Under the pieces are notes generated by a model, which was not told where the DNA came from, did not search any database, and was given only the letters and a program-made list of their open reading frames with translations. A DNA stretch of 64,000 nucleotides, from NCBI RefSeq assembly GCF_001644605.1, contig NZ_CP011388.1:452440-516439 (forward strand), in the 5' to 3' direction. Both the position numbers and the translations under genes were made by a program. Positions 1 to 64,000 of the stretch are shown one piece after another (position 1 is the stretch's first letter; each line of letters begins with the position of its first letter). Origin of the DNA: Paenibacillus swuensis. Lineage in GTDB: Bacteria > Bacillota > Bacilli > Paenibacillales > DY6.

Positions 1-713
1 GTTGGATAAAGAATCACGTCCGGGAGCTTCCAGTCCATCTGCTCCGCGATTTCCAGCCCCATTGTCTTCTTACCCTCGATCCGGTAAGGTTCTTTCAACG
101 TCGATGCATCGTATAAGCCAGACTCTGCTACCGCTTGAGCCACAATCTTGCCGGCATCGCTTATTAACCCGTTGACCAGGTTCAGATTCCCTCCGGACAC
201 GGCACATTCAGCTCTCGTAATCGCGGGCGCCGCCACCGGCATGACAATCGATGAGCGCAGCCCCGCCCTCGCGGCATACAGCGACCATGCCGCTCCCGCA
301 TTACCGTTCGTCGGCATGGCCAGCTCGCTCACGCCGAGCTCCTTCGCCTTCGAGACGCCGACCGCCGCGCCGCGCGCCTTGAAGCTCCCGGTCGGGATGA
401 CGCCTTCGTCCTTCATCCATAACCGGGAAAGGCCCATTTCCTTACCCAAGCGGCTCATGGGCAATAGCGGGGTCATGCCTTCACCCAGTGTCACTATGTT
501 TTCGGGTGAAGTGACCGGCAGCAATTCTTGATAGCGCCAAAGTGTCGGTGGCCGGCGAATCAAATCCCCAGGCTTTAACTTCAACTTCAACCGCTCCAAA
601 TCATATTCAACCAACAAAGGAGAACCACAGGTACATAATTGCTGAATTTTATTGGCGGGGTAAGAGAGGTTACATTTTGGACAGATTAAATGGGATAAAT
701 AACTGAATGCCAC
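1..713 (-). CDS. threonine synthase-like PLP enzyme (partial, runs off left edge)
   Basis: The first 237 residues are visible; the C-terminus lies left of the window. The start is a GTG preceded by AAGGAG about 11 nt upstream. The N-terminus carries a zinc-ribbon pattern (C11, C14, C27, C29), as in many threonine synthases. It is followed by GEGMTPLL and the fold-type II lysine motif GSFKAR (K112), then PTNGNAG, a phosphate-binding loop. Known family members convert O-phosphohomoserine to threonine with pyridoxal phosphate. The lysine motif is SFKAR instead of the SFKDR usual in classical ThrC, so another beta-replacement or beta-elimination reaction is possible. The gene starts 16 nt after a sulfonate-type binding protein and is probably co-transcribed with it, which may point to a sulfur-containing substrate (inference). 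Confidence 0.75.
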   Translation of the reverse strand, partial: MAFSYLSHLICPKCNLSYPANKIQQLCTCGSPLLVEYDLERLKLKLKPGDLIRRPPTLWRYQELLPVTSPENIVTLGEGMTPLLPMSRLGKEMGLSRLWMKDEGVIPTGSFKARGAAVGVSKAKELGVSELAMPTNGNAGAAWSLYAARAGLRSSIVMPVAAPAITRAECAVSGGNLNLVNGLISDAGKIVAQAVAESGLYDASTLKEPYRIEGKKTMGLEIAEQMDWKLPDVILYP

Positions 714-729
714 CGCGCGCTCAACTCCT

Positions 730-1818
730 TTATTTCTCTGCTTTAAGTTCTTTCAGCGCCTGCTCAATATAAGTATTGTCGACGACCTCGGATACATTGA
801 GCTTCTCTTTCAGACCGCCAATGGACAACAGCAGATCCGCCGTTCCTTGCTGCGCGTCAATGATTTCCTGGGTAATGGCGACATTAGACGGTTCCGAATT
901 CTCAAGTACGCGGCGCATCGTTTCGTTGTCTTGCTTTTTCAATTGGGCATAGAAAGTAATCGCTTCATCCTTATTCTCCAGTTGCCAGCGTGTCGCTTTC
1001 TCCGTGACCTTCAAGTACAGCACGACCAACTCCGGATGTTCCTCGGCAAATTCGGTCCGAACCAACTGGAATCCCGGCGTATACGAGCCTACCGTTTCTC
1101 CGTTTGCAAGCACACGAGCCCCGTTCTTCAACACTTGAATGGACTGGAACGGTTCCCAGATCGCCCAAGCATCCACTTTCCCCGTTTCAAAAGCGGGCTG
1201 GCCCTCATCCGGCTGCAGCTGAATAATTTTCACATCCTCGGGCTTCAGACCCGCCGCTTCCAGCACTTTGTAGAGCAACCCATATGCGCTGCTTCCTTTG
1301 GCCACGGCAATTTGCTTGCCTTTCAAGTCTTGGATTTTCTGAATAGGACTGCCCTTCGGAACGAGGATCGCATCCCCTTTTTCCCCTTGACTTGCAGTCG
1401 CAATCTCTTTGAACCCAATCTTTGCCGCCTGCCCCGCCAGCACCGGAATGTTACCCACACGGCCGAAATCCAGCCTGCCCGAAGCAAACGATTCGAAATA
1501 CGCAGGTCCGCTCTGGAACTCCACCCATTTCACCTTAGCCCCGACTTTGGAGAACTCTTCCTCAAACCAACCTTTCTCTCTTGCCGCGAGGATCGGCCAG
1601 ATACTCTGCTGAATGCCGATATTCACAACGACTTCTTCTTTGGGTTCGGCGGGTGCTGCATTCGATGGGGTTACTTCTGTATTGGTTTCTGTCTTAGCAT
1701 CTGTCTTGGCTTCTGGATTATTATTTTGTACGTTGGCGTTATCGTTTTGAGCGCACGCACTTAGAACCCCAAACACCAACAGTACTAATAACAATAGTAA
1801 CGCCTTCCCCTTAACCAT
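730..1818 (-). CDS. SsuA/TauA-type sulfonate (or nitrate-like) ABC transporter binding lipoprotein
   Basis: A 362-residue protein with a lipoprotein signal peptide ending in the lipobox LSAC (C22), so it should be tethered to the outer face of the membrane. A low-complexity Asn/Glu/Thr/Pro linker of about 35 residues follows. The body begins with NIGIQQSIWPILAAREKGWF and has FASGRLDFGRVGNIPVL, typical of the NMT1/SsuA family of periplasmic-type binding proteins for aliphatic sulfonates. The second ATG (1818) is preferred because GGAGAG lies at the right distance; an ATG two codons upstream is too close to it. No ATPase or permease gene is visible; they may lie left of the window beyond the PLP enzyme gene. 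Transcription starts from the promoter at 1950-1978. Confidence 0.85.
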   Translation of the reverse strand: MVKGKALLLLLVLLVFGVLSACAQNDNANVQNNNPEAKTDAKTETNTEVTPSNAAPAEPKEEVVVNIGIQQSIWPILAAREKGWFEEEFSKVGAKVKWVEFQSGPAYFESFASGRLDFGRVGNIPVLAGQAAKIGFKEIATASQGEKGDAILVPKGSPIQKIQDLKGKQIAVAKGSSAYGLLYKVLEAAGLKPEDVKIIQLQPDEGQPAFETGKVDAWAIWEPFQSIQVLKNGARVLANGETVGSYTPGFQLVRTEFAEEHPELVVLYLKVTEKATRWQLENKDEAITFYAQLKKQDNETMRRVLENSEPSNVAITQEIIDAQQGTADLLLSIGGLKEKLNVSEVVDNTYIEQALKELKAEK

Positions 1819-1860
1819 ACTCATCTCTCCACACCATCCCTTTATTTATATTGATTTCTC

Positions 1861-1913
1861 CTCCAAAATAAAACAGCTCCCCAACACCCTGTAAAACAGA
1901 GCGCGAGGAGCCA
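1861..1913 (-). terminator. Leader hairpin with U-rich tail upstream of the sulfonate-binding gene
   Basis: Read on the minus strand, GCTCC at 1907-1911 pairs with GGAGC at 1876-1880. An inner stem closes on CTGT-TTT-ACAG, and the U-rich stretch TGTTTTATTTTGG follows. It lies between the promoter at 1950-1978 and the start codon at 1818. It could terminate transcripts coming from the glycosidase gene upstream, or act as an attenuator within the 5' leader. I do not recognise a known riboswitch consensus. Confidence 0.5.
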
Positions 1914-1949
1914 TCAGTCATCTGGTAGGCAACGATATTGAATAAAACC

Positions 1950-1978
1950 AATATATTCCTATAATTCCGATGTGTCAA
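1950..1978 (-). promoter_or_regulatory. Sigma-A promoter for the sulfonate-binding operon
   Basis: On the minus strand TTGACA (1973-1978) is followed after exactly 17 nt by TATATT (1950-1955), a near-consensus vegetative promoter. The spacer and -10 region contain the direct repeat GGAAT-TATA-GGAAT, a plausible operator for a sulfur-responsive repressor (inference). The leader to the start codon is about 125 nt. Confidence 0.7.
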
Positions 1979-2034
1979 CAATGAATTAACTATGTTACGG
2001 TTATGGCTAATAGCGCTTAATCATCAAACTAGAT

Positions 2035-5000
2035 TTATCTCAACGTCTTCATGCTTTCATTCAATAAGGTAGTCTGTACATTCACCTGTTCTTGTGTGGC
2101 GGAGTCATTCTGCATAAGGGCATTGGCATTCCCAATTTGCAACGCAAGCGCTGATTTGCTTGCACCATTATAATAGCGCGGATTGCTGTACACCGCATTC
2201 GCGTTGGCAATGGCACTGCTGAGCGCATTTTTGAGCACTGGCACATTCGTCTGCGGCGTCCCGTCATAGACGCTGAATTCTAAAGCTGCGGTCCACGCTG
2301 TCCCTGGGGCTTTACCAAAAGTCAGCTTATAATAACGGCCACTGGAACTCACCTGATGCATCTGCTTCATCGCATAGCTTGTCGTGTTCAGTTGATCGAC
2401 AACAAGCCTCCACTGTGCAGTTGCCAATTTCGGGTCGTCATCGGTCGCTTCAATTTTGTACTTCCAGATCATTTCGGGCGTCGATGTCGTCATCACAACC
2501 TGTAGGGCAGACACTTCACGTACTGCGCCCAAATCCACATAGACGAAACGGCCAACGCCGCCTCCACCCCCATTCCACATCGTGGACAAGTCTCCGTCTA
2601 CAATGACTGACGCCGACTTCCCGTTGCTGTCCACGGTCGGTTGCTTTAACGCCAGGTTCTTCTGCACTTGCTTGGCATACACCTTGAACTCACTGATGGA
2701 AGCATATTTCGTGCTCGGTACGGCATCAAACCGCAGACGCACATAACGCGCCGTATGGCTGCCGATCGGGATGATTTCCTGAATACGAGCTGTTCCTGGT
2801 TCAGCAGAGATATCCGTATAAGTGACATCGTCGCTCGAAACTGAAATGGTATACGGCAGCATGGCTGCGTCATTTTCAAAGGCAATCTGGAAGCCTGCCA
2901 AATCGGTATTCGCGCCCAGGTCCACCTTCCACCACGGATTGCCGCCCGCTGACTGCGCTTTCCATGAGGTAAGAGTGTCATCGTCCAGCGCAAGACTGGC
3001 GTCGTTCGTGTTTCCAGAAGCAGCGGCCGCCTTGTACAGCGCGACATTATACGACTCGTTCGTCGAATTTCCATACAGCGTCAACTCGTTAATCCCTAAG
3101 CTACGTGCTGCCGATTGTGCCGGGGCATATACCCGCACATATCGTCCGACAGCGGATGTCTGGAAGCTTTCTACCGATCTCGCCGCGTCCTTCGTTTTAT
3201 CCACGATGGTCGTCCATGTCTTCTCATCACCGGATACTTCCACTTTGTAGGGAGCCGGCGTGCTCAGTTGAATTTTGCCGCCGGTGAGCGAGAAGTTCTC
3301 GCCAAGATCTACTTCAAGCCTTTCATCCCGGAGCGAGTTACTGGAACTCCAGGATGTCGAGACGCTGCCATCCACCGCCTTCAAGCCCGATAGCGTTGCT
3401 GTGGAGGCGAGTACTGTTTTACCTGCCGCGATATTGCTGGCTTGGGTAAGTTTGACTGCCTTCACAGCCTCATTCAGCCAAGTGACTTGCACATTCACCT
3501 GTTCTTGTGTGGCCGAGCCGTTCTGTATCAACGCAGCGGCAAGTCCGATTTGCGTTTCAAGCGCTGTTTTACTTGATGGACTGTAATACATATTGTTATA
3601 AACCACATTCGCGTTGTCGATGGCCTTGCTCAGCGCATATTTTTGTACCGTTGCATTCGTCTGCGGCGCACCGTCGAATATGCTGAATTCCAAAGCTGCG
3701 GTATAGGCAGTCCCCGGCGCTTGTCCAAAGGTCAGCTTATAATAACGGCCACTGGAACTCACCTGATGCATCTGCTTCATCGCATAGCTTGTCGTGTTCA
3801 GTTGATCGACAACAAGCCTCCACTGTGCAGTTGCCAATTTCGGGTCGTCATCGGTCGCTTCAATTTTGTACTTCCAGATCATTTCGGGCGTCGATGTCGT
3901 CATCACAACCTGTACGGCAGACACTTCACGTACTGCACCCAAATCCACATAGACGAAACGGCCGGCACCGCCTCCTCCCCCATTCCACATCGTGGACAAG
4001 TCTCCGTCTACAATGACTGACGCCGACTTCCCGTTGCTGTCCACGGTCGGTTGCTTTAACGCCAGGTTCTTCTGCAGTTGCTTGGCATACACCTTGAACT
4101 CACTGATGGAAGCATATTTCGTGCTCGGTACGGCATCAAACCGCAGACGCACATAACGCGCCGTATGGCTGCCGATCGGGATGATTTCCTGAATACGAGC
4201 TGTTCCTGGTTCAGCAGAGATATCCGTATAAGTGACATCGTCGCTCGAAACTGAAATGGTATACGGCAGCATGGCTGCGTCATTTTCAAAGGCAATCTGG
4301 AAGCCTGCCAAATCGGTATTCGCGCCCAGGTCCACCTTCCACCACGGATTGCCGCCCGCTGACTGCGCTTTCCATGAGGTAAGAGTGTCATCGTCCAGCG
4401 CAAGACTGGCGTCGTTCGTGTTTCCAGAAGCAGCGGCCGCCTTGTACAGCGCGACATTATACGACTCGTTCGTCGAATCGCCATACAGTGTCAACTCGTT
4501 GATTCCTAAGCTACGTGCTGCCGATTGTGCCGGGGCATACACCCGCACATATCGTCCGACAGCGGATGTCTGGAAGCTTTCTACCGATCTCGCCGCGTCC
4601 TTCGTTTTATCCACGATGGTCGTCCATGTCTTCTCATCACCGGATACTTCCATTTTGTAGGGAGCCGGCGTGCTCAGTTGAATTTTGCCGCCGGTGAGCG
4701 AGAAGTTCTCGCCAAGATCTACTTCAAGCCATTCATCCCGGAGCGAGTTACTGGAACTCCAGGATGTCGAGACGCTGCCATCCACCGCTTTCAAGCCCGA
4801 TAGCGTTGCTGTGGAGGCGAGTACTGTTTTACCTGCCGCGATATTCTCTTGCTCAATGCCATACAGTAGTTTCAAAATAGGCTGATACTTGTTATAAATT
4901 GCCGTAGCAACCTGTACCTCGTTCCCTGTGCCTACACTTGGGTAAACCTTCTTGTTTTTCGCCCATACTTGTGCAAAATCATAAACTTGATTATTAATCG

Positions 5001-7143
5001 CTGCAGTGTCAACTTTAGCGCCGCCGTTAAGCTCTGCTGTTATAGCGTTAATTAAAATCTCCCAGCGCGGCCTGTTATAATCGCTAAGCAGACCAGACCA
5101 TTGTTTGTTCGCATAGTTATCCAAACTGCTTTGTTGACCCTTGTTCGGCTGCCAGATCGTATTGGCGATCCGAACATTCTTGTCGTTGACCCATTTCTCG
5201 CTCTCAGTGGCTCCGAAGCTCTTGGCCTTCTCCAGCCAACGGCCCAGTGTCAGTTCCGTCCGTGTTCCGACGACTTGATCCATATCTATAAATACATCAA
5301 GGAACATATGCGAATATAGTTGGAAATCGGCGATATGTTTCTCGTTGTAAGCTTTGATCATACTAGCATAAATATCATTGGAAATGTCCGCCAAAACCTG
5401 TCTGGTCACGTCTACCAAATCGTACCGATACCCGTTAGAGCCCCCTACTTCAGCAGCCGCTTTAATCATGTCAGGCCAGGCTTTTAAAAAGTCGCTCAGC
5501 TTATATACAGGTTTGTTGGCCCCGTAGACTCTGGCCAAGTTTCCTGATCCCGTTGCTGTGCTGCTCACAGTAAGAGTAAGGGATGGCTTGGCGTTGATAA
5601 CGGACTGATGCGGGCCTTGATATGGATATTTTGAGTAAGAAGTCTTCTTCATAATGTCCCAAGCTTGCTCCGCATTACTGCTCTTCTGGCCATAACGGCG
5701 TTCGATATAGTCATGCATCCACAACTCTGCGTTAACCGGGGTATCATGCCAGCCCATTTCCGCCATCAATTGGTACATAATCGGATTGGTTTCCGAACCT
5801 TCCGGCGCGATGCTTATACCGATTAATCCGTTATTACGATTCATATTGAGGTCTTGTACAGGTGTGGTAGCAATTCGCTCCAAATTGCCGCCCATACCTT
5901 GATTGCCGCCAAAATTTTGTAGCATTCCCCAGGCATAATTCAGTCCGCCGAAGGGCCCTTTCTGCCTGTACTCCGCTTCCAGGTCAAGAATGAGTATATT
6001 TTTACGGTAAGGCGAATTGATCAACTCCGTCCTGAGTGCAGCATTCATGCTCCAAGATGTCATGCACCAGATGGAATCCGGGTTATACGCAACCATTTCT
6101 CCATACATATTATTGACGCTGGATAGATCAATGCCTGTTGGAAGCCCTGTCTCAAGCGCAAAGTCTGAGCTGTAAAATTTGGGTTTGAAACCCAGCACCT
6201 GCTCTTGTGTTGCAAAGAACTCCTGAGAGAACGCTTTGTAAAACGGATCCGTAGGGACAATGTACAGATTAGGCAGGCCTGGAACCGTCATCCTTGCATC
6301 CACATACTTCACCGGACTTCCGTTATAGGTAGGATTGGCATCCTTGACTTCACGCGGTACGACCCCGAAAAACATACGGACTGAAGGCTGTATACCGAGC
6401 GAGAGCGCTTGACTGGACACCGTCTTGGACAGGCTCAGGAAACGATCAATCATCCCGTCTGTCATCGGCTCGCCATGGCTGGCGTTATTGTTCATATTGC
6501 ACCAGGCCGGAGAACCGGCAAACCGTGATGCAGCCGTTTTGTCTATATTGAATTTCGGCAGCACCTCACGCCAGACAGCCTCCCAGCCAAGATAGTGAAG
6601 ATACACGTTGATGCCGTTCATCGCATACCAGTCAATTCGGTTTTGCCAGTCAGCCTCATCGTAAAACGCCGTCGTATACGATTCTACATCGTTTCCGTAC
6701 CAACGCCATTTGTAAGGCGAGACTACAACTTCTTTCGTAATATTGACAGGCAATTGTTCCGGCATGCTGACAGTGTTGTCCCCTGTCTTCGGAAACGCAT
6801 AATCCACTTTCACATACTTTTTCAAATATTTATTGAAAGCGCTTGCAACGGAATAGCCCTGATTGCCCCTCAAAATAATTTTGCCTGTTATCGAGTCATA
6901 ATCCAGTTCGTACACGTCTTGATTTGCAGCTGTTGTAATTTTCTCCAATTTAAAACGGTTAATGTCCAGATTCGGAGCTACGCGCAGCATTAATTCTTTG
7001 ACTGCCTGCTCTGCCTCAGCTTCCAGCTTCCCTCGCGTATAGCCATCACCCGTGTCCGCCGAACCTGTCAAGGGCAAGGCCAACTGAAACAACAAAACGA
7101 AGGTGAGCATGCTGACAATCATCTTGACACTCTTATTCATCAT
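2035..7143 (-). CDS. Secreted alpha-N-acetylglucosaminidase (GH89) with duplicated F5/8C-FIVAR modules
   Basis: A 1702-residue exported enzyme with an N-terminal signal peptide (cleavage near GSA-DTG). The GH89/NAGLU core covers about residues 40-760: an N-terminal domain, a TIM barrel (RWYGNDVESYTTAFYDEADW, NGINVYLHYLGWEAVW), the family motif MLQNFGGNQGM, and IAPEGSE, whose first Glu (about E448) aligns with the human NAGLU nucleophile. A Glu in FALETGL is a candidate acid/base. From about residue 767 there are two tandem copies of a 470-residue block, each with three F5/8 type C (CBM32-like) domains and one FIVAR domain. The family removes terminal alpha-GlcNAc, in bacteria mostly from host or microbial glycans. 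Start ATG-ATG is preceded by AAAGGGG. Its own promoter, with the shared operator, lies at 7182-7246. Confidence 0.9.
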   Translation of the reverse strand: MMNKSVKMIVSMLTFVLLFQLALPLTGSADTGDGYTRGKLEAEAEQAVKELMLRVAPNLDINRFKLEKITTAANQDVYELDYDSITGKIILRGNQGYSVASAFNKYLKKYVKVDYAFPKTGDNTVSMPEQLPVNITKEVVVSPYKWRWYGNDVESYTTAFYDEADWQNRIDWYAMNGINVYLHYLGWEAVWREVLPKFNIDKTAASRFAGSPAWCNMNNNASHGEPMTDGMIDRFLSLSKTVSSQALSLGIQPSVRMFFGVVPREVKDANPTYNGSPVKYVDARMTVPGLPNLYIVPTDPFYKAFSQEFFATQEQVLGFKPKFYSSDFALETGLPTGIDLSSVNNMYGEMVAYNPDSIWCMTSWSMNAALRTELINSPYRKNILILDLEAEYRQKGPFGGLNYAWGMLQNFGGNQGMGGNLERIATTPVQDLNMNRNNGLIGISIAPEGSETNPIMYQLMAEMGWHDTPVNAELWMHDYIERRYGQKSSNAEQAWDIMKKTSYSKYPYQGPHQSVINAKPSLTLTVSSTATGSGNLARVYGANKPVYKLSDFLKAWPDMIKAAAEVGGSNGYRYDLVDVTRQVLADISNDIYASMIKAYNEKHIADFQLYSHMFLDVFIDMDQVVGTRTELTLGRWLEKAKSFGATESEKWVNDKNVRIANTIWQPNKGQQSSLDNYANKQWSGLLSDYNRPRWEILINAITAELNGGAKVDTAAINNQVYDFAQVWAKNKKVYPSVGTGNEVQVATAIYNKYQPILKLLYGIEQENIAAGKTVLASTATLSGLKAVDGSVSTSWSSSNSLRDEWLEVDLGENFSLTGGKIQLSTPAPYKMEVSGDEKTWTTIVDKTKDAARSVESFQTSAVGRYVRVYAPAQSAARSLGINELTLYGDSTNESYNVALYKAAAASGNTNDASLALDDDTLTSWKAQSAGGNPWWKVDLGANTDLAGFQIAFENDAAMLPYTISVSSDDVTYTDISAEPGTARIQEIIPIGSHTARYVRLRFDAVPSTKYASISEFKVYAKQLQKNLALKQPTVDSNGKSASVIVDGDLSTMWNGGGGGAGRFVYVDLGAVREVSAVQVVMTTSTPEMIWKYKIEATDDDPKLATAQWRLVVDQLNTTSYAMKQMHQVSSSGRYYKLTFGQAPGTAYTAALEFSIFDGAPQTNATVQKYALSKAIDNANVVYNNMYYSPSSKTALETQIGLAAALIQNGSATQEQVNVQVTWLNEAVKAVKLTQASNIAAGKTVLASTATLSGLKAVDGSVSTSWSSSNSLRDERLEVDLGENFSLTGGKIQLSTPAPYKVEVSGDEKTWTTIVDKTKDAARSVESFQTSAVGRYVRVYAPAQSAARSLGINELTLYGNSTNESYNVALYKAAAASGNTNDASLALDDDTLTSWKAQSAGGNPWWKVDLGANTDLAGFQIAFENDAAMLPYTISVSSDDVTYTDISAEPGTARIQEIIPIGSHTARYVRLRFDAVPSTKYASISEFKVYAKQVQKNLALKQPTVDSNGKSASVIVDGDLSTMWNGGGGGVGRFVYVDLGAVREVSALQVVMTTSTPEMIWKYKIEATDDDPKLATAQWRLVVDQLNTTSYAMKQMHQVSSSGRYYKLTFGKAPGTAWTAALEFSVYDGTPQTNVPVLKNALSSAIANANAVYSNPRYYNGASKSALALQIGNANALMQNDSATQEQVNVQTTLLNESMKTLR
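2321..3435 (-). repeat. Second copy of tandem F5/8C module repeat inside the GH89 gene
   Basis: This 1115-bp stretch is nearly identical base for base to 3731-4845, at a constant offset of 1410 bp. The differences are scattered single bases. The flanking FIVAR-coding stretch (2035-2320 against 3445-3730) is homologous but clearly diverged, so identity drops sharply at the boundary. That pattern suggests recent duplication or gene conversion of the carbohydrate-binding part only. Confidence 0.95.
3731..4845 (-). repeat. First copy of tandem F5/8C module repeat inside the GH89 gene
   Basis: Partner of 2321-3435, offset 1410 bp. It encodes three consecutive discoidin-like domains directly after the GH89 helical domain. 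Identity begins abruptly where the sequence encoding NIAAGKTV starts (about residue 767) and holds until the FIVAR domain. Confidence 0.95.
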
Positions 7144-7181
7144 TATTAAACCCCTTTCGTGTTATGATTGCTTGCACATTC

Positions 7182-7246
7182 ATTGTACAAAGAATCAGGG
7201 GCGAGTTATATTGCTTAGTTTTGCAAAAAATGTTTGTATATTTTGT
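7182..7246 (-). promoter_or_regulatory. Operator and promoter of the GH89 gene (shared with 14847-14911)
   Basis: On the plus strand a 28-bp AT-rich element (7219-7246) begins TTTTG, contains AAAATGTTTG and ends TTTTGT. It aligns base for base with 14884-14911. On the minus strand exactly 31 nt separate the element from the -10 box TACAAT (7182-7187). There is no good -35 box, as expected for an activated promoter. The neighbouring YesN-type regulator (8599-9606) is the obvious candidate activator. Confidence 0.65.
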
Positions 7247-7270
7247 GAATTTGTAAATTAGACAGAGGTT

Positions 7271-8587
7271 CTATGAAACTTCTTTAAGCCACGCAATCGT
7301 TGCATCCAAAGAACGCTGTCCGTCCAGATACGCAACGGCTGCCTGTGTAAGTCGTTGTTCAAACTTTGGATCGATAAAATCGAGCTTGATGGGACGAATT
7401 GTTCCTTGCTGAAAGGCAAGCTGCATGGTGCGCATGTTCTCTTCCAGCGGCAGCCCATCCATATTCACATAACCGGCTGCAGGCGTTTGCAGCATGCTGA
7501 CCATCTTCTGCAGCGTGTCTTCCCGATACAAAAATGCGATAAACCGTCTGGCCTCCTCTTCATGCCTGGTATTCGCCGATACAGCAAACCCGACTGAACT
7601 GATGACGCGCACATCCTTCATTGTCTTCGTTTCGTTCAGAATTCCGTCTACACGCTTTAATTGGAACGTTTCCGGCAGATATGACGCCATTTCATTGCGA
7701 AGCCACATTCCGCTTGGAATATAAGCAATGTTGTGCGCCAACCATTCCTTTTGCGTATGTATATGGTTCATCTTGACCGGATATTTCAGTAATAACCCTA
7801 CTTGGGCGAGCTTCTCCAGTCTTTTCATATATCGCACAAAAACTTCGCTGTCATACAAGGCAGGATCAGCCGACAGCAGCTGTTGAGCAACCTGCTCTCC
7901 TCCCTCTGCAATTAAACCCGGAATGAGCAAGCCCCGAATTAGATACAATGGAAACTGTCCCGGGTATCCAATAAGGGCGATGCCATTCTTCTTCATTTCT
8001 CTCCCTGTTTCCAGAAGCGATGTAAAATCATCCAGCCCTCTCTTCATATAGCGGTCCAGCAAATGTTGGTCATACCACATGCCCCATGAAGTTAGCATAT
8101 ATGGCAAAATGTACAGTTTGTCTCCGTACCGTCCGATTGTCTCAGGCATGATGACCTCTCCCAGCGTTTGAGTGGGGGAAACCTCCAAGTTGTCCAGCCA
8201 TGCGCTCACTTCCTTGAATTTACCCTCCATCTGGAATAGAGCTTTGGGGAAATTCGCACCGTCCGTAAACACAAGATCTGGGGCATTCCCTGACAGCCAT
8301 TTCAGTTTCATCTGTTCGTTTACGTTATATCCAATATTGGCAGTCACTTTGATGTCCGGATTTTCTTTTTGAAATTGTTCGATAGCATCGCGCCAGAACG
8401 CACGGCCGTAACCGCCTTCAAATATTTGAAGCTCGATGGTTTTTTCAAGCGGTAATGCATCCGTGGTGTCCGTTTCTTTTGGAGCAGACAGCTCCAAATA
8501 GAGGTGAGAAATACCATATCCTGCACCGATTGTACAGATAATGAGAAGGATAAGCGCCAGGCTGACCGTCGTATACTGTCGTTTCAT
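7271..8587 (-). CDS. Membrane-anchored sugar-binding protein (SBP family 1), probable sensor partner
   Basis: A 438-residue family 1 extracellular solute-binding protein. It is a paralogue of the lipoprotein at 13414-14751: both have the pattern LQ-F-GGYG, then FQKENPD, then PDLVF-DG. The N-terminus has a hydrophobic segment (about residues 8-26) but no proper lipobox, and it looks like an uncleaved membrane anchor. The gene starts 11 nt after the response regulator gene and so belongs to the kinase-regulator operon, not to the permease operon. In Firmicutes such proteins can present ligand to a YesM-type kinase, so a sensing role is likely (inference). RBS GAGGGG is 7 nt before ATG. Confidence 0.8.
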   Translation of the reverse strand: MKRQYTTVSLALILLIICTIGAGYGISHLYLELSAPKETDTTDALPLEKTIELQIFEGGYGRAFWRDAIEQFQKENPDIKVTANIGYNVNEQMKLKWLSGNAPDLVFTDGANFPKALFQMEGKFKEVSAWLDNLEVSPTQTLGEVIMPETIGRYGDKLYILPYMLTSWGMWYDQHLLDRYMKRGLDDFTSLLETGREMKKNGIALIGYPGQFPLYLIRGLLIPGLIAEGGEQVAQQLLSADPALYDSEVFVRYMKRLEKLAQVGLLLKYPVKMNHIHTQKEWLAHNIAYIPSGMWLRNEMASYLPETFQLKRVDGILNETKTMKDVRVISSVGFAVSANTRHEEEARRFIAFLYREDTLQKMVSMLQTPAAGYVNMDGLPLEENMRTMQLAFQQGTIRPIKLDFIDPKFEQRLTQAAVAYLDGQRSLDATIAWLKEVS

Positions 8588-8598
8588 AATCTTTCCCC

Positions 8599-9606
8599 TC
8601 AGGTTCGCATCTGTTTGTAAACAGATGGTGTTATACCCGTATGTTTTTTGAAAAACTGGCTGAAGTAACGCTGATCCGGATACCCTACTTTTTCTCCGAT
8701 TTCGCCTATGGAATACTTCGTGTTGCGCATCAGCTTGGCCGCTTCACGAATGCGGATCCCGGCGATATAATCAGAATAATTCATCCCCGTTTCCTCTTTA
8801 AAGAGATTGCTTAAGTAAGAAATATTTACATAGAAGGTCTTTGCCAAACACGTTAAGGATAGATCCTCCTCCAGCCGTTCTTCCACATAACTTTTAATTT
8901 GTCTGATTAAAGCATTCTCATTATGTTCATGCAAGGTTAATAGTATCGTTTGCATCGTATGATCAAGAAGACACTGCATGTCCGCTGCCGAGATGCCGCC
9001 GGGAATGTCCGGATAAATATGATTGATGACATGCCCTCGTTCTTTGAAATAACATTCCTGGCCGAATCGTATCGATTGCCATATTTGGCGAACCTGGCTG
9101 TCGGGGGTGTTATATCGCTTAAAAAAAACGAACAGGTCCCGAATCAAGTCCTCAACAGCAGGAAGGTCATTGTTCTCAAGCGCGCATTTCAATTTGCTCT
9201 CCAGTTCATACGGAAAGGGAATGTTGTTTTCTTGTTTGATTTCTTTTACACGGATGAGCGTTTCGATGAGAAGCTCCGCATCAATCGGCTTTAATAAGTA
9301 ATCCAGCACTTGGTTGCGCAAGCTTTTCTGAATATATTCAAAATCATCGTAACCCGTCAGGACAATGACATTCGTAGCCGTGAAGGTCTTGTTGATTTCC
9401 TTCGACAGCTCGATCCCGTCCATACCGGGCATCATCAAATCTGTAATGACCAAATCTACAGAGTGCTCATGCAAAAACTCTAGCGCGGCTTCCCCGTCCT
9501 CCGCTTGGGCAATGACCTGCCAACCGAGCTTCTCCCAATCAATTAACTTTTGTAAGCCCAGCCTGATCAAGGGCTCGTCATCAATCAGCATTACTGTTAG
9601 CATCAT
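8599..9606 (-). CDS. YesN-type response regulator with AraC DNA-binding domain
   Basis: A 335-residue two-component regulator. The N-terminal receiver domain (residues 4-120) has the acidic pair DDE, the phospho-acceptor D56 in VITDLMMPGMDG, a conserved Thr (VLTGYDD) and Lys (LLKP). The C-terminal AraC/XylS domain (about 230-335) has two helix-turn-helix units, the second with GYPDQRYFSQFFKKHTG. Its start ATG-ATG follows AAAGGGGG. It is encoded 43 nt after the kinase and 11 nt before the second binding protein. It most likely activates the promoters at 7182-7246 and 14847-14911, which share an operator. Confidence 0.92.
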   Translation of the reverse strand: MMLTVMLIDDEPLIRLGLQKLIDWEKLGWQVIAQAEDGEAALEFLHEHSVDLVITDLMMPGMDGIELSKEINKTFTATNVIVLTGYDDFEYIQKSLRNQVLDYLLKPIDAELLIETLIRVKEIKQENNIPFPYELESKLKCALENNDLPAVEDLIRDLFVFFKRYNTPDSQVRQIWQSIRFGQECYFKERGHVINHIYPDIPGGISAADMQCLLDHTMQTILLTLHEHNENALIRQIKSYVEERLEEDLSLTCLAKTFYVNISYLSNLFKEETGMNYSDYIAGIRIREAAKLMRNTKYSIGEIGEKVGYPDQRYFSQFFKKHTGITPSVYKQMRT

Positions 9607-9649
9607 CCATCCCCCTTTGGCAGTTCTACGGCGATTTGCAAAATTTTAC

Positions 9650-11455
9650 TCATCCATACATGCTTGCTGACCTTGCCGGTAACTTGAGTTCCACACAAGT
9701 CCCCTCATGGTGAGTGCTGTTAATTTGCATACCGTAGGCTGTCCCGAATATGAGTTGAATCCGGCTTTGTACATTTTGCAATCCGATATGCTCTCCATGA
9801 AGCTTGGCATCCTTGTCCTCAAGAGCTCTCCTTACATGATGGAGTCGCTCTTCATTCATACCGGCACCGTTATCCTTGACGTAAATATGCAAATTTCCAT
9901 GAAGCAGTTCCGCAGTCAGTTGTAGCAATACCTTTCCTTTTTTCTTCTCTATGCCATGCTGTAACGCATTCTCAACAATCGGCTGTAACGTTAGCTTCAG
10001 CACTTGGCATGACATGGAGGCTGGTGAAGCATGGATCTCCACTTCAAATTTGTCTTGGTAGCGCATTTTTTGCAAATAGAGATAGTGGGTCACATGAGTG
10101 ATTTCTTTCTCAAGGGTGACAAAATCATCAGTGCCACTAATACTGTAGCGCAGCATTTTGGCAAGGGAGGTTACACTGCCAGCAATCTCGGTTTCGTCGT
10201 TGATCACAGCCTGCATACGAATGGTTTCCAATGTGTTATAGAGAAAATGGGGATTTATTTTACTTTTCAATGCTTCCATCTCAGCAATTTTGCGTTGCAT
10301 GTCAATATTTCTGTTGGTCTCAATCAATCCGCCGATTCTGCAGACGAGCTCATTAAAGTTGCCTGCCAATTCTCCCAGTTCGTTTTTGCCCTGTGCCGGT
10401 ACTGTCACAGTCAGGTCTCCCTCCTGAGCCCGTTTCATCGCAGCACGCATCTTCCGGATCGGAAGCACAATACTCTTGGCAATCATGGCCGAGCATAGGA
10501 CAGCAAGCAATAGAATCGCTACGGCCAATATGACGAACAACACGATTGTCATAGTTCCCATTTGCGTTACTTCGATGTAAGGCAGCATGCATACGACGCG
10601 GAACCCGGTTTTGGATGAAACATTCTGTACGTACAAATACTTTGTTCCCATAAATTCGACGACATGGCTTCCATTGGTTTGTTTCTGAAGTCGGGAAATC
10701 AACTGTGTTTCCCAACCTTTTTCGAGATTGTTTTCGGCAGCGTACAGCATTTGGTCACTGCCTGTAAGAACGAACCAGAAACCGTTGCTGCCTACCTGTG
10801 TATCATTGGCAATCCGGTCCAGTACGTTTAAATTGCAGTAGAGCAGCAAATAGCCAATATAATAGCCGGAATTAAAATCCAATAGCTTGCGTGCCACAGA
10901 AAATACGGGAGTCGGCGGTGCGAATTGAAAGTCAGCGATATGTTTAGGCAGCACCACGGTTTCACCGTGGGAGCGTAAGAGCGGTTCTAACATTTCTTCT
11001 TCTAAATAGAGATTGTTCATTCTTACCGGCCCATAAATGCTTTTCGTATATGTTTTATCGTCGTTGGAAATGATCGAAATAAAATCGATATTATCGGTCA
11101 CTGTCAGCACATCATCCAGAAACGTGTCGATAGCTTGTACAGCCTGTGAAACCGTTTTTCCCCGCGACGAAGAATTTTCCATGATTTGAATGAGATGGTT
11201 CTGAAGCTCCTGATTGTTGTAGCTCATATACGAAATCGTTTCCATTTCCCGCAAATACTCATTAAGTGAAATATTAATATGTTTAGCAAGCTGCGTCGTT
11301 CCCGCCGTCACTTCCGTCTTGATCTGAGCCATCTGTATAAAGAATAAAACGCTGCCAAAGAGCAGCAGCGGAAATAGGATACAGGCGGAATACATAATCA
11401 TCAGCTTCGGCTGCATCTGGATATCGTGAAACAAAGATTGCCAGTAGCGCTTCAC
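9650..11455 (-). CDS. YesM-type sensor histidine kinase
   Basis: A 601-residue membrane kinase. Transmembrane segments lie near residues 20-40 and 275-305 and bracket an extracellular sensor domain. A HAMP domain (IVLPIRKMRAAMKRAQEGDL) follows, then the His_kinase domain with the phospho-acceptor in INPHFLYNTLE (about H403). The ATPase domain has the N box VENALQHGIEKK and the G1 box DNGAGM. I chose a GTG start at 11455 because GGGAGG lies 6 nt upstream and the promoter at 11527-11554 leaves a 65-nt leader; the open frame upstream offers only a TTG inside that promoter. It pairs with the regulator at 8599-9606. Confidence 0.9.
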   Translation of the reverse strand: MKRYWQSLFHDIQMQPKLMIMYSACILFPLLLFGSVLFFIQMAQIKTEVTAGTTQLAKHINISLNEYLREMETISYMSYNNQELQNHLIQIMENSSSRGKTVSQAVQAIDTFLDDVLTVTDNIDFISIISNDDKTYTKSIYGPVRMNNLYLEEEMLEPLLRSHGETVVLPKHIADFQFAPPTPVFSVARKLLDFNSGYYIGYLLLYCNLNVLDRIANDTQVGSNGFWFVLTGSDQMLYAAENNLEKGWETQLISRLQKQTNGSHVVEFMGTKYLYVQNVSSKTGFRVVCMLPYIEVTQMGTMTIVLFVILAVAILLLAVLCSAMIAKSIVLPIRKMRAAMKRAQEGDLTVTVPAQGKNELGELAGNFNELVCRIGGLIETNRNIDMQRKIAEMEALKSKINPHFLYNTLETIRMQAVINDETEIAGSVTSLAKMLRYSISGTDDFVTLEKEITHVTHYLYLQKMRYQDKFEVEIHASPASMSCQVLKLTLQPIVENALQHGIEKKKGKVLLQLTAELLHGNLHIYVKDNGAGMNEERLHHVRRALEDKDAKLHGEHIGLQNVQSRIQLIFGTAYGMQINSTHHEGTCVELKLPARSASMYG

Positions 11456-11526
11456 AGGTGTCCTCCCGTCTCCTGTATAATGGAATAGCCGTCGGCCGTA
11501 AATCGGGTATTTAATCCGGCAGGTCA

Positions 11527-11554
11527 ATTATATGATAGAAATGTTACCAAACAA
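11527..11554 (-). promoter_or_regulatory. Promoter of the kinase-regulator-sensor operon
   Basis: On the minus strand TTGTTT (11549-11554) is followed after 16 nt by TATAAT (11527-11532). It lies in the gap between the permease gene and the kinase, so the signalling genes can be expressed independently of the transporter. Confidence 0.55.
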
Positions 11555-11593
11555 CCTCTAGAAAAGATAGTATGATTTACTTGTTTATGTGAA

Positions 11594-12445
11594 TCACCCT
11601 TTGACGCCGCTTCCCATCGACATCCCATCCTGCAGCTGTTTCTGAAAAAAGCCATATAGCACTAATACAGGCAGCATAGCGATGGTTAATCCGGCGAATA
11701 AGGCGCCGTAATCGGTACGATATTGCATGGCTGTAGATAAGAATGAGATCCCGATGGGAATCGTAAATTTCTCCTCTTCCGAAATGAACGTGATGGCAAT
11801 CGGGTACTCGTTCCAAAAGTTAATTACATTTACAATAGCGGCTATTACTATACCCGGCTTAACCAAAGGTAAGGCGACCCTAATAAACATTTGATAATAC
11901 GAAGCTCCGTCCAGTACGCTTGCTTCCATTAAGGAATGCGGAATCGCTTTGAAAAATCCGCTCAATAAAAACAGCGTAAAGGGGACTTGCAACACAGCAT
12001 AAATGATAATAATCCCGGTCAGACTGTTCGTCATGTGCAAAGCTTGGGCTTGAAAGAACAACGGCACCAGCAGCAGAATAGAAGGAATCATCATTCCTGC
12101 CGTATAGACGAACCCCATGATTTTTGAACCCATGAAGCGAAACCGGGACAAGGCAAACGCTGAGGTAGACGCCATCAAGAGGACCAGCACCAATGCGCCA
12201 GCCACTACCAAAAAACTGTTCATAAAATACAAGTAAAATTTGGAGGAGAACCAGGCGTTGTAATAGTTGATCCACTGCGGTGAAGCAGGCAGCGACCAAG
12301 GGTCTGCAAAAAATTCCGCATTTGTCTTCAGCGAAGAATTTAATACCCACAGCAGCGGCAAAAGCACCGTCAAGGCGCTCAGCAGAAGGAACAGCCGGAG
12401 TACGATCCCTTGTGTTTTTTTCCAAACGATATTGTTTTCTGCCAT
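11594..12445 (-). CDS. Sugar ABC transporter permease, MalG/CUT1 type
   Basis: A 283-residue inner-membrane protein with six predicted hydrophobic segments. The EAA-loop motif EASVLDGASYYQMFIRVALP contacts the ATPase subunit. It starts 2 nt after the stop codon of the upstream permease, with GAGGAG 8 nt before the ATG, so the two are translated together. It should form a heterodimer with the 12448-13356 product. No ATPase gene is present in the locus; an MsmX-type shared ATPase encoded elsewhere is likely, as in many Firmicutes CUT1 systems. Confidence 0.9.
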   Translation of the reverse strand: MAENNIVWKKTQGIVLRLFLLLSALTVLLPLLWVLNSSLKTNAEFFADPWSLPASPQWINYYNAWFSSKFYLYFMNSFLVVAGALVLVLLMASTSAFALSRFRFMGSKIMGFVYTAGMMIPSILLLVPLFFQAQALHMTNSLTGIIIIYAVLQVPFTLFLLSGFFKAIPHSLMEASVLDGASYYQMFIRVALPLVKPGIVIAAIVNVINFWNEYPIAITFISEEEKFTIPIGISFLSTAMQYRTDYGALFAGLTIAMLPVLVLYGFFQKQLQDGMSMGSGVKG

Positions 12446-12447
12446 CT

Positions 12448-13356
12448 TTATAACTCCTCGCTATTTCGTTCCAGTACGCGCTTAACCAATAAAGCCAAAC
12501 CTGTTGAAATGATAAGCAGAATGACTGCTGCAGCGCTTGCGTAACCTACACGGTTGGAAGCAAAGGCGAAGCGGTAAATATACGACCCCATGACTTCCGA
12601 CTGATAATTTGGTCCGCCGCCCGTGGTGGACATAATAATAACAAAATTCAAATTCAACGTGGTGTAGAGCACTGTAATAATGACAAATTTAATTTGTTCC
12701 ATAATTAGCGGCAAGGTGATCTGGAATAGCTGACGTGTCTCACTTGCGCCGTCGATTCTCGCAGCCTCGTAAATTTCTTCGGGAACATCGTTGATGGCAG
12801 CAATAATCGTAATCATAAACAATCCGATACCCGCCCATGATGCAATCATAATGACAGACGGGATGACCGTTTTGTATTCACCCAGCCAGGCATGGGTCCA
12901 GCTCTCGAAGCCAACCAGCTTAAGCAGCTCGTTCACAAATCCGTTATTCGGCTGCAATACAAAAGACCACAATATACCGATTACCACTACGGAGATCACG
13001 CATGGCAGGAACAACACGAAGCGGTAGAAGCCCGCCTCTTTCTTTGAAATCAACTTTCGTGTCAATAAAGCGGCAAGCAGCACAGCCAATGCTAAAATGA
13101 GTATCTCCTTACCCAGAAGGATCAACATATCGTTCATAATAGATTCTTTAAAAATGGGATCCTTGAACAATTCCATATAATTCTGTAAGCCAACGAACGT
13201 GCGGACATCCGAATAACCCGACCATTCGTACAAACTTGTTTTGATGCCTGAATATAAAGGGATGATTGCAAATATTACATACAGTGCAAACGTGGGAACT
13301 GTAAACAGCAGCAAAAATCTGCTTCGGGCACCATTTCTTATATCTAACTTATTCAT
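12448..13356 (-). CDS. Sugar ABC transporter permease, MalF/UgpA type
   Basis: A 302-residue membrane protein with six hydrophobic segments and the EAA motif YEAARIDGASETRQLFQITLP. It begins at an ATG with AAGGAGAG 5 nt upstream; an in-frame ATG ten codons earlier has no ribosome binding site and would overlap the intercistronic hairpin. It follows the binding lipoprotein gene across a 57-nt gap containing that hairpin. It is the partner of the MalG-type permease directly downstream. Confidence 0.9.
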   Translation of the reverse strand: MNKLDIRNGARSRFLLLFTVPTFALYVIFAIIPLYSGIKTSLYEWSGYSDVRTFVGLQNYMELFKDPIFKESIMNDMLILLGKEILILALAVLLAALLTRKLISKKEAGFYRFVLFLPCVISVVVIGILWSFVLQPNNGFVNELLKLVGFESWTHAWLGEYKTVIPSVIMIASWAGIGLFMITIIAAINDVPEEIYEAARIDGASETRQLFQITLPLIMEQIKFVIITVLYTTLNLNFVIIMSTTGGGPNYQSEVMGSYIYRFAFASNRVGYASAAAVILLIISTGLALLVKRVLERNSEEL

Positions 13357-13376
13357 AAACACTCTCCTTGGAAAAA

Positions 13377-13404
13377 TATCCTGCAAACCGGGGTTTGCAG
13401 GATA
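13377..13404 (-). terminator. Intercistronic hairpin between binding protein and permeases
   Basis: A perfect 12-bp inverted repeat (ATCCTGCAAACC pairing with GGTTTGCAGGAT) is followed on the minus strand by ATTTTTCC. A hairpin here would lower permease expression relative to the binding protein by partial termination or 3'-end stabilisation, a common arrangement in ABC sugar operons. Confidence 0.7.
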
Positions 13405-13413
13405 CGAAAGAAA

Positions 13414-14751
13414 TTACCTTACTTTTACCGCCTCTTGTTCAGCGCTTTCAGCTACACTATCCACTGTCGCTTCGCCGAGAATAATCGCATTGACTCCGTT
13501 TCGAAGCACATCCTCGACTTGTTGAGGAATGTTACGCGGCTGCGGTACGACAGCAACGTTGCTGTCGGCAAGCCAATTCTGTACGCTCTTGGTGCTGTCT
13601 GCCACATTCAAATTTGAAATATCAATATTTAGTGCCGCAGGGGAACCTGTCATCTCTACAAAACGTTTCACATTCTCTTCGCGGTACAGGTAACCCAGGA
13701 AAGCAAGCGCCGCCTCTTTGTTTTTGGCTTTAGAGGAGATTGCTATATTGATGCTGTTCACGCCGACAGCATAAGGCTGCCCGGCATCCTGCATCACGGA
13801 TGGAATGAATTTCATATTAAAGCCGGAGGGAATATCCTTCTTCATCTCCGACTCTAGCCATAATCCGTTCGGAATAAGTGCCGCGTTATGGTTAAGCCAC
13901 TCCATTTGCGATTGCGTATGATTGAGCGCCACCGTGCCGTTCAAGAAGTAGCCTGCTTTTGCGAGCTTTTCATATTTAGTCAACGCTTTCTTAAATGCAG
14001 GGCTTGTAAAGACGCCGGGCTTGAGGGAAACAGCATCTTGCAGCAGCGTACCGCCTTCAGAAATCAACTGCTGATACAACGTGCCTCTTAGCAAGTATTG
14101 GTATTGACCGGCAAAGTCCATCAAGCTTACTTTCTGCTTCTTTAGCTGCTCTCCCAGTGCCATCAGTTCATCGAAGTTGGAAGGAACCTTCAGGTTATTA
14201 TCGGTAAAGTATTTGTCATCGTACCAAGTCCCCCATGTACTAAGGATGTACGGAGCGCGGTACACTTCTTTATTCTCATCCACGAGACCCTTCATAATTG
14301 AATCTTTCACAAGCTTTCCTTCACTGATGGCAGCGCTGCTGTAGAAGCTGCGCAGATCCAGAAACTGCCCGTCCGCCTCCATCGCATCCCAAGCCAGATC
14401 GGGGCCGTCCAGAAAGACTAAATCCGGCGTATCTTCTCCCAGCCAGCGGGTTTTCATCGTTGCATTAATTTGCGCGCCCATATTCTTTTTGATTTTAAGA
14501 TCTGGATTTTCCTTTTGGAAGCCGTCGATCATTTCGTTCCACCATGCATCGCCATAACCGCCTACAAAAACTTGAAGCTCCAGATTACCGCTCAATCCTT
14601 TGGAGGCAGTCTCGCCAGATGCGTTCTCCGTCGGCGTGTTCGTTGAAACCTTGGAATTTTCCGCAGATTTCGTACTGCACCCGGTAAACAGCATTGCGCT
14701 TACAAGTACGGTTGTCATAACCGTTGTGATCATTCGGAACCCCTTTTTCAT
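13414..14751 (-). CDS. Sugar-binding lipoprotein of CUT1 ABC transporter (SBP family 1)
   Basis: A 445-residue extracellular binding protein. The signal peptide ends in lipobox LFTGC (C25), followed by a Ser/Thr/Asn-rich linker. The body is homologous to the membrane-anchored binding protein at 7271-8587. The start ATG at 14751 has AGAGGG 7 nt upstream; a TTG two codons earlier is less likely. It heads the transport operon with the two permeases. Its promoter at 14847-14911 carries the same operator as the GH89 gene, so importer and enzyme should respond to the same signal. The substrate is plausibly an alpha-GlcNAc-containing sugar or the released GlcNAc disaccharide (inference). Confidence 0.9.
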   Translation of the reverse strand: MKKGFRMITTVMTTVLVSAMLFTGCSTKSAENSKVSTNTPTENASGETASKGLSGNLELQVFVGGYGDAWWNEMIDGFQKENPDLKIKKNMGAQINATMKTRWLGEDTPDLVFLDGPDLAWDAMEADGQFLDLRSFYSSAAISEGKLVKDSIMKGLVDENKEVYRAPYILSTWGTWYDDKYFTDNNLKVPSNFDELMALGEQLKKQKVSLMDFAGQYQYLLRGTLYQQLISEGGTLLQDAVSLKPGVFTSPAFKKALTKYEKLAKAGYFLNGTVALNHTQSQMEWLNHNAALIPNGLWLESEMKKDIPSGFNMKFIPSVMQDAGQPYAVGVNSINIAISSKAKNKEAALAFLGYLYREENVKRFVEMTGSPAALNIDISNLNVADSTKSVQNWLADSNVAVVPQPRNIPQQVEDVLRNGVNAIILGEATVDSVAESAEQEAVKVR

Positions 14752-14846
14752 TGCCAATCCCTCTCTTTTGTAGACGCTTTCGCACCTTGTTAACGTTATG
14801 GAACCGTCAGTAGTTATCCCTTGCCGATTCCAACGTTTCTACTCTA

Positions 14847-14911
14847 ATCATAAATTTGCAGGCGATTTGGAGAAACCATCGGATTTTGTATAAAATGTTT
14901 GATTATTTTGT
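14847..14911 (-). promoter_or_regulatory. Operator and promoter of the transport operon (shared with 7182-7246)
   Basis: The 28-bp element at 14884-14911 matches 7219-7246 at roughly three quarters of positions, including AAAATGTTTG and TTTTGT. The -10 box TATGAT (14847-14852) follows after exactly 31 nt, the same spacing as at the GH89 promoter. The operator overlaps the stop codon of the oxidoreductase gene ending at 14903. Confidence 0.65.
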
Positions 14912-15904
14912 TTTCTGCGGCAATGTTACGGGTCTTCCAAGTGTTGCTGATTCATAAGCTCCCAGCGCAACCTCCACTGATCTCAATCCATCCTCGCCGC
15001 TGATCGGGACCGGGTTCCCGTCAAGAATGGCCTGAACGAAAGCTTTGAGCATGTACAAATCCATGTTATCGCCCCAGTAGCTCCATTCCCCTTTTCCTGT
15101 CTCCTCACTATATACAACATTTTTTTGAGCGAAAGAATCGATTGAAAGGACGCCCTTCGTCCCGACGATTTCCATGGTTACGTCTCCCCAAGTCGGGTAA
15201 CTTGCGGTGCGTGACCAGCTCGGATCCAGGACAGCAAAAACGCCATTGTCGAACTTTACATGTACCATGCCCGAATCATCAATTTTCTTGCCGTAAAACA
15301 AGCTCTCCGCATAGGCGTGCACTTCAACTACCCTGGAGCCAAGGAACCAATTCATCAAATCCATGACATGAACGGTATGATCCATGACCGCTCCGCCCCC
15401 TGACAACGTCTTGTCGGCAAACCATTCGGGCTGCGGGAAGCTTCCGCGGTTTGTGCCTTTGATGGCTACTATATTGCCGATTTCTCCGTCGTCAATGGCC
15501 TTTTTCGCCTGAACAACAGCAGCCAAATACCGGCATGGAAACGCTGTCATCAGTTGTACATCATTTTCCTTACACACCTCGATCATGCGCTCCATCTCTT
15601 GCACGGAAATGCCGAGCGGCTTCTCGCACAGTACATTCTTACCGGCGCGTGCGGCATCTATTGTCATTTGTGCATGGTACGCATTTTCCGAACAGATCAC
15701 AACGGCATCCACATCCGTAGCCAGCAGATCGTGATAGTTTTCGTAATACGGCAGTTGGTAACGGTTTAGTACGTCTTCCACCCGGCTTCTGTTCTCGTCA
15801 GCAATGCCGACAATAACGACATCGGGCATCTGCACCAACGCGTCCAAATAACTGTGCGCATGCAAATGAGCAAAGCTTATCATGCCGACCTTCAATTTAT
15901 CCAT
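14903..15904 (-). CDS. Gfo/Idh/MocA-family oxidoreductase
   Basis: A 333-residue NAD(P)-dependent sugar or inositol dehydrogenase-like protein. The Rossmann domain covers residues 1-120 and includes the family motif CEKPLG. The C-terminal domain contains GGGAVMDHTVHVMDLMNW, the typical substrate/active-site helix. The nucleotide-binding loop reads GMISFAHLHAHSY, not the usual GxGxxG, so cofactor handling may differ. It lies 26 nt after a second family member and is preceded by GGAGGG. Family members oxidise or epimerise sugar hydroxyls; the substrate here is unknown. Confidence 0.88.
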   Translation of the reverse strand: MDKLKVGMISFAHLHAHSYLDALVQMPDVVIVGIADENRSRVEDVLNRYQLPYYENYHDLLATDVDAVVICSENAYHAQMTIDAARAGKNVLCEKPLGISVQEMERMIEVCKENDVQLMTAFPCRYLAAVVQAKKAIDDGEIGNIVAIKGTNRGSFPQPEWFADKTLSGGGAVMDHTVHVMDLMNWFLGSRVVEVHAYAESLFYGKKIDDSGMVHVKFDNGVFAVLDPSWSRTASYPTWGDVTMEIVGTKGVLSIDSFAQKNVVYSEETGKGEWSYWGDNMDLYMLKAFVQAILDGNPVPISGEDGLRSVEVALGAYESATLGRPVTLPQKTK

Positions 15905-15930
15905 TCAGTGTCCCTCCAGTTCCATCAAGA

Positions 15931-16908
15931 TTACAACATGACAACGTTCCCGGTACGTGCGGATTCAAGTGCAGCTTCCGCAATTCTTACGGCCTGACAG
16001 GCGTCCTTCGCCGTAACCCTTGGCTCTTGCTGCTCTTGAATGCATGCAAGAAAATGGGCCAGCTCCAGATCGTATGGGCTCTTGTAGCCTGGACTTTGCG
16101 GCACTTCCGCAAATTTGGAACGATCGAAATTCACAGACGCCTTACGGATATGCAACGATTGCGAAGCCATGCTGTCATTCTGAATGATGCCCTTGGAACC
16201 GGCGAATTCCGCAGATGTGCGAAAAGATCCGGGATATCCCCAGAATCCTTCCAGATTGGCAATGGTCCCGTTATGGAAAACCAGGGTGACCAGCGCATAG
16301 TCCATTTTCTCGTCTCTGTGATTCAGGCAATAGACCGACTTCACCTCGCCGAGCGTCCAGCGCATATAATCGATATCGTGCACCATCAGATCCAGAATGA
16401 CGCCGCCGCTCTTCTCCATCTCTTTGAACCATAGACTTTTATTTCCCGGATGCTCGCCTACCCGTCTGGCATGGGCGACCCCTACCCGACCTACCCTGCC
16501 AGCGTCAATTTCCTGCTTCATCCGGACATATTCCGGAAAGAAGCGCACCACATGGCCAACATACAGTTGAACTCCTTTGTGCTCGCAATACCGGCTAATT
16601 TCTTCTGCATCATTCGACGTCAACGCCAGTGGCTTCTCACATATAATGTGCTTGCCGAAATCCGCTGCCTTGCACACATAATCCTTGTGCAAATAGCTCG
16701 GCAGCGTAATGCTGACGACATCCGGGTCCACGGCGGTTATCATTGCTTCCAGCGATCCAAAAGCTGTCGTTCCCGTCTCCCCGGCCAATTCTTCAGCCAT
16801 CTCCATTCGGATATCACAGACGCCCACCAGCTTCACAGCGGGCATTTTGGCATAGCTGTGCGCATGTATGCTGCCCATTCCTCCACATCCAACTACGGCG
16901 ACTTTCAT
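15931..16908 (-). CDS. Gfo/Idh/MocA-family oxidoreductase
   Basis: A 325-residue protein with a canonical Rossmann loop VAVVGCGGMGSIHAHSY at the N-terminus, CEKPLAL, and the C-terminal helix SGGVILDLMVHDIDYMRW. Known members use NAD(P) to oxidise sugars, inositols or their derivatives. It is the first gene of a two-gene operon, starts at ATG after AGGAGGAG, and is divergent from the AraC regulator at 17099, which probably controls it. Confidence 0.9.
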   Translation of the reverse strand: MKVAVVGCGGMGSIHAHSYAKMPAVKLVGVCDIRMEMAEELAGETGTTAFGSLEAMITAVDPDVVSITLPSYLHKDYVCKAADFGKHIICEKPLALTSNDAEEISRYCEHKGVQLYVGHVVRFFPEYVRMKQEIDAGRVGRVGVAHARRVGEHPGNKSLWFKEMEKSGGVILDLMVHDIDYMRWTLGEVKSVYCLNHRDEKMDYALVTLVFHNGTIANLEGFWGYPGSFRTSAEFAGSKGIIQNDSMASQSLHIRKASVNFDRSKFAEVPQSPGYKSPYDLELAHFLACIQEQQEPRVTAKDACQAVRIAEAALESARTGNVVML

Positions 16909-16968
16909 CGTGTTATCTCCTCCTTTTTGCTGCGATCCGCTTGCGATGATTGAACAGGTTGAAATACA

Positions 16969-16997
16969 TTGGATCTTTTTTTGCCAGCGTATATAAT
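16969..16997 (+). promoter_or_regulatory. Promoter of the divergent AraC regulator
   Basis: TTGGAT (16969-16974) and TATAAT (16992-16997) are separated by 17 nt. The leader to the ATG at 17099 is about 95 nt. Confidence 0.55.
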
Positions 16998-17098
16998 GTT
17001 TCTAATAATAACGATAAAGGCTTTCGGCTATTTTAAACATGACGCCATTTATCTCATTACTATTCATATTTGTTCCAGCTCGAATCGGAGGGATTCGC

Positions 17099-18001
17099 AT
17101 GAAGAATTTGAAGGAGCCGATCTACTACCAAAGTCCGCTGCTCAGCCTGAAAGTATCCTCCTTCGTCGTTTCCCACGGAGAGCAGACAGTAGATCGTCCA
17201 TGGCATTATCATAAAGAATTGGAGTTCATCCTTGTTCGGCAAGGACATCTTGAATGTTTAACGACCGAGCAGGTGTATACCTTGAACCAAGGCGACGTTT
17301 TGCTGCTGGGATCCTCTCAACTTCACCATACTAGAAAGATTGGAGATCAAACCCTGGACCATATCGTGCTTCATATAGATCTTGAATCCTACTACGAGCC
17401 TGCTATGATGATGTATTTCCCGTATTTTTCGGAGCTCCATGCGCCTCTCAGTGTACTCAATTATATTTTCCAGGAAAATCAGCTGGTGAAGGAAGAAATT
17501 TCGCGTACGATCCTACTTATCTATGAAGAAATGCATACCAAAACGATAGGCTATGAAATGGCGGCAAACATGCATGTCCGACAGCTGCTTCTGCTTCTGC
17601 TGAGAAGCGATCATGGCTTAAAGTTGCGCGGATACGACAGGATGGATGCTGCCATCTTCCGCCAGGTTACCGACTTCATTGACGATCATTTGTCCGACAA
17701 AATTGAAATGGAGCGCGTCTGCTCCCTTGTCAATATGAGCTACTCTTATTTCTCCCGCTATTTCAAACAAGCCGTCGGGATGTCTTTCACCGAATTCGTC
17801 AACTTGAAGCGAATCAAAAAAGCCGAACGGCTGCTCGTGACGAAAAAATCCAGCATTACCGAAATCGCCTCCCTGGTAGGTATTGAGAATATGGCGCATT
17901 TCTATAAGCTGTTCAAGCGCTTTAACGGGTGCACGCCCAAGGAGTATATGAATAGATTGAGAACGCGTGGAGGGCTGCCGCAAGTAATAAGCAATTCGTG
18001 A
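17099..18001 (+). CDS. AraC-family transcriptional regulator with cupin sensor domain
   Basis: A 300-residue regulator. The N-terminal cupin-like domain (about 15-150) contains RPWHYHKELEFILVRQGH. The C-terminal AraC domain (about 195-295) has two helix-turn-helix units, ending with GIENMAHFYKLFKRFNGCTPKEY. The start at 17099 has GGAGGG 6 nt upstream; an in-frame ATG 20 codons earlier lacks an RBS. It is divergent from the two Gfo/Idh/MocA genes and probably activates them in response to a sugar. Confidence 0.9.
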   Translation: MKNLKEPIYYQSPLLSLKVSSFVVSHGEQTVDRPWHYHKELEFILVRQGHLECLTTEQVYTLNQGDVLLLGSSQLHHTRKIGDQTLDHIVLHIDLESYYEPAMMMYFPYFSELHAPLSVLNYIFQENQLVKEEISRTILLIYEEMHTKTIGYEMAANMHVRQLLLLLLRSDHGLKLRGYDRMDAAIFRQVTDFIDDHLSDKIEMERVCSLVNMSYSYFSRYFKQAVGMSFTEFVNLKRIKKAERLLVTKKSSITEIASLVGIENMAHFYKLFKRFNGCTPKEYMNRLRTRGGLPQVISNS

Positions 18002-18124
18002 GCAGTTTGGACTATCCGACGCATGCTGCTCCGGTATATGGCAGGGCATCGGGAGGAACGGTTCGAGGAATTAAAGCAAAACCACAAGAGCGATAATCAC
18101 TTTGTGGAAATGCTTAACTTGTAA
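18002..18124 (+). pseudogene. Short open remnant directly after the AraC regulator stop codon
   Basis: The frame of the AraC gene continues after its TGA for 40 codons to TAA at 18122. It encodes a charged helical stretch (HREERFEELKQNHKSDNHF) that resembles the C-terminal end of some protein. It has an internal ATG at 18023 but no good ribosome binding site. It may be the tail of a deleted gene; I do not recognise a family. Confidence 0.25.
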
Positions 18125-18137
18125 ATAATATTTATTT

Positions 18138-18413
18138 CTAAGTAAACTTAAATATATTGGCCAATACAAGTACACCGGCTTCAACGAAGATTAGGGTCAA
18201 AGTACCCGCTATAGTCAAGGTTGATCGTAAAGCCTTTTTCCCGTTCGTGACGTCTCCAAGCCCGATAACACTGAACATAAAGACAATGATGGTGAAACCT
18301 AGTACCAAGTAATGTTGATTAAAAGGCAAAAAAAATTCGCTCACACTAAAGAAAAATAAAACCCAACAAACAAACATAAGTAAAAACGACCATAAGTTTA
18401 TTTTTCTTATCAT
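18138..18413 (-). CDS. Small membrane protein of unknown function
   Basis: A 91-residue protein with three hydrophobic segments (about 6-25, 33-52, 65-88) and a basic N-terminus. I prefer the ATG at 18413, which has GGAAGGGG about 9 nt upstream; a GTG at 18437 would overlap the end of the cell-shape gene. It follows the FtsW/RodA-family gene by 16 nt and is probably co-transcribed. No function can be assigned. Confidence 0.65.
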   Translation of the reverse strand: MIRKINLWSFLLMFVCWVLFFFSVSEFFLPFNQHYLVLGFTIIVFMFSVIGLGDVTNGKKALRSTLTIAGTLTLIFVEAGVLVLANIFKFT

Positions 18414-18429
18414 CCTCTTGCCCCTTCCA

Positions 18430-19581
18430 CTATTCACTTACCTCACCGCTATGCACCCGGATACTCTGGATCAACCCGATACTGATCATATTGATCAACA
18501 GCGAAGTCCCCCCGTAACTGACAAACGGCAGCGTAATTCCCGTCAGCGGCACGAGCCCGATCAGCATCCCGATATTCTCAAAAATCTGATAGATATACAT
18601 CGTAATAATCCCCACCACTATCATCGCGCCAAAATAAGAATCACTGGACAAAGCGACCATGATCATGCGGTAAATTAGGAAAAAATACAAAAAGATCAGC
18701 GTCGCGCTCCCGACAAAACCGAACTCCTCGCCCACCACCACAAAGATCGAGTCCGAGTAAGCATACGGAATGGAGCCCAGTTGCGTGGAGTCCCCTTTCA
18801 GATAACCGTCGCCGAATAGCTGTCCGGAACCGATCGCCTGTATGGCGTTGTCCACATGATACGAATCGCTGGAATCCACCCTCTCCGGAAACAGCAACGT
18901 ATCCACCCGGGTCATCCAATGACCATTTCCATGCGACTCCAAATAGGTATACAGGCTGTCGTGGTAGACGTTGTACAACATCAGGGAAGTTCCCATTACA
19001 GCGGCCAGAAACGCGATCAATACGGCAAAATGAGTCAACTTCATATTCCCGATCCACATCGCTGCCATAAAAATAAAGAAGTAACTTAACGCGTTTCCCA
19101 GATCAGGCTGGAGCACCACTAAGCCGAAGGGGACGATAGCAAGCAACACGATCGGGATAAAATCCGCTAAGAATCGCAGATGTTCTTGATTTCTTTTGGA
19201 AATATAGGCGGCAATGGTTATGATCAGTATGAGTTTAAACAGCTCCGCAGGCTGAAAGCTGAGTCCCCCCGGCAGGGAAAACCATCCTTGCGCGCTGTTA
19301 TATTTGGCACCGATAAAGTAAACCAACACCAGCAAGAGCAGCCCGACCGCGTACGAGATATAATGCACCTTGAGAAAAATTCGAAAATCCACCAGGCCAA
19401 CGAGTACCATAACGGCGAAGGATAAGATGTAGAATTGCAGCATTTTGGAATGCAAGCCTGTGAATTCCTCGGATGCGTTCAATGTGGCGCTATATAAGAT
19501 GCCGTAGCAAATGACGCTAAACCCGATGAGCAATACCACGATCGAATAGTCAAATTTCTTGAGTTTGGATAAGAGAAACAT
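18430..19581 (-). CDS. FtsW/RodA/SpoVE-family protein (SEDS peptidoglycan polymerase)
   Basis: A 383-residue polytopic membrane protein with about ten hydrophobic segments. Family signatures include LQPDLGNALSYFF, the extracellular loop FGDGYLKGDSTQLGSIPYAYSD with VVGEEFGFVG, and the terminal PFVSYGGTSLLINM. SEDS proteins polymerise peptidoglycan glycan strands from lipid II and work with class B penicillin-binding proteins in elongation, division or sporulation. The sequence resembles RodA-type members most, but subfamily assignment by eye is uncertain. The start ATG at 19581 has GAGGTG 6 nt upstream; an earlier start lacks this. Confidence 0.9.
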   Translation of the reverse strand: MFLLSKLKKFDYSIVVLLIGFSVICYGILYSATLNASEEFTGLHSKMLQFYILSFAVMVLVGLVDFRIFLKVHYISYAVGLLLLVLVYFIGAKYNSAQGWFSLPGGLSFQPAELFKLILIITIAAYISKRNQEHLRFLADFIPIVLLAIVPFGLVVLQPDLGNALSYFFIFMAAMWIGNMKLTHFAVLIAFLAAVMGTSLMLYNVYHDSLYTYLESHGNGHWMTRVDTLLFPERVDSSDSYHVDNAIQAIGSGQLFGDGYLKGDSTQLGSIPYAYSDSIFVVVGEEFGFVGSATLIFLYFFLIYRMIMVALSSDSYFGAMIVVGIITMYIYQIFENIGMLIGLVPLTGITLPFVSYGGTSLLINMISIGLIQSIRVHSGEVSE

Positions 19582-19695
19582 GGGATTCACCTCAATTTTG
19601 TTAAACCTCATTAACTATACCAGTTTCCAAATGGTTATAAAATAGGGAGAAAGTAACATCAACCTCATTCAGGACATATGTCCTTCCCCATACCC

Positions 19696-19724
19696 TTGGT
19701 TGTGTCTTTTAATGAAGATATAAC
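19696..19724 (+). promoter_or_regulatory. Promoter of the YdcZ-Crp-YdcZ operon
   Basis: TTGGTT (19696-19701) and TATAAC (19719-19724) are separated by 17 nt, 24 nt before the first YdcZ start codon. Confidence 0.4.
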
Positions 19725-19747
19725 TTTTATACATGAGGTGACCACTA

Positions 19748-20170
19748 ATGAAAGGCATTCTATTCGCATTGATCGGCGGGGCGCTCATCACATTGCAAGG
19801 TGTGGCGAACTCCCGGATCAGTCAAGACATCGGCACCTGGCAGGCAGCGACGCTGACCCAATTCACTGGGTTTATCCTGGCCCTGATTATATTGATGTTT
19901 GCTCGGGACACCAGTTGGAGAAAGCTGAAGAAGGTGAAGCCGTTGTACTTGACGGGCGGCGCTTTGGCGGCCATCATTATTTTCAGCAATGTCACGGCCA
20001 TGCATCATATCGGGGTCACCCTCACGGTAGCCGTCATTCTCATCGCCCAACTGGGCATGACTTTTCTGAGCGACAGCCAAGGCTGGTTCGGTCTGGCGAA
20101 GCAACGGATGAGACTGCCGCAGTTTGTAGGCATCGGGATGATGATCGCGGGCGTGGTGATCTTAAGCTGA
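19748..20170 (+). CDS. YdcZ/DUF606-family small membrane protein (DMT superfamily)
   Basis: A 140-residue protein of four to five transmembrane helices. It has the DUF606 hallmarks GGALITLQGVANSRIS near the N-terminus and ILIAQLGMTFLSDSQGWFG before the last helix. The family belongs to the drug/metabolite transporter superfamily and is half the size of standard members, so it likely works as a dimer. Start ATG follows GAGGTG. A second family member (20928-21413) lies in the same operon, with a Crp/Fnr regulator between; the two halves may form a heterodimeric exporter. Confidence 0.88.
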   Translation: MKGILFALIGGALITLQGVANSRISQDIGTWQAATLTQFTGFILALIILMFARDTSWRKLKKVKPLYLTGGALAAIIIFSNVTAMHHIGVTLTVAVILIAQLGMTFLSDSQGWFGLAKQRMRLPQFVGIGMMIAGVVILS

Positions 20171-20199
20171 CAGGCAGGAAGCAGGAGGTATCGCACCAC

Positions 20200-20898
20200 A
20201 TGAAAGCACTAAACGATCCGGTTCAACTTCAACATTATCTGCAACTGCATCGCATCGAGTCTATATTTAATGAGGGAATTCAGCCTTATTTGTCCCTGTA
20301 CTCTTATGACCGTGGAGAAACCATCTGTGCCCAAAGCGAACCTTCCCACCGCCTCTATGTGCTAGTGAAAGGGAAACTGAAAATTTATACGACTTCAGCC
20401 GAAGGCAAGACCCTCATTCTCTCGTTCAAAACCCCGCTGGAAGTCATCGGAGACATCGAATATGTGCAGAATATTAACACCATCAACACCGTGGAGGCCG
20501 TTTCGCCGGTCCATATGATCGGGGTTCCTTATAGCATCCTAAGGCAATATGCCGGTGATTATGCGCCTTTTCTGCAATTCCTGCTGGATATCATCACACG
20601 CAAATTTCACAAGAAGTCCAATTCATCAAATTTCAACTTAATGTATCCGGTGGAAGTGCGGTTGGCAAGTTACTTACTGTCTGTGATTTATGACGAACAG
20701 GATGGCGCGCAGAACGGCCGCTTGAGCACATCAAACCTGACGGACGTCGCGAATTTAATCGGAACCAGCTACCGCCATCTAAACCGGGTCATTCACCAAT
20801 TCCGAATCGATGGGCTTATAAATCGAAGCAAAGGATTCATTGTAATCACCCATAAAGAAGCTTTGGAAGCACTGGCGAACCGCAATATTTACGAATAA
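20200..20898 (+). CDS. Crp/Fnr-family transcriptional regulator (YeiL-like)
   Basis: A 232-residue regulator. The N-terminal cyclic-nucleotide-binding fold (about 20-135) has RGETICAQSEPSHRLYVLVKGKLKIY and LEVIGDIE. The C-terminal winged helix (about 150-225) has LTDVANLIGTSYRHLNRVIHQF. Start ATG at 20200 follows AGGAGG by 11 nt; longer upstream reading in this frame overlaps the YdcZ gene and is not coding. It sits between two YdcZ genes and probably regulates them. The sensed ligand is unknown; there is no obvious iron-sulfur Cys cluster at the N-terminus. Confidence 0.88.
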   Translation: MKALNDPVQLQHYLQLHRIESIFNEGIQPYLSLYSYDRGETICAQSEPSHRLYVLVKGKLKIYTTSAEGKTLILSFKTPLEVIGDIEYVQNINTINTVEAVSPVHMIGVPYSILRQYAGDYAPFLQFLLDIITRKFHKKSNSSNFNLMYPVEVRLASYLLSVIYDEQDGAQNGRLSTSNLTDVANLIGTSYRHLNRVIHQFRIDGLINRSKGFIVITHKEALEALANRNIYE

Positions 20899-20927
20899 TA
20901 ATTCACCCTTAGGAGTGTGTACACCAT

Positions 20928-21413
20928 ATGATACTTGGATTACTGCTGGCAATACTCGCGGGAACTCTGGTCAGTCTGCAAAACATCTTCAACAGTAAAG
21001 TTAACGAACACGCTGCGTCTTCGACAACAACGACTTTAGTTCTTGGGATGGGGTTTGCGGCTTCGATGACGCTTGGGCTGTTTTTTGAAGGAGGACAACT
21101 CTTTCACTTCCACAATATGCAAACTTGGTACTGGTTCAGCGGCATCATCGGGGTAGGCATCGTCACGTGCATCGTGCGGGGGATTCGGCTGCTCGGTCCG
21201 ACCTATGCGATCTCCATCATTCTGATGTCTCAGCTGGGATTCGCTCTGTTGTGGGATTCTCAGGGGTGGTTGGGCGTGGAACAGGTTCCTTTTACCTCGA
21301 GACAGTTGATTGGCGTGTTGGTGATTGTTGGGGGTATTCTGGTGTTCAAAATGACGGAAGGCCGTGGAGACGAGCAACAGGTTAAGGGCTCGGCCGTGGA
21401 GAGTACGTTATAA
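20928..21413 (+). CDS. YdcZ/DUF606-family small membrane protein (DMT superfamily), second copy
   Basis: A 161-residue paralogue of the 19748-20170 product. It has four to five hydrophobic segments, LAGTLVSLQNIFNSKVNEHA at the N-terminus and ILMSQLGFALLWDSQGWLG before the last helix. It ends in a hydrophilic tail of about 20 residues. Start ATG follows GGAGTG. Pairing with the upstream copy suggests an obligate two-subunit transporter, as in paired small multidrug resistance proteins (inference). Confidence 0.86.
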   Translation: MILGLLLAILAGTLVSLQNIFNSKVNEHAASSTTTTLVLGMGFAASMTLGLFFEGGQLFHFHNMQTWYWFSGIIGVGIVTCIVRGIRLLGPTYAISIILMSQLGFALLWDSQGWLGVEQVPFTSRQLIGVLVIVGGILVFKMTEGRGDEQQVKGSAVESTL

Positions 21414-21427
21414 ATTTCGCTCATATA

Positions 21428-21805
21428 CTACTTTCTCTTACGTTTGCTTAGAGCTTTCTCCACGTTTTCTCCCACGCGAAATTCAACAATTCTTCGAACT
21501 AACTCATAGGGCATCGGCTGATCTAATGGAAATTGCACAGAGCCTTTGGCCCCTTTATACTTCGACAACTCCTTCTGAAACGCCGCGATCCCGCTCGGGG
21601 CCGGATAAAACCCGATATGATTTTTATATCCCGCAAAATGGACCAGATTCCCGTGTAAATCAAACGTAGGCATTTGATAATTAATTCTCTCTGCAGCTTC
21701 GGGTGCGGCTTCTTGAATGGTTGTTCTAAGCTGTTGCAGGATGGTTTGGACCTCTGCCGGGAACGTTGAGATGTATTGGTCAATGCTGGTATAATTGGTC
21801 GGCAT
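21428..21805 (-). CDS. DUF1801 (YdhG-like) protein
   Basis: A 125-residue cytosolic protein matching the DUF1801 pattern: ID-YI-TFPAEVQ at the start, then [33 protein letters not shown] in the middle, split by variable residues, then a basic end KRKRK. Function of the family is not established. Start ATG follows GAGGGG. It is transcribed convergently to the YdcZ operon. Confidence 0.85.
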
Positions 21806-21860
21806 GAACTAAATCCCCTCTCGGTTATTGTACTGTCAATTATAGTGCTGACATCCTTCA

Positions 21861-21888
21861 TTGTACCCATCTGCAGCCTATTTACAAT
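21861..21888 (+). promoter_or_regulatory. Promoter of the GH36-like gene
   Basis: TTGTAC (21861-21866) and TACAAT (21883-21888) are separated by 16 nt. The predicted transcript starts near 21895, leaving about 54 nt before the proposed CTG start at 21949. Confidence 0.5.
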
Positions 21889-21948
21889 GCTTGGTATTTT
21901 AAATAACATAAAGAGGTTGCACTTACATAGAGAAGGAGATGAATCGCT

Positions 21949-24015
21949 CTGAACACGTATACGAATCATTTAGAAGATTGCTATGTCTCGCTGGAAGGTA
22001 ATGAATTGCGAATCGGAAACAATTCCATCGAAAGAATCTGGAATGTATCCGATGGGATTCCTACTGTTGTCTCTCTCAAGAATAAAACCACGAATAAGGA
22101 ATGGTTTACAACCGAGGAAACCCATGATTGGTTATCCAACATGAGTAAGAAATATGCCTTCTTTCATTCCTCTTTCATCAACGGGGACAAGTTAAGCCTG
22201 ACGGTAGACGCGAATCCGGATGACGATTACGGCATTGCCAAGAAGTATCTGAGAGTACAGGTAAGCCTTGAATATAAGGATTGCACAATCAACTGGATTC
22301 ATATGATATATCCTGAACTCCCCATCTTAAGATCCTTTATTAACGTAATCCTCAGGGATGACGCCGTGCTGCACAAAACCGAAAAGTCAGAGGATTCACC
22401 GGTCCGAAGGGCTTACTTTAACGAGCTCACGGACGATTATCAGGATAGTTACCCTCTAGAGCCAAGACACTGCGGATGGAAGAGCGTTGAATTCAACGAC
22501 GTGACCGATGATTTCGATAACTTACTACATACCCAGCATGGACTGTTCTCCAGACGAGAGCATCGGTTTGTGAAAGGAAACCTTCTTTTTGTACAAGATC
22601 ACCTATCTAAAGAAGGACTGACCTTGATTAAAGAGGGACCCACACCGATGGATTATCTCGGAGGCTTGGAGAGTGATTTCTTCATTAAAGGAATCAACGT
22701 GTTTACCGCGGGATGGAGTTTTGACAAGAACGACTTAAATACCCACAGAACATTAAGCACCTACGGCAGCACCGTATTGTTGTGGAGCGGAGATGAAGAA
22801 CAGGCTCTGGCTTCGCTTAATCAATATCATAATGCCATTCATATATTTAACCCTGATAAAGACGCCTTCATTATGTCGAATACCTGGGGCGACCAGTCAT
22901 CGGACGGCAGACTCAGCGAGAAATTCCTTCTGGACGAGCTTGAGGTGGCGCAAAGAACCGGAGTTACGTTCTATCAGATCGATGACGGCTGGCAAAATGG
23001 GACCTCCGCCAACTCGGTTCTTCCCGGCGGCGCTTGGGGAATGGGCTATTATAAACATAATCCCGACTTCTGGGAGGTGAATACCCGGAGGTTCCCTAAC
23101 GGACTCGAGCCAATCATTGCCTCCGCTAACGATAAAGGAATTAAGATGGGACTATGGTTCTCTCCGGACTCCATTAATGATTTTGAGAATTGGGAGAAAG
23201 ACAGTGACGTACTCATTCATCTGCACAAACAATATGGAATCGCCGCCTTTAAGATGGACGGAATTGAGTTTACATCCAAAGCGGCTGAGGAGAATCTTAC
23301 GAAGTTATTAAGGAGAGTTCTCCAATTCACGGATAGCAAAGTATTCTTCAATATGGATGTAACAGCCGGTATTCGAAGCGGTTATTACGGACAGCTACAG
23401 TATGGCTCTCTGTTCCTGGAGAACAGGTTTACAGGTAATTTCGGCAGCTGGCCTAACTATTTCCCACACTGTACTTTGAGGAATATCTGGATGCTGTCCC
23501 GTTATTATCCTTCCTATCGTTTACAAGCTGAATTCCTGAATGTGAAGAGAAATGTAGAGTTATATCAAGGAGATGTCCTTGCGCCTTCCGCTTGCGGACT
23601 TGAGTACGCATTTGCGATCACGATGTTCGCCAATCCCCTTGCGTGGATGGAACAGACGGGGCTTGACGAGGAGTCTGTCGCTACTCTAGAGCGGATCATA
23701 CCTGCATACAGAGAAGTCCAAAGCGATATTCTGGCTGGACATGTCCTGCCGATCGGCGACGAGCCCAATGGCACCACATGGACAGGCTTCCAATCCGCCT
23801 CTACGGATCACTCCGGATATATTCTTGTGATTAAAGAATACAATACGGACGCAGCACAGCGTTATAAACTGTGGAATTTGAAGGATGCGACATTGCGCTT
23901 GGAGCGTATTCTGGGGTCAGGAACACAAGAGAAAGTCGAAGTAGATTCGGCCGGTCATGCCGCTTTCCAGCTGGATGGATCGTTTCAATATGCTTTATAC
24001 AGGTATTCCTGCTAA
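21949..24015 (+). CDS. GH36-like glycoside hydrolase (alpha-galactosidase family), probable CTG start
   Basis: A 688-residue cytosolic enzyme without signal peptide. The catalytic barrel has YQIDDGWQNG, then FKMDGIEF, where D437 is the likely nucleophile of this clan (GH-D). The N-terminal domain (residues 1-280) is the usual beta-sandwich of GH36. Coding similarity appears to extend upstream of the first in-frame TTG (22006) to a CTG at 21949, which has AAGGAG 10 nt upstream; the in-frame TGA at 21940 bars further extension. The TTG, with GGAAGG 7 nt upstream, remains possible. The acid/base residue is not obvious by eye. The specificity could be alpha-galactoside or a related sugar. Confidence 0.8.
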   Translation: MNTYTNHLEDCYVSLEGNELRIGNNSIERIWNVSDGIPTVVSLKNKTTNKEWFTTEETHDWLSNMSKKYAFFHSSFINGDKLSLTVDANPDDDYGIAKKYLRVQVSLEYKDCTINWIHMIYPELPILRSFINVILRDDAVLHKTEKSEDSPVRRAYFNELTDDYQDSYPLEPRHCGWKSVEFNDVTDDFDNLLHTQHGLFSRREHRFVKGNLLFVQDHLSKEGLTLIKEGPTPMDYLGGLESDFFIKGINVFTAGWSFDKNDLNTHRTLSTYGSTVLLWSGDEEQALASLNQYHNAIHIFNPDKDAFIMSNTWGDQSSDGRLSEKFLLDELEVAQRTGVTFYQIDDGWQNGTSANSVLPGGAWGMGYYKHNPDFWEVNTRRFPNGLEPIIASANDKGIKMGLWFSPDSINDFENWEKDSDVLIHLHKQYGIAAFKMDGIEFTSKAAEENLTKLLRRVLQFTDSKVFFNMDVTAGIRSGYYGQLQYGSLFLENRFTGNFGSWPNYFPHCTLRNIWMLSRYYPSYRLQAEFLNVKRNVELYQGDVLAPSACGLEYAFAITMFANPLAWMEQTGLDEESVATLERIIPAYREVQSDILAGHVLPIGDEPNGTTWTGFQSASTDHSGYILVIKEYNTDAAQRYKLWNLKDATLRLERILGSGTQEKVEVDSAGHAAFQLDGSFQYALYRYSC

Positions 24016-24036
24016 CAACTATGACCAAAAAAAAGG

Positions 24037-24078
24037 AAGCAGAGCATTTCGAGATAACCTCGAACGCTCTGCTTTTTT
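24037..24078. terminator. Bidirectional terminator between GH36-like and beta-amylase genes
   Basis: AAGCAGAGC (24037-24045) pairs with GCTCTGCTT (24066-24074), with T-runs on both strands. It serves the two convergent genes. Confidence 0.85.
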
Positions 24079-24081
24079 AGT

Positions 24082-25791
24082 TTACCAAGTCCAGTTCGCT
24101 GCTGATGCAGAGGAAGTATTCACGCCGTTATTGCTTCCGCTCTCCCAAGTAATCGTGCCGCCGGAGCTGCGTTTAACCGCTTTGAACTCATAATTTCGGT
24201 TGTTGTGTACCTGGATGGTTACGCGATATTGACCGGCTGTGCCTGTACTTGTCATCTGGGTCATATAAGGCGTAACGGGCTGCCATTTCCCTAATTCCCA
24301 GCCTAGACTATCTGTACAACCGGAGCAGTTGCCTCCCGAAATATATACCTCATCCCCTGAAGTAATCGGTACACCTGACACCGTGAAAGTAATCGCTTTA
24401 GGCGTTAACACGATCCGAGGCTTAATGAGCCCCATGTCGCTGGTCGCCCCTCCTGTACTGTTCACAAAAGTATCCATCCGCAGATGTGTGTAGCCTTTGA
24501 AATTACGGTTAAATAAATGCTCTGCCACTTGCTCGTATTTCCCTGTATCACCTGAGAAAGCTAGTGCGTTTTCGCCAAAAATATTGACACCCTTAGCTTT
24601 AGCGATATCCGCTACTTTAATCACAAGATCTTTAGCATAGCTATAGACCGGAGATCCGGTACTATTCTGTGATTCCAGACAGGTAAAGGTTAAATCTGCA
24701 TTTCTATCCTTGAACTTTTGAAGAATCTGATCATAATTGTAGTAGCCTGCGGGTTGCTCCGCGGAATGCAGCATAGTGTTTCCGGATACTTCAGCACCTT
24801 TCCAGTGGACACCGGCAACTTTAGCTCCAATGCGAACACCAAAGGCATCCAGCTTCGTATGCGCCTTGGTCATAAACGTGTCGAAGTGAGCCAAGAGCTC
24901 GCCCTGATACCAATTCAAGTAGTCTTTGCCGTATTGGGAAGTTACCCCGTTCCCTGTCCAGAAGGTATTTCCGTCGGTAGGAGGTGAAACTTGATTCCAA
25001 TTCGTCAAGCTGGATCCCCAGCGCGTATTTAACGTCGCCAGATTACTACCCGTTAAGGCTTGCATGCTTGCGATAAAATCATTTTTGGCCGGTGTGGAGA
25101 AGGATTGCCAGCATCCGCGATTCGGATAACCGCAGCCGCTGTCATGACTGTTGTAGGAAGGATAACGCAATTCGCCGGCGGGACCCATGCTGATGTAAAT
25201 TTTCTCAATGATGCTTCCATAGCTTGTAAGGAAGTTGTCTTTAAAGGATTGCATCGCTTCTTCATATTGCGTGTATGCGCCTGAATACCAGATGGATAAA
25301 TATTCATTGCTGTAGTTGCCTTGCTCACTCTTGAACTTACGGTCATCCGCGGTGCCGCCGGACCATACCCAGGATGGAAGAGGAATGTTACAATCATCCC
25401 CGACATTGCCCCCGCATTGATGAAAAGAAAGAATAGGAATCCATTTCATTCCCGCTTCCTGAACCGTTTGAGCGAGCTTCAAATAATTCGCATTCGTATC
25501 ATTCCATACGAAACCGTTATTGGTTGGCTCGAATTTACCCCACCACACATCGGTCGTTACCGCGGCAAAGCCGTTATTTTTCAGTGTGATGAGTTGATTC
25601 TTGAAGTTGTTCCAGTCTGTTGTGGTGGTTGGGAGATTAAGCGGAGCCATGACGAATGTTTTGTAGCCTGCATTCATGCTGGCGGAGGCCGTTGGCTGAG
25701 GAACCGTGATGATCAGTGTAAACATAAGCAGGATGGCCAAGCTGACGGGCATAAAGCGTTTCAAAGCTTGGTTCTTCAACCATGGTTTCAT
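24082..25791 (-). CDS. Secreted beta-amylase (GH14) with C-terminal CBM20-like starch-binding domain
   Basis: A 569-residue exported enzyme. The signal peptide ends near ASA. The GH14 barrel (about 40-455) begins MAPLNLP and has VTTDVWWGKFEP, FHQCGGNVGDDCNIPLP, the catalytic acid in GPAGELRYPSY (E207) and the catalytic base in GENALAF (E407). The 200-residue separation matches bacterial beta-amylases. Residues 465-569 form a CBM20-like domain (VYISGGN, LGKWQP, YEFKAVKR). It releases maltose from the non-reducing ends of starch. Start ATG follows GAGGG. The promoter at 25847-25876 has a cre-like element. Confidence 0.92.
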   Translation of the reverse strand: MKPWLKNQALKRFMPVSLAILLMFTLIITVPQPTASASMNAGYKTFVMAPLNLPTTTTDWNNFKNQLITLKNNGFAAVTTDVWWGKFEPTNNGFVWNDTNANYLKLAQTVQEAGMKWIPILSFHQCGGNVGDDCNIPLPSWVWSGGTADDRKFKSEQGNYSNEYLSIWYSGAYTQYEEAMQSFKDNFLTSYGSIIEKIYISMGPAGELRYPSYNSHDSGCGYPNRGCWQSFSTPAKNDFIASMQALTGSNLATLNTRWGSSLTNWNQVSPPTDGNTFWTGNGVTSQYGKDYLNWYQGELLAHFDTFMTKAHTKLDAFGVRIGAKVAGVHWKGAEVSGNTMLHSAEQPAGYYNYDQILQKFKDRNADLTFTCLESQNSTGSPVYSYAKDLVIKVADIAKAKGVNIFGENALAFSGDTGKYEQVAEHLFNRNFKGYTHLRMDTFVNSTGGATSDMGLIKPRIVLTPKAITFTVSGVPITSGDEVYISGGNCSGCTDSLGWELGKWQPVTPYMTQMTSTGTAGQYRVTIQVHNNRNYEFKAVKRSSGGTITWESGSNNGVNTSSASAANWTW

Positions 25792-25817
25792 AAAAAAAAT
25801 CCCTCACTTCGCAATAG

Positions 25818-25838
25818 TGTAAGTACTTATGTAAGCAC
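25818..25838 (-). repeat. Direct repeat in the beta-amylase promoter-proximal leader
   Basis: On the plus strand TGTAAGTAC (25818-25826) and TGTAAGCAC (25830-25838) repeat with a 12-bp period just downstream of the predicted transcription start. The position suits a repressor or activator site; the protein is unknown. Confidence 0.35.
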
Positions 25839-25846
25839 TTTCATCC

Positions 25847-25876
25847 ATTATAAGGAAGGAGAGATAACGGTGTCAG
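25847..25876 (-). promoter_or_regulatory. Beta-amylase promoter with overlapping cre-like site
   Basis: On the minus strand CTGACA (25871-25876) and TATAAT (25847-25852) are 18 nt apart. The plus-strand sequence AGATAACGGTGTCA (25862-25875) matches the CcpA cre consensus at all but two positions and overlaps the -35 box, which would fit catabolite repression of a starch enzyme. Confidence 0.55.
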
Positions 25877-25917
25877 TGTACATTATTGATGCAATGGTCG
25901 TAGTAAATTAGCTACTC

Positions 25918-26301
25918 TTACGCCTCGGGATACTTTATTGGAAAAGCCATCGTGCTCATTAAAGCGTTCTCAGCCTGGGTGGAGTCCAGACGGCTGTATT
26001 GGACAATGACCGGCAGGTCGCTCGTCACCTGAATCGCATAGGGAACGCCGACCGGAATCGTTGCGGATCCGTTCGTAAGCATACTTGTCCGGATATGCCG
26101 GGTCCTCCGTCCCGGCACCCCAACATTAATGCCCTCTATGGGATCCCTGTCCTCAAAAAATATCGTAAATTCTACCGTCGCATCCATGGACCCGCTGTTC
26201 AGCACACAGACCGATTCGTGGCTGACCAGCTTGCCTGCGCTGTCCTCAGGAATATAACCGTCAGGAATATACCAAACCGTGAAACCTGCAGAAGAGTGCA
26301 T
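25918..26301 (-). CDS. ASRT-family protein (Anabaena sensory rhodopsin transducer-like, PF07100)
   Basis: A 127-residue soluble protein. It closely follows the pattern of the Anabaena sensory rhodopsin transducer: WYIPDGYIPEDS, SHESVCVLN-GS-DA-VEFTIFFEDRDP, VPGRRTRHIR, and VIVQYSRLDSTQAENALMST. No rhodopsin gene is nearby. The superfamily has been proposed to be small-molecule binding, possibly sugar-related; that is literature knowledge, not seen here. It lies 28 nt after the YesN-type regulator and is the last gene of the kinase-regulator operon. Start ATG at 26301 follows GGAGG; a TTG two codons upstream is less likely. Confidence 0.85.
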   Translation of the reverse strand: MHSSAGFTVWYIPDGYIPEDSAGKLVSHESVCVLNSGSMDATVEFTIFFEDRDPIEGINVGVPGRRTRHIRTSMLTNGSATIPVGVPYAIQVTSDLPVIVQYSRLDSTQAENALMSTMAFPIKYPEA

Positions 26302-26328
26302 CGTCAAACCTCCATAAATTAATAGTCA

Positions 26329-27951
26329 TTATGGCGAAAGGCTGGTAGCCCGGTAGTCCTGCGGGGAAATACCCAGTGTCTTGCGGAACACTTTAGAGAA
26401 ATAGTTGGGACTTTGATAGCCCAATTTTTCGGCCACGTCCTGGATTTTGTATTGAGCGTCGGACAACAGCTTCTTCGCCGCATCCATTTTCACCCGCGTA
26501 ATATAGGCCGTCAGCTGTTCGCCTGTCACCTGATGAAACAGCCTGGACAAGTAGGACGGGCTTACATATCGGGCTTTCGCCAGTACGTCCAGCGATAAAT
26601 CCTCGCTTAAATGCGCATGAACATACAATTTCACTTGATCGATTAGGGATTCGGACGGATGTTTACGGACCGTATCCATCTTGGCTGCAACTTTGCGATA
26701 GTTGTCCAGTAAGAAAGAGATGACTTCCTTCCTGTTTTTGTGCGCGTGAAAATTAGACATCTTCTCAGTAACCGGGACGGTCAGTTCGTGCCCCAGACTG
26801 TAAAGCAGCATCAGGTTGACCAGATAATGGCTGATTCCCATATAGATGATCCCCAGGCTCTCCGGGCTTGTGCGTTCAGCCGGCTCACCGCCCATAAACA
26901 CTTGCCCCAGAACCTTCTCCAACAGCTGCTCATCCCTCGATTGGATGGCATCCGTCACTTTAGAGATCGCATCATTAATATAGCCGTATTGAATGGCTGC
27001 AGCAGCGGAACCGGCCATAGTAACGGGCATCAACAGCACCCCGGGCGTCAAAGTGAATTTGAGGCTGGATGCCAGATAGCGGAATCCCCCCGGCCATTCC
27101 TCCCAGGACAGGAAGCTTGGGGTAAGCGCGAACGAAACGACAGCGCCGAGAACCCTGTAGATCGTCTCCTGCGTATCGGCGAGCCTTTCACGGAGCAAAG
27201 GAATCATCTCTACCCCGACATCGCCGCCGGCAGGTTGAATCACCATCGCCCATAACCCGTCATCGGTATGGAACGATGCCATTCTTCCGTTGTTGTTCAG
27301 CATATCGTGTACCATGTTCTGAACGGCGAATTGGACCAGCGCCCGGTCGTTCTCCGCGAAACGGCCGGTCCATTCGTCCAGCCTGCAGATGACCGTAGCC
27401 GCCGGACGTTCGGCTAGGAACGGGAGATCGAATCTGGAGAATGCCTCCGCCACCTTCTTCACCGTCCCGAATTCCTCCCGGTTCAGCAGCCGCCGGAAAA
27501 AATCATGATAGACGGACGGCAGCGCTTCTTTCACCTGCCGCCGGGCCGATTCCAGCGCCATCATACGCTCGTAGTGCTGTTCCAGCTCGGCGATCGCCTT
27601 CATAAGACTGGCGATTACATCCTCGTCATCGGCCGGTTTGAGCAAATAATCGGTTGCGTCCAGCTGTAATGCCTTCCTTGCATACTCAAACTCAGAGAAA
27701 CCGGTCAGAAAGATCACTTTGGTTGTAGAAGAGCGGTGCCGGATTCGCTCGAAGAACTCCAATCCGTTCATTTCCGGCATGCGGATGTCCGCGAGCACGA
27801 TATCGAACGGCGTTTCCGTAAACAGGGCCAGCGCTTCCGGAGCGTAATAACTGAACTTGATCTCTCTCAACGGCAGGCCTGAACCCGTCACCATCTCGGC
27901 CAAGCCTTCCGCAATCACCGGTTCATCATCTACAATGAGCAGACTATACAT
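26329..27951 (-). CDS. YesN-type response regulator with AraC DNA-binding domain
   Basis: A 540-residue two-component regulator. The receiver domain (1-120) has VDDEP, phospho-acceptor D55 in VLADIRMPEMNG, VIFLTGFSEF and YLLKPADD. A long middle domain (about 130-420) without recognisable motif follows; it is present in the larger YesN subfamily and absent from the 335-residue regulator at 8599. The C-terminal AraC domain (about 435-540) has LAKARYVSPSYLSRLFHQVTG and GYQSPNYFSKVFRKTLG. I use the ATG at 27951 (AAGGGA upstream). It is encoded 16 nt after its kinase and is the best candidate for binding the operators at 33497, 40282 and 48333. Confidence 0.92.
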   Translation of the reverse strand: MYSLLIVDDEPVIAEGLAEMVTGSGLPLREIKFSYYAPEALALFTETPFDIVLADIRMPEMNGLEFFERIRHRSSTTKVIFLTGFSEFEYARKALQLDATDYLLKPADDEDVIASLMKAIAELEQHYERMMALESARRQVKEALPSVYHDFFRRLLNREEFGTVKKVAEAFSRFDLPFLAERPAATVICRLDEWTGRFAENDRALVQFAVQNMVHDMLNNNGRMASFHTDDGLWAMVIQPAGGDVGVEMIPLLRERLADTQETIYRVLGAVVSFALTPSFLSWEEWPGGFRYLASSLKFTLTPGVLLMPVTMAGSAAAAIQYGYINDAISKVTDAIQSRDEQLLEKVLGQVFMGGEPAERTSPESLGIIYMGISHYLVNLMLLYSLGHELTVPVTEKMSNFHAHKNRKEVISFLLDNYRKVAAKMDTVRKHPSESLIDQVKLYVHAHLSEDLSLDVLAKARYVSPSYLSRLFHQVTGEQLTAYITRVKMDAAKKLLSDAQYKIQDVAEKLGYQSPNYFSKVFRKTLGISPQDYRATSLSP

Positions 27952-27967
27952 GGGGGATCCCTTCTTT

Positions 27968-29707
27968 CTATGCAATTTCTCCGAATTTCATCGATGATGC
28001 GGGAACCTCAAACGATACACACAAGCCGCCTTCTTCCAGGTTCCGGATGCGGAGCCCGGATCCTTCCCCGAACGTATGCTTTAATCTCCAATGGACATTC
28101 CATAGTCCGCAGTGGTTCGTGTCGTTCACGGACTGGTTGAGTGTGGCCGTTAACTGGTGGAGCGCCTCTTCTTCCATACCCGGGCCGTTATCTTTCACTT
28201 CTACAGATATATAGGCTCCGCGGCGGCGGATACAAATTATGATTTGTCCCGGCCGGTTCACTTTCTCAATCCCGTGAAGCAGCGCGTTCTCTACAAGCGG
28301 CTGAATAATTAATCCCGGGACAACCGTCTGTCCGAGCCCTTCTTCCATCTCTGCCTGATAGGAGAGCTTATTGGAGAAACGAAGCAGCTGGATTTCCAGA
28401 TACGTAGACGTATACTTGATCTCTTCTTCCAGCAATACGTCCTGTTCCGAACGTTGCGTGACGAAGCGGAAATAGTCTCCGAGATATTTGCATAATTTGG
28501 CGACATTCTCCATTTCCCCTGATTTGGCCATCCGGTATCCGATATAGAAACAGTTGAACAGAAAATGAGGATTAATCTGCGATTGCAGCTGTTTCAACTG
28601 GGCCTGCTGCATCCGGATTTTATTTTCCAATACCTCCTCGATCAAATTGCGGAGCTGTCCTACCATTCTGTTGAACTGCCGGTAAACGTAACCGAATTCA
28701 TCCTCTTTCAAATTAGGAATGTATACGTTTACATCTCCTTTTTCAACGGCTTTCATCGTGCGGACCAATCGGTTAAGCGGTTTATGAATCTGCTGGAAAA
28801 TCAGCAGGGAGTATACAAACAGGAACGCGAACGAGACCGCCGCAAGAATCCAGAACGAATTGCGAATCCGGTTAACCGATCCGAGAACCTGACCTTCTTC
28901 CACATACGAGATGACAGTAAAGAACTGGTCTTTCGAGCTTTGGACCATATAACGCACCCCGTTCCACTCGATCTTCTTGAGCTCGGGGCTTTCTTTCAAG
29001 GTTTCATAGATTACTTTATCTGCGTTTGTCAGATATTCCCGCCCCACATACCGTTTGGAAGCATTATCCACCAGGAAGGTATGATACTTGTCGTCGGCAT
29101 CGTATTTTTTGAGGGACTCCAGTATTTTGGATTGCGAGATTTCCACCCCCAGCAGATAACTGACCTCCGTTTCATCATTGTGTGTAATCGCTATCGTATA
29201 GGTAATCGAATTATTGTCTATAAACCTGTCCATCATGGAAAATTTCCCTATATGCCTGTTCAAGAAGCCCCTCTTGCTGTCCTCAATCTGTGCGAGACCG
29301 CCCTTGTTGACCGACAATTGCTTGCCTGAGCGGGGCAGCAGCAGAAACACATCCGTAATATAGTCGCTGGAATAATAAACGATATTCATTTTGGACTGGA
29401 TCTGATTGGAAAGTTGAAGCACTTCATAGGTTAATTTGGTATCCTGCATCAGCATAAGGCTCGGCAGATCCGGGTCGTTATTCAGCGCCACCAGCATTTG
29501 ATTGACGTTCTGGAGCTCATCTTTTAAATACTCCAGAAAAAACTGCAATTTGCTGTGTGTCGAAGACTGCGTTTCCGAAGAAATGGTGCTGCCCGCCTTC
29601 CACGTGGTGCTCAAACTCGTTCCGTACAGGGGGAGAGCGACGATCAGAAAACCTAGAAACACTTTCATGAACACGCTCATACGAAGCCATCTGGCTATTA
29701 TGCTCAT
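27968..29707 (-). CDS. YesM-type sensor histidine kinase
   Basis: A 579-residue membrane kinase. TM1 (about 12-32) and TM2 (about 280-300) flank an extracellular sensor domain of about 250 residues. A HAMP domain with KPLNRLVRTMKAVEKGDV follows. The His_kinase motif INPHFLFNCFYIGYRM contains about H381. The ATPase domain has VENALLHGIEKV and DNGPGME. Start ATG follows GAGGTG. It pairs with the regulator directly downstream and follows the permease genes across a terminator-like hairpin. Confidence 0.92.
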   Translation of the reverse strand: MSIIARWLRMSVFMKVFLGFLIVALPLYGTSLSTTWKAGSTISSETQSSTHSKLQFFLEYLKDELQNVNQMLVALNNDPDLPSLMLMQDTKLTYEVLQLSNQIQSKMNIVYYSSDYITDVFLLLPRSGKQLSVNKGGLAQIEDSKRGFLNRHIGKFSMMDRFIDNNSITYTIAITHNDETEVSYLLGVEISQSKILESLKKYDADDKYHTFLVDNASKRYVGREYLTNADKVIYETLKESPELKKIEWNGVRYMVQSSKDQFFTVISYVEEGQVLGSVNRIRNSFWILAAVSFAFLFVYSLLIFQQIHKPLNRLVRTMKAVEKGDVNVYIPNLKEDEFGYVYRQFNRMVGQLRNLIEEVLENKIRMQQAQLKQLQSQINPHFLFNCFYIGYRMAKSGEMENVAKLCKYLGDYFRFVTQRSEQDVLLEEEIKYTSTYLEIQLLRFSNKLSYQAEMEEGLGQTVVPGLIIQPLVENALLHGIEKVNRPGQIIICIRRRGAYISVEVKDNGPGMEEEALHQLTATLNQSVNDTNHCGLWNVHWRLKHTFGEGSGLRIRNLEEGGLCVSFEVPASSMKFGEIA

Positions 29708-29747
29708 TGAACCACCTCAGCACCATCATATCACCGGAAATGCCAAA

Positions 29748-29773
29748 CAAACAGGAGTAAAATCTCCTGTTTG
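29748..29773 (-). terminator. Terminator-like hairpin after the permease genes
   Basis: CAAACAGGAG pairs with CTCCTGTTTG around a 6-nt loop, followed by a short T-rich stretch on the minus strand. It separates the transport operon from the kinase operon. Confidence 0.6.
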
Positions 29774-29787
29774 CCGCTTTTGCCGCG

Positions 29788-30669
29788 CTACCCTTTCACA
29801 GACCCGAGTACGATCCCTTTGACAAAATATTTTTGCAGGAACGGGTACACGAGCAGGATCGGAAGCATGGCCATAAAAATTTGCGCCGAGTATAAGGAGC
29901 GTTTCGCTACCTCGGAAATTTGCTTGGCCCCGTCCAGTGTAATCGCGTTCTTCGTCTGTTCGAGCAGAATCTGCAAGTACGTTTGGAGCGGGTAGTGATC
30001 AGGGCTCTTCATATAAATCAGACCGTCGAACCACGAGTTCCAATGCCCCACGACACTAAACAACGTCAAGGTGGCAATAGCCGGCATAGAGAGCGGCACG
30101 TAGATTCGGATCAGGGAGACCATATGACTCGCCCCGTCCATGAATGCCGATTCTTCCAACTCTTTGGGAAGCTGGCGGAAGAAGTTCAACAGCATGATGA
30201 CATTGAATACAGGTACGGCACCCGGAAGCACCAAGGCCCAGATCGTGTCCATCAGATGAAGCTGTTTCATCAGCATATAACTTGGGATTAATCCCCCGCC
30301 GAACAGCATCGTAAACACAATAAACCACACATAGACGCTTCTTAAGGGAAAGTCCCTGGATTCTTTGGACAGCGGATAAGCGAGCAGGAAGGTCAGGATC
30401 ATGTTGATCGTAACACCCAGCGCGATTCTTTCAAAAGTAACCAGAAACGATTTAAGGTACTTAGTATTCGTAAAGGCCTCCGCATAGGCTTCCGTCGTAA
30501 AACCGATCGGCCATAATCCTACGAGATTCGCATTCGCCGGTCCCTTGGAGCTGAAGGACACCGCAAGCAGATGAAACATAGGAAGGACACAGAGCAGGCC
30601 TATGGCCAGCAGTATCAGGTAATTGGCAAAAGTAAACAAGCGGTAGGCGTTGGAATCATAAGCTTTCAC
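29788..30669 (-). CDS. ABC transporter permease, LplC type (CUT1)
   Basis: A 293-residue membrane protein with six hydrophobic segments. It has the EAA loop ESAFMDGASHMVSLIRIYVPLS and the LplC-like ending YPFLQKYFVKGIVLGSVKG. It starts 17 nt after the LplB-type permease and pairs with it. Together they should import the ligand delivered by the lipoprotein at 31713. No ATPase gene is present in the locus. Confidence 0.92.
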   Translation of the reverse strand: MKAYDSNAYRLFTFANYLILLAIGLLCVLPMFHLLAVSFSSKGPANANLVGLWPIGFTTEAYAEAFTNTKYLKSFLVTFERIALGVTINMILTFLLAYPLSKESRDFPLRSVYVWFIVFTMLFGGGLIPSYMLMKQLHLMDTIWALVLPGAVPVFNVIMLLNFFRQLPKELEESAFMDGASHMVSLIRIYVPLSMPAIATLTLFSVVGHWNSWFDGLIYMKSPDHYPLQTYLQILLEQTKNAITLDGAKQISEVAKRSLYSAQIFMAMLPILLVYPFLQKYFVKGIVLGSVKG

Positions 30670-30686
30670 CAGAGGGTGCCTCCTTT

Positions 30687-31637
30687 CTAGAAAATCCGGT
30701 AATTCGCAAACCGGTAGGCCAGCGCATAGGAAACGGAAATGAGAATCAGACTGACCACGGATTTGAAGAGTCCCACAGCTGTCGCTAAACTGTATTGGGC
30801 ATCTACGAGTCCGATCCGGTAAACATAGGTGTCGATAATATCTCCCGTATCGTAAACCAGCGCGTTGTACAGGTTAAATATCTGATCGAATCCGGCATTC
30901 AGAATGCCCCCGATGCTCAGCGTGGCCATCAGAACGGCCACCGGCAGAATGCCCGGAATCGTAATGTTCAGCGTTTGCTTCCAACGATTGGCCCCGTCAA
31001 TCACGGCTGCTTCATACAATTGGGGATTGATTCCGCTTAGGGCTGCCAAATAAATGATGGTGGAAAATCCGAATTCTTTCCATACGTCCGTACTGATCAG
31101 TACGGCGCGGAACCATTGCGGATCGCCGAGAAAAAAAATCGGGTCGACAGAGAACCATGACAAGATCTGATTGACAGCTCCTCCCTGCATGGAAAGGATA
31201 TCGATCAAGATCCCTCCCAAGATGACCCAAGACAGAAAATGAGGGAAATACACCATCGTCTGGACCATCCGCTTCACCAGCGTCTGCCGAACTTCGTTCA
31301 GCAGCAAGGCGAACAGGATTGGAACGAGAAAACCAAACAATATTTTTAAACCTGCAATAATAAGCGTGTTACGAACCACCGTCGCCGTATCCGGGAGTTC
31401 CAGCATGAACTTGAAATACCGGAGTCCGACCCATTCGGAACCGAAAAAGCCTTTGGTCGGATTGTAATCCTGAAATGCAATGGAGATGCCCACCATAGGA
31501 ACGTAATTGAAAATGATCAGGAATACGATGCCCGGAAGCATCATTAGATGGAGCGGCCATGTTCTATGCAGCAGCAGCCCTCTTCTCGGCCGCTTGGTTA
31601 CGCGCGGCGGCGCGGTCTCCCGTACCGTTCTCAGCAT
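30687..31637 (-). CDS. ABC transporter permease, LplB type (CUT1)
   Basis: A 316-residue membrane protein with six hydrophobic segments. LplB hallmarks are FNYVPMVGISIAFQDYNPTKG near the N-terminus and the EAA loop YEAAVIDGANRWKQTLNITIP. Start ATG at 31637 has GGAGAG 7 nt upstream. It follows the binding lipoprotein gene across an intercistronic hairpin. Confidence 0.92.
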   Translation of the reverse strand: MLRTVRETAPPRVTKRPRRGLLLHRTWPLHLMMLPGIVFLIIFNYVPMVGISIAFQDYNPTKGFFGSEWVGLRYFKFMLELPDTATVVRNTLIIAGLKILFGFLVPILFALLLNEVRQTLVKRMVQTMVYFPHFLSWVILGGILIDILSMQGGAVNQILSWFSVDPIFFLGDPQWFRAVLISTDVWKEFGFSTIIYLAALSGINPQLYEAAVIDGANRWKQTLNITIPGILPVAVLMATLSIGGILNAGFDQIFNLYNALVYDTGDIIDTYVYRIGLVDAQYSLATAVGLFKSVVSLILISVSYALAYRFANYRIF

Positions 31638-31665
31638 TGGCAATCTCTCCTGTAGTATGGGGCAA

Positions 31666-31691
31666 GGCTGTGCGGCAGCAGCCGCACAGCC
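31666..31691 (-). terminator. Strong intercistronic hairpin after the binding-protein gene
   Basis: GGCTGTGCGGC pairs perfectly with GCCGCACAGCC around a 4-nt loop. No T-run follows on the minus strand, so it is more likely an mRNA-stabilising 3' structure for the abundant binding-protein transcript than a full terminator. Confidence 0.65.
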
Positions 31692-31712
31692 CTGTACCCA
31701 AGTGAATTCATT

Positions 31713-33419
31713 TTAACGTGCTTTCATCCATTCGTTAACTTCCTCAGCAATCTTGGCTCCGCCCAAATCGTTGTATTTCTTCGCGAAGTTGTCGAACTCG
31801 CTGACAGGCACGGCGCCCATAATGATTTTGGTCAACGTTTCGAATTCCAGCTTGCTCAAAGCCGAACTTTTGGCTTGCATCTCAGGTGTAGGAGCGTCAA
31901 AGAACACCGAGTACTGCAGTTTCTCGTATTGGCCTAGCAGATATTCGGCATCGTAGAATACTTTGCGGAACGCCCACGCGGTATTTTTGTCAGCAGCCAT
32001 GACGTTGTTCTTATAGTTTTCGATAGCTGCCGAGCTGACCAGCTTGGATTCGTCCTTTTCATCGATGGCCGCTTTAATTTCCTTGCCGGTCTGAATGTTG
32101 CGGACCGGAGAATCGAACGTGTACGGCTTCATGTACTGATGAGCGCTCATATCCTTGTAGACGCCTTTGCCGGCTTCCTTCCAGAATTCGCCTGGTTCGC
32201 CTGTGTTGTCCTGCATCATTTGGGTCACGTTCATCGTTTTGATCAACGCTTCCGGATGCTCATAACCTTTGCGGATTACAATCCAGTTGTTTGCAAAAGG
32301 CAGCGCCTTCGGCACGACTTTGCTTCCGTCCAGCGTAGGCGTCAAAGCCACGTCCCAATCCGCTTTCGGATTGTTCGTCAGGGAATCTTTCAAAGGCCAG
32401 ATCGGATAGTAGAACGGTCCGAAGACGATACCGATTTTGCCTTCTGCAATGGACTGCCCCACCTTCGGAAGGTCTTTAACCGCAAATTCAGGATCGAAGG
32501 CTCCCATTTTGTAAAGTTCCTGCATTTTGGTCAAAACATCTTTCATTTTCGGATTCAGGCTGTCGTAACGGGCGTTGCCGTTCTCATCCTTCAACCAAAG
32601 GCCAGGGTAAACGCCCATGCCTGCCGCAATGGCGTCCAGTGTCGTCGTTCCCGGAAGCGCGGCGGGACCGCCTGCTTCGTTGCCTTTATCCATCCCGATG
32701 GCGTACGTATCTTTCTTTCCGTTACCGTCCGGATCCTGCTCCACGAACGCTTTGGCTACCGCTACCAGTTCATCGATCGTCGTTGGCATTTTCATGCCGA
32801 CTTTCTCGAGCCAGTCTTTGCGCACATACATCAAGGATACGGAATTCCCCATATCGTAAGGAATTGGAATGCCATAGATTTTGCCGTTCTTGGTTGCAGG
32901 TACGAAAGCGGCGTTATCCTGGAATCCCATGTTCGCTTTCAATTCAGGTGTAGCATACTTTTCCCAGACTTCCGTCAAGTCTTCCACCTGGTCATTCTTG
33001 ATCAGCTTGCTCAGTTGGTCCAGCGTCACCTGCGTAGCGTCGGGAATATCGTTGGAAGCGATGTCTAAATTTACTTTCTCATTGATTTTGGCGCCGTCCG
33101 CCACCCACTTATTCGAGAATTCGATATTGAGGAATTCTTTCATGTAACGGGTGTGCAGATTGTCGTCGATACTTTCCCCTGGAGCGAATTTCATAACGTC
33201 ATTCACGCCCGACCACACGGTCATCTTGACCGGTGTTTCGTACTTGCCCAGCGGATCGATCTTTTCCTCCACGGCCGGTTTGTCGTTCTGCGGTGCAGGT
33301 GTGTTGTTCTTCCCGTTCTCACTTGCTGTGTTATTTGCGTTTCCGCAAGCCGCTGTTAATGTCAGCGACGCGATGGCAGCAAGTACGACTGCCTTCTTAG
33401 CCCATGATGTCTTCTTCAT
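31713..33419 (-). CDS. Extracellular solute-binding lipoprotein of LplABC-type transporter
   Basis: A 568-residue lipoprotein. Its signal peptide ends in LTAAC (C25), followed by an Asn/Pro-rich linker. The large size and motifs such as GIPIPYDMGNSVSLMYVRKDWLEKVGMKMPTT and QDPDGNGKKDTYAIGMD are typical of the LplA/YtcQ-type binding proteins of Paenibacillus. It heads the transport operon with LplB- and LplC-type permeases. Its promoter (33463-33524) overlaps the end of the GH36 gene and carries the regulon operator. The ligand is presumably the oligosaccharide attacked by the neighbouring enzymes. Confidence 0.93.
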   Translation of the reverse strand: MKKTSWAKKAVVLAAIASLTLTAACGNANNTASENGKNNTPAPQNDKPAVEEKIDPLGKYETPVKMTVWSGVNDVMKFAPGESIDDNLHTRYMKEFLNIEFSNKWVADGAKINEKVNLDIASNDIPDATQVTLDQLSKLIKNDQVEDLTEVWEKYATPELKANMGFQDNAAFVPATKNGKIYGIPIPYDMGNSVSLMYVRKDWLEKVGMKMPTTIDELVAVAKAFVEQDPDGNGKKDTYAIGMDKGNEAGGPAALPGTTTLDAIAAGMGVYPGLWLKDENGNARYDSLNPKMKDVLTKMQELYKMGAFDPEFAVKDLPKVGQSIAEGKIGIVFGPFYYPIWPLKDSLTNNPKADWDVALTPTLDGSKVVPKALPFANNWIVIRKGYEHPEALIKTMNVTQMMQDNTGEPGEFWKEAGKGVYKDMSAHQYMKPYTFDSPVRNIQTGKEIKAAIDEKDESKLVSSAAIENYKNNVMAADKNTAWAFRKVFYDAEYLLGQYEKLQYSVFFDAPTPEMQAKSSALSKLEFETLTKIIMGAVPVSEFDNFAKKYNDLGGAKIAEEVNEWMKAR

Positions 33420-33462
33420 GCTTTAGAAACCCCTCTCTAATGCAATATTGGTCTACTTCTTC

Positions 33463-33524
33463 ATGATAACGGAGCCAATGATGGGTTAATAGAATAATAT
33501 TTTGCGGTTGCGGCGTTTTATTGC
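33463..33524 (-). promoter_or_regulatory. Regulon operator and promoter of the LplABC-type transport operon
   Basis: The 28-bp element (33497-33524) reads on the minus strand GCAA-AAA and ends AAAATAT. It is a weaker match (about 16 of 28) to the elements at 40282-40309 and 48333-48360. The -10 box TATCAT (33463-33468) follows after exactly 28 nt, identical to the other two promoters. Confidence 0.6.
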
Positions 33525-35719
33525 ACTCTTCCTGACACTTCGAAGAACCGGGCCGTAAATGGTTTGGTCAAATGGACCGTAAGTTTGCCTGCCGCCTTGT
33601 TGTAATAGAATGGAGCTTGAAATTCTTCTGCCTGCGGGTACAGCTGCCGAGTCGACGTTTCCCCGGAGAACCAGTCGTTCAGTGGAATTCCAAACCGGTC
33701 CTCGGCGGATCCGAGCCTCCATACGGCAAGCAGCATCCGGTTCTGGTCTCTGTTCCATAAGCCCAAGGAGCCCCATGCCTGCTGCTCTTTAAGCTTCAGG
33801 AGACCGGTCGGGTACACTGGCACAGAATGATGGATATGGCCCCTTTCCTGTTTATAAAGTGCGGTGGCTTGTTGAATGAGTGCCATGTTATGTGCGTCGG
33901 CGGCATACAGGTGCCCCGCGAGATACAGGTTGCCGCACAACCCGTTGATCATGTTGAACACCGTCTCCTCGCCATCTTTCATTGTGGCCTGATACGATTC
34001 GCTGAGCACGACTTCCGGTGTATTCTGCTCCAGAAACGGAAGCGGGTACGGATAGGCCCAGATGCCGGCCTGTTCCGGGAGAATCGCGGCCAGCGAACCT
34101 TGCAGAATGGAAGGGTAGTTGTAGTAGAATTCCTGGTCGCTTGTGCTCTGCAGGTGAAAATGGGAAAGGGCGGCATAGTCTTCCCTCATGCCACCGGATC
34201 CGCAGTTTTCCAGAATCAATTGCGGATGCCTGCGTCGGATGGCGTCAATAAACGAGTAGAAGGCATCTGCGTTTCTGCGGAGGTCGTCCACCGAGACTCC
34301 GTCCGGGCTGTCGGCAACAGGAATGAAATCGTTATAGTCGTTCTTGATGAAGCGGATCCCCATCCCTGTCAGGCGGTCGAACAGCGCCTCAAAGTAGGCG
34401 CAGACTTCCGGGTTCGAAAAGTTAAGGAACACGCGGTCCGGTCCGCCGATTCTTGCGCCGTTCCGATAGAGATACCAGTCCTGGTCCTTGGCGGCGATGG
34501 AAGATTCCACATGGCACATTTCAATCTCCAGCCAGATCCCCGGCAACATCCCGCGTGAGGCGATATAATCCAGTATCCCCTGTAATCCGCCCTCGCCGAA
34601 GCGTTCATCCACCGGCAGCCAGTCGCCTAATTTCTGTACGGGCGCGTCCGTATGCTCCATGAACCATCCCGCATCGATACAGAAGCATTCGGCTCCCGCT
34701 TCGGCAGCCGCATCGATCAGAGGAATCAGCCTCTCCCGGGTTGGCATACCCCAGATGCCGTTCATGAAATCGTTGTAAACGAGCGGGAACTCGCCTTCCC
34801 AAGCAGGCGCCGGTTTCAGCGTACTTCTGCGGTAGCGGGTCAGTTGGCTGACCGCTTCGTTAAAACCGCCTTCCGCGCAGCCGTAAGCTGTCGGAACGGA
34901 GGTATAGCTCTCCCCCGGAAGCAGCTGTTTCTTCCAGCCGCCGAATCGTTCGCTGCCGGCATCCGTGTGAACGTATAAGCAGCCGCTGTCATCGTTCCAA
35001 GAACCGCGGAAGCCAATCTCGATGTTCCACGACGTCGAGGTCTCCACCTGGAAGTACCATACCTTCCCGGTTTCCATATCTTCCAGAACCAGCATCGGCA
35101 GGTATTTGGCCGTACTGAAACTGCCCACAGAGGAGAACCGGATCGTATTGGACGGAGGATGCGGCGAACCGTGGTACAGACCGAGATCCTCCAGGTTCCC
35201 CGTACGCCATTGTCCTTCCCCGTGCCAAGTCTGCATCGCATAGTGGACCCGAATTTTCTTAGGGTCCTGCCAGTGCCTGACGCCGTCAGTGGCGATGCCG
35301 CTCAGGCTCATCGAGGAGAGGTGGTTCATCAACACTGGTTCGGTGCCCGTATTCACGACCGTTGTCGTTTGCCGGATCACATTGGCTCCCGGAATGAACG
35401 TCATCCGGACTTGAATCTGTAAATTATAGGCTGCATGCCGGTACGTGAGCAGCAACCCGTCTTCCCGTTGTTCTTTGCTGAGCAGGATACATTCGGCCGG
35501 TATGGAGGTCATCCCTCCGAGCGGTACAGGGAATACGCCTCTCGGCTTTCCCGTCAAACCCAATTGAAAATTAGGAAGGGATATGGGCGCCACCCGGTCT
35601 TTCCTGTTTCCAGAAGTATTTAGGGCTGTCTGCACGAGCGTCTCTCCGTGCTGGGCGAATTCCAGATGCATGCCCTGATGGTCCACCATCCATTTGGTGT
35701 TTTCCTGAACGAGAGTCAT
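33518..35719 (-). CDS. Alpha-galactosidase (GH36)
   Basis: A 733-residue cytosolic enzyme with no signal peptide. The barrel contains CFCIDAGWFME, GIWLEIEMCH, RFIKNDYNDF (likely catalytic nucleophile Asp in KND), ENCGSGGMREDY and QSTSDQEFYYNY (candidate acid/base Asp). The N-terminal beta-supersandwich and C-terminal beta domain give the usual GH36 length. It should remove terminal alpha-galactose or a related sugar from imported oligosaccharide. I prefer ATG 35719, which has AAGGAAGTG 9 nt upstream; a GTG four codons earlier lies inside that ribosome binding site. It is the last enzyme gene of the operon starting at 40215. Confidence 0.88.
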   Translation of the reverse strand: MTLVQENTKWMVDHQGMHLEFAQHGETLVQTALNTSGNRKDRVAPISLPNFQLGLTGKPRGVFPVPLGGMTSIPAECILLSKEQREDGLLLTYRHAAYNLQIQVRMTFIPGANVIRQTTTVVNTGTEPVLMNHLSSMSLSGIATDGVRHWQDPKKIRVHYAMQTWHGEGQWRTGNLEDLGLYHGSPHPPSNTIRFSSVGSFSTAKYLPMLVLEDMETGKVWYFQVETSTSWNIEIGFRGSWNDDSGCLYVHTDAGSERFGGWKKQLLPGESYTSVPTAYGCAEGGFNEAVSQLTRYRRSTLKPAPAWEGEFPLVYNDFMNGIWGMPTRERLIPLIDAAAEAGAECFCIDAGWFMEHTDAPVQKLGDWLPVDERFGEGGLQGILDYIASRGMLPGIWLEIEMCHVESSIAAKDQDWYLYRNGARIGGPDRVFLNFSNPEVCAYFEALFDRLTGMGIRFIKNDYNDFIPVADSPDGVSVDDLRRNADAFYSFIDAIRRRHPQLILENCGSGGMREDYAALSHFHLQSTSDQEFYYNYPSILQGSLAAILPEQAGIWAYPYPLPFLEQNTPEVVLSESYQATMKDGEETVFNMINGLCGNLYLAGHLYAADAHNMALIQQATALYKQERGHIHHSVPVYPTGLLKLKEQQAWGSLGLWNRDQNRMLLAVWRLGSAEDRFGIPLNDWFSGETSTRQLYPQAEEFQAPFYYNKAAGKLTVHLTKPFTARFFEVSGRVQ

Positions 35720-35752
35720 TCTTCGCTGCACTTCCTTTCTTGTTCATAAACG

Positions 35753-36982
35753 TTACGGCTGTGCCATTTGCCTTGCTTGTACAGGGATGATGTTATAAAT
35801 GTTCTGGGCGTTCCGAAACATGATTTTCTCCGCCAATTGCTCCGCTTGCTTCAACGTAAAGTAGCCTTGTTCCACCTTCTCCGACAACACGCGTGTAAGC
35901 ACATGGCGGAATGCCATCGATGCCCCCACCGCTTCCTCGGAGGTCCAGGTGTCGCCGCCCCAGGCCAGCGTCCGAATGTCTGGCAGCACTTCAATATACA
36001 TGTGCAGCGCCTGAACGGCTGCTGACGTAGAAATCAAAGGCAGCCAGTTGATGTCGATCAGGACGTTCTGGTAGTTGTGCGCCAGTCCCGCCGTCTCATG
36101 AATCCAGGGAAATCCCCCGTGGAAGAGAACGAACTTGTTTCCCGGATGCGAAGCGATAAGCCCTTCCAGATTCAGCGGGTTGGATCCTTCAAGAAGCGCT
36201 AATCCGGTATGAATCTGAATAGGCAGATCCAGCTCTTCCGCAACCTTGCATGCCGCGCCGAGTATATAATCGCCGAAGCGGTTCTGCTCCTCTTGGGTAA
36301 GCTCCGACGGATGCTTCAGGTACAACGCTTCCGCTTGCTCGCGGGTTACGGTCTGGAAGCGGATCGTGCGCTGATAAGCCGACGCGCATTTCAATCCTGC
36401 GATCGAAGGTCTGCGCCGTACCAGTTCTTCCCTTAACAGCTCCAGATAGGTGTCCAGATCGGGAATTACAGACCCTGCGTTCGCATGCGGATTACATCCG
36501 TCATGATCGACCGAATCCGGGTGGAATCCCTGCATCCACATGTCCAGCCGGTATACGGCCGTAACCATATCCGGGTAGCCTACATCGCTCCCCGTGTTCC
36601 AATAGCAGTCTTCCAGAAATCGGATATACCCTGCTTTCTCCTGCAAGAGGCGGATATGGTATCCCGGTTCCTGATGGGCCCGGCGGATTTTTTCGGAAAG
36701 GCTGTCCCAATTATCAGGCGTAATTTCCTCCTCCCCGTAAATGGAAGATACGGCTTTCTCCAACCAGACAAAATAGGAATTGCAGCGGATCTTCTCAAGC
36801 CAAGCCGCGCGGGCGCCCGCCTCCGGGGTCGGCGGAGCGGTATACCATCCCACATAAGAGCAGGAGAACAGCGTATCCAGGGACATGCCTGCATAAAAAT
36901 CGTCATCCCTGTGGTGTTCATGCGTACTGAAAATCGGGGTTTGTGCTATAAAGGATGCTAAATGCTCACTTGACTTACTCAT
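35753..36982 (-). CDS. Amidohydrolase_2-family metal-dependent hydrolase
   Basis: A 409-residue TIM-barrel hydrolase of the amidohydrolase superfamily. Metal-ligand motifs are STHEHH near residue 20, IQIHTGLA, FVLFHGGFPW and WGGDTW (terminal Asp). Family 2 members include decarboxylases, lactonases and glucuronate isomerase-like enzymes. In a sugar locus a lactonase or an isomerase/deglycosylating step is plausible, but I cannot assign a substrate. Start ATG follows AGGAGG, 18 nt after the rhamnosidase stop codon. Confidence 0.82.
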   Translation of the reverse strand: MSKSSEHLASFIAQTPIFSTHEHHRDDDFYAGMSLDTLFSCSYVGWYTAPPTPEAGARAAWLEKIRCNSYFVWLEKAVSSIYGEEEITPDNWDSLSEKIRRAHQEPGYHIRLLQEKAGYIRFLEDCYWNTGSDVGYPDMVTAVYRLDMWMQGFHPDSVDHDGCNPHANAGSVIPDLDTYLELLREELVRRRPSIAGLKCASAYQRTIRFQTVTREQAEALYLKHPSELTQEEQNRFGDYILGAACKVAEELDLPIQIHTGLALLEGSNPLNLEGLIASHPGNKFVLFHGGFPWIHETAGLAHNYQNVLIDINWLPLISTSAAVQALHMYIEVLPDIRTLAWGGDTWTSEEAVGASMAFRHVLTRVLSEKVEQGYFTLKQAEQLAEKIMFRNAQNIYNIIPVQARQMAQP

Positions 36983-37000
36983 GTTTCATTCCTCCTGTTT

Positions 37001-39304
37001 TTACGCCTGTACCAATTTATCCTGGACCGGATACGACTCGATGCGGATCCTTTCCGGATAGCCTTCTTCCAGCACCAGCTCCATGGAATCCGGATATCGG
37101 AGCAAGCCTTCCAGTATACCGCCGTTTTCTTTCCACTTTATATCCACCCAGCCGTCCTTCGTAGGAAGCCGGCCTTCCGCCCATTGGACGGTCTGGAACG
37201 GGACGGTAATCTTCAAGCGCCCGTGCCCTTGTTCCATGATGTTGACGCCCAGAATCAGCTGATACAGAATATAGCCGGGCGAAGCACCCCATCCATGGCA
37301 CATACTGACACGCGGTTCTTCCCACAAATAGGTGGGCACATTGCCCTGGTAAGTACTCGGGGTCACGCAGAAGGAACTGGCGTGATCGTAAGTCTCCCAC
37401 CAGGTCACCGCGCCCCGCGCCACCATGCCGCCCCAGTAATTGCGAATCAGTCCGGCGGCTTGCTTGCGGCGGTTTAGCTTCAGGAACACTTCCAGGACGA
37501 TGTGCTGGAAGAAGGCGCCTTTCACTTCAGCTGCTTTACCTGTGTTGTAATAATCGGTAAGGAACCGGTCAGCTTCCTCCTCCGTCATCAGGTTCGCCCA
37601 AATCGCCAGGAAATTGGTCTGCAGCGAGACGTGCTCTGAAAGCTGGTTTCCGTCCATACAGTCGGCATAAGCACCTTTCTCTTCGATCCATAGATTGGTT
37701 CTAATCGCAAGCTGAAGTGCCTCTGCCTTAATCCGCAGCTCCTCAGAATAGTCCGTCAAGCCGAGAGCCTCTGCCAGCGGAACCATGCACTGCAAGGCTT
37801 TGTAGTAAATACAAGAGATGGCCGTAACCTTATCCCTCCGGTCGAGGTGCTCCGTCCAGTCGATAAAGCAGAAGAACCCGGGGCGCGCCGCATTAGCGAA
37901 CAATCCCGTGTCATCGGCCTGTGCGTCGAACCACTCTACGACGCGTACGAGATTCGTCCAAATCTGCTCGAGAAACGCACGGTCCTGCGTATACATGTAG
38001 TACTCATACACGCCGATCAGCCAATGTCCGTTGAAGTCCGGAAGCAGCATCTTGTTCGTTTCCGGGCCGGTACCGGGAATCCACCCTTCCTCCTGCTGAA
38101 TGCGAGCCCCCTGCAGCAGGCATTTGCGGAGAAGCTTCGTGTCGCCGTACATATGATAAATTACTTTGCCCATCACCACGGCATCCGCTACCCACAGCGC
38201 CTTTTCCCGCCAAGGGCAGTCCTCCAGATGGTCCTGGCTGTTCATGACCGTCGTAATTTGGCTGATGTCCCATATGCGGTCCAGCATGGGATCCGACGTC
38301 CGGAACGTACCTGCCTCCGGAAAATCATAATGCTGGTTCTCGAAGCGGAACATCAGCAAGTCCACCGGCTGCGGGGTCGCCATCAACGTCAGCTGAACAT
38401 ACCGGCAAGCCCTGCGGCCGTAAGGCTGGAGCACGTTCAACCCTTTCTTGAGCAAAAAGGTGTCGACATACTGCAGTTCCAGCGACTCGCCGTAAGCGAG
38501 ACGGACCACACCGCCCTCAGGCGCATCCATGCGCAGTTCAGGGCGTCCGACGACTTCGGTTGCGAAATCGTAGACGATGCCGGGCAAAGATCCCGGGACA
38601 GAAGCATCAATCCGAATCGGGAAGGCAACGGCAAATTCATCGGAAGCTACCTGCACAGCGTCCAGTCTGCCGTAATTCCTTTCCATCCGAACCACCAATT
38701 TAGGAGACACCCATTCTTTGTGCAAAAAAGGGATTTCCCTTGCCAAAAGCCGCGGCCACGGGCCATCCGGATCGTTGGCTGCCGCAGCGATGACCGCCGG
38801 CGCCCAAGCAGAATCGTCGTATTCGGGCTGTTCCCAGCCGTCCTCCCGTTCCGCTGCGTAAATTTCATTAAATCCGCCCCAGCGGCTGATGCGCATCGTC
38901 CGGGTTTCGTACCGCGGTGAAATTCTGCATTTCCATGACGTGTCTGTAACCAGCGGGTTGCCCGCCATATCTAGACTCACAATCAGACCGGCCTCGCCCT
39001 GCATCTGTTCAATGACGATATCCTTCTCCCCGAACCGATAACCTACCACCGTGATGCAGTTGCTGCCGGGCTGCAGGAATTCAGTCACATCATACGAATC
39101 GTAATACTGCCATTCCGGCGAACAAGGGCTCGGCCCCCGCCCAATCAAGTGCCCGTTTACGCACAGCAGATATTCCTGTGAGGCTGAGATGTGGAGCTTG
39201 GCATCATTGACTGTGCTCAATTGAAAAGTCTTGCGAAAATCTACATAGCTGTTGGTTAACGTCGAGAGGCTCTCATGCCAGATCCAGCTAGCTTCCGGAT
39301 TCAT
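37001..39304 (-). CDS. GH78-like alpha-L-rhamnosidase-family protein
   Basis: A 767-residue cytosolic protein. The N-terminal Bac_rhamnosid_N-like sandwich (about 1-180) has YLLCVNGHLIGRGPSPCSPEW. A second beta domain follows. The (alpha/alpha)6 barrel (about 335-660) has QDHLEDCPWREKALWVADAV, where GH78 places its DCP-R-E acid motif, and later TWWETYDHASSFC and HGWGASPGY. The C-terminal beta domain completes the fold. GH78 removes alpha-L-rhamnose, but related sequences act on other sugars. Its ATG overlaps the creatininase-family stop (ATGA), implying translational coupling. Confidence 0.83.
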   Translation of the reverse strand: MNPEASWIWHESLSTLTNSYVDFRKTFQLSTVNDAKLHISASQEYLLCVNGHLIGRGPSPCSPEWQYYDSYDVTEFLQPGSNCITVVGYRFGEKDIVIEQMQGEAGLIVSLDMAGNPLVTDTSWKCRISPRYETRTMRISRWGGFNEIYAAEREDGWEQPEYDDSAWAPAVIAAAANDPDGPWPRLLAREIPFLHKEWVSPKLVVRMERNYGRLDAVQVASDEFAVAFPIRIDASVPGSLPGIVYDFATEVVGRPELRMDAPEGGVVRLAYGESLELQYVDTFLLKKGLNVLQPYGRRACRYVQLTLMATPQPVDLLMFRFENQHYDFPEAGTFRTSDPMLDRIWDISQITTVMNSQDHLEDCPWREKALWVADAVVMGKVIYHMYGDTKLLRKCLLQGARIQQEEGWIPGTGPETNKMLLPDFNGHWLIGVYEYYMYTQDRAFLEQIWTNLVRVVEWFDAQADDTGLFANAARPGFFCFIDWTEHLDRRDKVTAISCIYYKALQCMVPLAEALGLTDYSEELRIKAEALQLAIRTNLWIEEKGAYADCMDGNQLSEHVSLQTNFLAIWANLMTEEEADRFLTDYYNTGKAAEVKGAFFQHIVLEVFLKLNRRKQAAGLIRNYWGGMVARGAVTWWETYDHASSFCVTPSTYQGNVPTYLWEEPRVSMCHGWGASPGYILYQLILGVNIMEQGHGRLKITVPFQTVQWAEGRLPTKDGWVDIKWKENGGILEGLLRYPDSMELVLEEGYPERIRIESYPVQDKLVQA

Positions 39305-40215
39305 GGGGACTCCAACCCCTCAGCGACAGGCTGCTCCCAATGAAGCTTTGCCCGCCTTGCGATCTCACTGAATTGATTCTCGAGCAAAAGCTTGCCGTAC
39401 TCCGCCATCCCGGTATGCGCCATATGCCTCCAGAACTCCCAAGGCCCGACCTGCCTCCAGCCTTTCAGCTGCATGCGGAGAATCGCTCGCTCGCTGTCCG
39501 CATAAGCTTCCCTTGTCGCTTCATCCCATTGCAGCATCTGTTCCGCTAACGCGGCCAGCCTGTCAGTGATCAGCTCCGCATATCTCTCGCCGAGTTCGGG
39601 GGATGACCCTTTCTCGATGTCATCCGTAACGCCATAATCCGGATCCTCTTTGATCCGGTCCATAGCCACCAAGTCCGGATGCAGATGCCATAACAGCGAC
39701 GTTTCGCCGATGCCTGCGTGATCTCCCCAATACCCTGCATCCAACGCCAGCCAATATTCCGGAACGCCCAGCACAGGCACCTGCAGCCGCTCCGTCATGC
39801 GCACGGCCGCCTCGCGCACCACTATCTGCTGGTTGTGGCCGTAATGGCCGGTGACGATAATAATCGCTTTAAACCCGTTGCGGACCGCTTCTTCGCACAG
39901 CTTCTCGATCCAAGGGCGAAGCATCACATTGTCCCAGTCGTATTCGCCTTCGATGATGACCGTTGCGGGTTTGTCCAATCCGCCCATGCCCCCGTACAAC
40001 GGAGGATGGACCACGCCGCCTCCCGCTTTGCGCGCGGTGCGCACCAGCAGCTCATGCGCCTTGAGCGAATCGAGCCCCAGCGCGTTGTGTTCCCCATGCC
40101 ATTCCACGGTGCCGAGAGGCAGAAACAATACGGGCAGTTTCGCCTGCGCCCGCCTGAATTCGGCCGGAAGCATGCGCTCCCATTGAATTTGTTCTCTTGT
40201 CAGTTCCTGTTCCAC
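39301..40215 (-). CDS. Creatininase-family (creatinine amidohydrolase) protein
   Basis: A 304-residue cytosolic metalloenzyme. Family metal-ligand motifs are PLGTVEWHGEHNALGLDSLKA (Glu, His, Asp), VTGHYGHNQQIV and a later Glu-rich region. The family hydrolyses cyclic or linear amides and includes creatininase and lactam hydrolases of cofactor pathways. In carbohydrate loci members are common but uncharacterised. The start is GTG with AGGGGG 8 nt upstream. It is the first gene of the enzyme operon and is directly preceded by the regulon promoter at 40248-40309. Confidence 0.86.
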   Translation of the reverse strand: MEQELTREQIQWERMLPAEFRRAQAKLPVLFLPLGTVEWHGEHNALGLDSLKAHELLVRTARKAGGGVVHPPLYGGMGGLDKPATVIIEGEYDWDNVMLRPWIEKLCEEAVRNGFKAIIIVTGHYGHNQQIVVREAAVRMTERLQVPVLGVPEYWLALDAGYWGDHAGIGETSLLWHLHPDLVAMDRIKEDPDYGVTDDIEKGSSPELGERYAELITDRLAALAEQMLQWDEATREAYADSERAILRMQLKGWRQVGPWEFWRHMAHTGMAEYGKLLLENQFSEIARRAKLHWEQPVAEGLESP

Positions 40216-40247
40216 TCTGCGTACCCCCTGTAAGTAGTGTCCATTTC

Positions 40248-40309
40248 ATCTTAAGACAGTTGCCGGGGGGCGGTAAGAACAATATTTTTACCTTCGGATA
40301 CTTTCTTGC
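40248..40309 (-). promoter_or_regulatory. Regulon operator and promoter of the enzyme operon
   Basis: The 28-bp element (40282-40309) begins GCAAGA-AGTAT on the minus strand and ends GTAAAAATAT. It is identical to 48333-48360 at 24 of 28 positions. The -10 box TAAGAT (40248-40253) follows after exactly 28 nt. No -35 consensus is present, as expected for an activator-dependent promoter. Confidence 0.7.
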
Positions 40310-40324
40310 CGTGTCTCTCTTGAA

Positions 40325-40388
40325 TAGAAAATCAGCCTTACTCTTTAGAAAATACGCCAAGAACCGGTCCGTCCGTCCGTGCTACATT
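40325..40388 (+). promoter_or_regulatory. AraC-type direct repeat and promoter of first PhyH gene
   Basis: TAGAAAAT followed by a GCC occurs at 40325 and again at 40346, a period of 21 bp (two helical turns), typical of AraC-family operators. A -10 candidate TACATT lies at 40383-40388. The AraC regulator at 41287 is the natural candidate ligand-responsive activator. Confidence 0.5.
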
Positions 40389-40426
40389 GGGTGCAGATCG
40401 AATATCACCTGAAAGGACTGTTGAAC

Positions 40427-41203
40427 ATGAACGTATTGAGCAAAGAGACTGTGGAAGCTTACCGGGAGTATGGATTTGTGCAGATCGACGATGTGCTTTC
40501 GCCGGAAGAAGTGAGGGAGCTTGCTTCGTATATGGAAGAGGCGATGGTGCAAAAGAATGAACATGCGGTGAACCAGGACGCGCCTGGCGGAAGCTACTAT
40601 AGAGTGCTGAACCAGAAAGTCAATGTGTGGAGAGACCATGGAGGCATGGCGCAATTTTCATTTCACTCCAAGCTCGCCCGAATGGCGTTAGAGCTCACAG
40701 GTGCGGAAGGCATCCGCTTGTTCCATGACCATGCGCTGTGGAAAATGCCTCAGGATTCCAAGCCTACCCCCTGGCATCAGGATTTCCCCTACTGGCCGAT
40801 GAACGAGCCAGGCGCATTGTCGATCTGGATCCCTGTTGACGATGTGGATGAAAATAACGGCTGCATGATGTTTGTGCCGGAATCGCAGAAGAAAGGAAAA
40901 CTGACGGGGATCGATTTTTTAAATCCGCAGGACCTGTTCGAGATTGCCGACATGAAGGACATGGAGAAAGATAAACCGGTCAAGGTTCCGCTCAAGGCGG
41001 GCAGCTGCACGTTCCACAACGGCCTGACGTTTCACTACGCGCATGCGAACCTGACGGACCGTCCAAGACGCGTGCTGGCGATCATCTACATGCCGGACGG
41101 AACCACCTACAGCGGCCAGCCTCACCAGATGACGAACGATATAGGACTGGTTGCGGGCGAACCGATCAAGGGACCGCTGTTCCCACTGCTGGCCAAAAAA
41201 TGA
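40427..41203 (+). CDS. Phytanoyl-CoA dioxygenase (PhyH)-family Fe(II)/2-oxoglutarate oxygenase
   Basis: A 258-residue cytosolic oxygenase. The iron facial triad is visible as HQD (PTPWHQDFPYWPM) and a distal His in the TFHNGLTFHYAHANLTDRPR stretch; the following Arg pair is the likely 2-oxoglutarate anchor. Family members hydroxylate small molecules. I chose ATG 40427, which has AAAGGA 9 nt upstream. It is divergent from the creatininase-headed operon and followed 83 nt later by an AraC gene. The substrate is unknown; hydroxylation of a methylated or deoxy sugar, or of an aglycone, is possible (inference). Confidence 0.88.
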   Translation: MNVLSKETVEAYREYGFVQIDDVLSPEEVRELASYMEEAMVQKNEHAVNQDAPGGSYYRVLNQKVNVWRDHGGMAQFSFHSKLARMALELTGAEGIRLFHDHALWKMPQDSKPTPWHQDFPYWPMNEPGALSIWIPVDDVDENNGCMMFVPESQKKGKLTGIDFLNPQDLFEIADMKDMEKDKPVKVPLKAGSCTFHNGLTFHYAHANLTDRPRRVLAIIYMPDGTTYSGQPHQMTNDIGLVAGEPIKGPLFPLLAKK

Positions 41204-41225
41204 GTTAAACTTAAAGCCGTTCCCG

Positions 41226-41255
41226 TTTACACTACTCCGGCAGTTGGTTTACAAT
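41226..41255 (+). promoter_or_regulatory. Promoter of the AraC regulator at 41287
   Basis: TTTACA (41226-41231) and TACAAT (41250-41255) are 18 nt apart. The predicted start of transcription leaves a short leader that supports the TTG start codon at 41287. Confidence 0.55.
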
Positions 41256-41286
41256 CAGGAATAAACCGCTGCTGGAGGGATCGGCC

Positions 41287-42174
41287 TTGCATAAACTCAG
41301 AAATACGGATTACTTCCCGACTGCGGGTCTGCAATTTCACTGCGACCGGGTTATTCTTTCCCCCAACGTTACCGTCACGCCCCACTCCCACGAGTTCATT
41401 GAGCTGGTCTATATTGAAGAAGGCAGCGGCCGGCACAGCTATAAAGGCAACACCTCCCGGATCGGCGCAGGTGATGTGTTCATGATTGAGCCGGATGTGG
41501 AGCATGCGTACTACGTCGATGCTTCCGGACCTCTGATTGTCCACAATCTGTTGATCGGACCCGCTTTCTTACAGCAGGAAATCCAGTCGCTCTCCGCGCT
41601 AAGTTCGTTTATTGAATTTTATTTTGTGGAACCGATGCTCCGGGGATCCTTTCAATTCAAAACATTCCTAAGCCTTGAATACACCCAGCAAGTGCATCTA
41701 ATGGAACAGCTTAAGCGCATTTCCGAAGAATACAGGGACCAGCCCGTCGGATACTCTCTGGCGATTAAATCCCAGCTGGTGACTCTATTTATCTTTCTAA
41801 CCCGGTGTTACGAGAATAAGAACGGCCCCAAAGCCATACTGTCCCGCGACCATGACCTCATGGATTCGATCTGCGCTTTCATTCATAAGCATTACGCCCA
41901 GCCTTTGTCGCTCGATCAAGTGAGCAGGCTCTGCGGTATGAGTACCGCTTCTTTCTCCGCTAAATTCAAGAAACACGCCGGCAAAACGATGATTGAATAC
42001 CGCAACGACATCCGCCTTTCTCAAGCCCTTCAGCTGATTACCGTTACGGACATGAAAATGAGCGAAATTTCCAGCGAGGTCGGCTTTGAAGATGTCAGTT
42101 TCTTCAACAAGCAATTCAAACAGATGTACGGACAATCCCCTTCTCAATTCAGAAAAAGGCAGCCGAGCCATTAA
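41287..42174 (+). CDS. AraC-family transcriptional regulator
   Basis: A 295-residue regulator with an N-terminal cupin (TPHSHEFIELVYIEEGSG, FMIEPDVEHAYYV) and a C-terminal AraC domain (about 190-292) containing CGMSTASFSAKFKKHAGKTM and GFEDVSFFNKQFKQMYGQSP. The start is TTG with GGAGGG 7 nt upstream. It is adjacent to the first PhyH gene and convergent with a second AraC gene, with which its stop codon overlaps at a shared TTAA. Confidence 0.9.
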   Translation: MHKLRNTDYFPTAGLQFHCDRVILSPNVTVTPHSHEFIELVYIEEGSGRHSYKGNTSRIGAGDVFMIEPDVEHAYYVDASGPLIVHNLLIGPAFLQQEIQSLSALSSFIEFYFVEPMLRGSFQFKTFLSLEYTQQVHLMEQLKRISEEYRDQPVGYSLAIKSQLVTLFIFLTRCYENKNGPKAILSRDHDLMDSICAFIHKHYAQPLSLDQVSRLCGMSTASFSAKFKKHAGKTMIEYRNDIRLSQALQLITVTDMKMSEISSEVGFEDVSFFNKQFKQMYGQSPSQFRKRQPSH

Positions 42175-43052
42175 ATCCAACGCTTCAGCTGTCGGTACCG
42201 CGTCGGCTGCTCTCCCGTCTGTTGCTTGAACCAGCGGGAAAAATAATGAACGCTGCCGTAATTCAGCCTCTCCGAAATCTCCGTTACCGTGAGCTCGGTC
42301 TCCTGCAGCAGCCGTTCAGCCTGCTGCAATTTGCATTGCAAGTGATAGGCATGCGGCGAAACGCCATACGCCTTGCGGAACATCCGAGACGCATAGTCAT
42401 GGCCGTACGGTGTCCACTCCTCCAGCCAACCGGGCGCATAAGCTTCACAGGCATGCCGTTCCAGCTGATGCCGGACCCAAGCCGCCTCTTCCTTATGATG
42501 GAAGGAATGGGTCCCCGCCGTGTCCAGCCAACGGTACAATTTGGCCGTCCATTGGAGCAGCAGACAAGACAGCACGATGGAGGAATAGCGGTCCCCCACC
42601 CGGTACTCCCTTACCATTTCTTCGAACAAGGTCTTCGGCCACATGCCCGGACTGCTGCAGTACGGAATGCCCTTCAAACGCTTCCCCGCTTCAAGTACCG
42701 GATGCAGCCGATCCATGGATTCTGCAGGAAGAATGGTCACATGGTGCGATCCCGCAGTTACATCCCCCTCTACCGAATCAGGACTGAAATGCAGTCCGTA
42801 TAACACAAAAGGATCCTCCTCGTCCGCCTCAAACCGGTGAGGTTCACCCGGACCGTAGTAGAATAACGAGCCCGGCTCCGCCTCATACCGGTTCCCCATG
42901 ATCTCGGCTTTCCCGCGCCCTTTTTCCACATAAATGAACTGATGGTCACAAATGATTCTAGGCCCGAACGTTTCCCCCGGCGTACAGAACAGCCTGTTCA
43001 CGAAATGCAGCCTGGGTTGCGACGCCCCGTTCATACTGCCGCTTTGCTTCAT
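42171..43052 (-). CDS. AraC-family transcriptional regulator
   Basis: A 293-residue regulator. The N-terminal cupin has PGSLFYYGPGEPHRFEADE. The C-terminal AraC domain has GHDYASRMFRKAYGVSP and LNYGSVHYFSRWFKQQTGEQP. Start ATG follows GGAGGGGG. It is divergent from the second PhyH gene, whose upstream region has 21-bp direct repeats suited to this family, so it probably activates that gene. Confidence 0.9.
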   Translation of the reverse strand: MKQSGSMNGASQPRLHFVNRLFCTPGETFGPRIICDHQFIYVEKGRGKAEIMGNRYEAEPGSLFYYGPGEPHRFEADEEDPFVLYGLHFSPDSVEGDVTAGSHHVTILPAESMDRLHPVLEAGKRLKGIPYCSSPGMWPKTLFEEMVREYRVGDRYSSIVLSCLLLQWTAKLYRWLDTAGTHSFHHKEEAAWVRHQLERHACEAYAPGWLEEWTPYGHDYASRMFRKAYGVSPHAYHLQCKLQQAERLLQETELTVTEISERLNYGSVHYFSRWFKQQTGEQPTRYRQLKRWI

Positions 43053-43085
43053 AAAACCCCCTCCTTTTTCTATAAAAAAACTCCG

Positions 43086-43127
43086 GTAAAGTGCAAATCG
43101 AACACCGTAAATGCAAAGACGGAACCT
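43086..43127 (+). promoter_or_regulatory. AraC-type direct repeats upstream of second PhyH gene
   Basis: GTAAA followed by TGCAAA occurs at 43086 and 43107, a 21-bp period, and each unit ends in an ACC. A -10 candidate TACTAT follows near 43136. This is a typical activator site layout in the short gap between the divergent AraC and PhyH genes. Confidence 0.55.
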
Positions 43128-43175
43128 GCTTTGCGTACTATGCTAAAGATAATCAATGAAAAGGAGGCAATACTC

Positions 43176-44126
43176 ATGACCCAACCGTTACAAGACAACG
43201 ACAAGAAACCGATCTCGTCCGAATTAACCGACGCAACTCCGCTTCTGAATGACCCTCAGGCATTGCAGGCACAAGCGAAACAGGACGGTGTGCTGTTCTT
43301 CCGGGGATTGCTTGACCGTCAGGCGGTATTGGATGTGCGTAAGGCGATTCTGGACATCCTTGATGAATATGATCTGCTTGACCGCAGCCGTCCATTAATG
43401 GAAGGGTCTGCAGACCCCGATCAGGTGCACCGTTATACTGCTGAAGAAATCGCTTGGAACGGCGTAGGCGTGCCTCTGGATATTTACCACAGAGTGCAAA
43501 AACTCGAAAGTTTTCACGCCTTAGCCCACAGCCCGGCGCTGATTAGTTTATATACAAATTTATTCGGCGCCGAGCCTTTTGTCCATCCGAGACATATCGG
43601 GCGGATCATGCTGCCCCATAAAGATCAGAAGCCGACCCCTTCCCATCAGGATTATCTGCATATTCAAGGGACGGAGCATACGTGGACCTGCTGGGCACCA
43701 TTGGGCGATGTGCCCCGCGAACTCGGCGGATTAGCCATGCTGAAGGGGAGCCAACAGTCCGGTCTGCTCGGGGTTACAGCGGCACCGGGAGCAGGCGGGC
43801 TGGAATCCATCCTGTGCGGACTCGACTATGAATGGCAGACCTGCGAATATCAAGCCGGGGACGTCATTACGTTCCACAGCCATACCGTGCATAAATCGAT
43901 GCCGAACCAGATCCCGGGCCGGGTCCGGTTGTCATGCGACTTCCGTTATCAACCGGCTCATGAACCGATCGAATCCGCGTCGCTTCTGCCTCACGGGCCT
44001 TTTGCCTGGGATGAGCTCTATGAAGGATGGACCCGCAGCGAGCTGATGCATTACTGGAATAAGATGAATTTCGACTATACTACCTTTGATGAATCGATTC
44101 GCTGGCAGAAGGATAAGATCTGCTAG
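43176..44126 (+). CDS. Phytanoyl-CoA dioxygenase (PhyH)-family oxygenase, second copy
   Basis: A 316-residue Fe(II)/2-oxoglutarate-dependent oxygenase, only distantly similar to the 40427 product. The facial triad is visible as HQD in TPSHQDYLHIQG and a distal His in FHSHTVHKSMPNQ; RVRLSCDFRYQP supplies the oxoglutarate Arg. Start ATG at 43176 follows AAGGAGG by 8 nt; open sequence upstream in frame overlaps the divergent AraC gene. It is isolated between its AraC regulator and a terminator. The substrate is unknown. Confidence 0.87.
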   Translation: MTQPLQDNDKKPISSELTDATPLLNDPQALQAQAKQDGVLFFRGLLDRQAVLDVRKAILDILDEYDLLDRSRPLMEGSADPDQVHRYTAEEIAWNGVGVPLDIYHRVQKLESFHALAHSPALISLYTNLFGAEPFVHPRHIGRIMLPHKDQKPTPSHQDYLHIQGTEHTWTCWAPLGDVPRELGGLAMLKGSQQSGLLGVTAAPGAGGLESILCGLDYEWQTCEYQAGDVITFHSHTVHKSMPNQIPGRVRLSCDFRYQPAHEPIESASLLPHGPFAWDELYEGWTRSELMHYWNKMNFDYTTFDESIRWQKDKIC

Positions 44127-44148
44127 GAAGTCTTGCATCGTAACAGAA

Positions 44149-44181
44149 AGGTTGCGGGAAACATTCCCGCAACCTTTTTTT
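44149..44181 (+). terminator. Rho-independent terminator of second PhyH gene
   Basis: AGGTTGCGGGAA pairs with TTCCCGCAACCT around a 3-nt loop, followed by a T7 run. Confidence 0.9.
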
Positions 44182-44200
44182 GTACTCTATAGATTCCGAC

Positions 44201-47200
44201 TTAGTAGCTGATTTGCGGGTTCCACCAGACCGATTCTTTCAAAGCATCGTTCTTTGCGTTTACATGGAAGTAGAGCACATCTCCCTGATTTACCGAAACG
44301 GTCACATTGTGTACGGCAGACTCCGCAGCAAAAGAAAACGGATTTAAGGAAGCCGACCACAGTTGAGTCCCGTTCTTCATAATTTTCACATCCGCTCCGT
44401 CCCCTTGGGTCCGGTCATTTACAATATATTGCGGGCTGCCGGTAACCGTCAGCGTTCCCGTGACTGGGGATACCCACTTCATTACGGCATCGCTGCCTAC
44501 AGCCGGATTGGACGCTACCCTTGAAATTTTGGCGCCTCCTCCCGACCAGTAATCGTTGAAAGCCTGATCATGCACATAAGTCATCGGGCTGTAAGAAGTC
44601 CCGTTATACGTTTCGAAATACCAGTTCCCGACTCCGCCCACATAGCTGACGAAGTTGGGCTCCTTCAGGGTCACGGTTCCCGCAGCAGGCCTTAACGCAC
44701 CCGTCGGTCGTGTGACGATACCGGATCCGAGCCAATTCGTATATTGAATCTTATAGTAGTAAGTTTGCCCGTTCACAGCCGTGGTGTCTTCGAAATGCAT
44801 GCTGACCGGATTCGTATTGATTTTTGTATAATTGCCGTTGTAGCTCGTGCTGCGGTAGACGTTTGCTCCCGTATCCCGGCGGTTCTGGGCCCAATACAGA
44901 TCGACTTTGCCATTGCCCGGAATGCCGAACGGAACCGCGTCATTGACCGGAAGATGACCTGCTACCGTAATGCGGTCAATATCTACCGTGCCGGTAAAGG
45001 CCGTGCTGCCGTCACTGCTGAACGGATAAATGCGAAGCTTGTTGATGGTCCCCGACCAGTTTCCGTTTGCCCCGACAGGGAACACGTAGTCCGTAAACCC
45101 GGTATCCCCCGGCTGTATTTGAATTACCGTGCTTTTATTTGCATCCCAGGCCGAATCGGACTCTGTAGTCCATTGAATTTTAGCCTGGAATGCGTTGGTC
45201 GCATTCTTGGCATACATCCGGATGGACTGATTCCCTCTCGCCTGGATTTTCAGATTGCCTTGAGATTCAACGTAAGGGGCGGTACGGTTCGTCATCGTCA
45301 GTTTCAGTGCCCCGCCAGTAACCGAAGATGAGTCGATTTGCGCACCGGCCGTCCACCCTTCCGCATTCCCGTTCTGATTAAATTCCCAAGGGAGTAAATC
45401 AGGACCCTCAACCACGTCGATCGAGTCAATATTGACCGTGCCTGACGTAGCGTTCAAATCCAGACGCAGGCTTTGGAGCACCCCGGCAAACTGATAGTTA
45501 TTGCCCAGATCGAACCAATACGTACGGTATTGTGTATCGTTAGCGACAATCGGAATCGTAAGCTGCTGATTTCCACTGAAGGACGCATTCTGATCCGTCG
45601 TCCAGAACAGCTGCGCGGAGGTGCCCGCCGTATTGTTCTTCATCACGACACGGACATAATGGCTGCGTTTTCCTCGAAGGTTGAGCTGAGCCAGCGAAAC
45701 GATGTAAGGATCATTCCCTGTAATCGTAAAATTCAACTGGCCGTTCACCGACGCGCCCGTTACATTGTTAGTCACTGTCCAGCCCTCGAAATTCCCGCTG
45801 GTATTGAAAGACCATGCGGCTGAATTCCCCGCAACCGGCACGGAGACGGCAGCAGTGACAGGACCGCAGTTATCGTTCGTATCGCAGGCCGCGATCTGAT
45901 AATAGTATGTTTTGTTATCAAATAAGTAGTAGTCCTTGTATGACGTTCCCGATGAGGCAGGCAAGGCAGCGATCATCTGGCTCTTGTCGGCAGCGAACGA
46001 GCTTTTCGTGCTGCGGTAAATCCGGTACTCCCTGACATTTCCTGCCGAGGAAGCATTCCAGTTCAGCGTCACGAAGTCTCTGGAAGAATCCAGGACGGCA
46101 GTGACACCTGTGAGCTGTGCAGGTGCCGTAGTCGAATTAGCGGCTGTAGCTGCTGAACTTTGACTCGAATAAGCTCCCTCATTTCCCGCTTCATCCAAAG
46201 CAGACACTTTGTAGTAGTAGGTTGTGGACGGATTCAGACCGCTGTCGGAGAAGCCCGCCCGGTTGGAGAATCCGACGAAATTGGCCGCCGACGGGGTAAA
46301 GCCGGAAGAAGTGCTCCGGTATATTTTATACTCCGCCACACCCTGATTAGCTATAGCAGGCCAGCTTAAACCGATCCGATGACTGCCTGAAGTACTTGCA
46401 GCCACAGTTCCTACGGCGCTTGGCGGCGTATAATCAGGCGTGCCTTTGTAGATCGCCGGGGTTCCGAACACGACCCAGTCAGCATTGCTGGTCGTCTTCC
46501 CTTTGTTGGAGGCCAGCGTAATCTGCACGGTTTGACCCGCATAATTCGTTACATCGATCATCGCGGGCTCCCAACGATGCCATGCACTGTAGTGCGGCTG
46601 GGAATAATCTCCTGTAAAGACAGCAGTTCCGTTCACCAGCACTTTCACCTTGTAACCGTCGGAGGTATTGGCTCCGTCTGCCAAACCGGAATGGATGGCG
46701 ATATTCAGACGTTGTCCGTTGGTTACGGAAGGCAGGGCAACATTGCTGTAGACCGCCGTTGCATCTCCGGTGTTAGGAGCATGAAGAAAAATTCCGTCTT
46801 TAGCTATACCGCCAACCGTATAGGAGCCGGCAGTACCGGTAATCGTGTTGGAAACGACAGCCTGTGAGAAATTCGCCTTCATATCATAGACCAGGGTGCC
46901 TGGCGAGTCGATATCGAAACGGGCCGGCCGGCGCTGATTGCCAAAGGCTGCAACGAAATCCTGCATCGCCGTTTCAAACTGTGTATTTTTAATCTCATAC
47001 GGGGAAGTAACAGGATCAAACCAACTGAGCGGTGAAATGTAGTGCGCCCCGCCTTCATAGGTTTTTACCAGCCCGTCGTAATTGTAAGCTTTATCAGTCT
47101 TCTGCATAGGATTATACTCCGGTGAGCCCCAATTCTTGTTGTAGCCCAGTACCTGTTTCATATAATCCTCATCTTTGGTTGAATCTCCATACAAGGTTAC

Positions 47201-48214
47201 ACCCAAAGATCCCGGAGAGAGGTCGGCGGTAGTCAGAATCGAAGACGTTAAGTAATACCCTTCCGATCCCGAAGTAATATGGTTTTGATGAGCGAATACA
47301 CGGTTAGCCGGCAAACCCGCTTCGATCAGCCAGTTCGCTAAATCCTGCAAATGATGCTTCAATAGCGTCGTTCTCCATCTTGTCCACTCTTCCCAGAACG
47401 GATTCCCGTCGGCTCGGGTACGAGGAGGATCCACCGCACTCCACGAAGCAAAGCTGGTGCCCATCGCCGTATTAAACTGGCCGATGGAAGTGAACACCGG
47501 GCTGCGTGCCTCGCCCTTATACGCTCCGTTCACAGGGTCATACATCCCGGTGCCTGTGAGCCATTCCTTCCACTCCGAGATGGATAACGGATTGTAATCC
47601 GAATATCGGGTGCCGTCCCATACATACTGCCAATCTTCCGAATCCAAGCTGACGCCCACTAACAGGTCAGGGTGAGCAGCCCTCCATTCGATAAGCCGCT
47701 GGGCTACCTGCTGGAGATTCCGCTTTTTGAAAGCATAATGCTTCAGGTTCTTTCTTGAATACGTCATATAGTTGTGCTGATCGATACTGCGGAACATATC
47801 CCAATTGTTCGTATCCCACATCGTCGTTCTCGTATCATCCTGCAGCGCGTGCATCAGTCCGGCATCACCGGCCCATCCGCCCGCGTTCAGTTGGATCAGC
47901 AACGGCTTCTGGTTATCCTCGGCATATTTCAGCTGTTGATCCAGGAAGTTGGGATCCCAGTTATAATTCTGTTGATGCGATAAAGTATCTAAACTTAGAT
48001 ATGAAGTTTGAGTGCTCAATCCTGACTTCACATAGGGTGAATCGCCGATCGAAGTGACAATTCCGTTGTACTCCGCGTTGATCCGCTGTTGGGGAGGGGA
48101 AGGCCAGGTGTTAGGCAAAATATAATACGTTTCATCGTAAGTCGCAGCAGAAGCTAAGGAACTACACCAGGCAGACAACAACATCACACTTAGAAATCCG
48201 CACCTTTTTTTCAC
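44201..48214 (-). CDS. Giant secreted multidomain enzyme, probable glycoside hydrolase of unassigned family
   Basis: A 1337-residue exported protein. I use a GTG start at 48214 (AGGAG 9 nt upstream), giving a standard signal peptide ending ASA; an ATG nine codons earlier lacks an RBS. The N-terminal 430 residues look like a TIM-barrel glycosidase: QKPLLIQLNAGGWAGD, VGVSLDSEDWQYVWDG (candidate catalytic Glu) and NRVFAHQNHIT. A jelly-roll domain follows (about 440-590). Two fibronectin III domains come next (about 600-695 and 700-795), then two related carbohydrate-binding-like sandwiches (about 800-930 and 940-1075), a third FnIII-like domain and a C-terminal beta-sandwich. I cannot place the catalytic domain in a known GH family. 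The shared operator at 48333 links it to the transporter operon. Confidence 0.7.
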   Translation of the reverse strand: MKKRCGFLSVMLLSAWCSSLASAATYDETYYILPNTWPSPPQQRINAEYNGIVTSIGDSPYVKSGLSTQTSYLSLDTLSHQQNYNWDPNFLDQQLKYAEDNQKPLLIQLNAGGWAGDAGLMHALQDDTRTTMWDTNNWDMFRSIDQHNYMTYSRKNLKHYAFKKRNLQQVAQRLIEWRAAHPDLLVGVSLDSEDWQYVWDGTRYSDYNPLSISEWKEWLTGTGMYDPVNGAYKGEARSPVFTSIGQFNTAMGTSFASWSAVDPPRTRADGNPFWEEWTRWRTTLLKHHLQDLANWLIEAGLPANRVFAHQNHITSGSEGYYLTSSILTTADLSPGSLGVTLYGDSTKDEDYMKQVLGYNKNWGSPEYNPMQKTDKAYNYDGLVKTYEGGAHYISPLSWFDPVTSPYEIKNTQFETAMQDFVAAFGNQRRPARFDIDSPGTLVYDMKANFSQAVVSNTITGTAGSYTVGGIAKDGIFLHAPNTGDATAVYSNVALPSVTNGQRLNIAIHSGLADGANTSDGYKVKVLVNGTAVFTGDYSQPHYSAWHRWEPAMIDVTNYAGQTVQITLASNKGKTTSNADWVVFGTPAIYKGTPDYTPPSAVGTVAASTSGSHRIGLSWPAIANQGVAEYKIYRSTSSGFTPSAANFVGFSNRAGFSDSGLNPSTTYYYKVSALDEAGNEGAYSSQSSAATAANSTTAPAQLTGVTAVLDSSRDFVTLNWNASSAGNVREYRIYRSTKSSFAADKSQMIAALPASSGTSYKDYYLFDNKTYYYQIAACDTNDNCGPVTAAVSVPVAGNSAAWSFNTSGNFEGWTVTNNVTGASVNGQLNFTITGNDPYIVSLAQLNLRGKRSHYVRVVMKNNTAGTSAQLFWTTDQNASFSGNQQLTIPIVANDTQYRTYWFDLGNNYQFAGVLQSLRLDLNATSGTVNIDSIDVVEGPDLLPWEFNQNGNAEGWTAGAQIDSSSVTGGALKLTMTNRTAPYVESQGNLKIQARGNQSIRMYAKNATNAFQAKIQWTTESDSAWDANKSTVIQIQPGDTGFTDYVFPVGANGNWSGTINKLRIYPFSSDGSTAFTGTVDIDRITVAGHLPVNDAVPFGIPGNGKVDLYWAQNRRDTGANVYRSTSYNGNYTKINTNPVSMHFEDTTAVNGQTYYYKIQYTNWLGSGIVTRPTGALRPAAGTVTLKEPNFVSYVGGVGNWYFETYNGTSYSPMTYVHDQAFNDYWSGGGAKISRVASNPAVGSDAVMKWVSPVTGTLTVTGSPQYIVNDRTQGDGADVKIMKNGTQLWSASLNPFSFAAESAVHNVTVSVNQGDVLYFHVNAKNDALKESVWWNPQISY

Positions 48215-48298
48215 ACAAATAAACTCCTCTCGTTTATGCATAATGGATGAAAACCAAACCGCGAAATTCGATCACCTCCCTCAAGTTTCTATGATTCC

Positions 48299-48360
48299 AT
48301 CATATATTGACTGAAAACGGTTACATAGGATGATATTTTTACTTTCGAATACTATCTTGT
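48299..48360 (-). promoter_or_regulatory. Regulon operator and promoter of the giant enzyme gene
   Basis: The 28-bp element (48333-48360) reads CAAGATAGTAT at its upstream end and GTAAAAATAT at its downstream end on the minus strand. The -10 box TATGAT (48299-48304) follows after exactly 28 nt, as at 40248-40309 and 33463-33524. Confidence 0.72.
48312..48325. promoter_or_regulatory. Perfect cre site (CcpA binding) in the giant enzyme promoter
   Basis: TGAAAACGGTTACA matches the consensus TGWAANCGNTNWCA at every defined position. It lies between the activator element and the -10 box, so bound CcpA should block transcription when preferred sugars are present. Confidence 0.75.
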
Positions 48361-48478
48361 CACTTTGCGACAAGCGTCTTGTCGTAATATAAATAGGCCC
48401 GGTCTATGGACCGAACCTTGCTCTACGTATGAGATTTCAACAGTTACGCCATCGATGATGCACCACTTTGTCCACCTA

Positions 48479-48901
48479 TCAAGCCTCCGGATAAGTCTCT
48501 CTCACGAACTTCGCGCATTGAACAATGAGTTTCTTCAACACTTCGGTATCAATATCCGCTACTTTGTTGATATAGATGCAGCCTTTGGCTAGCGTATGCT
48601 TGCCGAAGTCCGTCAACAGCGCGTCCTGCGTGTTGTCCCCGGTGGCGATATACAAGCTGATCTTCGCTTTGCGAGGCGAGAACCCAACGAGCGGCGCATC
48701 GCCTTCATGCCCTGAGGCGTACTTATAGTGATAGGAACCGAAACCGATAATACTCGGTCCCCACATCTTCGCTTCATAGCCCGTCGTCTCCGTGAAGATA
48801 TCCAGTAGCCGATACGCATCCTCCCTCTTCTTCGGGGACTCCACCCCCTCAATGAACTCAATTACACTATGTTCGGTTTCTTTCGTCTTGGTTTCATACA
48901 T
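48479..48901 (-). CDS. DUF1801-family protein
   Basis: A 140-residue cytosolic protein with the DUF1801 pattern: KREDAYRLLDIFTETTGYEAKMWG, SIIGFGSYHYKYASG, and FSPRKAKISLYI. Known function is lacking. The second of two closely spaced ATGs (48901) has AAGGAG 9 nt upstream. It is transcribed alone in front of the giant enzyme gene and belongs to the accessory right-hand region. Confidence 0.85.
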   Translation of the reverse strand: MYETKTKETEHSVIEFIEGVESPKKREDAYRLLDIFTETTGYEAKMWGPSIIGFGSYHYKYASGHEGDAPLVGFSPRKAKISLYIATGDNTQDALLTDFGKHTLAKGCIYINKVADIDTEVLKKLIVQCAKFVRETYPEA

Positions 48902-48924
48902 AATCATTCGCTCCTTTGGGTCTT

Positions 48925-49006
48925 TTTACAAGTATCAACACGAACCGGACCACGCGCTTTTTACACCCTTCGGAACTGTAGATGGGCTATTGGCTACCTA
49001 CCGTGT
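48925..49006 (-). pseudogene. Decayed HIRAN-domain gene remnant
   Basis: Between the fabH stop codon and the DUF1801 gene, the minus strand reads a decayed version of the C-terminal half of the intact HIRAN protein at 52661-52957. Corresponding stretches are a GCK segment and VVRFVL. At the DNA level, plus-strand CACGAACCG and GCGCTTTT with following bases line up with 52699-52800, with an internal deletion and a stop. It marks an old insertion or recombination point. Confidence 0.55.
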
Positions 49007-49990
49007 TTACACATTCCAATGAATTAACAGTCCTGCGTGAGCCAAGCCGCCTCCAAAACCATACATTAATACTTTATCACCATTCTTAATTCTCCCAGTT
49101 GTAACTCCTATATCTAAGGACAATGGAATCGTTGCTGAGGATGTGTTTCCGTAGTTGACTAAACTGTATAATGTTCGTTCTATAGGGAAATTGCTTTTTT
49201 CACAAATAGACTCCAGCATTCTTAAGTTTGCACTGTGAGGAACAAACCAATCCACTTCATCCAAGTTAATCGAAGCGTTATTCATAACGGATTGCATTCC
49301 TTTCGGTATCGTTTTAACAACCCATTTATAGACCTCTCTACCATTTTGTACAATATAGCCGCTATCGGTTAAATCTTCATTGTGCATTCGGTTTGATAGA
49401 ATTGTGCAGTATAAATGATGTCCACCCTCTCCTTCTGATCCCAAATGTGATGAGATAAAACTTGGTTGGTGTTCATCATATTCTACAAGAGCGGCTCCTG
49501 CGCCATCACCGAAAAGTATACAAGTAGTTCGATCCGTATAGTCCGTTATTTTGGATAAAGTTTCAGCACCAACAACAAGAATTTTTTTGTTTAAACCAGA
49601 TGTTATCATACCATTTGCTATGTGTAAGCCATATGTAAAACCTGCACAAGCAGCATTTAAGTCAATGGCTCCAGTATTCTTAATGTCCAACTTAGTTTGA
49701 AGATATGAAGCTACACTAGGAGTTTTGAAATCAGGAGTTATTGTACACACAATGATTAAATCTACATCCTCAACAGATTTACCGTATCGTTCCATTAAGT
49801 TTAATACAGCTTTATAGCTAATATCGCTCGTAAACTCTTCTTCACCGGCTATTCTCCGCTCTTTAATACCTGTTCGCTGAACAATCCACTCATCATTCGT
49901 ATCCACCATTTTTTCTAAATCTTGATTTGTTAATCTTCGCTCTGGAACATATGAACCTATTGCAGTAATCCTTGCTTTGGAACTTGACAT
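49007..49990 (-). CDS. fabH: Beta-ketoacyl-ACP synthase III
   Basis: A 327-residue condensing enzyme that starts fatty acid synthesis by joining acyl-CoA with malonyl-ACP. The catalytic triad is visible: C115 in LNAACAGFTYG, His in VPHSANLRM and Asn in NYGNTSSATIP. The start ATG at 49990 has AGAGGTG just upstream; a GTG three codons earlier is less likely. Base composition is clearly more AT-rich than the neighbouring sugar genes. It stands alone, without other fab genes. A FapR-type operator overlaps its -35 region, matching the known control of fabH paralogues in Bacillus. Confidence 0.93.
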   Translation of the reverse strand: MSSSKARITAIGSYVPERRLTNQDLEKMVDTNDEWIVQRTGIKERRIAGEEEFTSDISYKAVLNLMERYGKSVEDVDLIIVCTITPDFKTPSVASYLQTKLDIKNTGAIDLNAACAGFTYGLHIANGMITSGLNKKILVVGAETLSKITDYTDRTTCILFGDGAGAALVEYDEHQPSFISSHLGSEGEGGHHLYCTILSNRMHNEDLTDSGYIVQNGREVYKWVVKTIPKGMQSVMNNASINLDEVDWFVPHSANLRMLESICEKSNFPIERTLYSLVNYGNTSSATIPLSLDIGVTTGRIKNGDKVLMYGFGGGLAHAGLLIHWNV

Positions 49991-50007
49991 TCTTATCACC
50001 TCTTTAG

Positions 50008-50047
50008 ATTATATGTTTAATATCTCATATTAATACCTGGTACTAAT
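50008..50047 (-). promoter_or_regulatory. fabH promoter with FapR-type operator
   Basis: The plus-strand sequence ATTAATACCTGGTACTAAT (50029-50047) is an almost perfect FapR box (inverted repeat around CCTGG). The -10 box TATAAT lies at 50008-50013, and the -35 position falls inside the operator, so FapR would block RNA polymerase until malonyl-CoA releases it. Confidence 0.75.
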
Positions 50048-50089
50048 TTATTACAGAATCTTACCACTAACATTATATTTCTCGCAACT

Positions 50090-50547
50090 CTATTCACCAC
50101 GAAAACGTTTAATATCTCGCATCGGAGGCATGCCGACATCCGGGCATATTCTCTGTTAAATTCCGAGGGGCTTTCACAACCCAAATCCAGCATCCGCCGC
50201 TTCAGTATCCCCTGAGAGCAGGAGACGACGGGCTTCTTGTAATCTCACTTGTTTTTGAAATTGGAGAGGACTCATGGCCGTTATTTCTTTAAAGTGATGA
50301 TGAAGTGACGAAGGGCTCATATTTACAGCAGCGGAAAGCTTAGAAATTTGTAGCGGTTCGTTGAAATCACGTTCGATCCATTTGACAACATCTGCAATTC
50401 GTTCAGCATGACTCCCGGCCACGCAAAATTGTTTCATAGATTGACCTTGTTCATCTTGCATAATTCGATAAAGAATCTCTTGCGTAATTAGAGGAACAAG
50501 TACGGGAATTCCTCCGGCGTATCCAGGAGACGAACCAGCCGAACAAC
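50090..50547 (-). pseudogene. AraC-family regulator (AraC_N type), frameshifted and 5'-truncated
   Basis: The minus strand reads VRLLDTPEE, then after a one-base shift IPVLVPLITQEILYRIMQ, then the AraC domain (LSAAVNMSPSSLHHHFKEIT, MSPLQFQKQVRLQEARRLLL). After another shift it reads CESPSEFNREYARM and after a third GMPPMRDIKRFRGE, ending at TAG (50090-50092). The order matches the PF06719-type AraC subfamily exactly, with at least three frameshifts and no N-terminus. The gene is dead. Confidence 0.85.
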
Positions 50548-50551
50548 CTAT

Positions 50552-50851
50552 GCGGTATCACCGACCGCGGCCGTTTATTGTGCTACCAAGTATGCTGTAC
50601 GCGCCATAACGGAAGGATTGCGTCAAGAAGTTGGGTCGGGTATCCGTGTTACGTCTATATCTCCAGGTGTAACGGAATCTGAACTTGCCGATAGTATCTC
50701 TGACGATCAAGCGAGACAGGTCATGAAAGAGTATCGAAAAATTTCCATTCCTGCTTCATCTTTTGCTCAATCCATATTGTTTGCCATAGAACAACCGCCG
50801 GAAGTTGACGTAAATGAAATCATCATCAGACCGACTGCAAGTTCCGCTTAA
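50552..50851 (+). pseudogene. C-terminal fragment of a short-chain dehydrogenase/reductase
   Basis: Divergent from and abutting the broken AraC gene, the plus strand reads AAVYCATKYAVRAITEGLRQ (the YxxxK active site of SDR enzymes), RVTSISPGVTES and a C-terminal tail ending at TAA 50849. The Rossmann N-terminus with its glycine-rich loop is absent, as is any start signal. AraC_N regulators often sit divergent from SDR genes, so a deletion probably removed both 5' ends. Confidence 0.85.
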
Positions 50852-50856
50852 AACAC

Positions 50857-50896
50857 AAAGAAGAGCTACAGCGTTTCATTGCTGTAGCTCTTCTTT
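50857..50896. terminator. Bidirectional terminator
   Basis: AAAGAAGAGCTACAGC pairs with GCTGTAGCTCTTCTTT around an 8-nt loop. It serves the lipoprotein gene on the minus strand and originally the SDR gene on the plus strand. Confidence 0.88.
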
Positions 50897-50908
50897 GTTG
50901 TGAATATC

Positions 50909-51415
50909 TTACTTCAACGTAAGTTCCTTTTTCCACGTTAATTCCTCACCTTGCTCATCCTTAAACAGAATTACAATCTTTCCTGTCTCGCCTTTCATCG
51001 AATCCGAATAGAAGAATCCTGTCATTTGTCCGTTGCCGCTTATGCAAAATCCGTCTGCACCGCTTGCTCCGTTTGCAATCGCATCTTGAACTGAATTGAT
51101 AATCATGTTGTCCTTGGACAACCACTGCATTTCGGCAAGGGCGAACCCTTCCGGAAGCTGTTTCACGGCAAAATCAAAGCTGTTCCCCTCAATAGGCTTC
51201 TTTGTCTGGTCTATGAAAACCTGAATGTCCTTGTCAGTGTCGGTTGTAGTCTCAGGTTCTGTTTCAGCTGAATTATTTCCAGTGGCTTCATTCTCTGGCG
51301 TCGTTAAAGACGAATTCGTCTCCGGTGCGGCGTTGTTGGTCTGATTACTACATGCACTGGCCATCAACAGTAGGATCAGTGCTGAAATTAAAATCAAATA
51401 TTTGTGTTTAATCAT
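50909..51415 (-). CDS. Lipoprotein of unknown function
   Basis: A 168-residue lipoprotein with lipobox ASAC (C22) and a Ser/Thr/Glu/Asn-rich linker to about residue 70. The C-terminal part is a small beta-rich domain (VKQLPEGFALAEMQWLSKDN, VILFKDEQGEELTWKKELTL). I do not recognise the family. The ATG at 51415 has GGAGGAA about 9 nt upstream and is preferred over an ATG ten codons earlier. Confidence 0.75.
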   Translation of the reverse strand: MIKHKYLILISALILLLMASACSNQTNNAAPETNSSLTTPENEATGNNSAETEPETTTDTDKDIQVFIDQTKKPIEGNSFDFAVKQLPEGFALAEMQWLSKDNMIINSVQDAIANGASGADGFCISGNGQMTGFFYSDSMKGETGKIVILFKDEQGEELTWKKELTLK

Positions 51416-51434
51416 GGGTTGTTCCTCCAATTGA

Positions 51435-51756
51435 TTAGCTTTCAATCCAAAATCTTTTTACGATATTACCGTCATCTTCTGTAAAGATGGTGTCCGGTAC
51501 TCCACCGTTTTACTGCCGTTAAAACTCTTTTGTCATCGGTTACTAACCAGTATGTAGAACTTGGGACCCAATCTTCGGGGATATGCTCGCGATTTTCATT
51601 TCAAAAAGAAGTTCAATCATACCTGCAAAATCAGCCGGGTCTTTGCTAACTACCCATCCATACCATTGCTTCTCCACTAGCCTTCCATTCCTCATTAAAA
51701 GCTAGGTATTCCTCTCGATATTCAATACTCGGTTTTGCCAGAAATACAGTCTGCAA
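51435..51756 (-). pseudogene. GNAT acetyltransferase, frameshifted with internal deletion
   Basis: A TTG with GAGGAGG upstream opens VFLAKPSIEYREEYLAFNEE. After shifts the reading continues VVSKDPADFAGMIELL and NREHIPEDWVPSSTYWLVTD. It then jumps to the family's C-terminal end GVPDTIFTEDDGNIVKRFWI and stop TAA at 51435. The acetyl-CoA-binding core is missing, so the gene is inactive. Confidence 0.8.
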
Positions 51757-51820
51757 GATCAGCACCTCCTCGATGGGTTTAAGCGTTGTTCATGTTATTG
51801 TCCTCGCTTATGTACTGAGT

Positions 51821-52591
51821 TTAATCCCAAATGTTTAAATACTTTCGAAACAAGTGATTTAGAATCTCAGTTGGATCCTCTTGTTCAACCTTAATGAGGT
51901 TAGCATACCCAGTCATTCTTTCAATCTCTGTATCTATAAAATCATGAATTACTTGAATGCGAGGTTCCAAATCCATTTCATCGCCAGACATCTTTCTAGC
52001 AAGCAGAGCATCTATTTCTTGCTTCAGTTCGGTCCTACCTTGAAGAATGTCATCCACCAGTTCCTGAAACAAGATTGGGGGATTTGCGTTATATTTTTCG
52101 ATCCACAAACAAGCCATAATCGGTCTGAGGACATAAAAATATTTCTTAATTTTAACTAAATCACCTTGCAGATACTCTCGAAAATTTCCTTTTGCCATAC
52201 TTAAGTAATGGTGCAAGGATGCCTTTGGTGAGAAAACTTCTTCTTTGAGACTCTTCATCTCATCCCTGAATCCATAACCCTCGTAATAGATAATGCTAGA
52301 TTCAAGCCACTCGAGGAGAGGCGGATTCGACTTTCTAAACAGCTTTAGCGCTTTCCTGATATCCCACCCGTTTATATCCAAAAGATTGTTGACTGGTTCC
52401 TCAATGACATCTCGTTTCTCATCAATAGACAGGTACCAAGCCGGTTGTTTTATGTAAACGAATCGAACATCGTAATCACTATCTTTGGAAGGAAAGCCCC
52501 AGGCTCTGCTCCCCGATTCTACCGCAAACAACACTTTAATCTGGTGTAATATTTCGATCTCTTTGAGTTTAGCTAGAATCGTTTCATTCAT
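51821..52591 (-). CDS. YcgL-type nucleotidyltransferase
   Basis: A 256-residue protein of the YcgL nucleotidyltransferase family (PF10127). The N-terminal motif SGSRAWGFPSKDSDYDVRFVY holds the GS and DxD metal-binding residues. The C-terminal helical part has YFYVLRPIMACLWIEKY. The reaction is nucleotidyl transfer to an unknown substrate. I use ATG 52591 (AAAGGAG upstream); the earlier in-frame ATG overlaps the probable -10 box TATAAT. Confidence 0.87.
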   Translation of the reverse strand: MNETILAKLKEIEILHQIKVLFAVESGSRAWGFPSKDSDYDVRFVYIKQPAWYLSIDEKRDVIEEPVNNLLDINGWDIRKALKLFRKSNPPLLEWLESSIIYYEGYGFRDEMKSLKEEVFSPKASLHHYLSMAKGNFREYLQGDLVKIKKYFYVLRPIMACLWIEKYNANPPILFQELVDDILQGRTELKQEIDALLARKMSGDEMDLEPRIQVIHDFIDTEIERMTGYANLIKVEQEDPTEILNHLFRKYLNIWD

Positions 52592-52660
52592 GGTATGCTC
52601 ATCTCCTTTTGAAAACATTATACCATCGTTATGAGCGCTCCATTATTTTTTAAAACGAGC

Positions 52661-52957
52661 TTACCTTTGACACTCCACAATTGCCGTATCCTTCAACACG
52701 AACCGCACTACGCCGCTCAGATGTTCCTCGAATGTATCGTAAATTCGTCCGGCGCTTTTGCAACCTTTAGGGACTGTATGAGGGCTGTTGGCGACATAAC
52801 CGATTTGACCAAGCGCAGTCACCTCCGCCTTAATCGCCTCCTGATCGAACGCATTATCCGGCTCCTTGCGCAGCACAATCACCTGCCCCGGTTTTACGAA
52901 CCCCGTTCCGAGATGATGCTGCATGCCTGTGATGGCAATATACGTTAGTTGTTCCAC
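52661..52957 (-). CDS. HIRAN-domain protein
   Basis: A 98-residue protein consisting essentially of a HIRAN domain: TYIAITGMQHHLG, GQVIVLRKEPDNAFDQEAIK and GQIGYVANSPHTV. HIRAN domains bind DNA ends in helicases, but stand-alone bacterial copies are uncharacterised. The start is a GTG with AAAGGGG about 9 nt upstream. A decayed copy of the gene lies at 48925-49006. Confidence 0.8.
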   Translation of the reverse strand: MEQLTYIAITGMQHHLGTGFVKPGQVIVLRKEPDNAFDQEAIKAEVTALGQIGYVANSPHTVPKGCKSAGRIYDTFEEHLSGVVRFVLKDTAIVECQR

Positions 52958-53042
52958 ATTCACGTTCCCCTTTAGCAAGATGATAGTGCCTATTGTATCA
53001 GGAGCACGTGACCACGCAGTGTCAGCGAATGTCCGTTCGCAA

Positions 53043-53072
53043 AAAAATTCCGCAGAAGTTCTGCGGAATTTA
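53043..53072 (-). terminator. Terminator of the SemiSWEET gene
   Basis: AATTCCGCAGA pairs with TCTGCGGAATT, and a T-run follows on the minus strand (A7 on the plus strand from 53041). Confidence 0.85.
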
Positions 53073-53097
53073 GATTCATTTGGATGTCTTGGCAACA

Positions 53098-53370
53098 CTA
53101 ATCCCTATTCCTGTACAAAAAAATTAAAAAAAGAATAAACATAATCAAAACTAAGGACATGCTGTTAGTTATCAAAAAAGCATACCCCACACCCTCCATC
53201 GCCAAGCTAACGGCATACACTTCCATCAATCCAATACCTATAAACAACAGCCAAAAGGTTTTCTTGTTTAAATCCTTAACTGATTTGGTTCTGATGATTT
53301 GAAGGATTTGAGGTATCCAGCCGAAAGAAAGGATAACCCCGCCGATTAGCTGAAACATGGCAAATATCAT
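53098..53370 (-). CDS. PQ-loop (SemiSWEET-type) small transporter
   Basis: A 90-residue membrane protein with three transmembrane helices and the PQ-loop motif SFGWIPQILQIIRTKSVKDLN. This is the triple-helix bundle of SemiSWEET transporters, which form dimers and move sugars down their gradient. The ATG at 53370 has GGGAGGGG 6 nt upstream. Confidence 0.88.
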   Translation of the reverse strand: MIFAMFQLIGGVILSFGWIPQILQIIRTKSVKDLNKKTFWLLFIGIGLMEVYAVSLAMEGVGYAFLITNSMSLVLIMFILFLIFLYRNRD

Positions 53371-53412
53371 GATATCCCCTCCCATTGTTAATGATATGCT
53401 ATGGAACAGGAA

Positions 53413-53434
53413 AAGACACCCGAGGGTGCCTTTT
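53413..53434 (-). terminator. Terminator after the secreted phosphatase gene
   Basis: GGCACCC pairs with GGGTGTC, flanked by A4 and T4 runs, 30 nt beyond the phosphatase stop codon. Confidence 0.75.
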
Positions 53435-53463
53435 GTTCTGTGTGTGATTGGCGCAACTTAAAT

Positions 53464-54582
53464 CTACTCAAGGTACATTGCTTTTAGTTGAGCGCGTTCC
53501 TGTTTGGTAATGCCCAGACCCTGCTCAAGGAATACGTCGATGGATCCGTATTTCGTTTTCATTTCTTGGATGGCGGCGCCCAGGAATTCTTTTTGCACAC
53601 CCATTAATGCGGTAATCGCTTTGACCATGTTCTCGTCTTTCACTTTTTGCTTAACGCCTTCAATCATCATCTTGTTCGCTTCCGCACGGTACACGTTGCT
53701 TAATAAATAATCTTCCATGACCGTCTTCTCATCTACGCCAAGCGCCAACAAAATCACGGCCGAACCTACACCCGTACGGTCTTTACCCGCGGTACAATGT
53801 TGCACAAGTGCCATATTGTTCTTCTCGTTCAGCAGTTCCATTAACGTTACATAAGGTTCCGGTTTCTCAATCATGCTTTTGTTGCCCATCACAAGAAGTC
53901 CTACCGCCGTTTGTTCATCTTTCAACATGCCTGAAGCCATAATGCTGTTCAGATCGGCTCCTGAACCTGTATTCCCTTGATCTGTGCGAACATATTTAAC
54001 GCCTTTAAGGACCGGATCCGGCATCGCTTTGACTTCAGAGTCATTACGGTAATCTACATTGGTCTTCAGGCCCATACGCTCGACATATGCCAAATCTTTA
54101 GGTGTAAGATGTCCGAGCTCCTCCGCACGATACAACTTGCCCCACTTCACGGTTTTTCCGTCTGTCGTGCGATATCCGCCCAAGTCACGGAAGTTGAATG
54201 CGCCTTGCAGGTTCACTTTGCGCTCAGCCGTCGTTACGGTGGCACCGTTGCCGGCTTTAATTTTGAAATACACGCGGAAGCCCGGTTTCGGATCTGCCGT
54301 TACATAACCGCCGAAGCTTGTATAGGTGTGCGCCAACAGTTTTCCATCGGATTCAATGTTGTCGGGAGAAGTGCTCCAGTAAATTTTGGCCGGCCCCAGG
54401 TTGCTACTTGTTTTCCAGTGGATGACCATCTTACCGTGATTGGAACGTTCCACACTTGCTGCAGAGAAATGACCTTGTACTGGGGCAGGTGCTGCGGATG
54501 CTGCGACCGGTGTCAGCGCGCCCACCATAAGCGATAAAGATAAAACAATAGTTGTCATGCGTAATGATCTAATATTCATCAT
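53464..54582 (-). CDS. Secreted tyrosine/serine (or phosphoinositide) phosphatase
   Basis: A 372-residue exported enzyme. The signal peptide ends near ASA. A fibronectin-like domain (about 40-125) precedes a Y_phosphatase3 domain with FNFRDLGGYRTTDGKTVKWG, the P-loop HCTAGKDRTG (catalytic Cys-X5-Arg) and a helical C-terminus. The family hydrolyses phosphotyrosine, phosphoserine or phosphoinositides. Secretion suggests action on external phosphate esters. Start ATG-ATG follows GGAGAA. It is monocistronic. Confidence 0.9.
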   Translation of the reverse strand: MMNIRSLRMTTIVLSLSLMVGALTPVAASAAPAPVQGHFSAASVERSNHGKMVIHWKTSSNLGPAKIYWSTSPDNIESDGKLLAHTYTSFGGYVTADPKPGFRVYFKIKAGNGATVTTAERKVNLQGAFNFRDLGGYRTTDGKTVKWGKLYRAEELGHLTPKDLAYVERMGLKTNVDYRNDSEVKAMPDPVLKGVKYVRTDQGNTGSGADLNSIMASGMLKDEQTAVGLLVMGNKSMIEKPEPYVTLMELLNEKNNMALVQHCTAGKDRTGVGSAVILLALGVDEKTVMEDYLLSNVYRAEANKMMIEGVKQKVKDENMVKAITALMGVQKEFLGAAIQEMKTKYGSIDVFLEQGLGITKQERAQLKAMYLE

Positions 54583-54699
54583 CAGTTCTCCTCGAATCAG
54601 ATTAAGTTCATGTTGAACACTTGTCTCATTCTAGGCCCTAATTGTTTTCTGAAAAACATGATGATGTAAAGTTTATATTAAAATATATACATATCAAAA

Positions 54700-54725
54700 A
54701 AGCCAACAACCCGTGTTGTTAGCTT
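54700..54725 (-). terminator. Terminator overlapping the GyrI-like gene end
   Basis: AAGCTAACAAC pairs with GTTGTTGGCTT with a T-run on the minus strand. The stem includes the stop codon region of the gene ending at 54719. Confidence 0.8.
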
Positions 54726-55348
54726 CTCGTCACCTCTACAGGAAATCTTAACACCGTTTTCAACTTCGCTGGTTCCGTCTTTCGGGGGTCGGACAGGTAG
54801 ATTTCACGATGAATTTTGCTTGACCGAGTATACCCCTGTTCCGTACAAAACCCTTCCATCCGTTCAAAACTCGCCGGCTCCTCGTCAAAACTTCCTCGAT
54901 GCATCATCTGACAACTCAGTCCATTTTCCACATGCCCAAACCGGATCCTCTCAAGCAACGGATTAGACTTTTTCCTTTTGGAATGTTCCACATATCGTTC
55001 ATAATTCTCTTCCGTTACAAAATCGGGCTGGCGGATCATAATCGTATACTTCAGATTGCTTTTGTCCGTCGCGGGCTTAGTGTAATCAAGCAAATCCCAT
55101 TCGCCTTCAAGCGGAAACACCGTGTATTCATAGTATCCTTTCGGCACATGATCACTTTTGTATGACATTCTCACAGCATAACTCACACTGTACAAAGCTT
55201 CGATCACCCTGCCGAACTCCTCGCCGTTAGGGTCCCCCGAACCGCTGACCATGAAGAATGACATCCGCGGGACGTCTACGATTTCAGGTACCGTTTTTGG
55301 TACATAGAGTTGCTTATAATCTTTTTTGTAGTCTATTTTGGGGCTCAA
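54719..55348 (-). CDS. GyrI-like small-molecule-binding protein
   Basis: A 209-residue cytosolic protein with a GyrI-like (SOUL/BacR effector) fold: VPEIVDVPRMSFFMVSGSGD, GYYEYTVFPLEGEW, and LRFPVEV at the end. Such proteins are stand-alone ligand-binding domains of MerR or AraC type regulators. The start is TTG with GGGAGGTG 7 nt upstream; no ATG fits. It lies 16 nt after the SF0329-like gene and is probably co-transcribed. Confidence 0.83.
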   Translation of the reverse strand: MSPKIDYKKDYKQLYVPKTVPEIVDVPRMSFFMVSGSGDPNGEEFGRVIEALYSVSYAVRMSYKSDHVPKGYYEYTVFPLEGEWDLLDYTKPATDKSNLKYTIMIRQPDFVTEENYERYVEHSKRKKSNPLLERIRFGHVENGLSCQMMHRGSFDEEPASFERMEGFCTEQGYTRSSKIHREIYLSDPRKTEPAKLKTVLRFPVEVTRS

Positions 55349-55364
55349 GGTTAGGCACCTCCCA

Positions 55365-55925
55365 TCAAGATCTTAATTCATAAAAATACTGCACAATCGG
55401 ATGCTTTGCCTTCATCTTCTCGGACATGTTTAGAATCCGTTTTTTTCCAACTCGCTTGTCCACCAAAGCCAGAATGTTGAGTACGATGTCTTTACTTTCA
55501 ATGCTTTCCTCGATTGGGCTGGATAAAAACGTATTAGCGACAACGATAAAATTCGATTTGCTTAAGGATGACTGTGCTGACAAAAGCTCTTTTGCATGTT
55601 CAGTTATTTTTCTGCTGCGTGCAATAACTTCTAGACGATGCTCCGGCACGAGCCCCTTGGTATCTTTGCGAACCTCTTCAATTTCTTCGTTGTTAATCGG
55701 TAGTTGGATAGCTGGATCATTCTTAATCTCTAAATCCGTCTGGTACCATTTCATTGAGTTATGTATATCATTCATATTGAGTACATTCTTTTTGTCGACC
55801 ATAATATAACAAATTCCTGGCTTGTCGGGTAAATAACGGTATCCGGTTGCGCTGTATTCGACCCTTCCATTTAACGCAGGAGAGAGGAAACTCTCCAGTT
55901 GTTGCTTTATTTTACTCCAAGCCAT
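55365..55925 (-). CDS. SF0329-family protein of unknown function
   Basis: A 186-residue cytosolic protein. It matches what I recall of the SF0329 family: MAWSKIKQQLESFLSPAL at the start, then RVEYSATGYRYLPDKPGICY and an all-helical C-terminus with IVLNILALVDKRVGKKRI. Function is not known. ATG 55925 follows AGGAGG by 6 nt. Confidence 0.72.
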   Translation of the reverse strand: MAWSKIKQQLESFLSPALNGRVEYSATGYRYLPDKPGICYIMVDKKNVLNMNDIHNSMKWYQTDLEIKNDPAIQLPINNEEIEEVRKDTKGLVPEHRLEVIARSRKITEHAKELLSAQSSLSKSNFIVVANTFLSSPIEESIESKDIVLNILALVDKRVGKKRILNMSEKMKAKHPIVQYFYELRS

Positions 55926-56033
55926 GTAATCCTCCTGTGTTCTGTAACAAAATATATCTGCAATTCTATTATACACAATCTGATAACAATGAATGAAAGG
56001 AGGGACATCGGTCTCAAAACTTTAGGTTAATAC

Positions 56034-56810
56034 TCAGATGGTTACACGAACGATATATCTCTCGAAGGTTATGGGTAAGCCCCTCTCCGTTGCGTTTTTC
56101 TCAAAGATCTGCGTGATTTCTGACATAGACTCTTGCAATACCATTTCATATATCAAAGGCTTTTGACCATAAACACTCATTTTCACAATATCGATAGGTT
56201 CATGCAGGTATTCCATACTTCTGACGGTTTCAATCTCGGCCTGAGTTAATCCACCTTCCTTTAACCTTTCAGTCAAGTTATCAAGTATAGGTTTACCTAT
56301 TGGGGACGGTTCATAAAGTTCTGGGAATAACTCCGACAAACCCGAAGTACTGCGATCACCGGGGTGAAGACCAATGAGTTTGCCGCCTTTTTTAATGATT
56401 CTTTTTGCGTCAAGGTAAGCCGATGTTGGACCTCTACGATTATACGCACAGTCAAATTCCTCATTATCAAAAGGCAGCCTGCCTTTCGTATTTACCGTCA
56501 AGAACGTGGCATTGGATCGACCTGCTTGATTCCCCTGATGTATAAAGTCTTCTGTTATGTCAATACCTACTAGATGCTTTGCCACTGGTGTCCATTGCAA
56601 GGCGAACTCCCCGTGTCCACAACCGATGTCCAATACCTTCATGCCTGGAACCATCAATGCCACCTCATTAGCAAAAATCACTTCTCCGTTGGGCGTTGTA
56701 ATCGTCGACTTCCAGGGATACGAATACTGTCCTGTTAAACTACCTAGCTGGGCGTACCATTCGATGGAATGAGGGCGTACCCATTCAGGATGAGTCTTGG
56801 GATTGAACAT
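56034..56810 (-). CDS. Class I SAM-dependent methyltransferase
   Basis: A 258-residue enzyme. The SAM-binding motif I is MKVLDIGCGHGEFALQW, the acidic loop is VGIDITEDF, and the later segment RIIKKGGKLIGLHPG is motif III-like. The substrate is unknown. I use the ATG at 56810 (GGAGG 12 nt upstream); a longer frame from an earlier ATG lacks a ribosome binding site. Confidence 0.85.
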   Translation of the reverse strand: MFNPKTHPEWVRPHSIEWYAQLGSLTGQYSYPWKSTITTPNGEVIFANEVALMVPGMKVLDIGCGHGEFALQWTPVAKHLVGIDITEDFIHQGNQAGRSNATFLTVNTKGRLPFDNEEFDCAYNRRGPTSAYLDAKRIIKKGGKLIGLHPGDRSTSGLSELFPELYEPSPIGKPILDNLTERLKEGGLTQAEIETVRSMEYLHEPIDIVKMSVYGQKPLIYEMVLQESMSEITQIFEKNATERGLPITFERYIVRVTI

Positions 56811-56885
56811 ATTGTTTATGCACCTCCGATTTGTAAAAAAATTTACCATAATTAGTAACTATGTAGTTTATAGGTGAACTAATTT

Positions 56886-57339
56886 TCTATTGCGGAATTG
56901 TACGCTGAAGCGTATGTAAGAGAATTGAATGCGTATGTCTTGCCGACGATTCCATTTAACACTTCTGAGGAACATGCTAACTTTAAGGAACGGTAACGGT
57001 TAGCCCCAATATTTTGACCGCGATGTTATATGAATTACAAATATCCTCAAATGATCTTGAATGCTCCGAATCACAATAACCATTGTGCTTGGGAAGATGC
57101 TCTAAGAATAGCAGGACTTGAGGGATTGAATGAGATGCATGGCTGGTTGTTGTCCTTACGCTGACTATATGGGATGGGATAAACTTACCGAAGACGGATG
57201 CTGGGGAGAATTTAAAGAAGGAATTTATTCGGATGACGAACTAAGGGAGAAAGGGAAGATCTTCGGGGAGACATTTATTCGCAAAAGATCCGAGGGTTTG
57301 ATGCAGTTGCTGAAAGAAGCTTATTGTAGGAAGATGGCA
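56886..57339 (+). pseudogene. Creatininase-family gene remnant
   Basis: The plus strand reads AELYAEAYVRELNAYVLPTI followed by PFNTSEEHANFK, as in creatininase-family proteins. After a one-base shift it reads TVTVSPNILTAMLYELQ. It resumes with NAPNHNNHCAWEDALRIAG (position of the usual NGHGGN) and ends with the family tail DYMGWDKL, GCWGEF and GKIFGETFIRKR in another frame. At least three frameshifts are present and the N-terminus is absent. It is not a copy of the intact gene at 39301. Confidence 0.75.
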
Positions 57340-57494
57340 CTCCAGTCCTCACGTAATTATATTGCGCAGAGCAGCCCACATTGGTACATGACACAATTAT
57401 TTCCCAATAGAGTCTCTAAAAACAAATTCTTTCTCATCGTCTTCCTCATCAAAATATATCACCTTTTGGTTTAGTCTATTAATTAAATCTCTAC

Positions 57495-57902
57495 TTAATC
57501 CATAGGTGTTAGATAAGCAAATGGTATCAAATTCTTCGCTCTAATCTTTTTGGGACCATTTTCGGTTGATATAATAACATTACAATTTGGACTGTAATCA
57601 CTTAACATCTGTCTGCAATTACCACAAGGAGAATATACGATATCACTTCTATCACCGCCTATGGCAACAATACAGTCAAATTCACTTTCTCCATTCATAA
57701 TTGCATTACTGATAGCAACTGTTTCTGCACAAGCTCCATATAATGAGTATACATTTATCCCCAAGTAGACTTTACCGCTTTTACATCGTAATGCACAGCC
57801 AACTGTATGATTAAATTTTTTATGGTCATAATTTCTTTTTATAATATCTCTTGCCATACTAATGAGTTCTTCATCCGATGATGTTATTTCTTCAAGTAAC
57901 AT
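57495..57902 (-). CDS. Cytidine deaminase-like protein
   Basis: A 135-residue zinc-dependent deaminase. The catalytic signatures are GACAETVAI (Cys, catalytic Glu) and SPCGNCRQML (two zinc Cys). The length is that of tetrameric cytidine deaminases; blasticidin-S deaminase-like specificity is also possible. Start ATG follows AGGAGA. Base composition is AT-rich compared with the left part of the window. Confidence 0.88.
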   Translation of the reverse strand: MLLEEITSSDEELISMARDIIKRNYDHKKFNHTVGCALRCKSGKVYLGINVYSLYGACAETVAISNAIMNGESEFDCIVAIGGDRSDIVYSPCGNCRQMLSDYSPNCNVIISTENGPKKIRAKNLIPFAYLTPMD

Positions 57903-58079
57903 AAGATTCTCCTATTCAAGTGCGAATTGTCAGAAATAATTTTTTTACCCTTCTAGAACACATCCACCGCCAACGGTGCCAACGATGTCGTTCCGAAATT
58001 ATCGGGCAAGGGGACGGGTCGTGTTCAAAACTGGGCACAAATGCTGCTTCTACTAACTGTGCTCTTCCTATATGATGTC
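57903..58079. other. Intergenic stretch with GC-rich remnant
   Basis: Within this otherwise AT-rich area, 57958-58035 is GC-rich and contains GGGGACGGGTCGTGTTC. That resembles the ends of REP-like elements associated with RAYT transposases in Firmicutes. No transposase gene or complete inverted repeat is visible, so the assignment is tentative. Confidence 0.2.
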
Positions 58080-58730
58080 TCAATTATAATCGCTATCATC
58101 AATTTCACTTATGGCAAGTTCAAATTCAGCTTGGCTGGGTTGAACTGCCTTTTCTTTTTCAGGAAAGGCTTTATCGAATGCTTCAAGTTGGCTTTCATCG
58201 GTCTCCATACACTCACTAAAAAATATTGTTCCGCTTACGCTGTCAAATGCACCTTGATAAAGTGGTAACGCCATGATTCCTGTATAATAATTTCCATCGG
58301 GCATAGCAATGCCATATTTTTTGGACCCAATAAAACCATATGGTTTGTAATGGTAAGGGTACCCTCCAATGATGATAGCAGTATAGCCAAGTTTTTTGGC
58401 TTCTTCAATAGAATGTACGATCAATGCACGCCCTAATCCTTTGCGCTGTAACGCAGGAAGAATACTGACGGGACCAAAAGTTATTGTCTTGTGTTCGATT
58501 CCATGATTATTAATTACTTTGGAATGTGAGTAGAATATGCTCCCAGCAATCTTTCCATCAAGTTCTATAACAAAGGACAATTCCGGAATAAAATCGGCAT
58601 GTCTCCTTAAATTGTGAATAATTAAATGCTCATTACAACCTGGACCGTATAAATTCCAAAACGCCTCTCGAGTAATTTCCTCCACAAGATGGTAATCTTC
58701 GGGGCGTTCATGCCTTATTACAATATTCAT
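58080..58730 (-). CDS. GNAT-family N-acetyltransferase
   Basis: A 216-residue acetyltransferase. Acetyl-CoA-binding motif A is ILPALQRKGLGRALIVHSIEEA, preceded by FGPVS and followed by IIIGGYPYHYKPYGFIGSKKYGI. This pattern is typical of YhbS-like GNATs. The acceptor is unknown. Start ATG follows GGAGG. Confidence 0.88.
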   Translation of the reverse strand: MNIVIRHERPEDYHLVEEITREAFWNLYGPGCNEHLIIHNLRRHADFIPELSFVIELDGKIAGSIFYSHSKVINNHGIEHKTITFGPVSILPALQRKGLGRALIVHSIEEAKKLGYTAIIIGGYPYHYKPYGFIGSKKYGIAMPDGNYYTGIMALPLYQGAFDSVSGTIFFSECMETDESQLEAFDKAFPEKEKAVQPSQAEFELAISEIDDSDYN

Positions 58731-58890
58731 TTTTTATATCCTCCAAGACAAAATGATGTTCTAGCAAAGACAATACTCTTATCGAAACTACTTCAATTAT
58801 AACAAAATGCGAAGGCATGAGCATAAATAGCCATTAACTTCAATTAACATCTTATGATTTTAGAGTATATCGTCAGTCCATAGTCACCTT

Positions 58891-59347
58891 TTATCTTGTC
58901 TCTTTATCTGATACATTTTCAATTGTTATACCTTCGAAGTGTGCTTTATCCTTATATTGCAAAAGGACTTCCTTGATATCATTAACGTTGTACAAGCTGC
59001 ATTCAAAAGGTAATTCCAACCCTTCATAGTAAGTAACTATTGAAACTCTTATTGCTGGGATTAAATAATCACCCCAAACATAAAAGACAAAAAATCCCCC
59101 TCTATAATGCTTGTTTAAATATGTAATCAAAGAAATTTCAACATAACCAAGCACTTGCTCTAGTTCACTTATTAAAATACTTTCTTTTTTTATCAACTTG
59201 TTTAAATTTTGAATGGTGCAGAGGATTATAGTTAGCTTCAGCATTATATTGTTCTTTATCGTTAGAGAATAATAAGTTAGGTTTCTCTGATACCGCTATT
59301 ATTTCATGGTAGGCTTTTATACCTTTACTCTTTAGAAATTCTATCAT
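58891..59347 (-). pseudogene. Hypothetical protein gene with homopolymer frameshift
   Basis: The reading starts MIEFLKSKGIKAYHEI at 59347 and runs to an A7 run on the minus strand (59184-59190). It then continues smoothly in the next frame as ESILISELEQVLGYVEISLI to the stop at 58891. Removing one A restores a single protein of about 150 residues. I do not recognise the family. The extra base may be a real mutation, a phase-variable tract or a sequencing error. Confidence 0.6.
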
Positions 59348-59392
59348 TTTATTGTCACTGCCTTCAGATTATGGATACACCTAGCTACATGC

Positions 59393-59844
59393 TTACCAAA
59401 CAGATAGCCTTGTTCTAAAATCATTTTCGTCGGTTATATACTCAACATTCTCAAAGCCTTTATCAATGGCATTCAGATACAAGTCATCAAGTATCTTGTT
59501 GTCTTTACAATAAACTGTGACATATGAGGAATCGACTACTAATAGAACCAACTGGCATTGGCTTATTAAAAGGTAAGTACATCTTCAATGCTCTCACCTT
59601 TTGGAAATGCTTTAAAATTCGCAAAAATTATATAGTAATTGCTTGAGTTAAGAATTTCACTGAGATCTTGCCCCTTCATCCCATATATCTCACCTTGAAA
59701 CAAGGGCTCACTTCCCCCAGTGTCCTGATATGCTTCTTCTCCTCCAATATACCAATCGAATTGACTTATGTTGAAAGGCAACAGTACATCTCCAAGATAG
59801 TTGCCCCACTCGTTCTGTATCTCTAATTGAATCCCTCTTTTCAT
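59393..59844 (-). pseudogene. DUF2691-family gene with frameshift
   Basis: The N-terminal part (59844 down to 59566) reads MKRGIQLEIQNEWGNYLGDV and FDWYIGGEEAY, typical of DUF2691. The frame stops after EDVLTF. In another frame the sequence continues CQLVLLVVDSSYVTVYCKDN and YITDENDFRTRLSVW to a stop at 59393, the normal C-terminus of the family. One indel near 59560-59575 separates the halves. Confidence 0.7.
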
Positions 59845-59911
59845 TTATACTCTCCTTATGATCTGCCTGTATATCCACATTAACGCAATACTTCGTCAGA
59901 TTTAAAATTCC

Positions 59912-60227
59912 TTATTCAGCTTCTAAACCATATCTTAAATTGTTTGGAATCATTATTTCATTTTTCCATTGCTCAAAAGAGTCATAAACAGTTGTTACTG
60001 GCCAAAAAGGATCTGGTTCTACTGACCCGCGCCATGTTAAATGAACCTGAGCGTATTTCTCTCCTTCTACGTATTTAAAGAGATATTCATCCCTATCTCT
60101 TCTTCTTGCCACTATCTCAACATTTTCACCATACAGCACATGATTTTCACACATTTCTTTCTGTAATTCATGAAAAAATTATAGATTCTGAAGATTGCCA
60201 GGGATCAAGAAAAATTTCTAGTTGCAT
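59912..60227 (-). pseudogene. Hypothetical protein gene with homopolymer frameshift
   Basis: ATG at 60227, with GAGGTG 5 nt upstream, opens MQLEIFLDPWQSSESIIF. A T6 tract on the minus strand (60173-60178) then shifts into a stop. Removing one T gives continuous reading HELQKEMCENHVLYGENVEI to the stop at 59912, about 104 residues. No family was recognised. Confidence 0.6.
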
Positions 60228-60272
60228 ATCGGCACCTCTTTTTATTGTTATGCCACTAACCCAAAAAGTGAG

Positions 60273-60986
60273 CTATTTCCCCAACTTTTTCTTGGCAACA
60301 TAGGTTATACAATCAGTTGTCAGCTTTACTGCTTTTCCATTTCTTTCAATTTCATATTCTATTTGTTTTACAAATTGCTTTTTTATTTCCCATCCAGCAT
60401 ATTGTTGATTTAATAATTCCATCATTCTTTCAGTAGAAATATTCACTTCAAACATTGGATCCAGTTCTTGTTCATTTTCAAGGATTATTTCTTTTATGTT
60501 CGATCCAATAATAATACAATTGGTTCCATTTGTTTTGGTTCCAATAGTCATTTCATTAAGTTTTCTTTCCAATGCCCTTTCCGAACTTACATGTTCCAGG
60601 GCAGATACAGCAATAATAATGTCATACTCCTCTTGTTCAATGGTGAATTCTTCAATGTCTGATAGTCTTGTTTCAATAAATTCTTCGACCCCAAATTTCT
60701 GACTATATAATTTTAATTTTTCTATTGCAGACTCTAATAAATCAACGCAGACTACTTTACCACTTTTATTTCTCATAGATTCCGCTATAGGGATGCTATT
60801 TCTACCAATCCCCGATCCTAAATCTAGTACACATAAAAATTCTTGTTCTTTATACTCTTCTAAAAGATCTGTTACAGTTTTTACTGGTCTGTGAAGCCAG
60901 GATCCTGGCTCAAATAAAGTGTGATTATTGTAACAGAAGTCATGATATTTTTTTTCTTCTGATCTTATCCCCTCTACTCTGTCCAT
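60273..60986 (-). CDS. Class I SAM-dependent methyltransferase
   Basis: A 237-residue enzyme. Motif I is LCVLDLGSGIGRNSIPIAE, the acidic loop is VVCVDLLESAI, and YDIIIAVSALEHV is a typical motif II. Start ATG follows GAGGTAA. The gene is AT-rich. Substrate unknown. Confidence 0.87.
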   Translation of the reverse strand: MDRVEGIRSEEKKYHDFCYNNHTLFEPGSWLHRPVKTVTDLLEEYKEQEFLCVLDLGSGIGRNSIPIAESMRNKSGKVVCVDLLESAIEKLKLYSQKFGVEEFIETRLSDIEEFTIEQEEYDIIIAVSALEHVSSERALERKLNEMTIGTKTNGTNCIIIGSNIKEIILENEQELDPMFEVNISTERMMELLNQQYAGWEIKKQFVKQIEYEIERNGKAVKLTTDCITYVAKKKLGK

Positions 60987-61071
60987 ACATTTACCTCAGT
61001 TCTCTGCATGTTTTTCGTATATTCACTTCTCTCGACGAATTCGAGTGTGCCCGGATGTATCATACTTTAAT

Positions 61072-61467
61072 TTATATATTTACTTCATCCCAGTTTCCAA
61101 TTACATAACTTAATTGACATAATACAATGAATAAGTAACTAATATTTATTGATAAATTTAATTTATGCCTTCTTAATAGTATCTTGTGTTCACTTCCGGT
61201 TATCATCTCATTCTTTAATTTAAACTTTAAATTTCTATTCACCTTCATTAACTCTAAAAATTCAATTATTCCCATTAGACTCCAAAGCAAAGTAAAAACA
61301 AGTAAAAGAGCATTAGCAAGTGACAGTAGCATACCAATTCCTACATCTGTTGTTTTACTATATTTAAAACAGAGATGGACTAACAATGTTACCGTAAATA
61401 AACCGATTCCAATAATACTAGACATGGGTGTATGTGTTTTGTTTGTTATGTTTTTCACACCTTTCAA
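61072..61467 (-). CDS. Small membrane protein of unknown function
   Basis: A 131-residue protein with three hydrophobic segments (about 17-36, 43-68 and 105-123) and a basic cytosolic loop (NRNLKFKLKNEMI). The start is uncertain: a TTG at 61467 opens the frame, a GTG three codons later lies too close to AAAGG, and the ATG at 61425 lacks a ribosome binding site. No family recognised. Confidence 0.5.
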   Translation of the reverse strand: MKGVKNITNKTHTPMSSIIGIGLFTVTLLVHLCFKYSKTTDVGIGMLLSLANALLLVFTLLWSLMGIIEFLELMKVNRNLKFKLKNEMITGSEHKILLRRHKLNLSINISYLFIVLCQLSYVIGNWDEVNI

Positions 61468-61508
61468 TCGCTATTGAGTATTTGACCAATAGGGGAAATC
61501 ACTTCCCC

Positions 61509-64000
61509 TTACCTCAACTGCTCCAAAATAGAAGGATCCTTGATCTTCGTGTCCTGTGCTAGCATGACGACTTTCGATAAAATTTCAGAAGTTCGCGGGT
61601 CTTCATCCAGAAATGGAAGGAACAGCTTGCCACGGTGCTGAGATGGAACTGCCAAGATGTAGAGTGTGCCCGCAGCCTGCTTTTGGACGGTACCACTGCC
61701 GAGATGCACCCCATAGTCCTCTAATGCCCCTGATATTCGAGCAAAATTCCCCTCCAACCGCACATTCTCTATCTTCAGCAACCGCAAAGATTCGATAATA
61801 ATAACCTTACGCAACTCTATAGTCGTTAGACTGGCTTCAGGATCGACCCCGCCGACGTGCGCGGTGCTTACAACCAAATCTACATCCCGCATCACTTCAG
61901 AGAAGATGATGGGAGGAACATCGCTTATTGCAATAGGCTTATAGGTATCCCGGTGGATGAACGAGACCGACTCCAGTGTGGGCGCCTCAATCTCCGAAGG
62001 AGCGAACCAATCCGCCACTGCATAAATTTGAGTAATGATATTCTCCTTGTGATACACCTTCTGAAGTCCCTCTTCATAGCTGACGGTCCACATCCTGGAT
62101 TTCAATAATGCTATCGTACGATTCATTTGAATTTGGTGTCCAGCATACCGACGGGAATGGGATCCACTATCCAGCTCGTCTGCATTAGGCACATACAGCT
62201 CCCGGAACACTTGTTTGAAGGGTTGCTGCAGCTGACGATCGAACAATAGCTTCTGATACGAACTCCATTGACTGCTCTGATACAAGTGAACCGGGTGCGC
62301 TATCCAAATTCGATCCTCAGTAGACAGAGCATAGGCTTGTCCCGCAGCATTAACCAACTGCCCAGCATGATAGAACCCGAGAAAACCATCTTCCCCCGTT
62401 CGCCATATAAGTGAATGAACAAGCGTAGCCAGCGTTGGATTATGCGACAAATTCATCAATTCCTCATAGGCAAAATCCGCCTGCGACTCCATACTCTTCT
62501 CTAACTCTATGATTGCGCGCTTATGTTGGTTTCTCAGACCAGTCACAGCTTCTTTAAGCGACAGCACATAAGGATGTTTACTGTACTTGGCTGGCAACGT
62601 CTTCAATTTCTTCCCTTGCTTCGTCGTCTCAATCGCAGCGCGGCCATCCCTATCAACAACCAATTTCACTTCCAGGTCGTCAATAACCGTTGGCTCGAGC
62701 ATAGGAGCCATGTCTTCGAACTTTCTGGATTCCATATCCCACTTCATCCGGGTCACATCGGCATAACCTGCATTTCTGGACAAGTTGTCCAACGCGATTG
62801 CTACGGCTATCGCTTCACTGGCGCTGCGTTGTGCGCCGAATTTTTTGCTTTCTTGGGCGAATCTCTGGATAAACTCATACCGCTCACGCACACCGCTGCC
62901 CCGTACGTCACCGATTGGAACTAAGCTATAGCATAACAAGTGGTCTTTGTTTCGTTTGGCGATGACAGATGCTTTCATTTCTTGCAACTCTAACTTGCCC
63001 AGAACGGCATCCGCGAACAGCTGAGAGCGCCGATGATTCGATCCGGCTGAGATATATTTGGCACAGCGGTACAACATATTGAACCGCTTCTCGCCCAATT
63101 GTTCATAAGCGGACATAAACCAATGAATGTCGAATGCCCCGTCGTTAAACTCCTTTGGAGAGATTGGAGAGTAATGCGCGACAACAGTCTCTTTCTCAGC
63201 AGAGAAGTCCTCGTTCACATGAGCATGGAAGTACCATGCTGCACTGCGCAACCCCGGCCAATCTAAGTACGCTGCGATCAGCTCGATCCACTGCGGCGCA
63301 TACATGGCCGCTTCTAGTAAACGTTCATCCGTAATGCGTGAATTCTTCAGCATGCGAGCCAGCTTCTCTACATCATCACCACTTGCCGGATGACAGGCAC
63401 GAAGGAGGTGGCTGAAGGACTCTCTTTTGCTTCGATTACCATAAATGTATCCTCGTACGAACGTTTCTTGATCCAACCTTGATAAGATGGCAATGAAATA
63501 TTCCATGCCCTCATAGTAGACAATCCGACCGGCTAAATTCGATAATTCCGTAGCCAGATCTCCGCGATTCAATTCTATATCCAGGATAAGAGGAACAATC
63601 GTCTCTTTAAATCGTTGCAGCGTAGGGGACTGAAGCGTGTTATCCATCTTCTTGTTGGTCATGTTCCACATATGATTCATGCTTTGTTGATCTCTTGTTA
63701 GAAGTTCCCGATAGATCTCTTCGTCTTCAATGAGTCCCAATTCCCGTGCTCTTACCCAATCCTTAAGTTCACACATACCATGATTAAATTCCGTAATATG
63801 ATAGTAGTTATGTTTTAATGCAAAATACGCAGCAAAGGAATGATCATCATACACAGCATCCCCTGTCCTCCGAAGCCAAGGCTCTACAAGTAACGGCCAA
63901 GCATCGGATTGTCCATGAATTTCTCTTCTCTGCAGGCTTACGATCACCTGATTTAACACCCGACTCGAGAATTGGAACCGTTCCCCCACCTCACAGTCCC
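61509..64000 (-). CDS. DUF4132/DUF5724-like large protein (partial, runs off right edge)
   Basis: At least 830 residues; the frame is open to the end of the window, so the true start lies beyond it. The N-terminal part visible is helical and repeat-like. The C-terminal region has VHLGSGTVQKQAAGTLYILA, SQHRGKLFLPFLDEDPRTSE and IKDPSILEQL, characteristic of the DUF4132 family, whose members include MolR-like proteins. Function is not established. Confidence 0.75.
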   Translation of the reverse strand, partial: DCEVGERFQFSSRVLNQVIVSLQRREIHGQSDAWPLLVEPWLRRTGDAVYDDHSFAAYFALKHNYYHITEFNHGMCELKDWVRARELGLIEDEEIYRELLTRDQQSMNHMWNMTNKKMDNTLQSPTLQRFKETIVPLILDIELNRGDLATELSNLAGRIVYYEGMEYFIAILSRLDQETFVRGYIYGNRSKRESFSHLLRACHPASGDDVEKLARMLKNSRITDERLLEAAMYAPQWIELIAAYLDWPGLRSAAWYFHAHVNEDFSAEKETVVAHYSPISPKEFNDGAFDIHWFMSAYEQLGEKRFNMLYRCAKYISAGSNHRRSQLFADAVLGKLELQEMKASVIAKRNKDHLLCYSLVPIGDVRGSGVRERYEFIQRFAQESKKFGAQRSASEAIAVAIALDNLSRNAGYADVTRMKWDMESRKFEDMAPMLEPTVIDDLEVKLVVDRDGRAAIETTKQGKKLKTLPAKYSKHPYVLSLKEAVTGLRNQHKRAIIELEKSMESQADFAYEELMNLSHNPTLATLVHSLIWRTGEDGFLGFYHAGQLVNAAGQAYALSTEDRIWIAHPVHLYQSSQWSSYQKLLFDRQLQQPFKQVFRELYVPNADELDSGSHSRRYAGHQIQMNRTIALLKSRMWTVSYEEGLQKVYHKENIITQIYAVADWFAPSEIEAPTLESVSFIHRDTYKPIAISDVPPIIFSEVMRDVDLVVSTAHVGGVDPEASLTTIELRKVIIIESLRLLKIENVRLEGNFARISGALEDYGVHLGSGTVQKQAAGTLYILAVPSQHRGKLFLPFLDEDPRTSEILSKVVMLAQDTKIKDPSILEQLR

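What the first reader, a model, noticed from the sequence alone, without database searches (positions are those of the whole stretch)
7182..14911. A second shared operator links the GH89 gene to a transport operon
Seen directly: 28-bp elements at 7219-7246 and 14884-14911 match at about three quarters of positions, and both are followed by a -10 box after exactly 31 nt. This operator differs from that of the other YesN regulon. It predicts that the YesM/YesN pair at 8599-11455 switches on uptake and GH89 together.
Basis: partly seen in the sequence, partly recalled or inferred. Interest (0 to 1): 0.7.

Follow-up and report, generated by a model that had tools for sequence, protein, structure and literature searches.

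The report
Two-site operator for GlcNAc-glycan uptake regulon
Two nearly identical promoter elements, found nowhere else in this bacterium's genome, sit in front of a sugar-import operon and a neighbouring glycan-cutting enzyme gene, so one adjacent sensor/regulator pair probably switches on both; this is a tidy new example of a well-known arrangement rather than a new kind of system.

Summary
The two 28-bp elements match at 24/28 positions, and each lies exactly 31 nt before a -10-like hexamer (TACAAT, TATGAT) with no usable -35. In the 5.01-Mb genome these are the only two sites: the 28-mer with up to 3 mismatches finds nothing else. The elements contain CAAAA/CAAAC/CAAAA boxes at -58/-49/-36 from the -10, a 22-bp direct repeat such as AraC-type response regulators use. 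They precede an SBP-permease-permease-YesM-YesN-SBP2 operon and the adjacent GH89 gene. Both SBPs best match the GlcNAc/chitobiose (NgcE) family, below its cut-off, and both GH89 catalytic Glu are present. In the only ortholog found (G405, YesN about 38% identical) the promoter keeps the distal half (AAAA-N3-ACAAAC) 51 versus 50 nt from -10, but not the full element, and GH89 is absent. YesN control is well supported but undemonstrated; the proximal half also fits the UP-element consensus (13-14/15), and another regulator is possible. GH89 ends the same co-directional run with no terminator before it, so its site looks like a second, internal promoter. New member of a known kind (CuaDSR/CuaABC, pneumococcal TCS07).

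The parts
14884..14911 (-). Element 2: ACAAAATAATCAAACATTTTATACAAAA, upstream of the transport operon; its first 9 nt overlap the last 3 codons (stop included) of the preceding oxidoreductase ORF
14847..14852 (-). -10-like hexamer TATGAT, 31 nt after element 2; best -35 match 3/6
13414..14757 (-). SBP1, lipoprotein solute-binding protein of the ABC importer; best NCBIfam match NgcE (GlcNAc/diacetylchitobiose), below cut-off; probable ATG start 6 nt inside the listed TTG
12448..13386 (-). ABC permease 1 (BPD_transp_1)
11594..12445 (-). ABC permease 2 (BPD_transp_1)
9650..11527 (-). YesM-type sensor kinase (weak dCache-like sensor region, HAMP, His_kinase, HATPase_c); GTG start at 11455 likely
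8599..9606 (-). YesN-type response regulator, 335 aa (receiver with LVITDLMMPGMDG, C-terminal AraC double HTH)
7271..8587 (-). SBP2, paralogue of SBP1 (31% identity) without a lipobox cysteine and with a hydrophobic N-terminus; candidate sensor SBP for YesM
7219..7246 (-). Element 1: ACAAAATATACAAACATTTTTTGCAAAA, between the SBP2 stop and the GH89 start
7182..7187 (-). -10-like hexamer TACAAT, 31 nt after element 1; best -35 match 3/6
2035..7143 (-). GH89 alpha-N-acetylglucosaminidase, 1702 aa, probably secreted (N-terminal signal-like stretch), several discoidin (CBM32-like) domains; Glu equivalents of CpGH89 E483 and E601 present
6834..6847 (+). cre-like site TGAAAGCGCTTGCA (14/14 to consensus) about 300 bp inside GH89: possible CcpA roadblock
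   Evidence: function inferred

Best explanation
The two elements are the operator of the neighbouring YesN-type response regulator. An extracellular GlcNAc-containing ligand, sensed by YesM probably with SBP2 as a co-sensor, leads to phosphorylation of YesN. YesN-P then binds as a tandem dimer to two half-sites about 22 bp apart (CAAAA/CAAAC distal, CAAAA proximal) ending just upstream of the -35 position, and recruits RNA polymerase to promoters that lack a usable -35. This activates (i) SBP1-permease-permease-YesM-YesN-SBP2, giving positive feedback, and (ii) GH89 from a second, internal promoter. Uptake and extracellular release of GlcNAc thus rise together. Shown: element identity, spacing, genome-wide uniqueness, gene content, absent -35s. 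Inferred: YesN binding, activation, ligand, the SBP2 role and any CcpA override.
For: Elements 24/28 identical versus a shuffle maximum of 21. Only two copies in 5.01 Mb. CAAA boxes at identical positions -58/-49/-36 from -10 in both. Shared -10 offset p about 0.004 and -35 matches of at most 3/6. Intact YesM/YesN lie between the sites. SBP1 and SBP2 both best match NgcE (221 and 154 bits; cut-off 399.65), and GH89 has both catalytic Glu, so the substrate logic is consistent. In ortholog G405, with YesM-YesN-SBP1-permease-permease synteny, the SBP1 promoter holds CTAAAAGAAACAAAC, the best distal-half match of 19,887 plus-strand positions of that locus, with ACAAAC to -10 at 51 versus 50 nt, although the gene upstream differs (YesN there, an oxidoreductase here). 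HTH1 helices are alike (SYLSNLFKEETG / SYLSQLFKSETG). The window's other YesMN system has its own 24/28 pair at a fixed 29 nt.
Against: No binding or expression data. Only one ortholog was found in the genomes sampled (395 of the order, 396 of family f11, 399 of the class, overlapping sets), and its proximal half is not conserved (full 28-mer rank 6); it has no GH89 beside it and no second site. The regulator assignment rests on proximity; the genome has many AraC/receiver paralogs (235 first-look candidates). The proximal half also fits the UP-element consensus.
Confidence: 0.68

Rival explanations
1. The elements are AT-rich UP elements contacted by the RNA-polymerase alpha C-terminal domain, giving two constitutively strengthened promoters without a dedicated regulator.
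For: Against the UP consensus NNAAAWWTWTTTTNNAAAANNN (from general knowledge) the sites score 14/15 and 13/15, among the six best matches in the 64-kb window.
Against: The match sits about 3 bp upstream of the canonical UP position. The distal ACAAAATA, 8/8 identical, lies outside the UP consensus. Both promoters lack a usable -35. The G405 ortholog keeps the distal part, not the UP-like part. The shared sequence is unique genome-wide, whereas UP elements would grade into many promoters.
Confidence: 0.12
2. The sites form a shared operator, but for another regulator: the AraC-type protein at 17039-18001 or an unlinked paralog.
For: AraC-family and receiver genes are abundant in this genome, one AraC gene lies 2-3 kb away, and AraC-type operators look alike.
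Against: The YesM/YesN genes lie between the two sites and inside the controlled operon. No third site occurs near the 17039 AraC gene or anywhere else in the genome. G405 keeps YesMN next to SBP1 and a partial element.
Confidence: 0.13
3. The co-regulation is real but mostly trivial (not exclusive with the best explanation): GH89 is transcribed by read-through from the transport operon, and the element before GH89 adds little.
For: All genes from SBP1 to GH89 run the same way, gaps are short, and no terminator-like hairpin lies between SBP2 and GH89.
Against: A 24/28 element with a -10 at identical spacing, and a short leader with a GAAAGGGG ribosome-binding site, lies directly before GH89.
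Confidence: 0.25
4. Chance similarity of two AT-rich intergenic segments.
For: Both are A/T rich.
Against: 0 of 500 shuffles reach 24/28; genome-wide uniqueness; shared -10 offset.
Confidence: 0.02

Closest known systems
CuaDSR three-component system and cuaABC-cbpA operon, Ruminiclostridium cellulolyticum (PMC10384115)
   Same: Importer SBP plus two permeases, with a second SBP gene adjacent to a sensor kinase and a YesN/AraC response regulator; the regulator triggers the importer operon. CuaD binds CuaS as a co-sensor.
   Different: Cellobiose rather than a GlcNAc-type ligand; CuaR is 538 aa versus 335 here; CuaD is a lipoprotein while SBP2 here has no lipobox; no GH89.
TCS07 (YesMN) host-glycan regulon, Streptococcus pneumoniae (PMC7075642)
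   Same: A YesMN-type pair switches on genes for host-glycan metabolism, including glycosidases.
   Different: Different enzymes (EndoD, StrH, GH92, GH29 and others). No RR07 consensus was found in 2020; a 2024 candidate is CTWWWWWWAG (PMC11034029), unlike this element.
XydS/XydR, Clostridium cellulolyticum (PMC3572039)
   Same: AraC-type response regulator activating a linked glycosidase cluster, with binding to DNA upstream of target genes.
   Different: The binding region was only bracketed by EMSA, with no defined operator; xydSR is reported not to be self-regulated.
CpGH89 of Clostridium perfringens (PDB 2vc9, 4a4a, 7mfk)
   Same: GH89 catalytic domain and both catalytic Glu; carbohydrate-binding modules.
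   Different: Different module order; regulation in that organism not examined here.

Membership tests
YesM/YesN (AraC-type response regulator) ABC-transport regulon | Receiver domain plus C-terminal AraC HTH, next to a His_kinase/HAMP sensor | tested here: met
   Response_reg 1.6e-28, HTH_18 7.1e-22; His_kinase 4.9e-27, HAMP 3.8e-13
YesM/YesN (AraC-type response regulator) ABC-transport regulon | Linked SBP plus two BPD_transp_1 permeases | tested here: met
YesM/YesN (AraC-type response regulator) ABC-transport regulon | Operator of tandem half-sites about 21-22 bp apart just upstream of the -35 position of target promoters | tested here: inconclusive
   Boxes at -58 and -36 from -10 in both promoters; the proximal inner box is not conserved between sites; binding not measured
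YesM/YesN (AraC-type response regulator) ABC-transport regulon | The cognate YesN binds and activates the target promoters | not testable with these tools
   needs EMSA/footprint and a deletion strain
Three-component (SBP-kinase-regulator) sensing, CuaDSR/XylFII type | Second SBP gene adjacent to the kinase/regulator genes | tested here: met
   SBP2 at 7271-8587 next to yesN, 31% identical to SBP1
Three-component (SBP-kinase-regulator) sensing, CuaDSR/XylFII type | Second SBP binds the kinase sensor domain | not testable with these tools
   not measured
NgcE GlcNAc/diacetylchitobiose SBP | TIGR03851 score above the equivalog cut-off (399.65) | tested here: not met
   SBP1 221, SBP2 154 bits; best match but not an equivalog
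GH89 alpha-N-acetylglucosaminidase | NAGLU N, TIM-barrel and C domains with the two catalytic Glu | tested here: met
   residue numbers E483/E601 of CpGH89 from general knowledge
RNA-polymerase UP element | Consensus match at -59 to -38 upstream of a -35/-10 promoter | tested here: inconclusive
   14/15 and 13/15 but about 3 bp upstream of the canonical register; no -35

The most novel reading that the evidence does not exclude
YesN-family regulators each own a private, very small regulon read by a half-site code set by their recognition helices: two or so sites per genome, one on the importer operon and one on the key secreted enzyme, at a rigid distance from a -35-less promoter. The two YesMN systems in this one window (31-nt and 29-nt spacings, unrelated sequences) would be the first two entries of such a code.
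Probability: 0.25. Interest if true: 0.5.

Novelty: new member of a known kind. Interest (0 to 1): 0.33.

Why it matters
YesM/YesN-type genes are very numerous in this group (200-600 first-look candidates per large genome), yet their DNA sites are almost undefined; published attempts in pneumococcus and C. cellulolyticum gave none or a weak consensus (PMC7075642, PMC11034029, PMC3572039). A genome-unique, two-copy operator with fixed spacing gives a testable site for one such regulator, and suggests a simple way to find others: compare promoters flanking each YesMN cluster within one genome. It also links an alpha-GlcNAc-ase (GH89) to a probable GlcNAc-glycan importer.

Tried and rejected
Closer orthologs: genus and family hold only this genome; samples of 395 order genomes, 396 genomes of the large related family f11 and 399 class genomes (overlapping sets) gave one ortholog, G405. 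The relatives search appears to have returned the same order sample, so it added little. Genome contigs with SBP1 gave only distant transporters; L004 (37% SBP) has no full YesN beside it. GH89 relatives in f11 are only 30-35% identical and were not used for the promoter. The other YesN hits (L017-L019) lack the matching transporter context. A second element in G405 was sought with its own promoter sequence, <=3 mismatches: none. A third site in this genome: none. Plasmid records: none. Alignment rows for L013-L015 were read in the wrong orientation and were ignored.

Full report
What is there. On the minus strand, 7219-7246 reads ACAAAATATACAAACATTTTTTGCAAAA and 14884-14911 reads ACAAAATAATCAAACATTTTATACAAAA: 24 of 28 identical, better than the 'three quarters' reported. 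In 500 dinucleotide shuffles of the two upstream regions the best 28-mer match averaged 17.1 and never exceeded 21. Each is followed after exactly 31 nt by a -10-like hexamer (TACAAT, TATGAT). A shared offset with both hexamers at >=5/6 appears in 0.4% of base shuffles, and neither promoter has a -35 better than 3/6 at a 16-18-nt spacer. CAAA boxes lie at -58, -49 and -36 from the -10 in both.

Uniqueness. In the whole 5,012,599-bp genome the core pattern matches only these two places, with 0 in the reversed control. The 28-mer with up to 3 mismatches also finds only these two. A looser 17-position version finds these two at 0 mismatches, none at 1 or 2, and 24 others at 3 mismatches; the control pattern gives 30 hits, so those are background. 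The regulon, if real, has two sites.

Genes. The sites bracket a co-directional set: SBP1, two BPD permeases, a YesM-type kinase, a YesN-type regulator, SBP2, then GH89. SBP1 has a lipobox. SBP2 is a 31% paralogue without one and with a hydrophobic N-terminus. Both best match NCBIfam NgcE, the GlcNAc/diacetylchitobiose SBP (221 and 154 bits, cut-off 399.65), so a GlcNAc-type ligand is suggested, not established. The 1702-aa GH89 protein aligns with CpGH89 (E about 1e-100), with both catalytic Glu equivalents present (residue numbers from general knowledge). Element 2 overlaps the end of an upstream oxidoreductase gene. Element 1 lies in the 127-bp gap between SBP2 and GH89, with no terminator-like hairpin there, so GH89 may also be reached by read-through.

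Orthologs. This genome is alone in its genus and family in the collection. Only one ortholog was found in the genomes sampled (395 of the order, 396 of the related family f11, 399 of the class; the sets overlap): G405, with YesM-YesN-SBP1-permease-permease (SBP1 43%, permeases 48% and 57%, YesN about 38% identical). It has no GH89 beside this cluster and no GH89 hit in the genome at E <= 1e-60. Before SBP1 it carries CTAAAAGAAACAAAC...TATAAT. The distal 15 nt rank first of 19,887 plus-strand positions in that locus against the two-site profile; the full 28 ranks sixth. ACAAAC lies 51 nt before the -10 there, 50 nt here. The gene upstream differs between the two genomes, which argues that the element travels with the SBP1 promoter. 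No second copy exists in G405.

Mechanism. Two boxes 22 bp apart, ending just upstream of the -35 position of a -35-less promoter, is the layout expected from an AraC-type double-HTH activator acting as a tandem dimer (general knowledge of the AraC family). The best reading is that phosphorylated YesN activates both promoters, giving positive feedback on its own operon and co-induction of GH89. SBP2 may serve as co-sensor, as CuaD does for CuaS (PMC10384115). cre-like sequences inside GH89 (6834-6847, 14/14) and, weaker, in the SBP1 leader (14769-14782, 12/14) suggest CcpA override; this is inference.

Rivals. The proximal 20 nt score 14/15 and 13/15 against the UP-element consensus, among the best in the window. 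But the register is about 3 bp off, the identical distal ACAAAATA lies outside the consensus, -35s are absent, and G405 keeps the distal rather than the UP-like part. Another AraC-type regulator could own the sites; the yesMN genes lying between the sites and inside the regulated set make YesN most likely.

Compared with known systems. It works like CuaDSR-cuaABC and pneumococcal TCS07. TCS07 workers found no consensus in 2020 (PMC7075642) and a different candidate in 2024 (PMC11034029), and XydR sites were only bracketed (PMC3572039). So the specific operator is new, the kind is not.

A parallel in the window. The only other 24/28 pair of upstream elements belongs to the second YesMN system (40283-40310 and 48334-48361, both 29 nt before a -10). 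That supports the idea that each YesN has a private pair of sites.

Noticed in passing
40283-40310 and 48334-48361, minus strand: Second 24/28 element pair (GGCAAGAAAGTATCCGAAGGTAAAAATA / GACAAGATAGTATTCGAAAGTAAAAATA), both 29 nt before a -10, in front of the creatininase-like gene heading the other YesMN cluster and of a 1346-aa secreted protein.
   Followed up: partly
48312-48325: cre-like site TGTAACCGTTTTCA between that operator and its -10.
   Followed up: no
2243-3449 and 3653-4859: GH89 carries an internal tandem duplication (offset 1410 bp, about 1.2 kb at 96% identity), duplicating discoidin modules; recent, or kept alike by recombination.
   Followed up: partly
6834-6847: Perfect cre consensus about 300 bp inside the GH89 coding region.
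   Followed up: no
14769-14842: SBP1 leader can fold into a hairpin (AACGTTGGAA...TTCCATAACGTT, z -2.1) next to a 12/14 cre-like site.
   Followed up: no
7271-8587: SBP2 has a hydrophobic N-terminus and no lipobox, unlike SBP1: possible membrane-anchored sensor SBP.
   Followed up: partly
L016:13622-16630: In G405 the gene following the orthologous permeases encodes a 1002-aa protein with only an FlgD_ig-like match above cut-off in Pfam, in the place where an enzyme might be expected.
   Followed up: no
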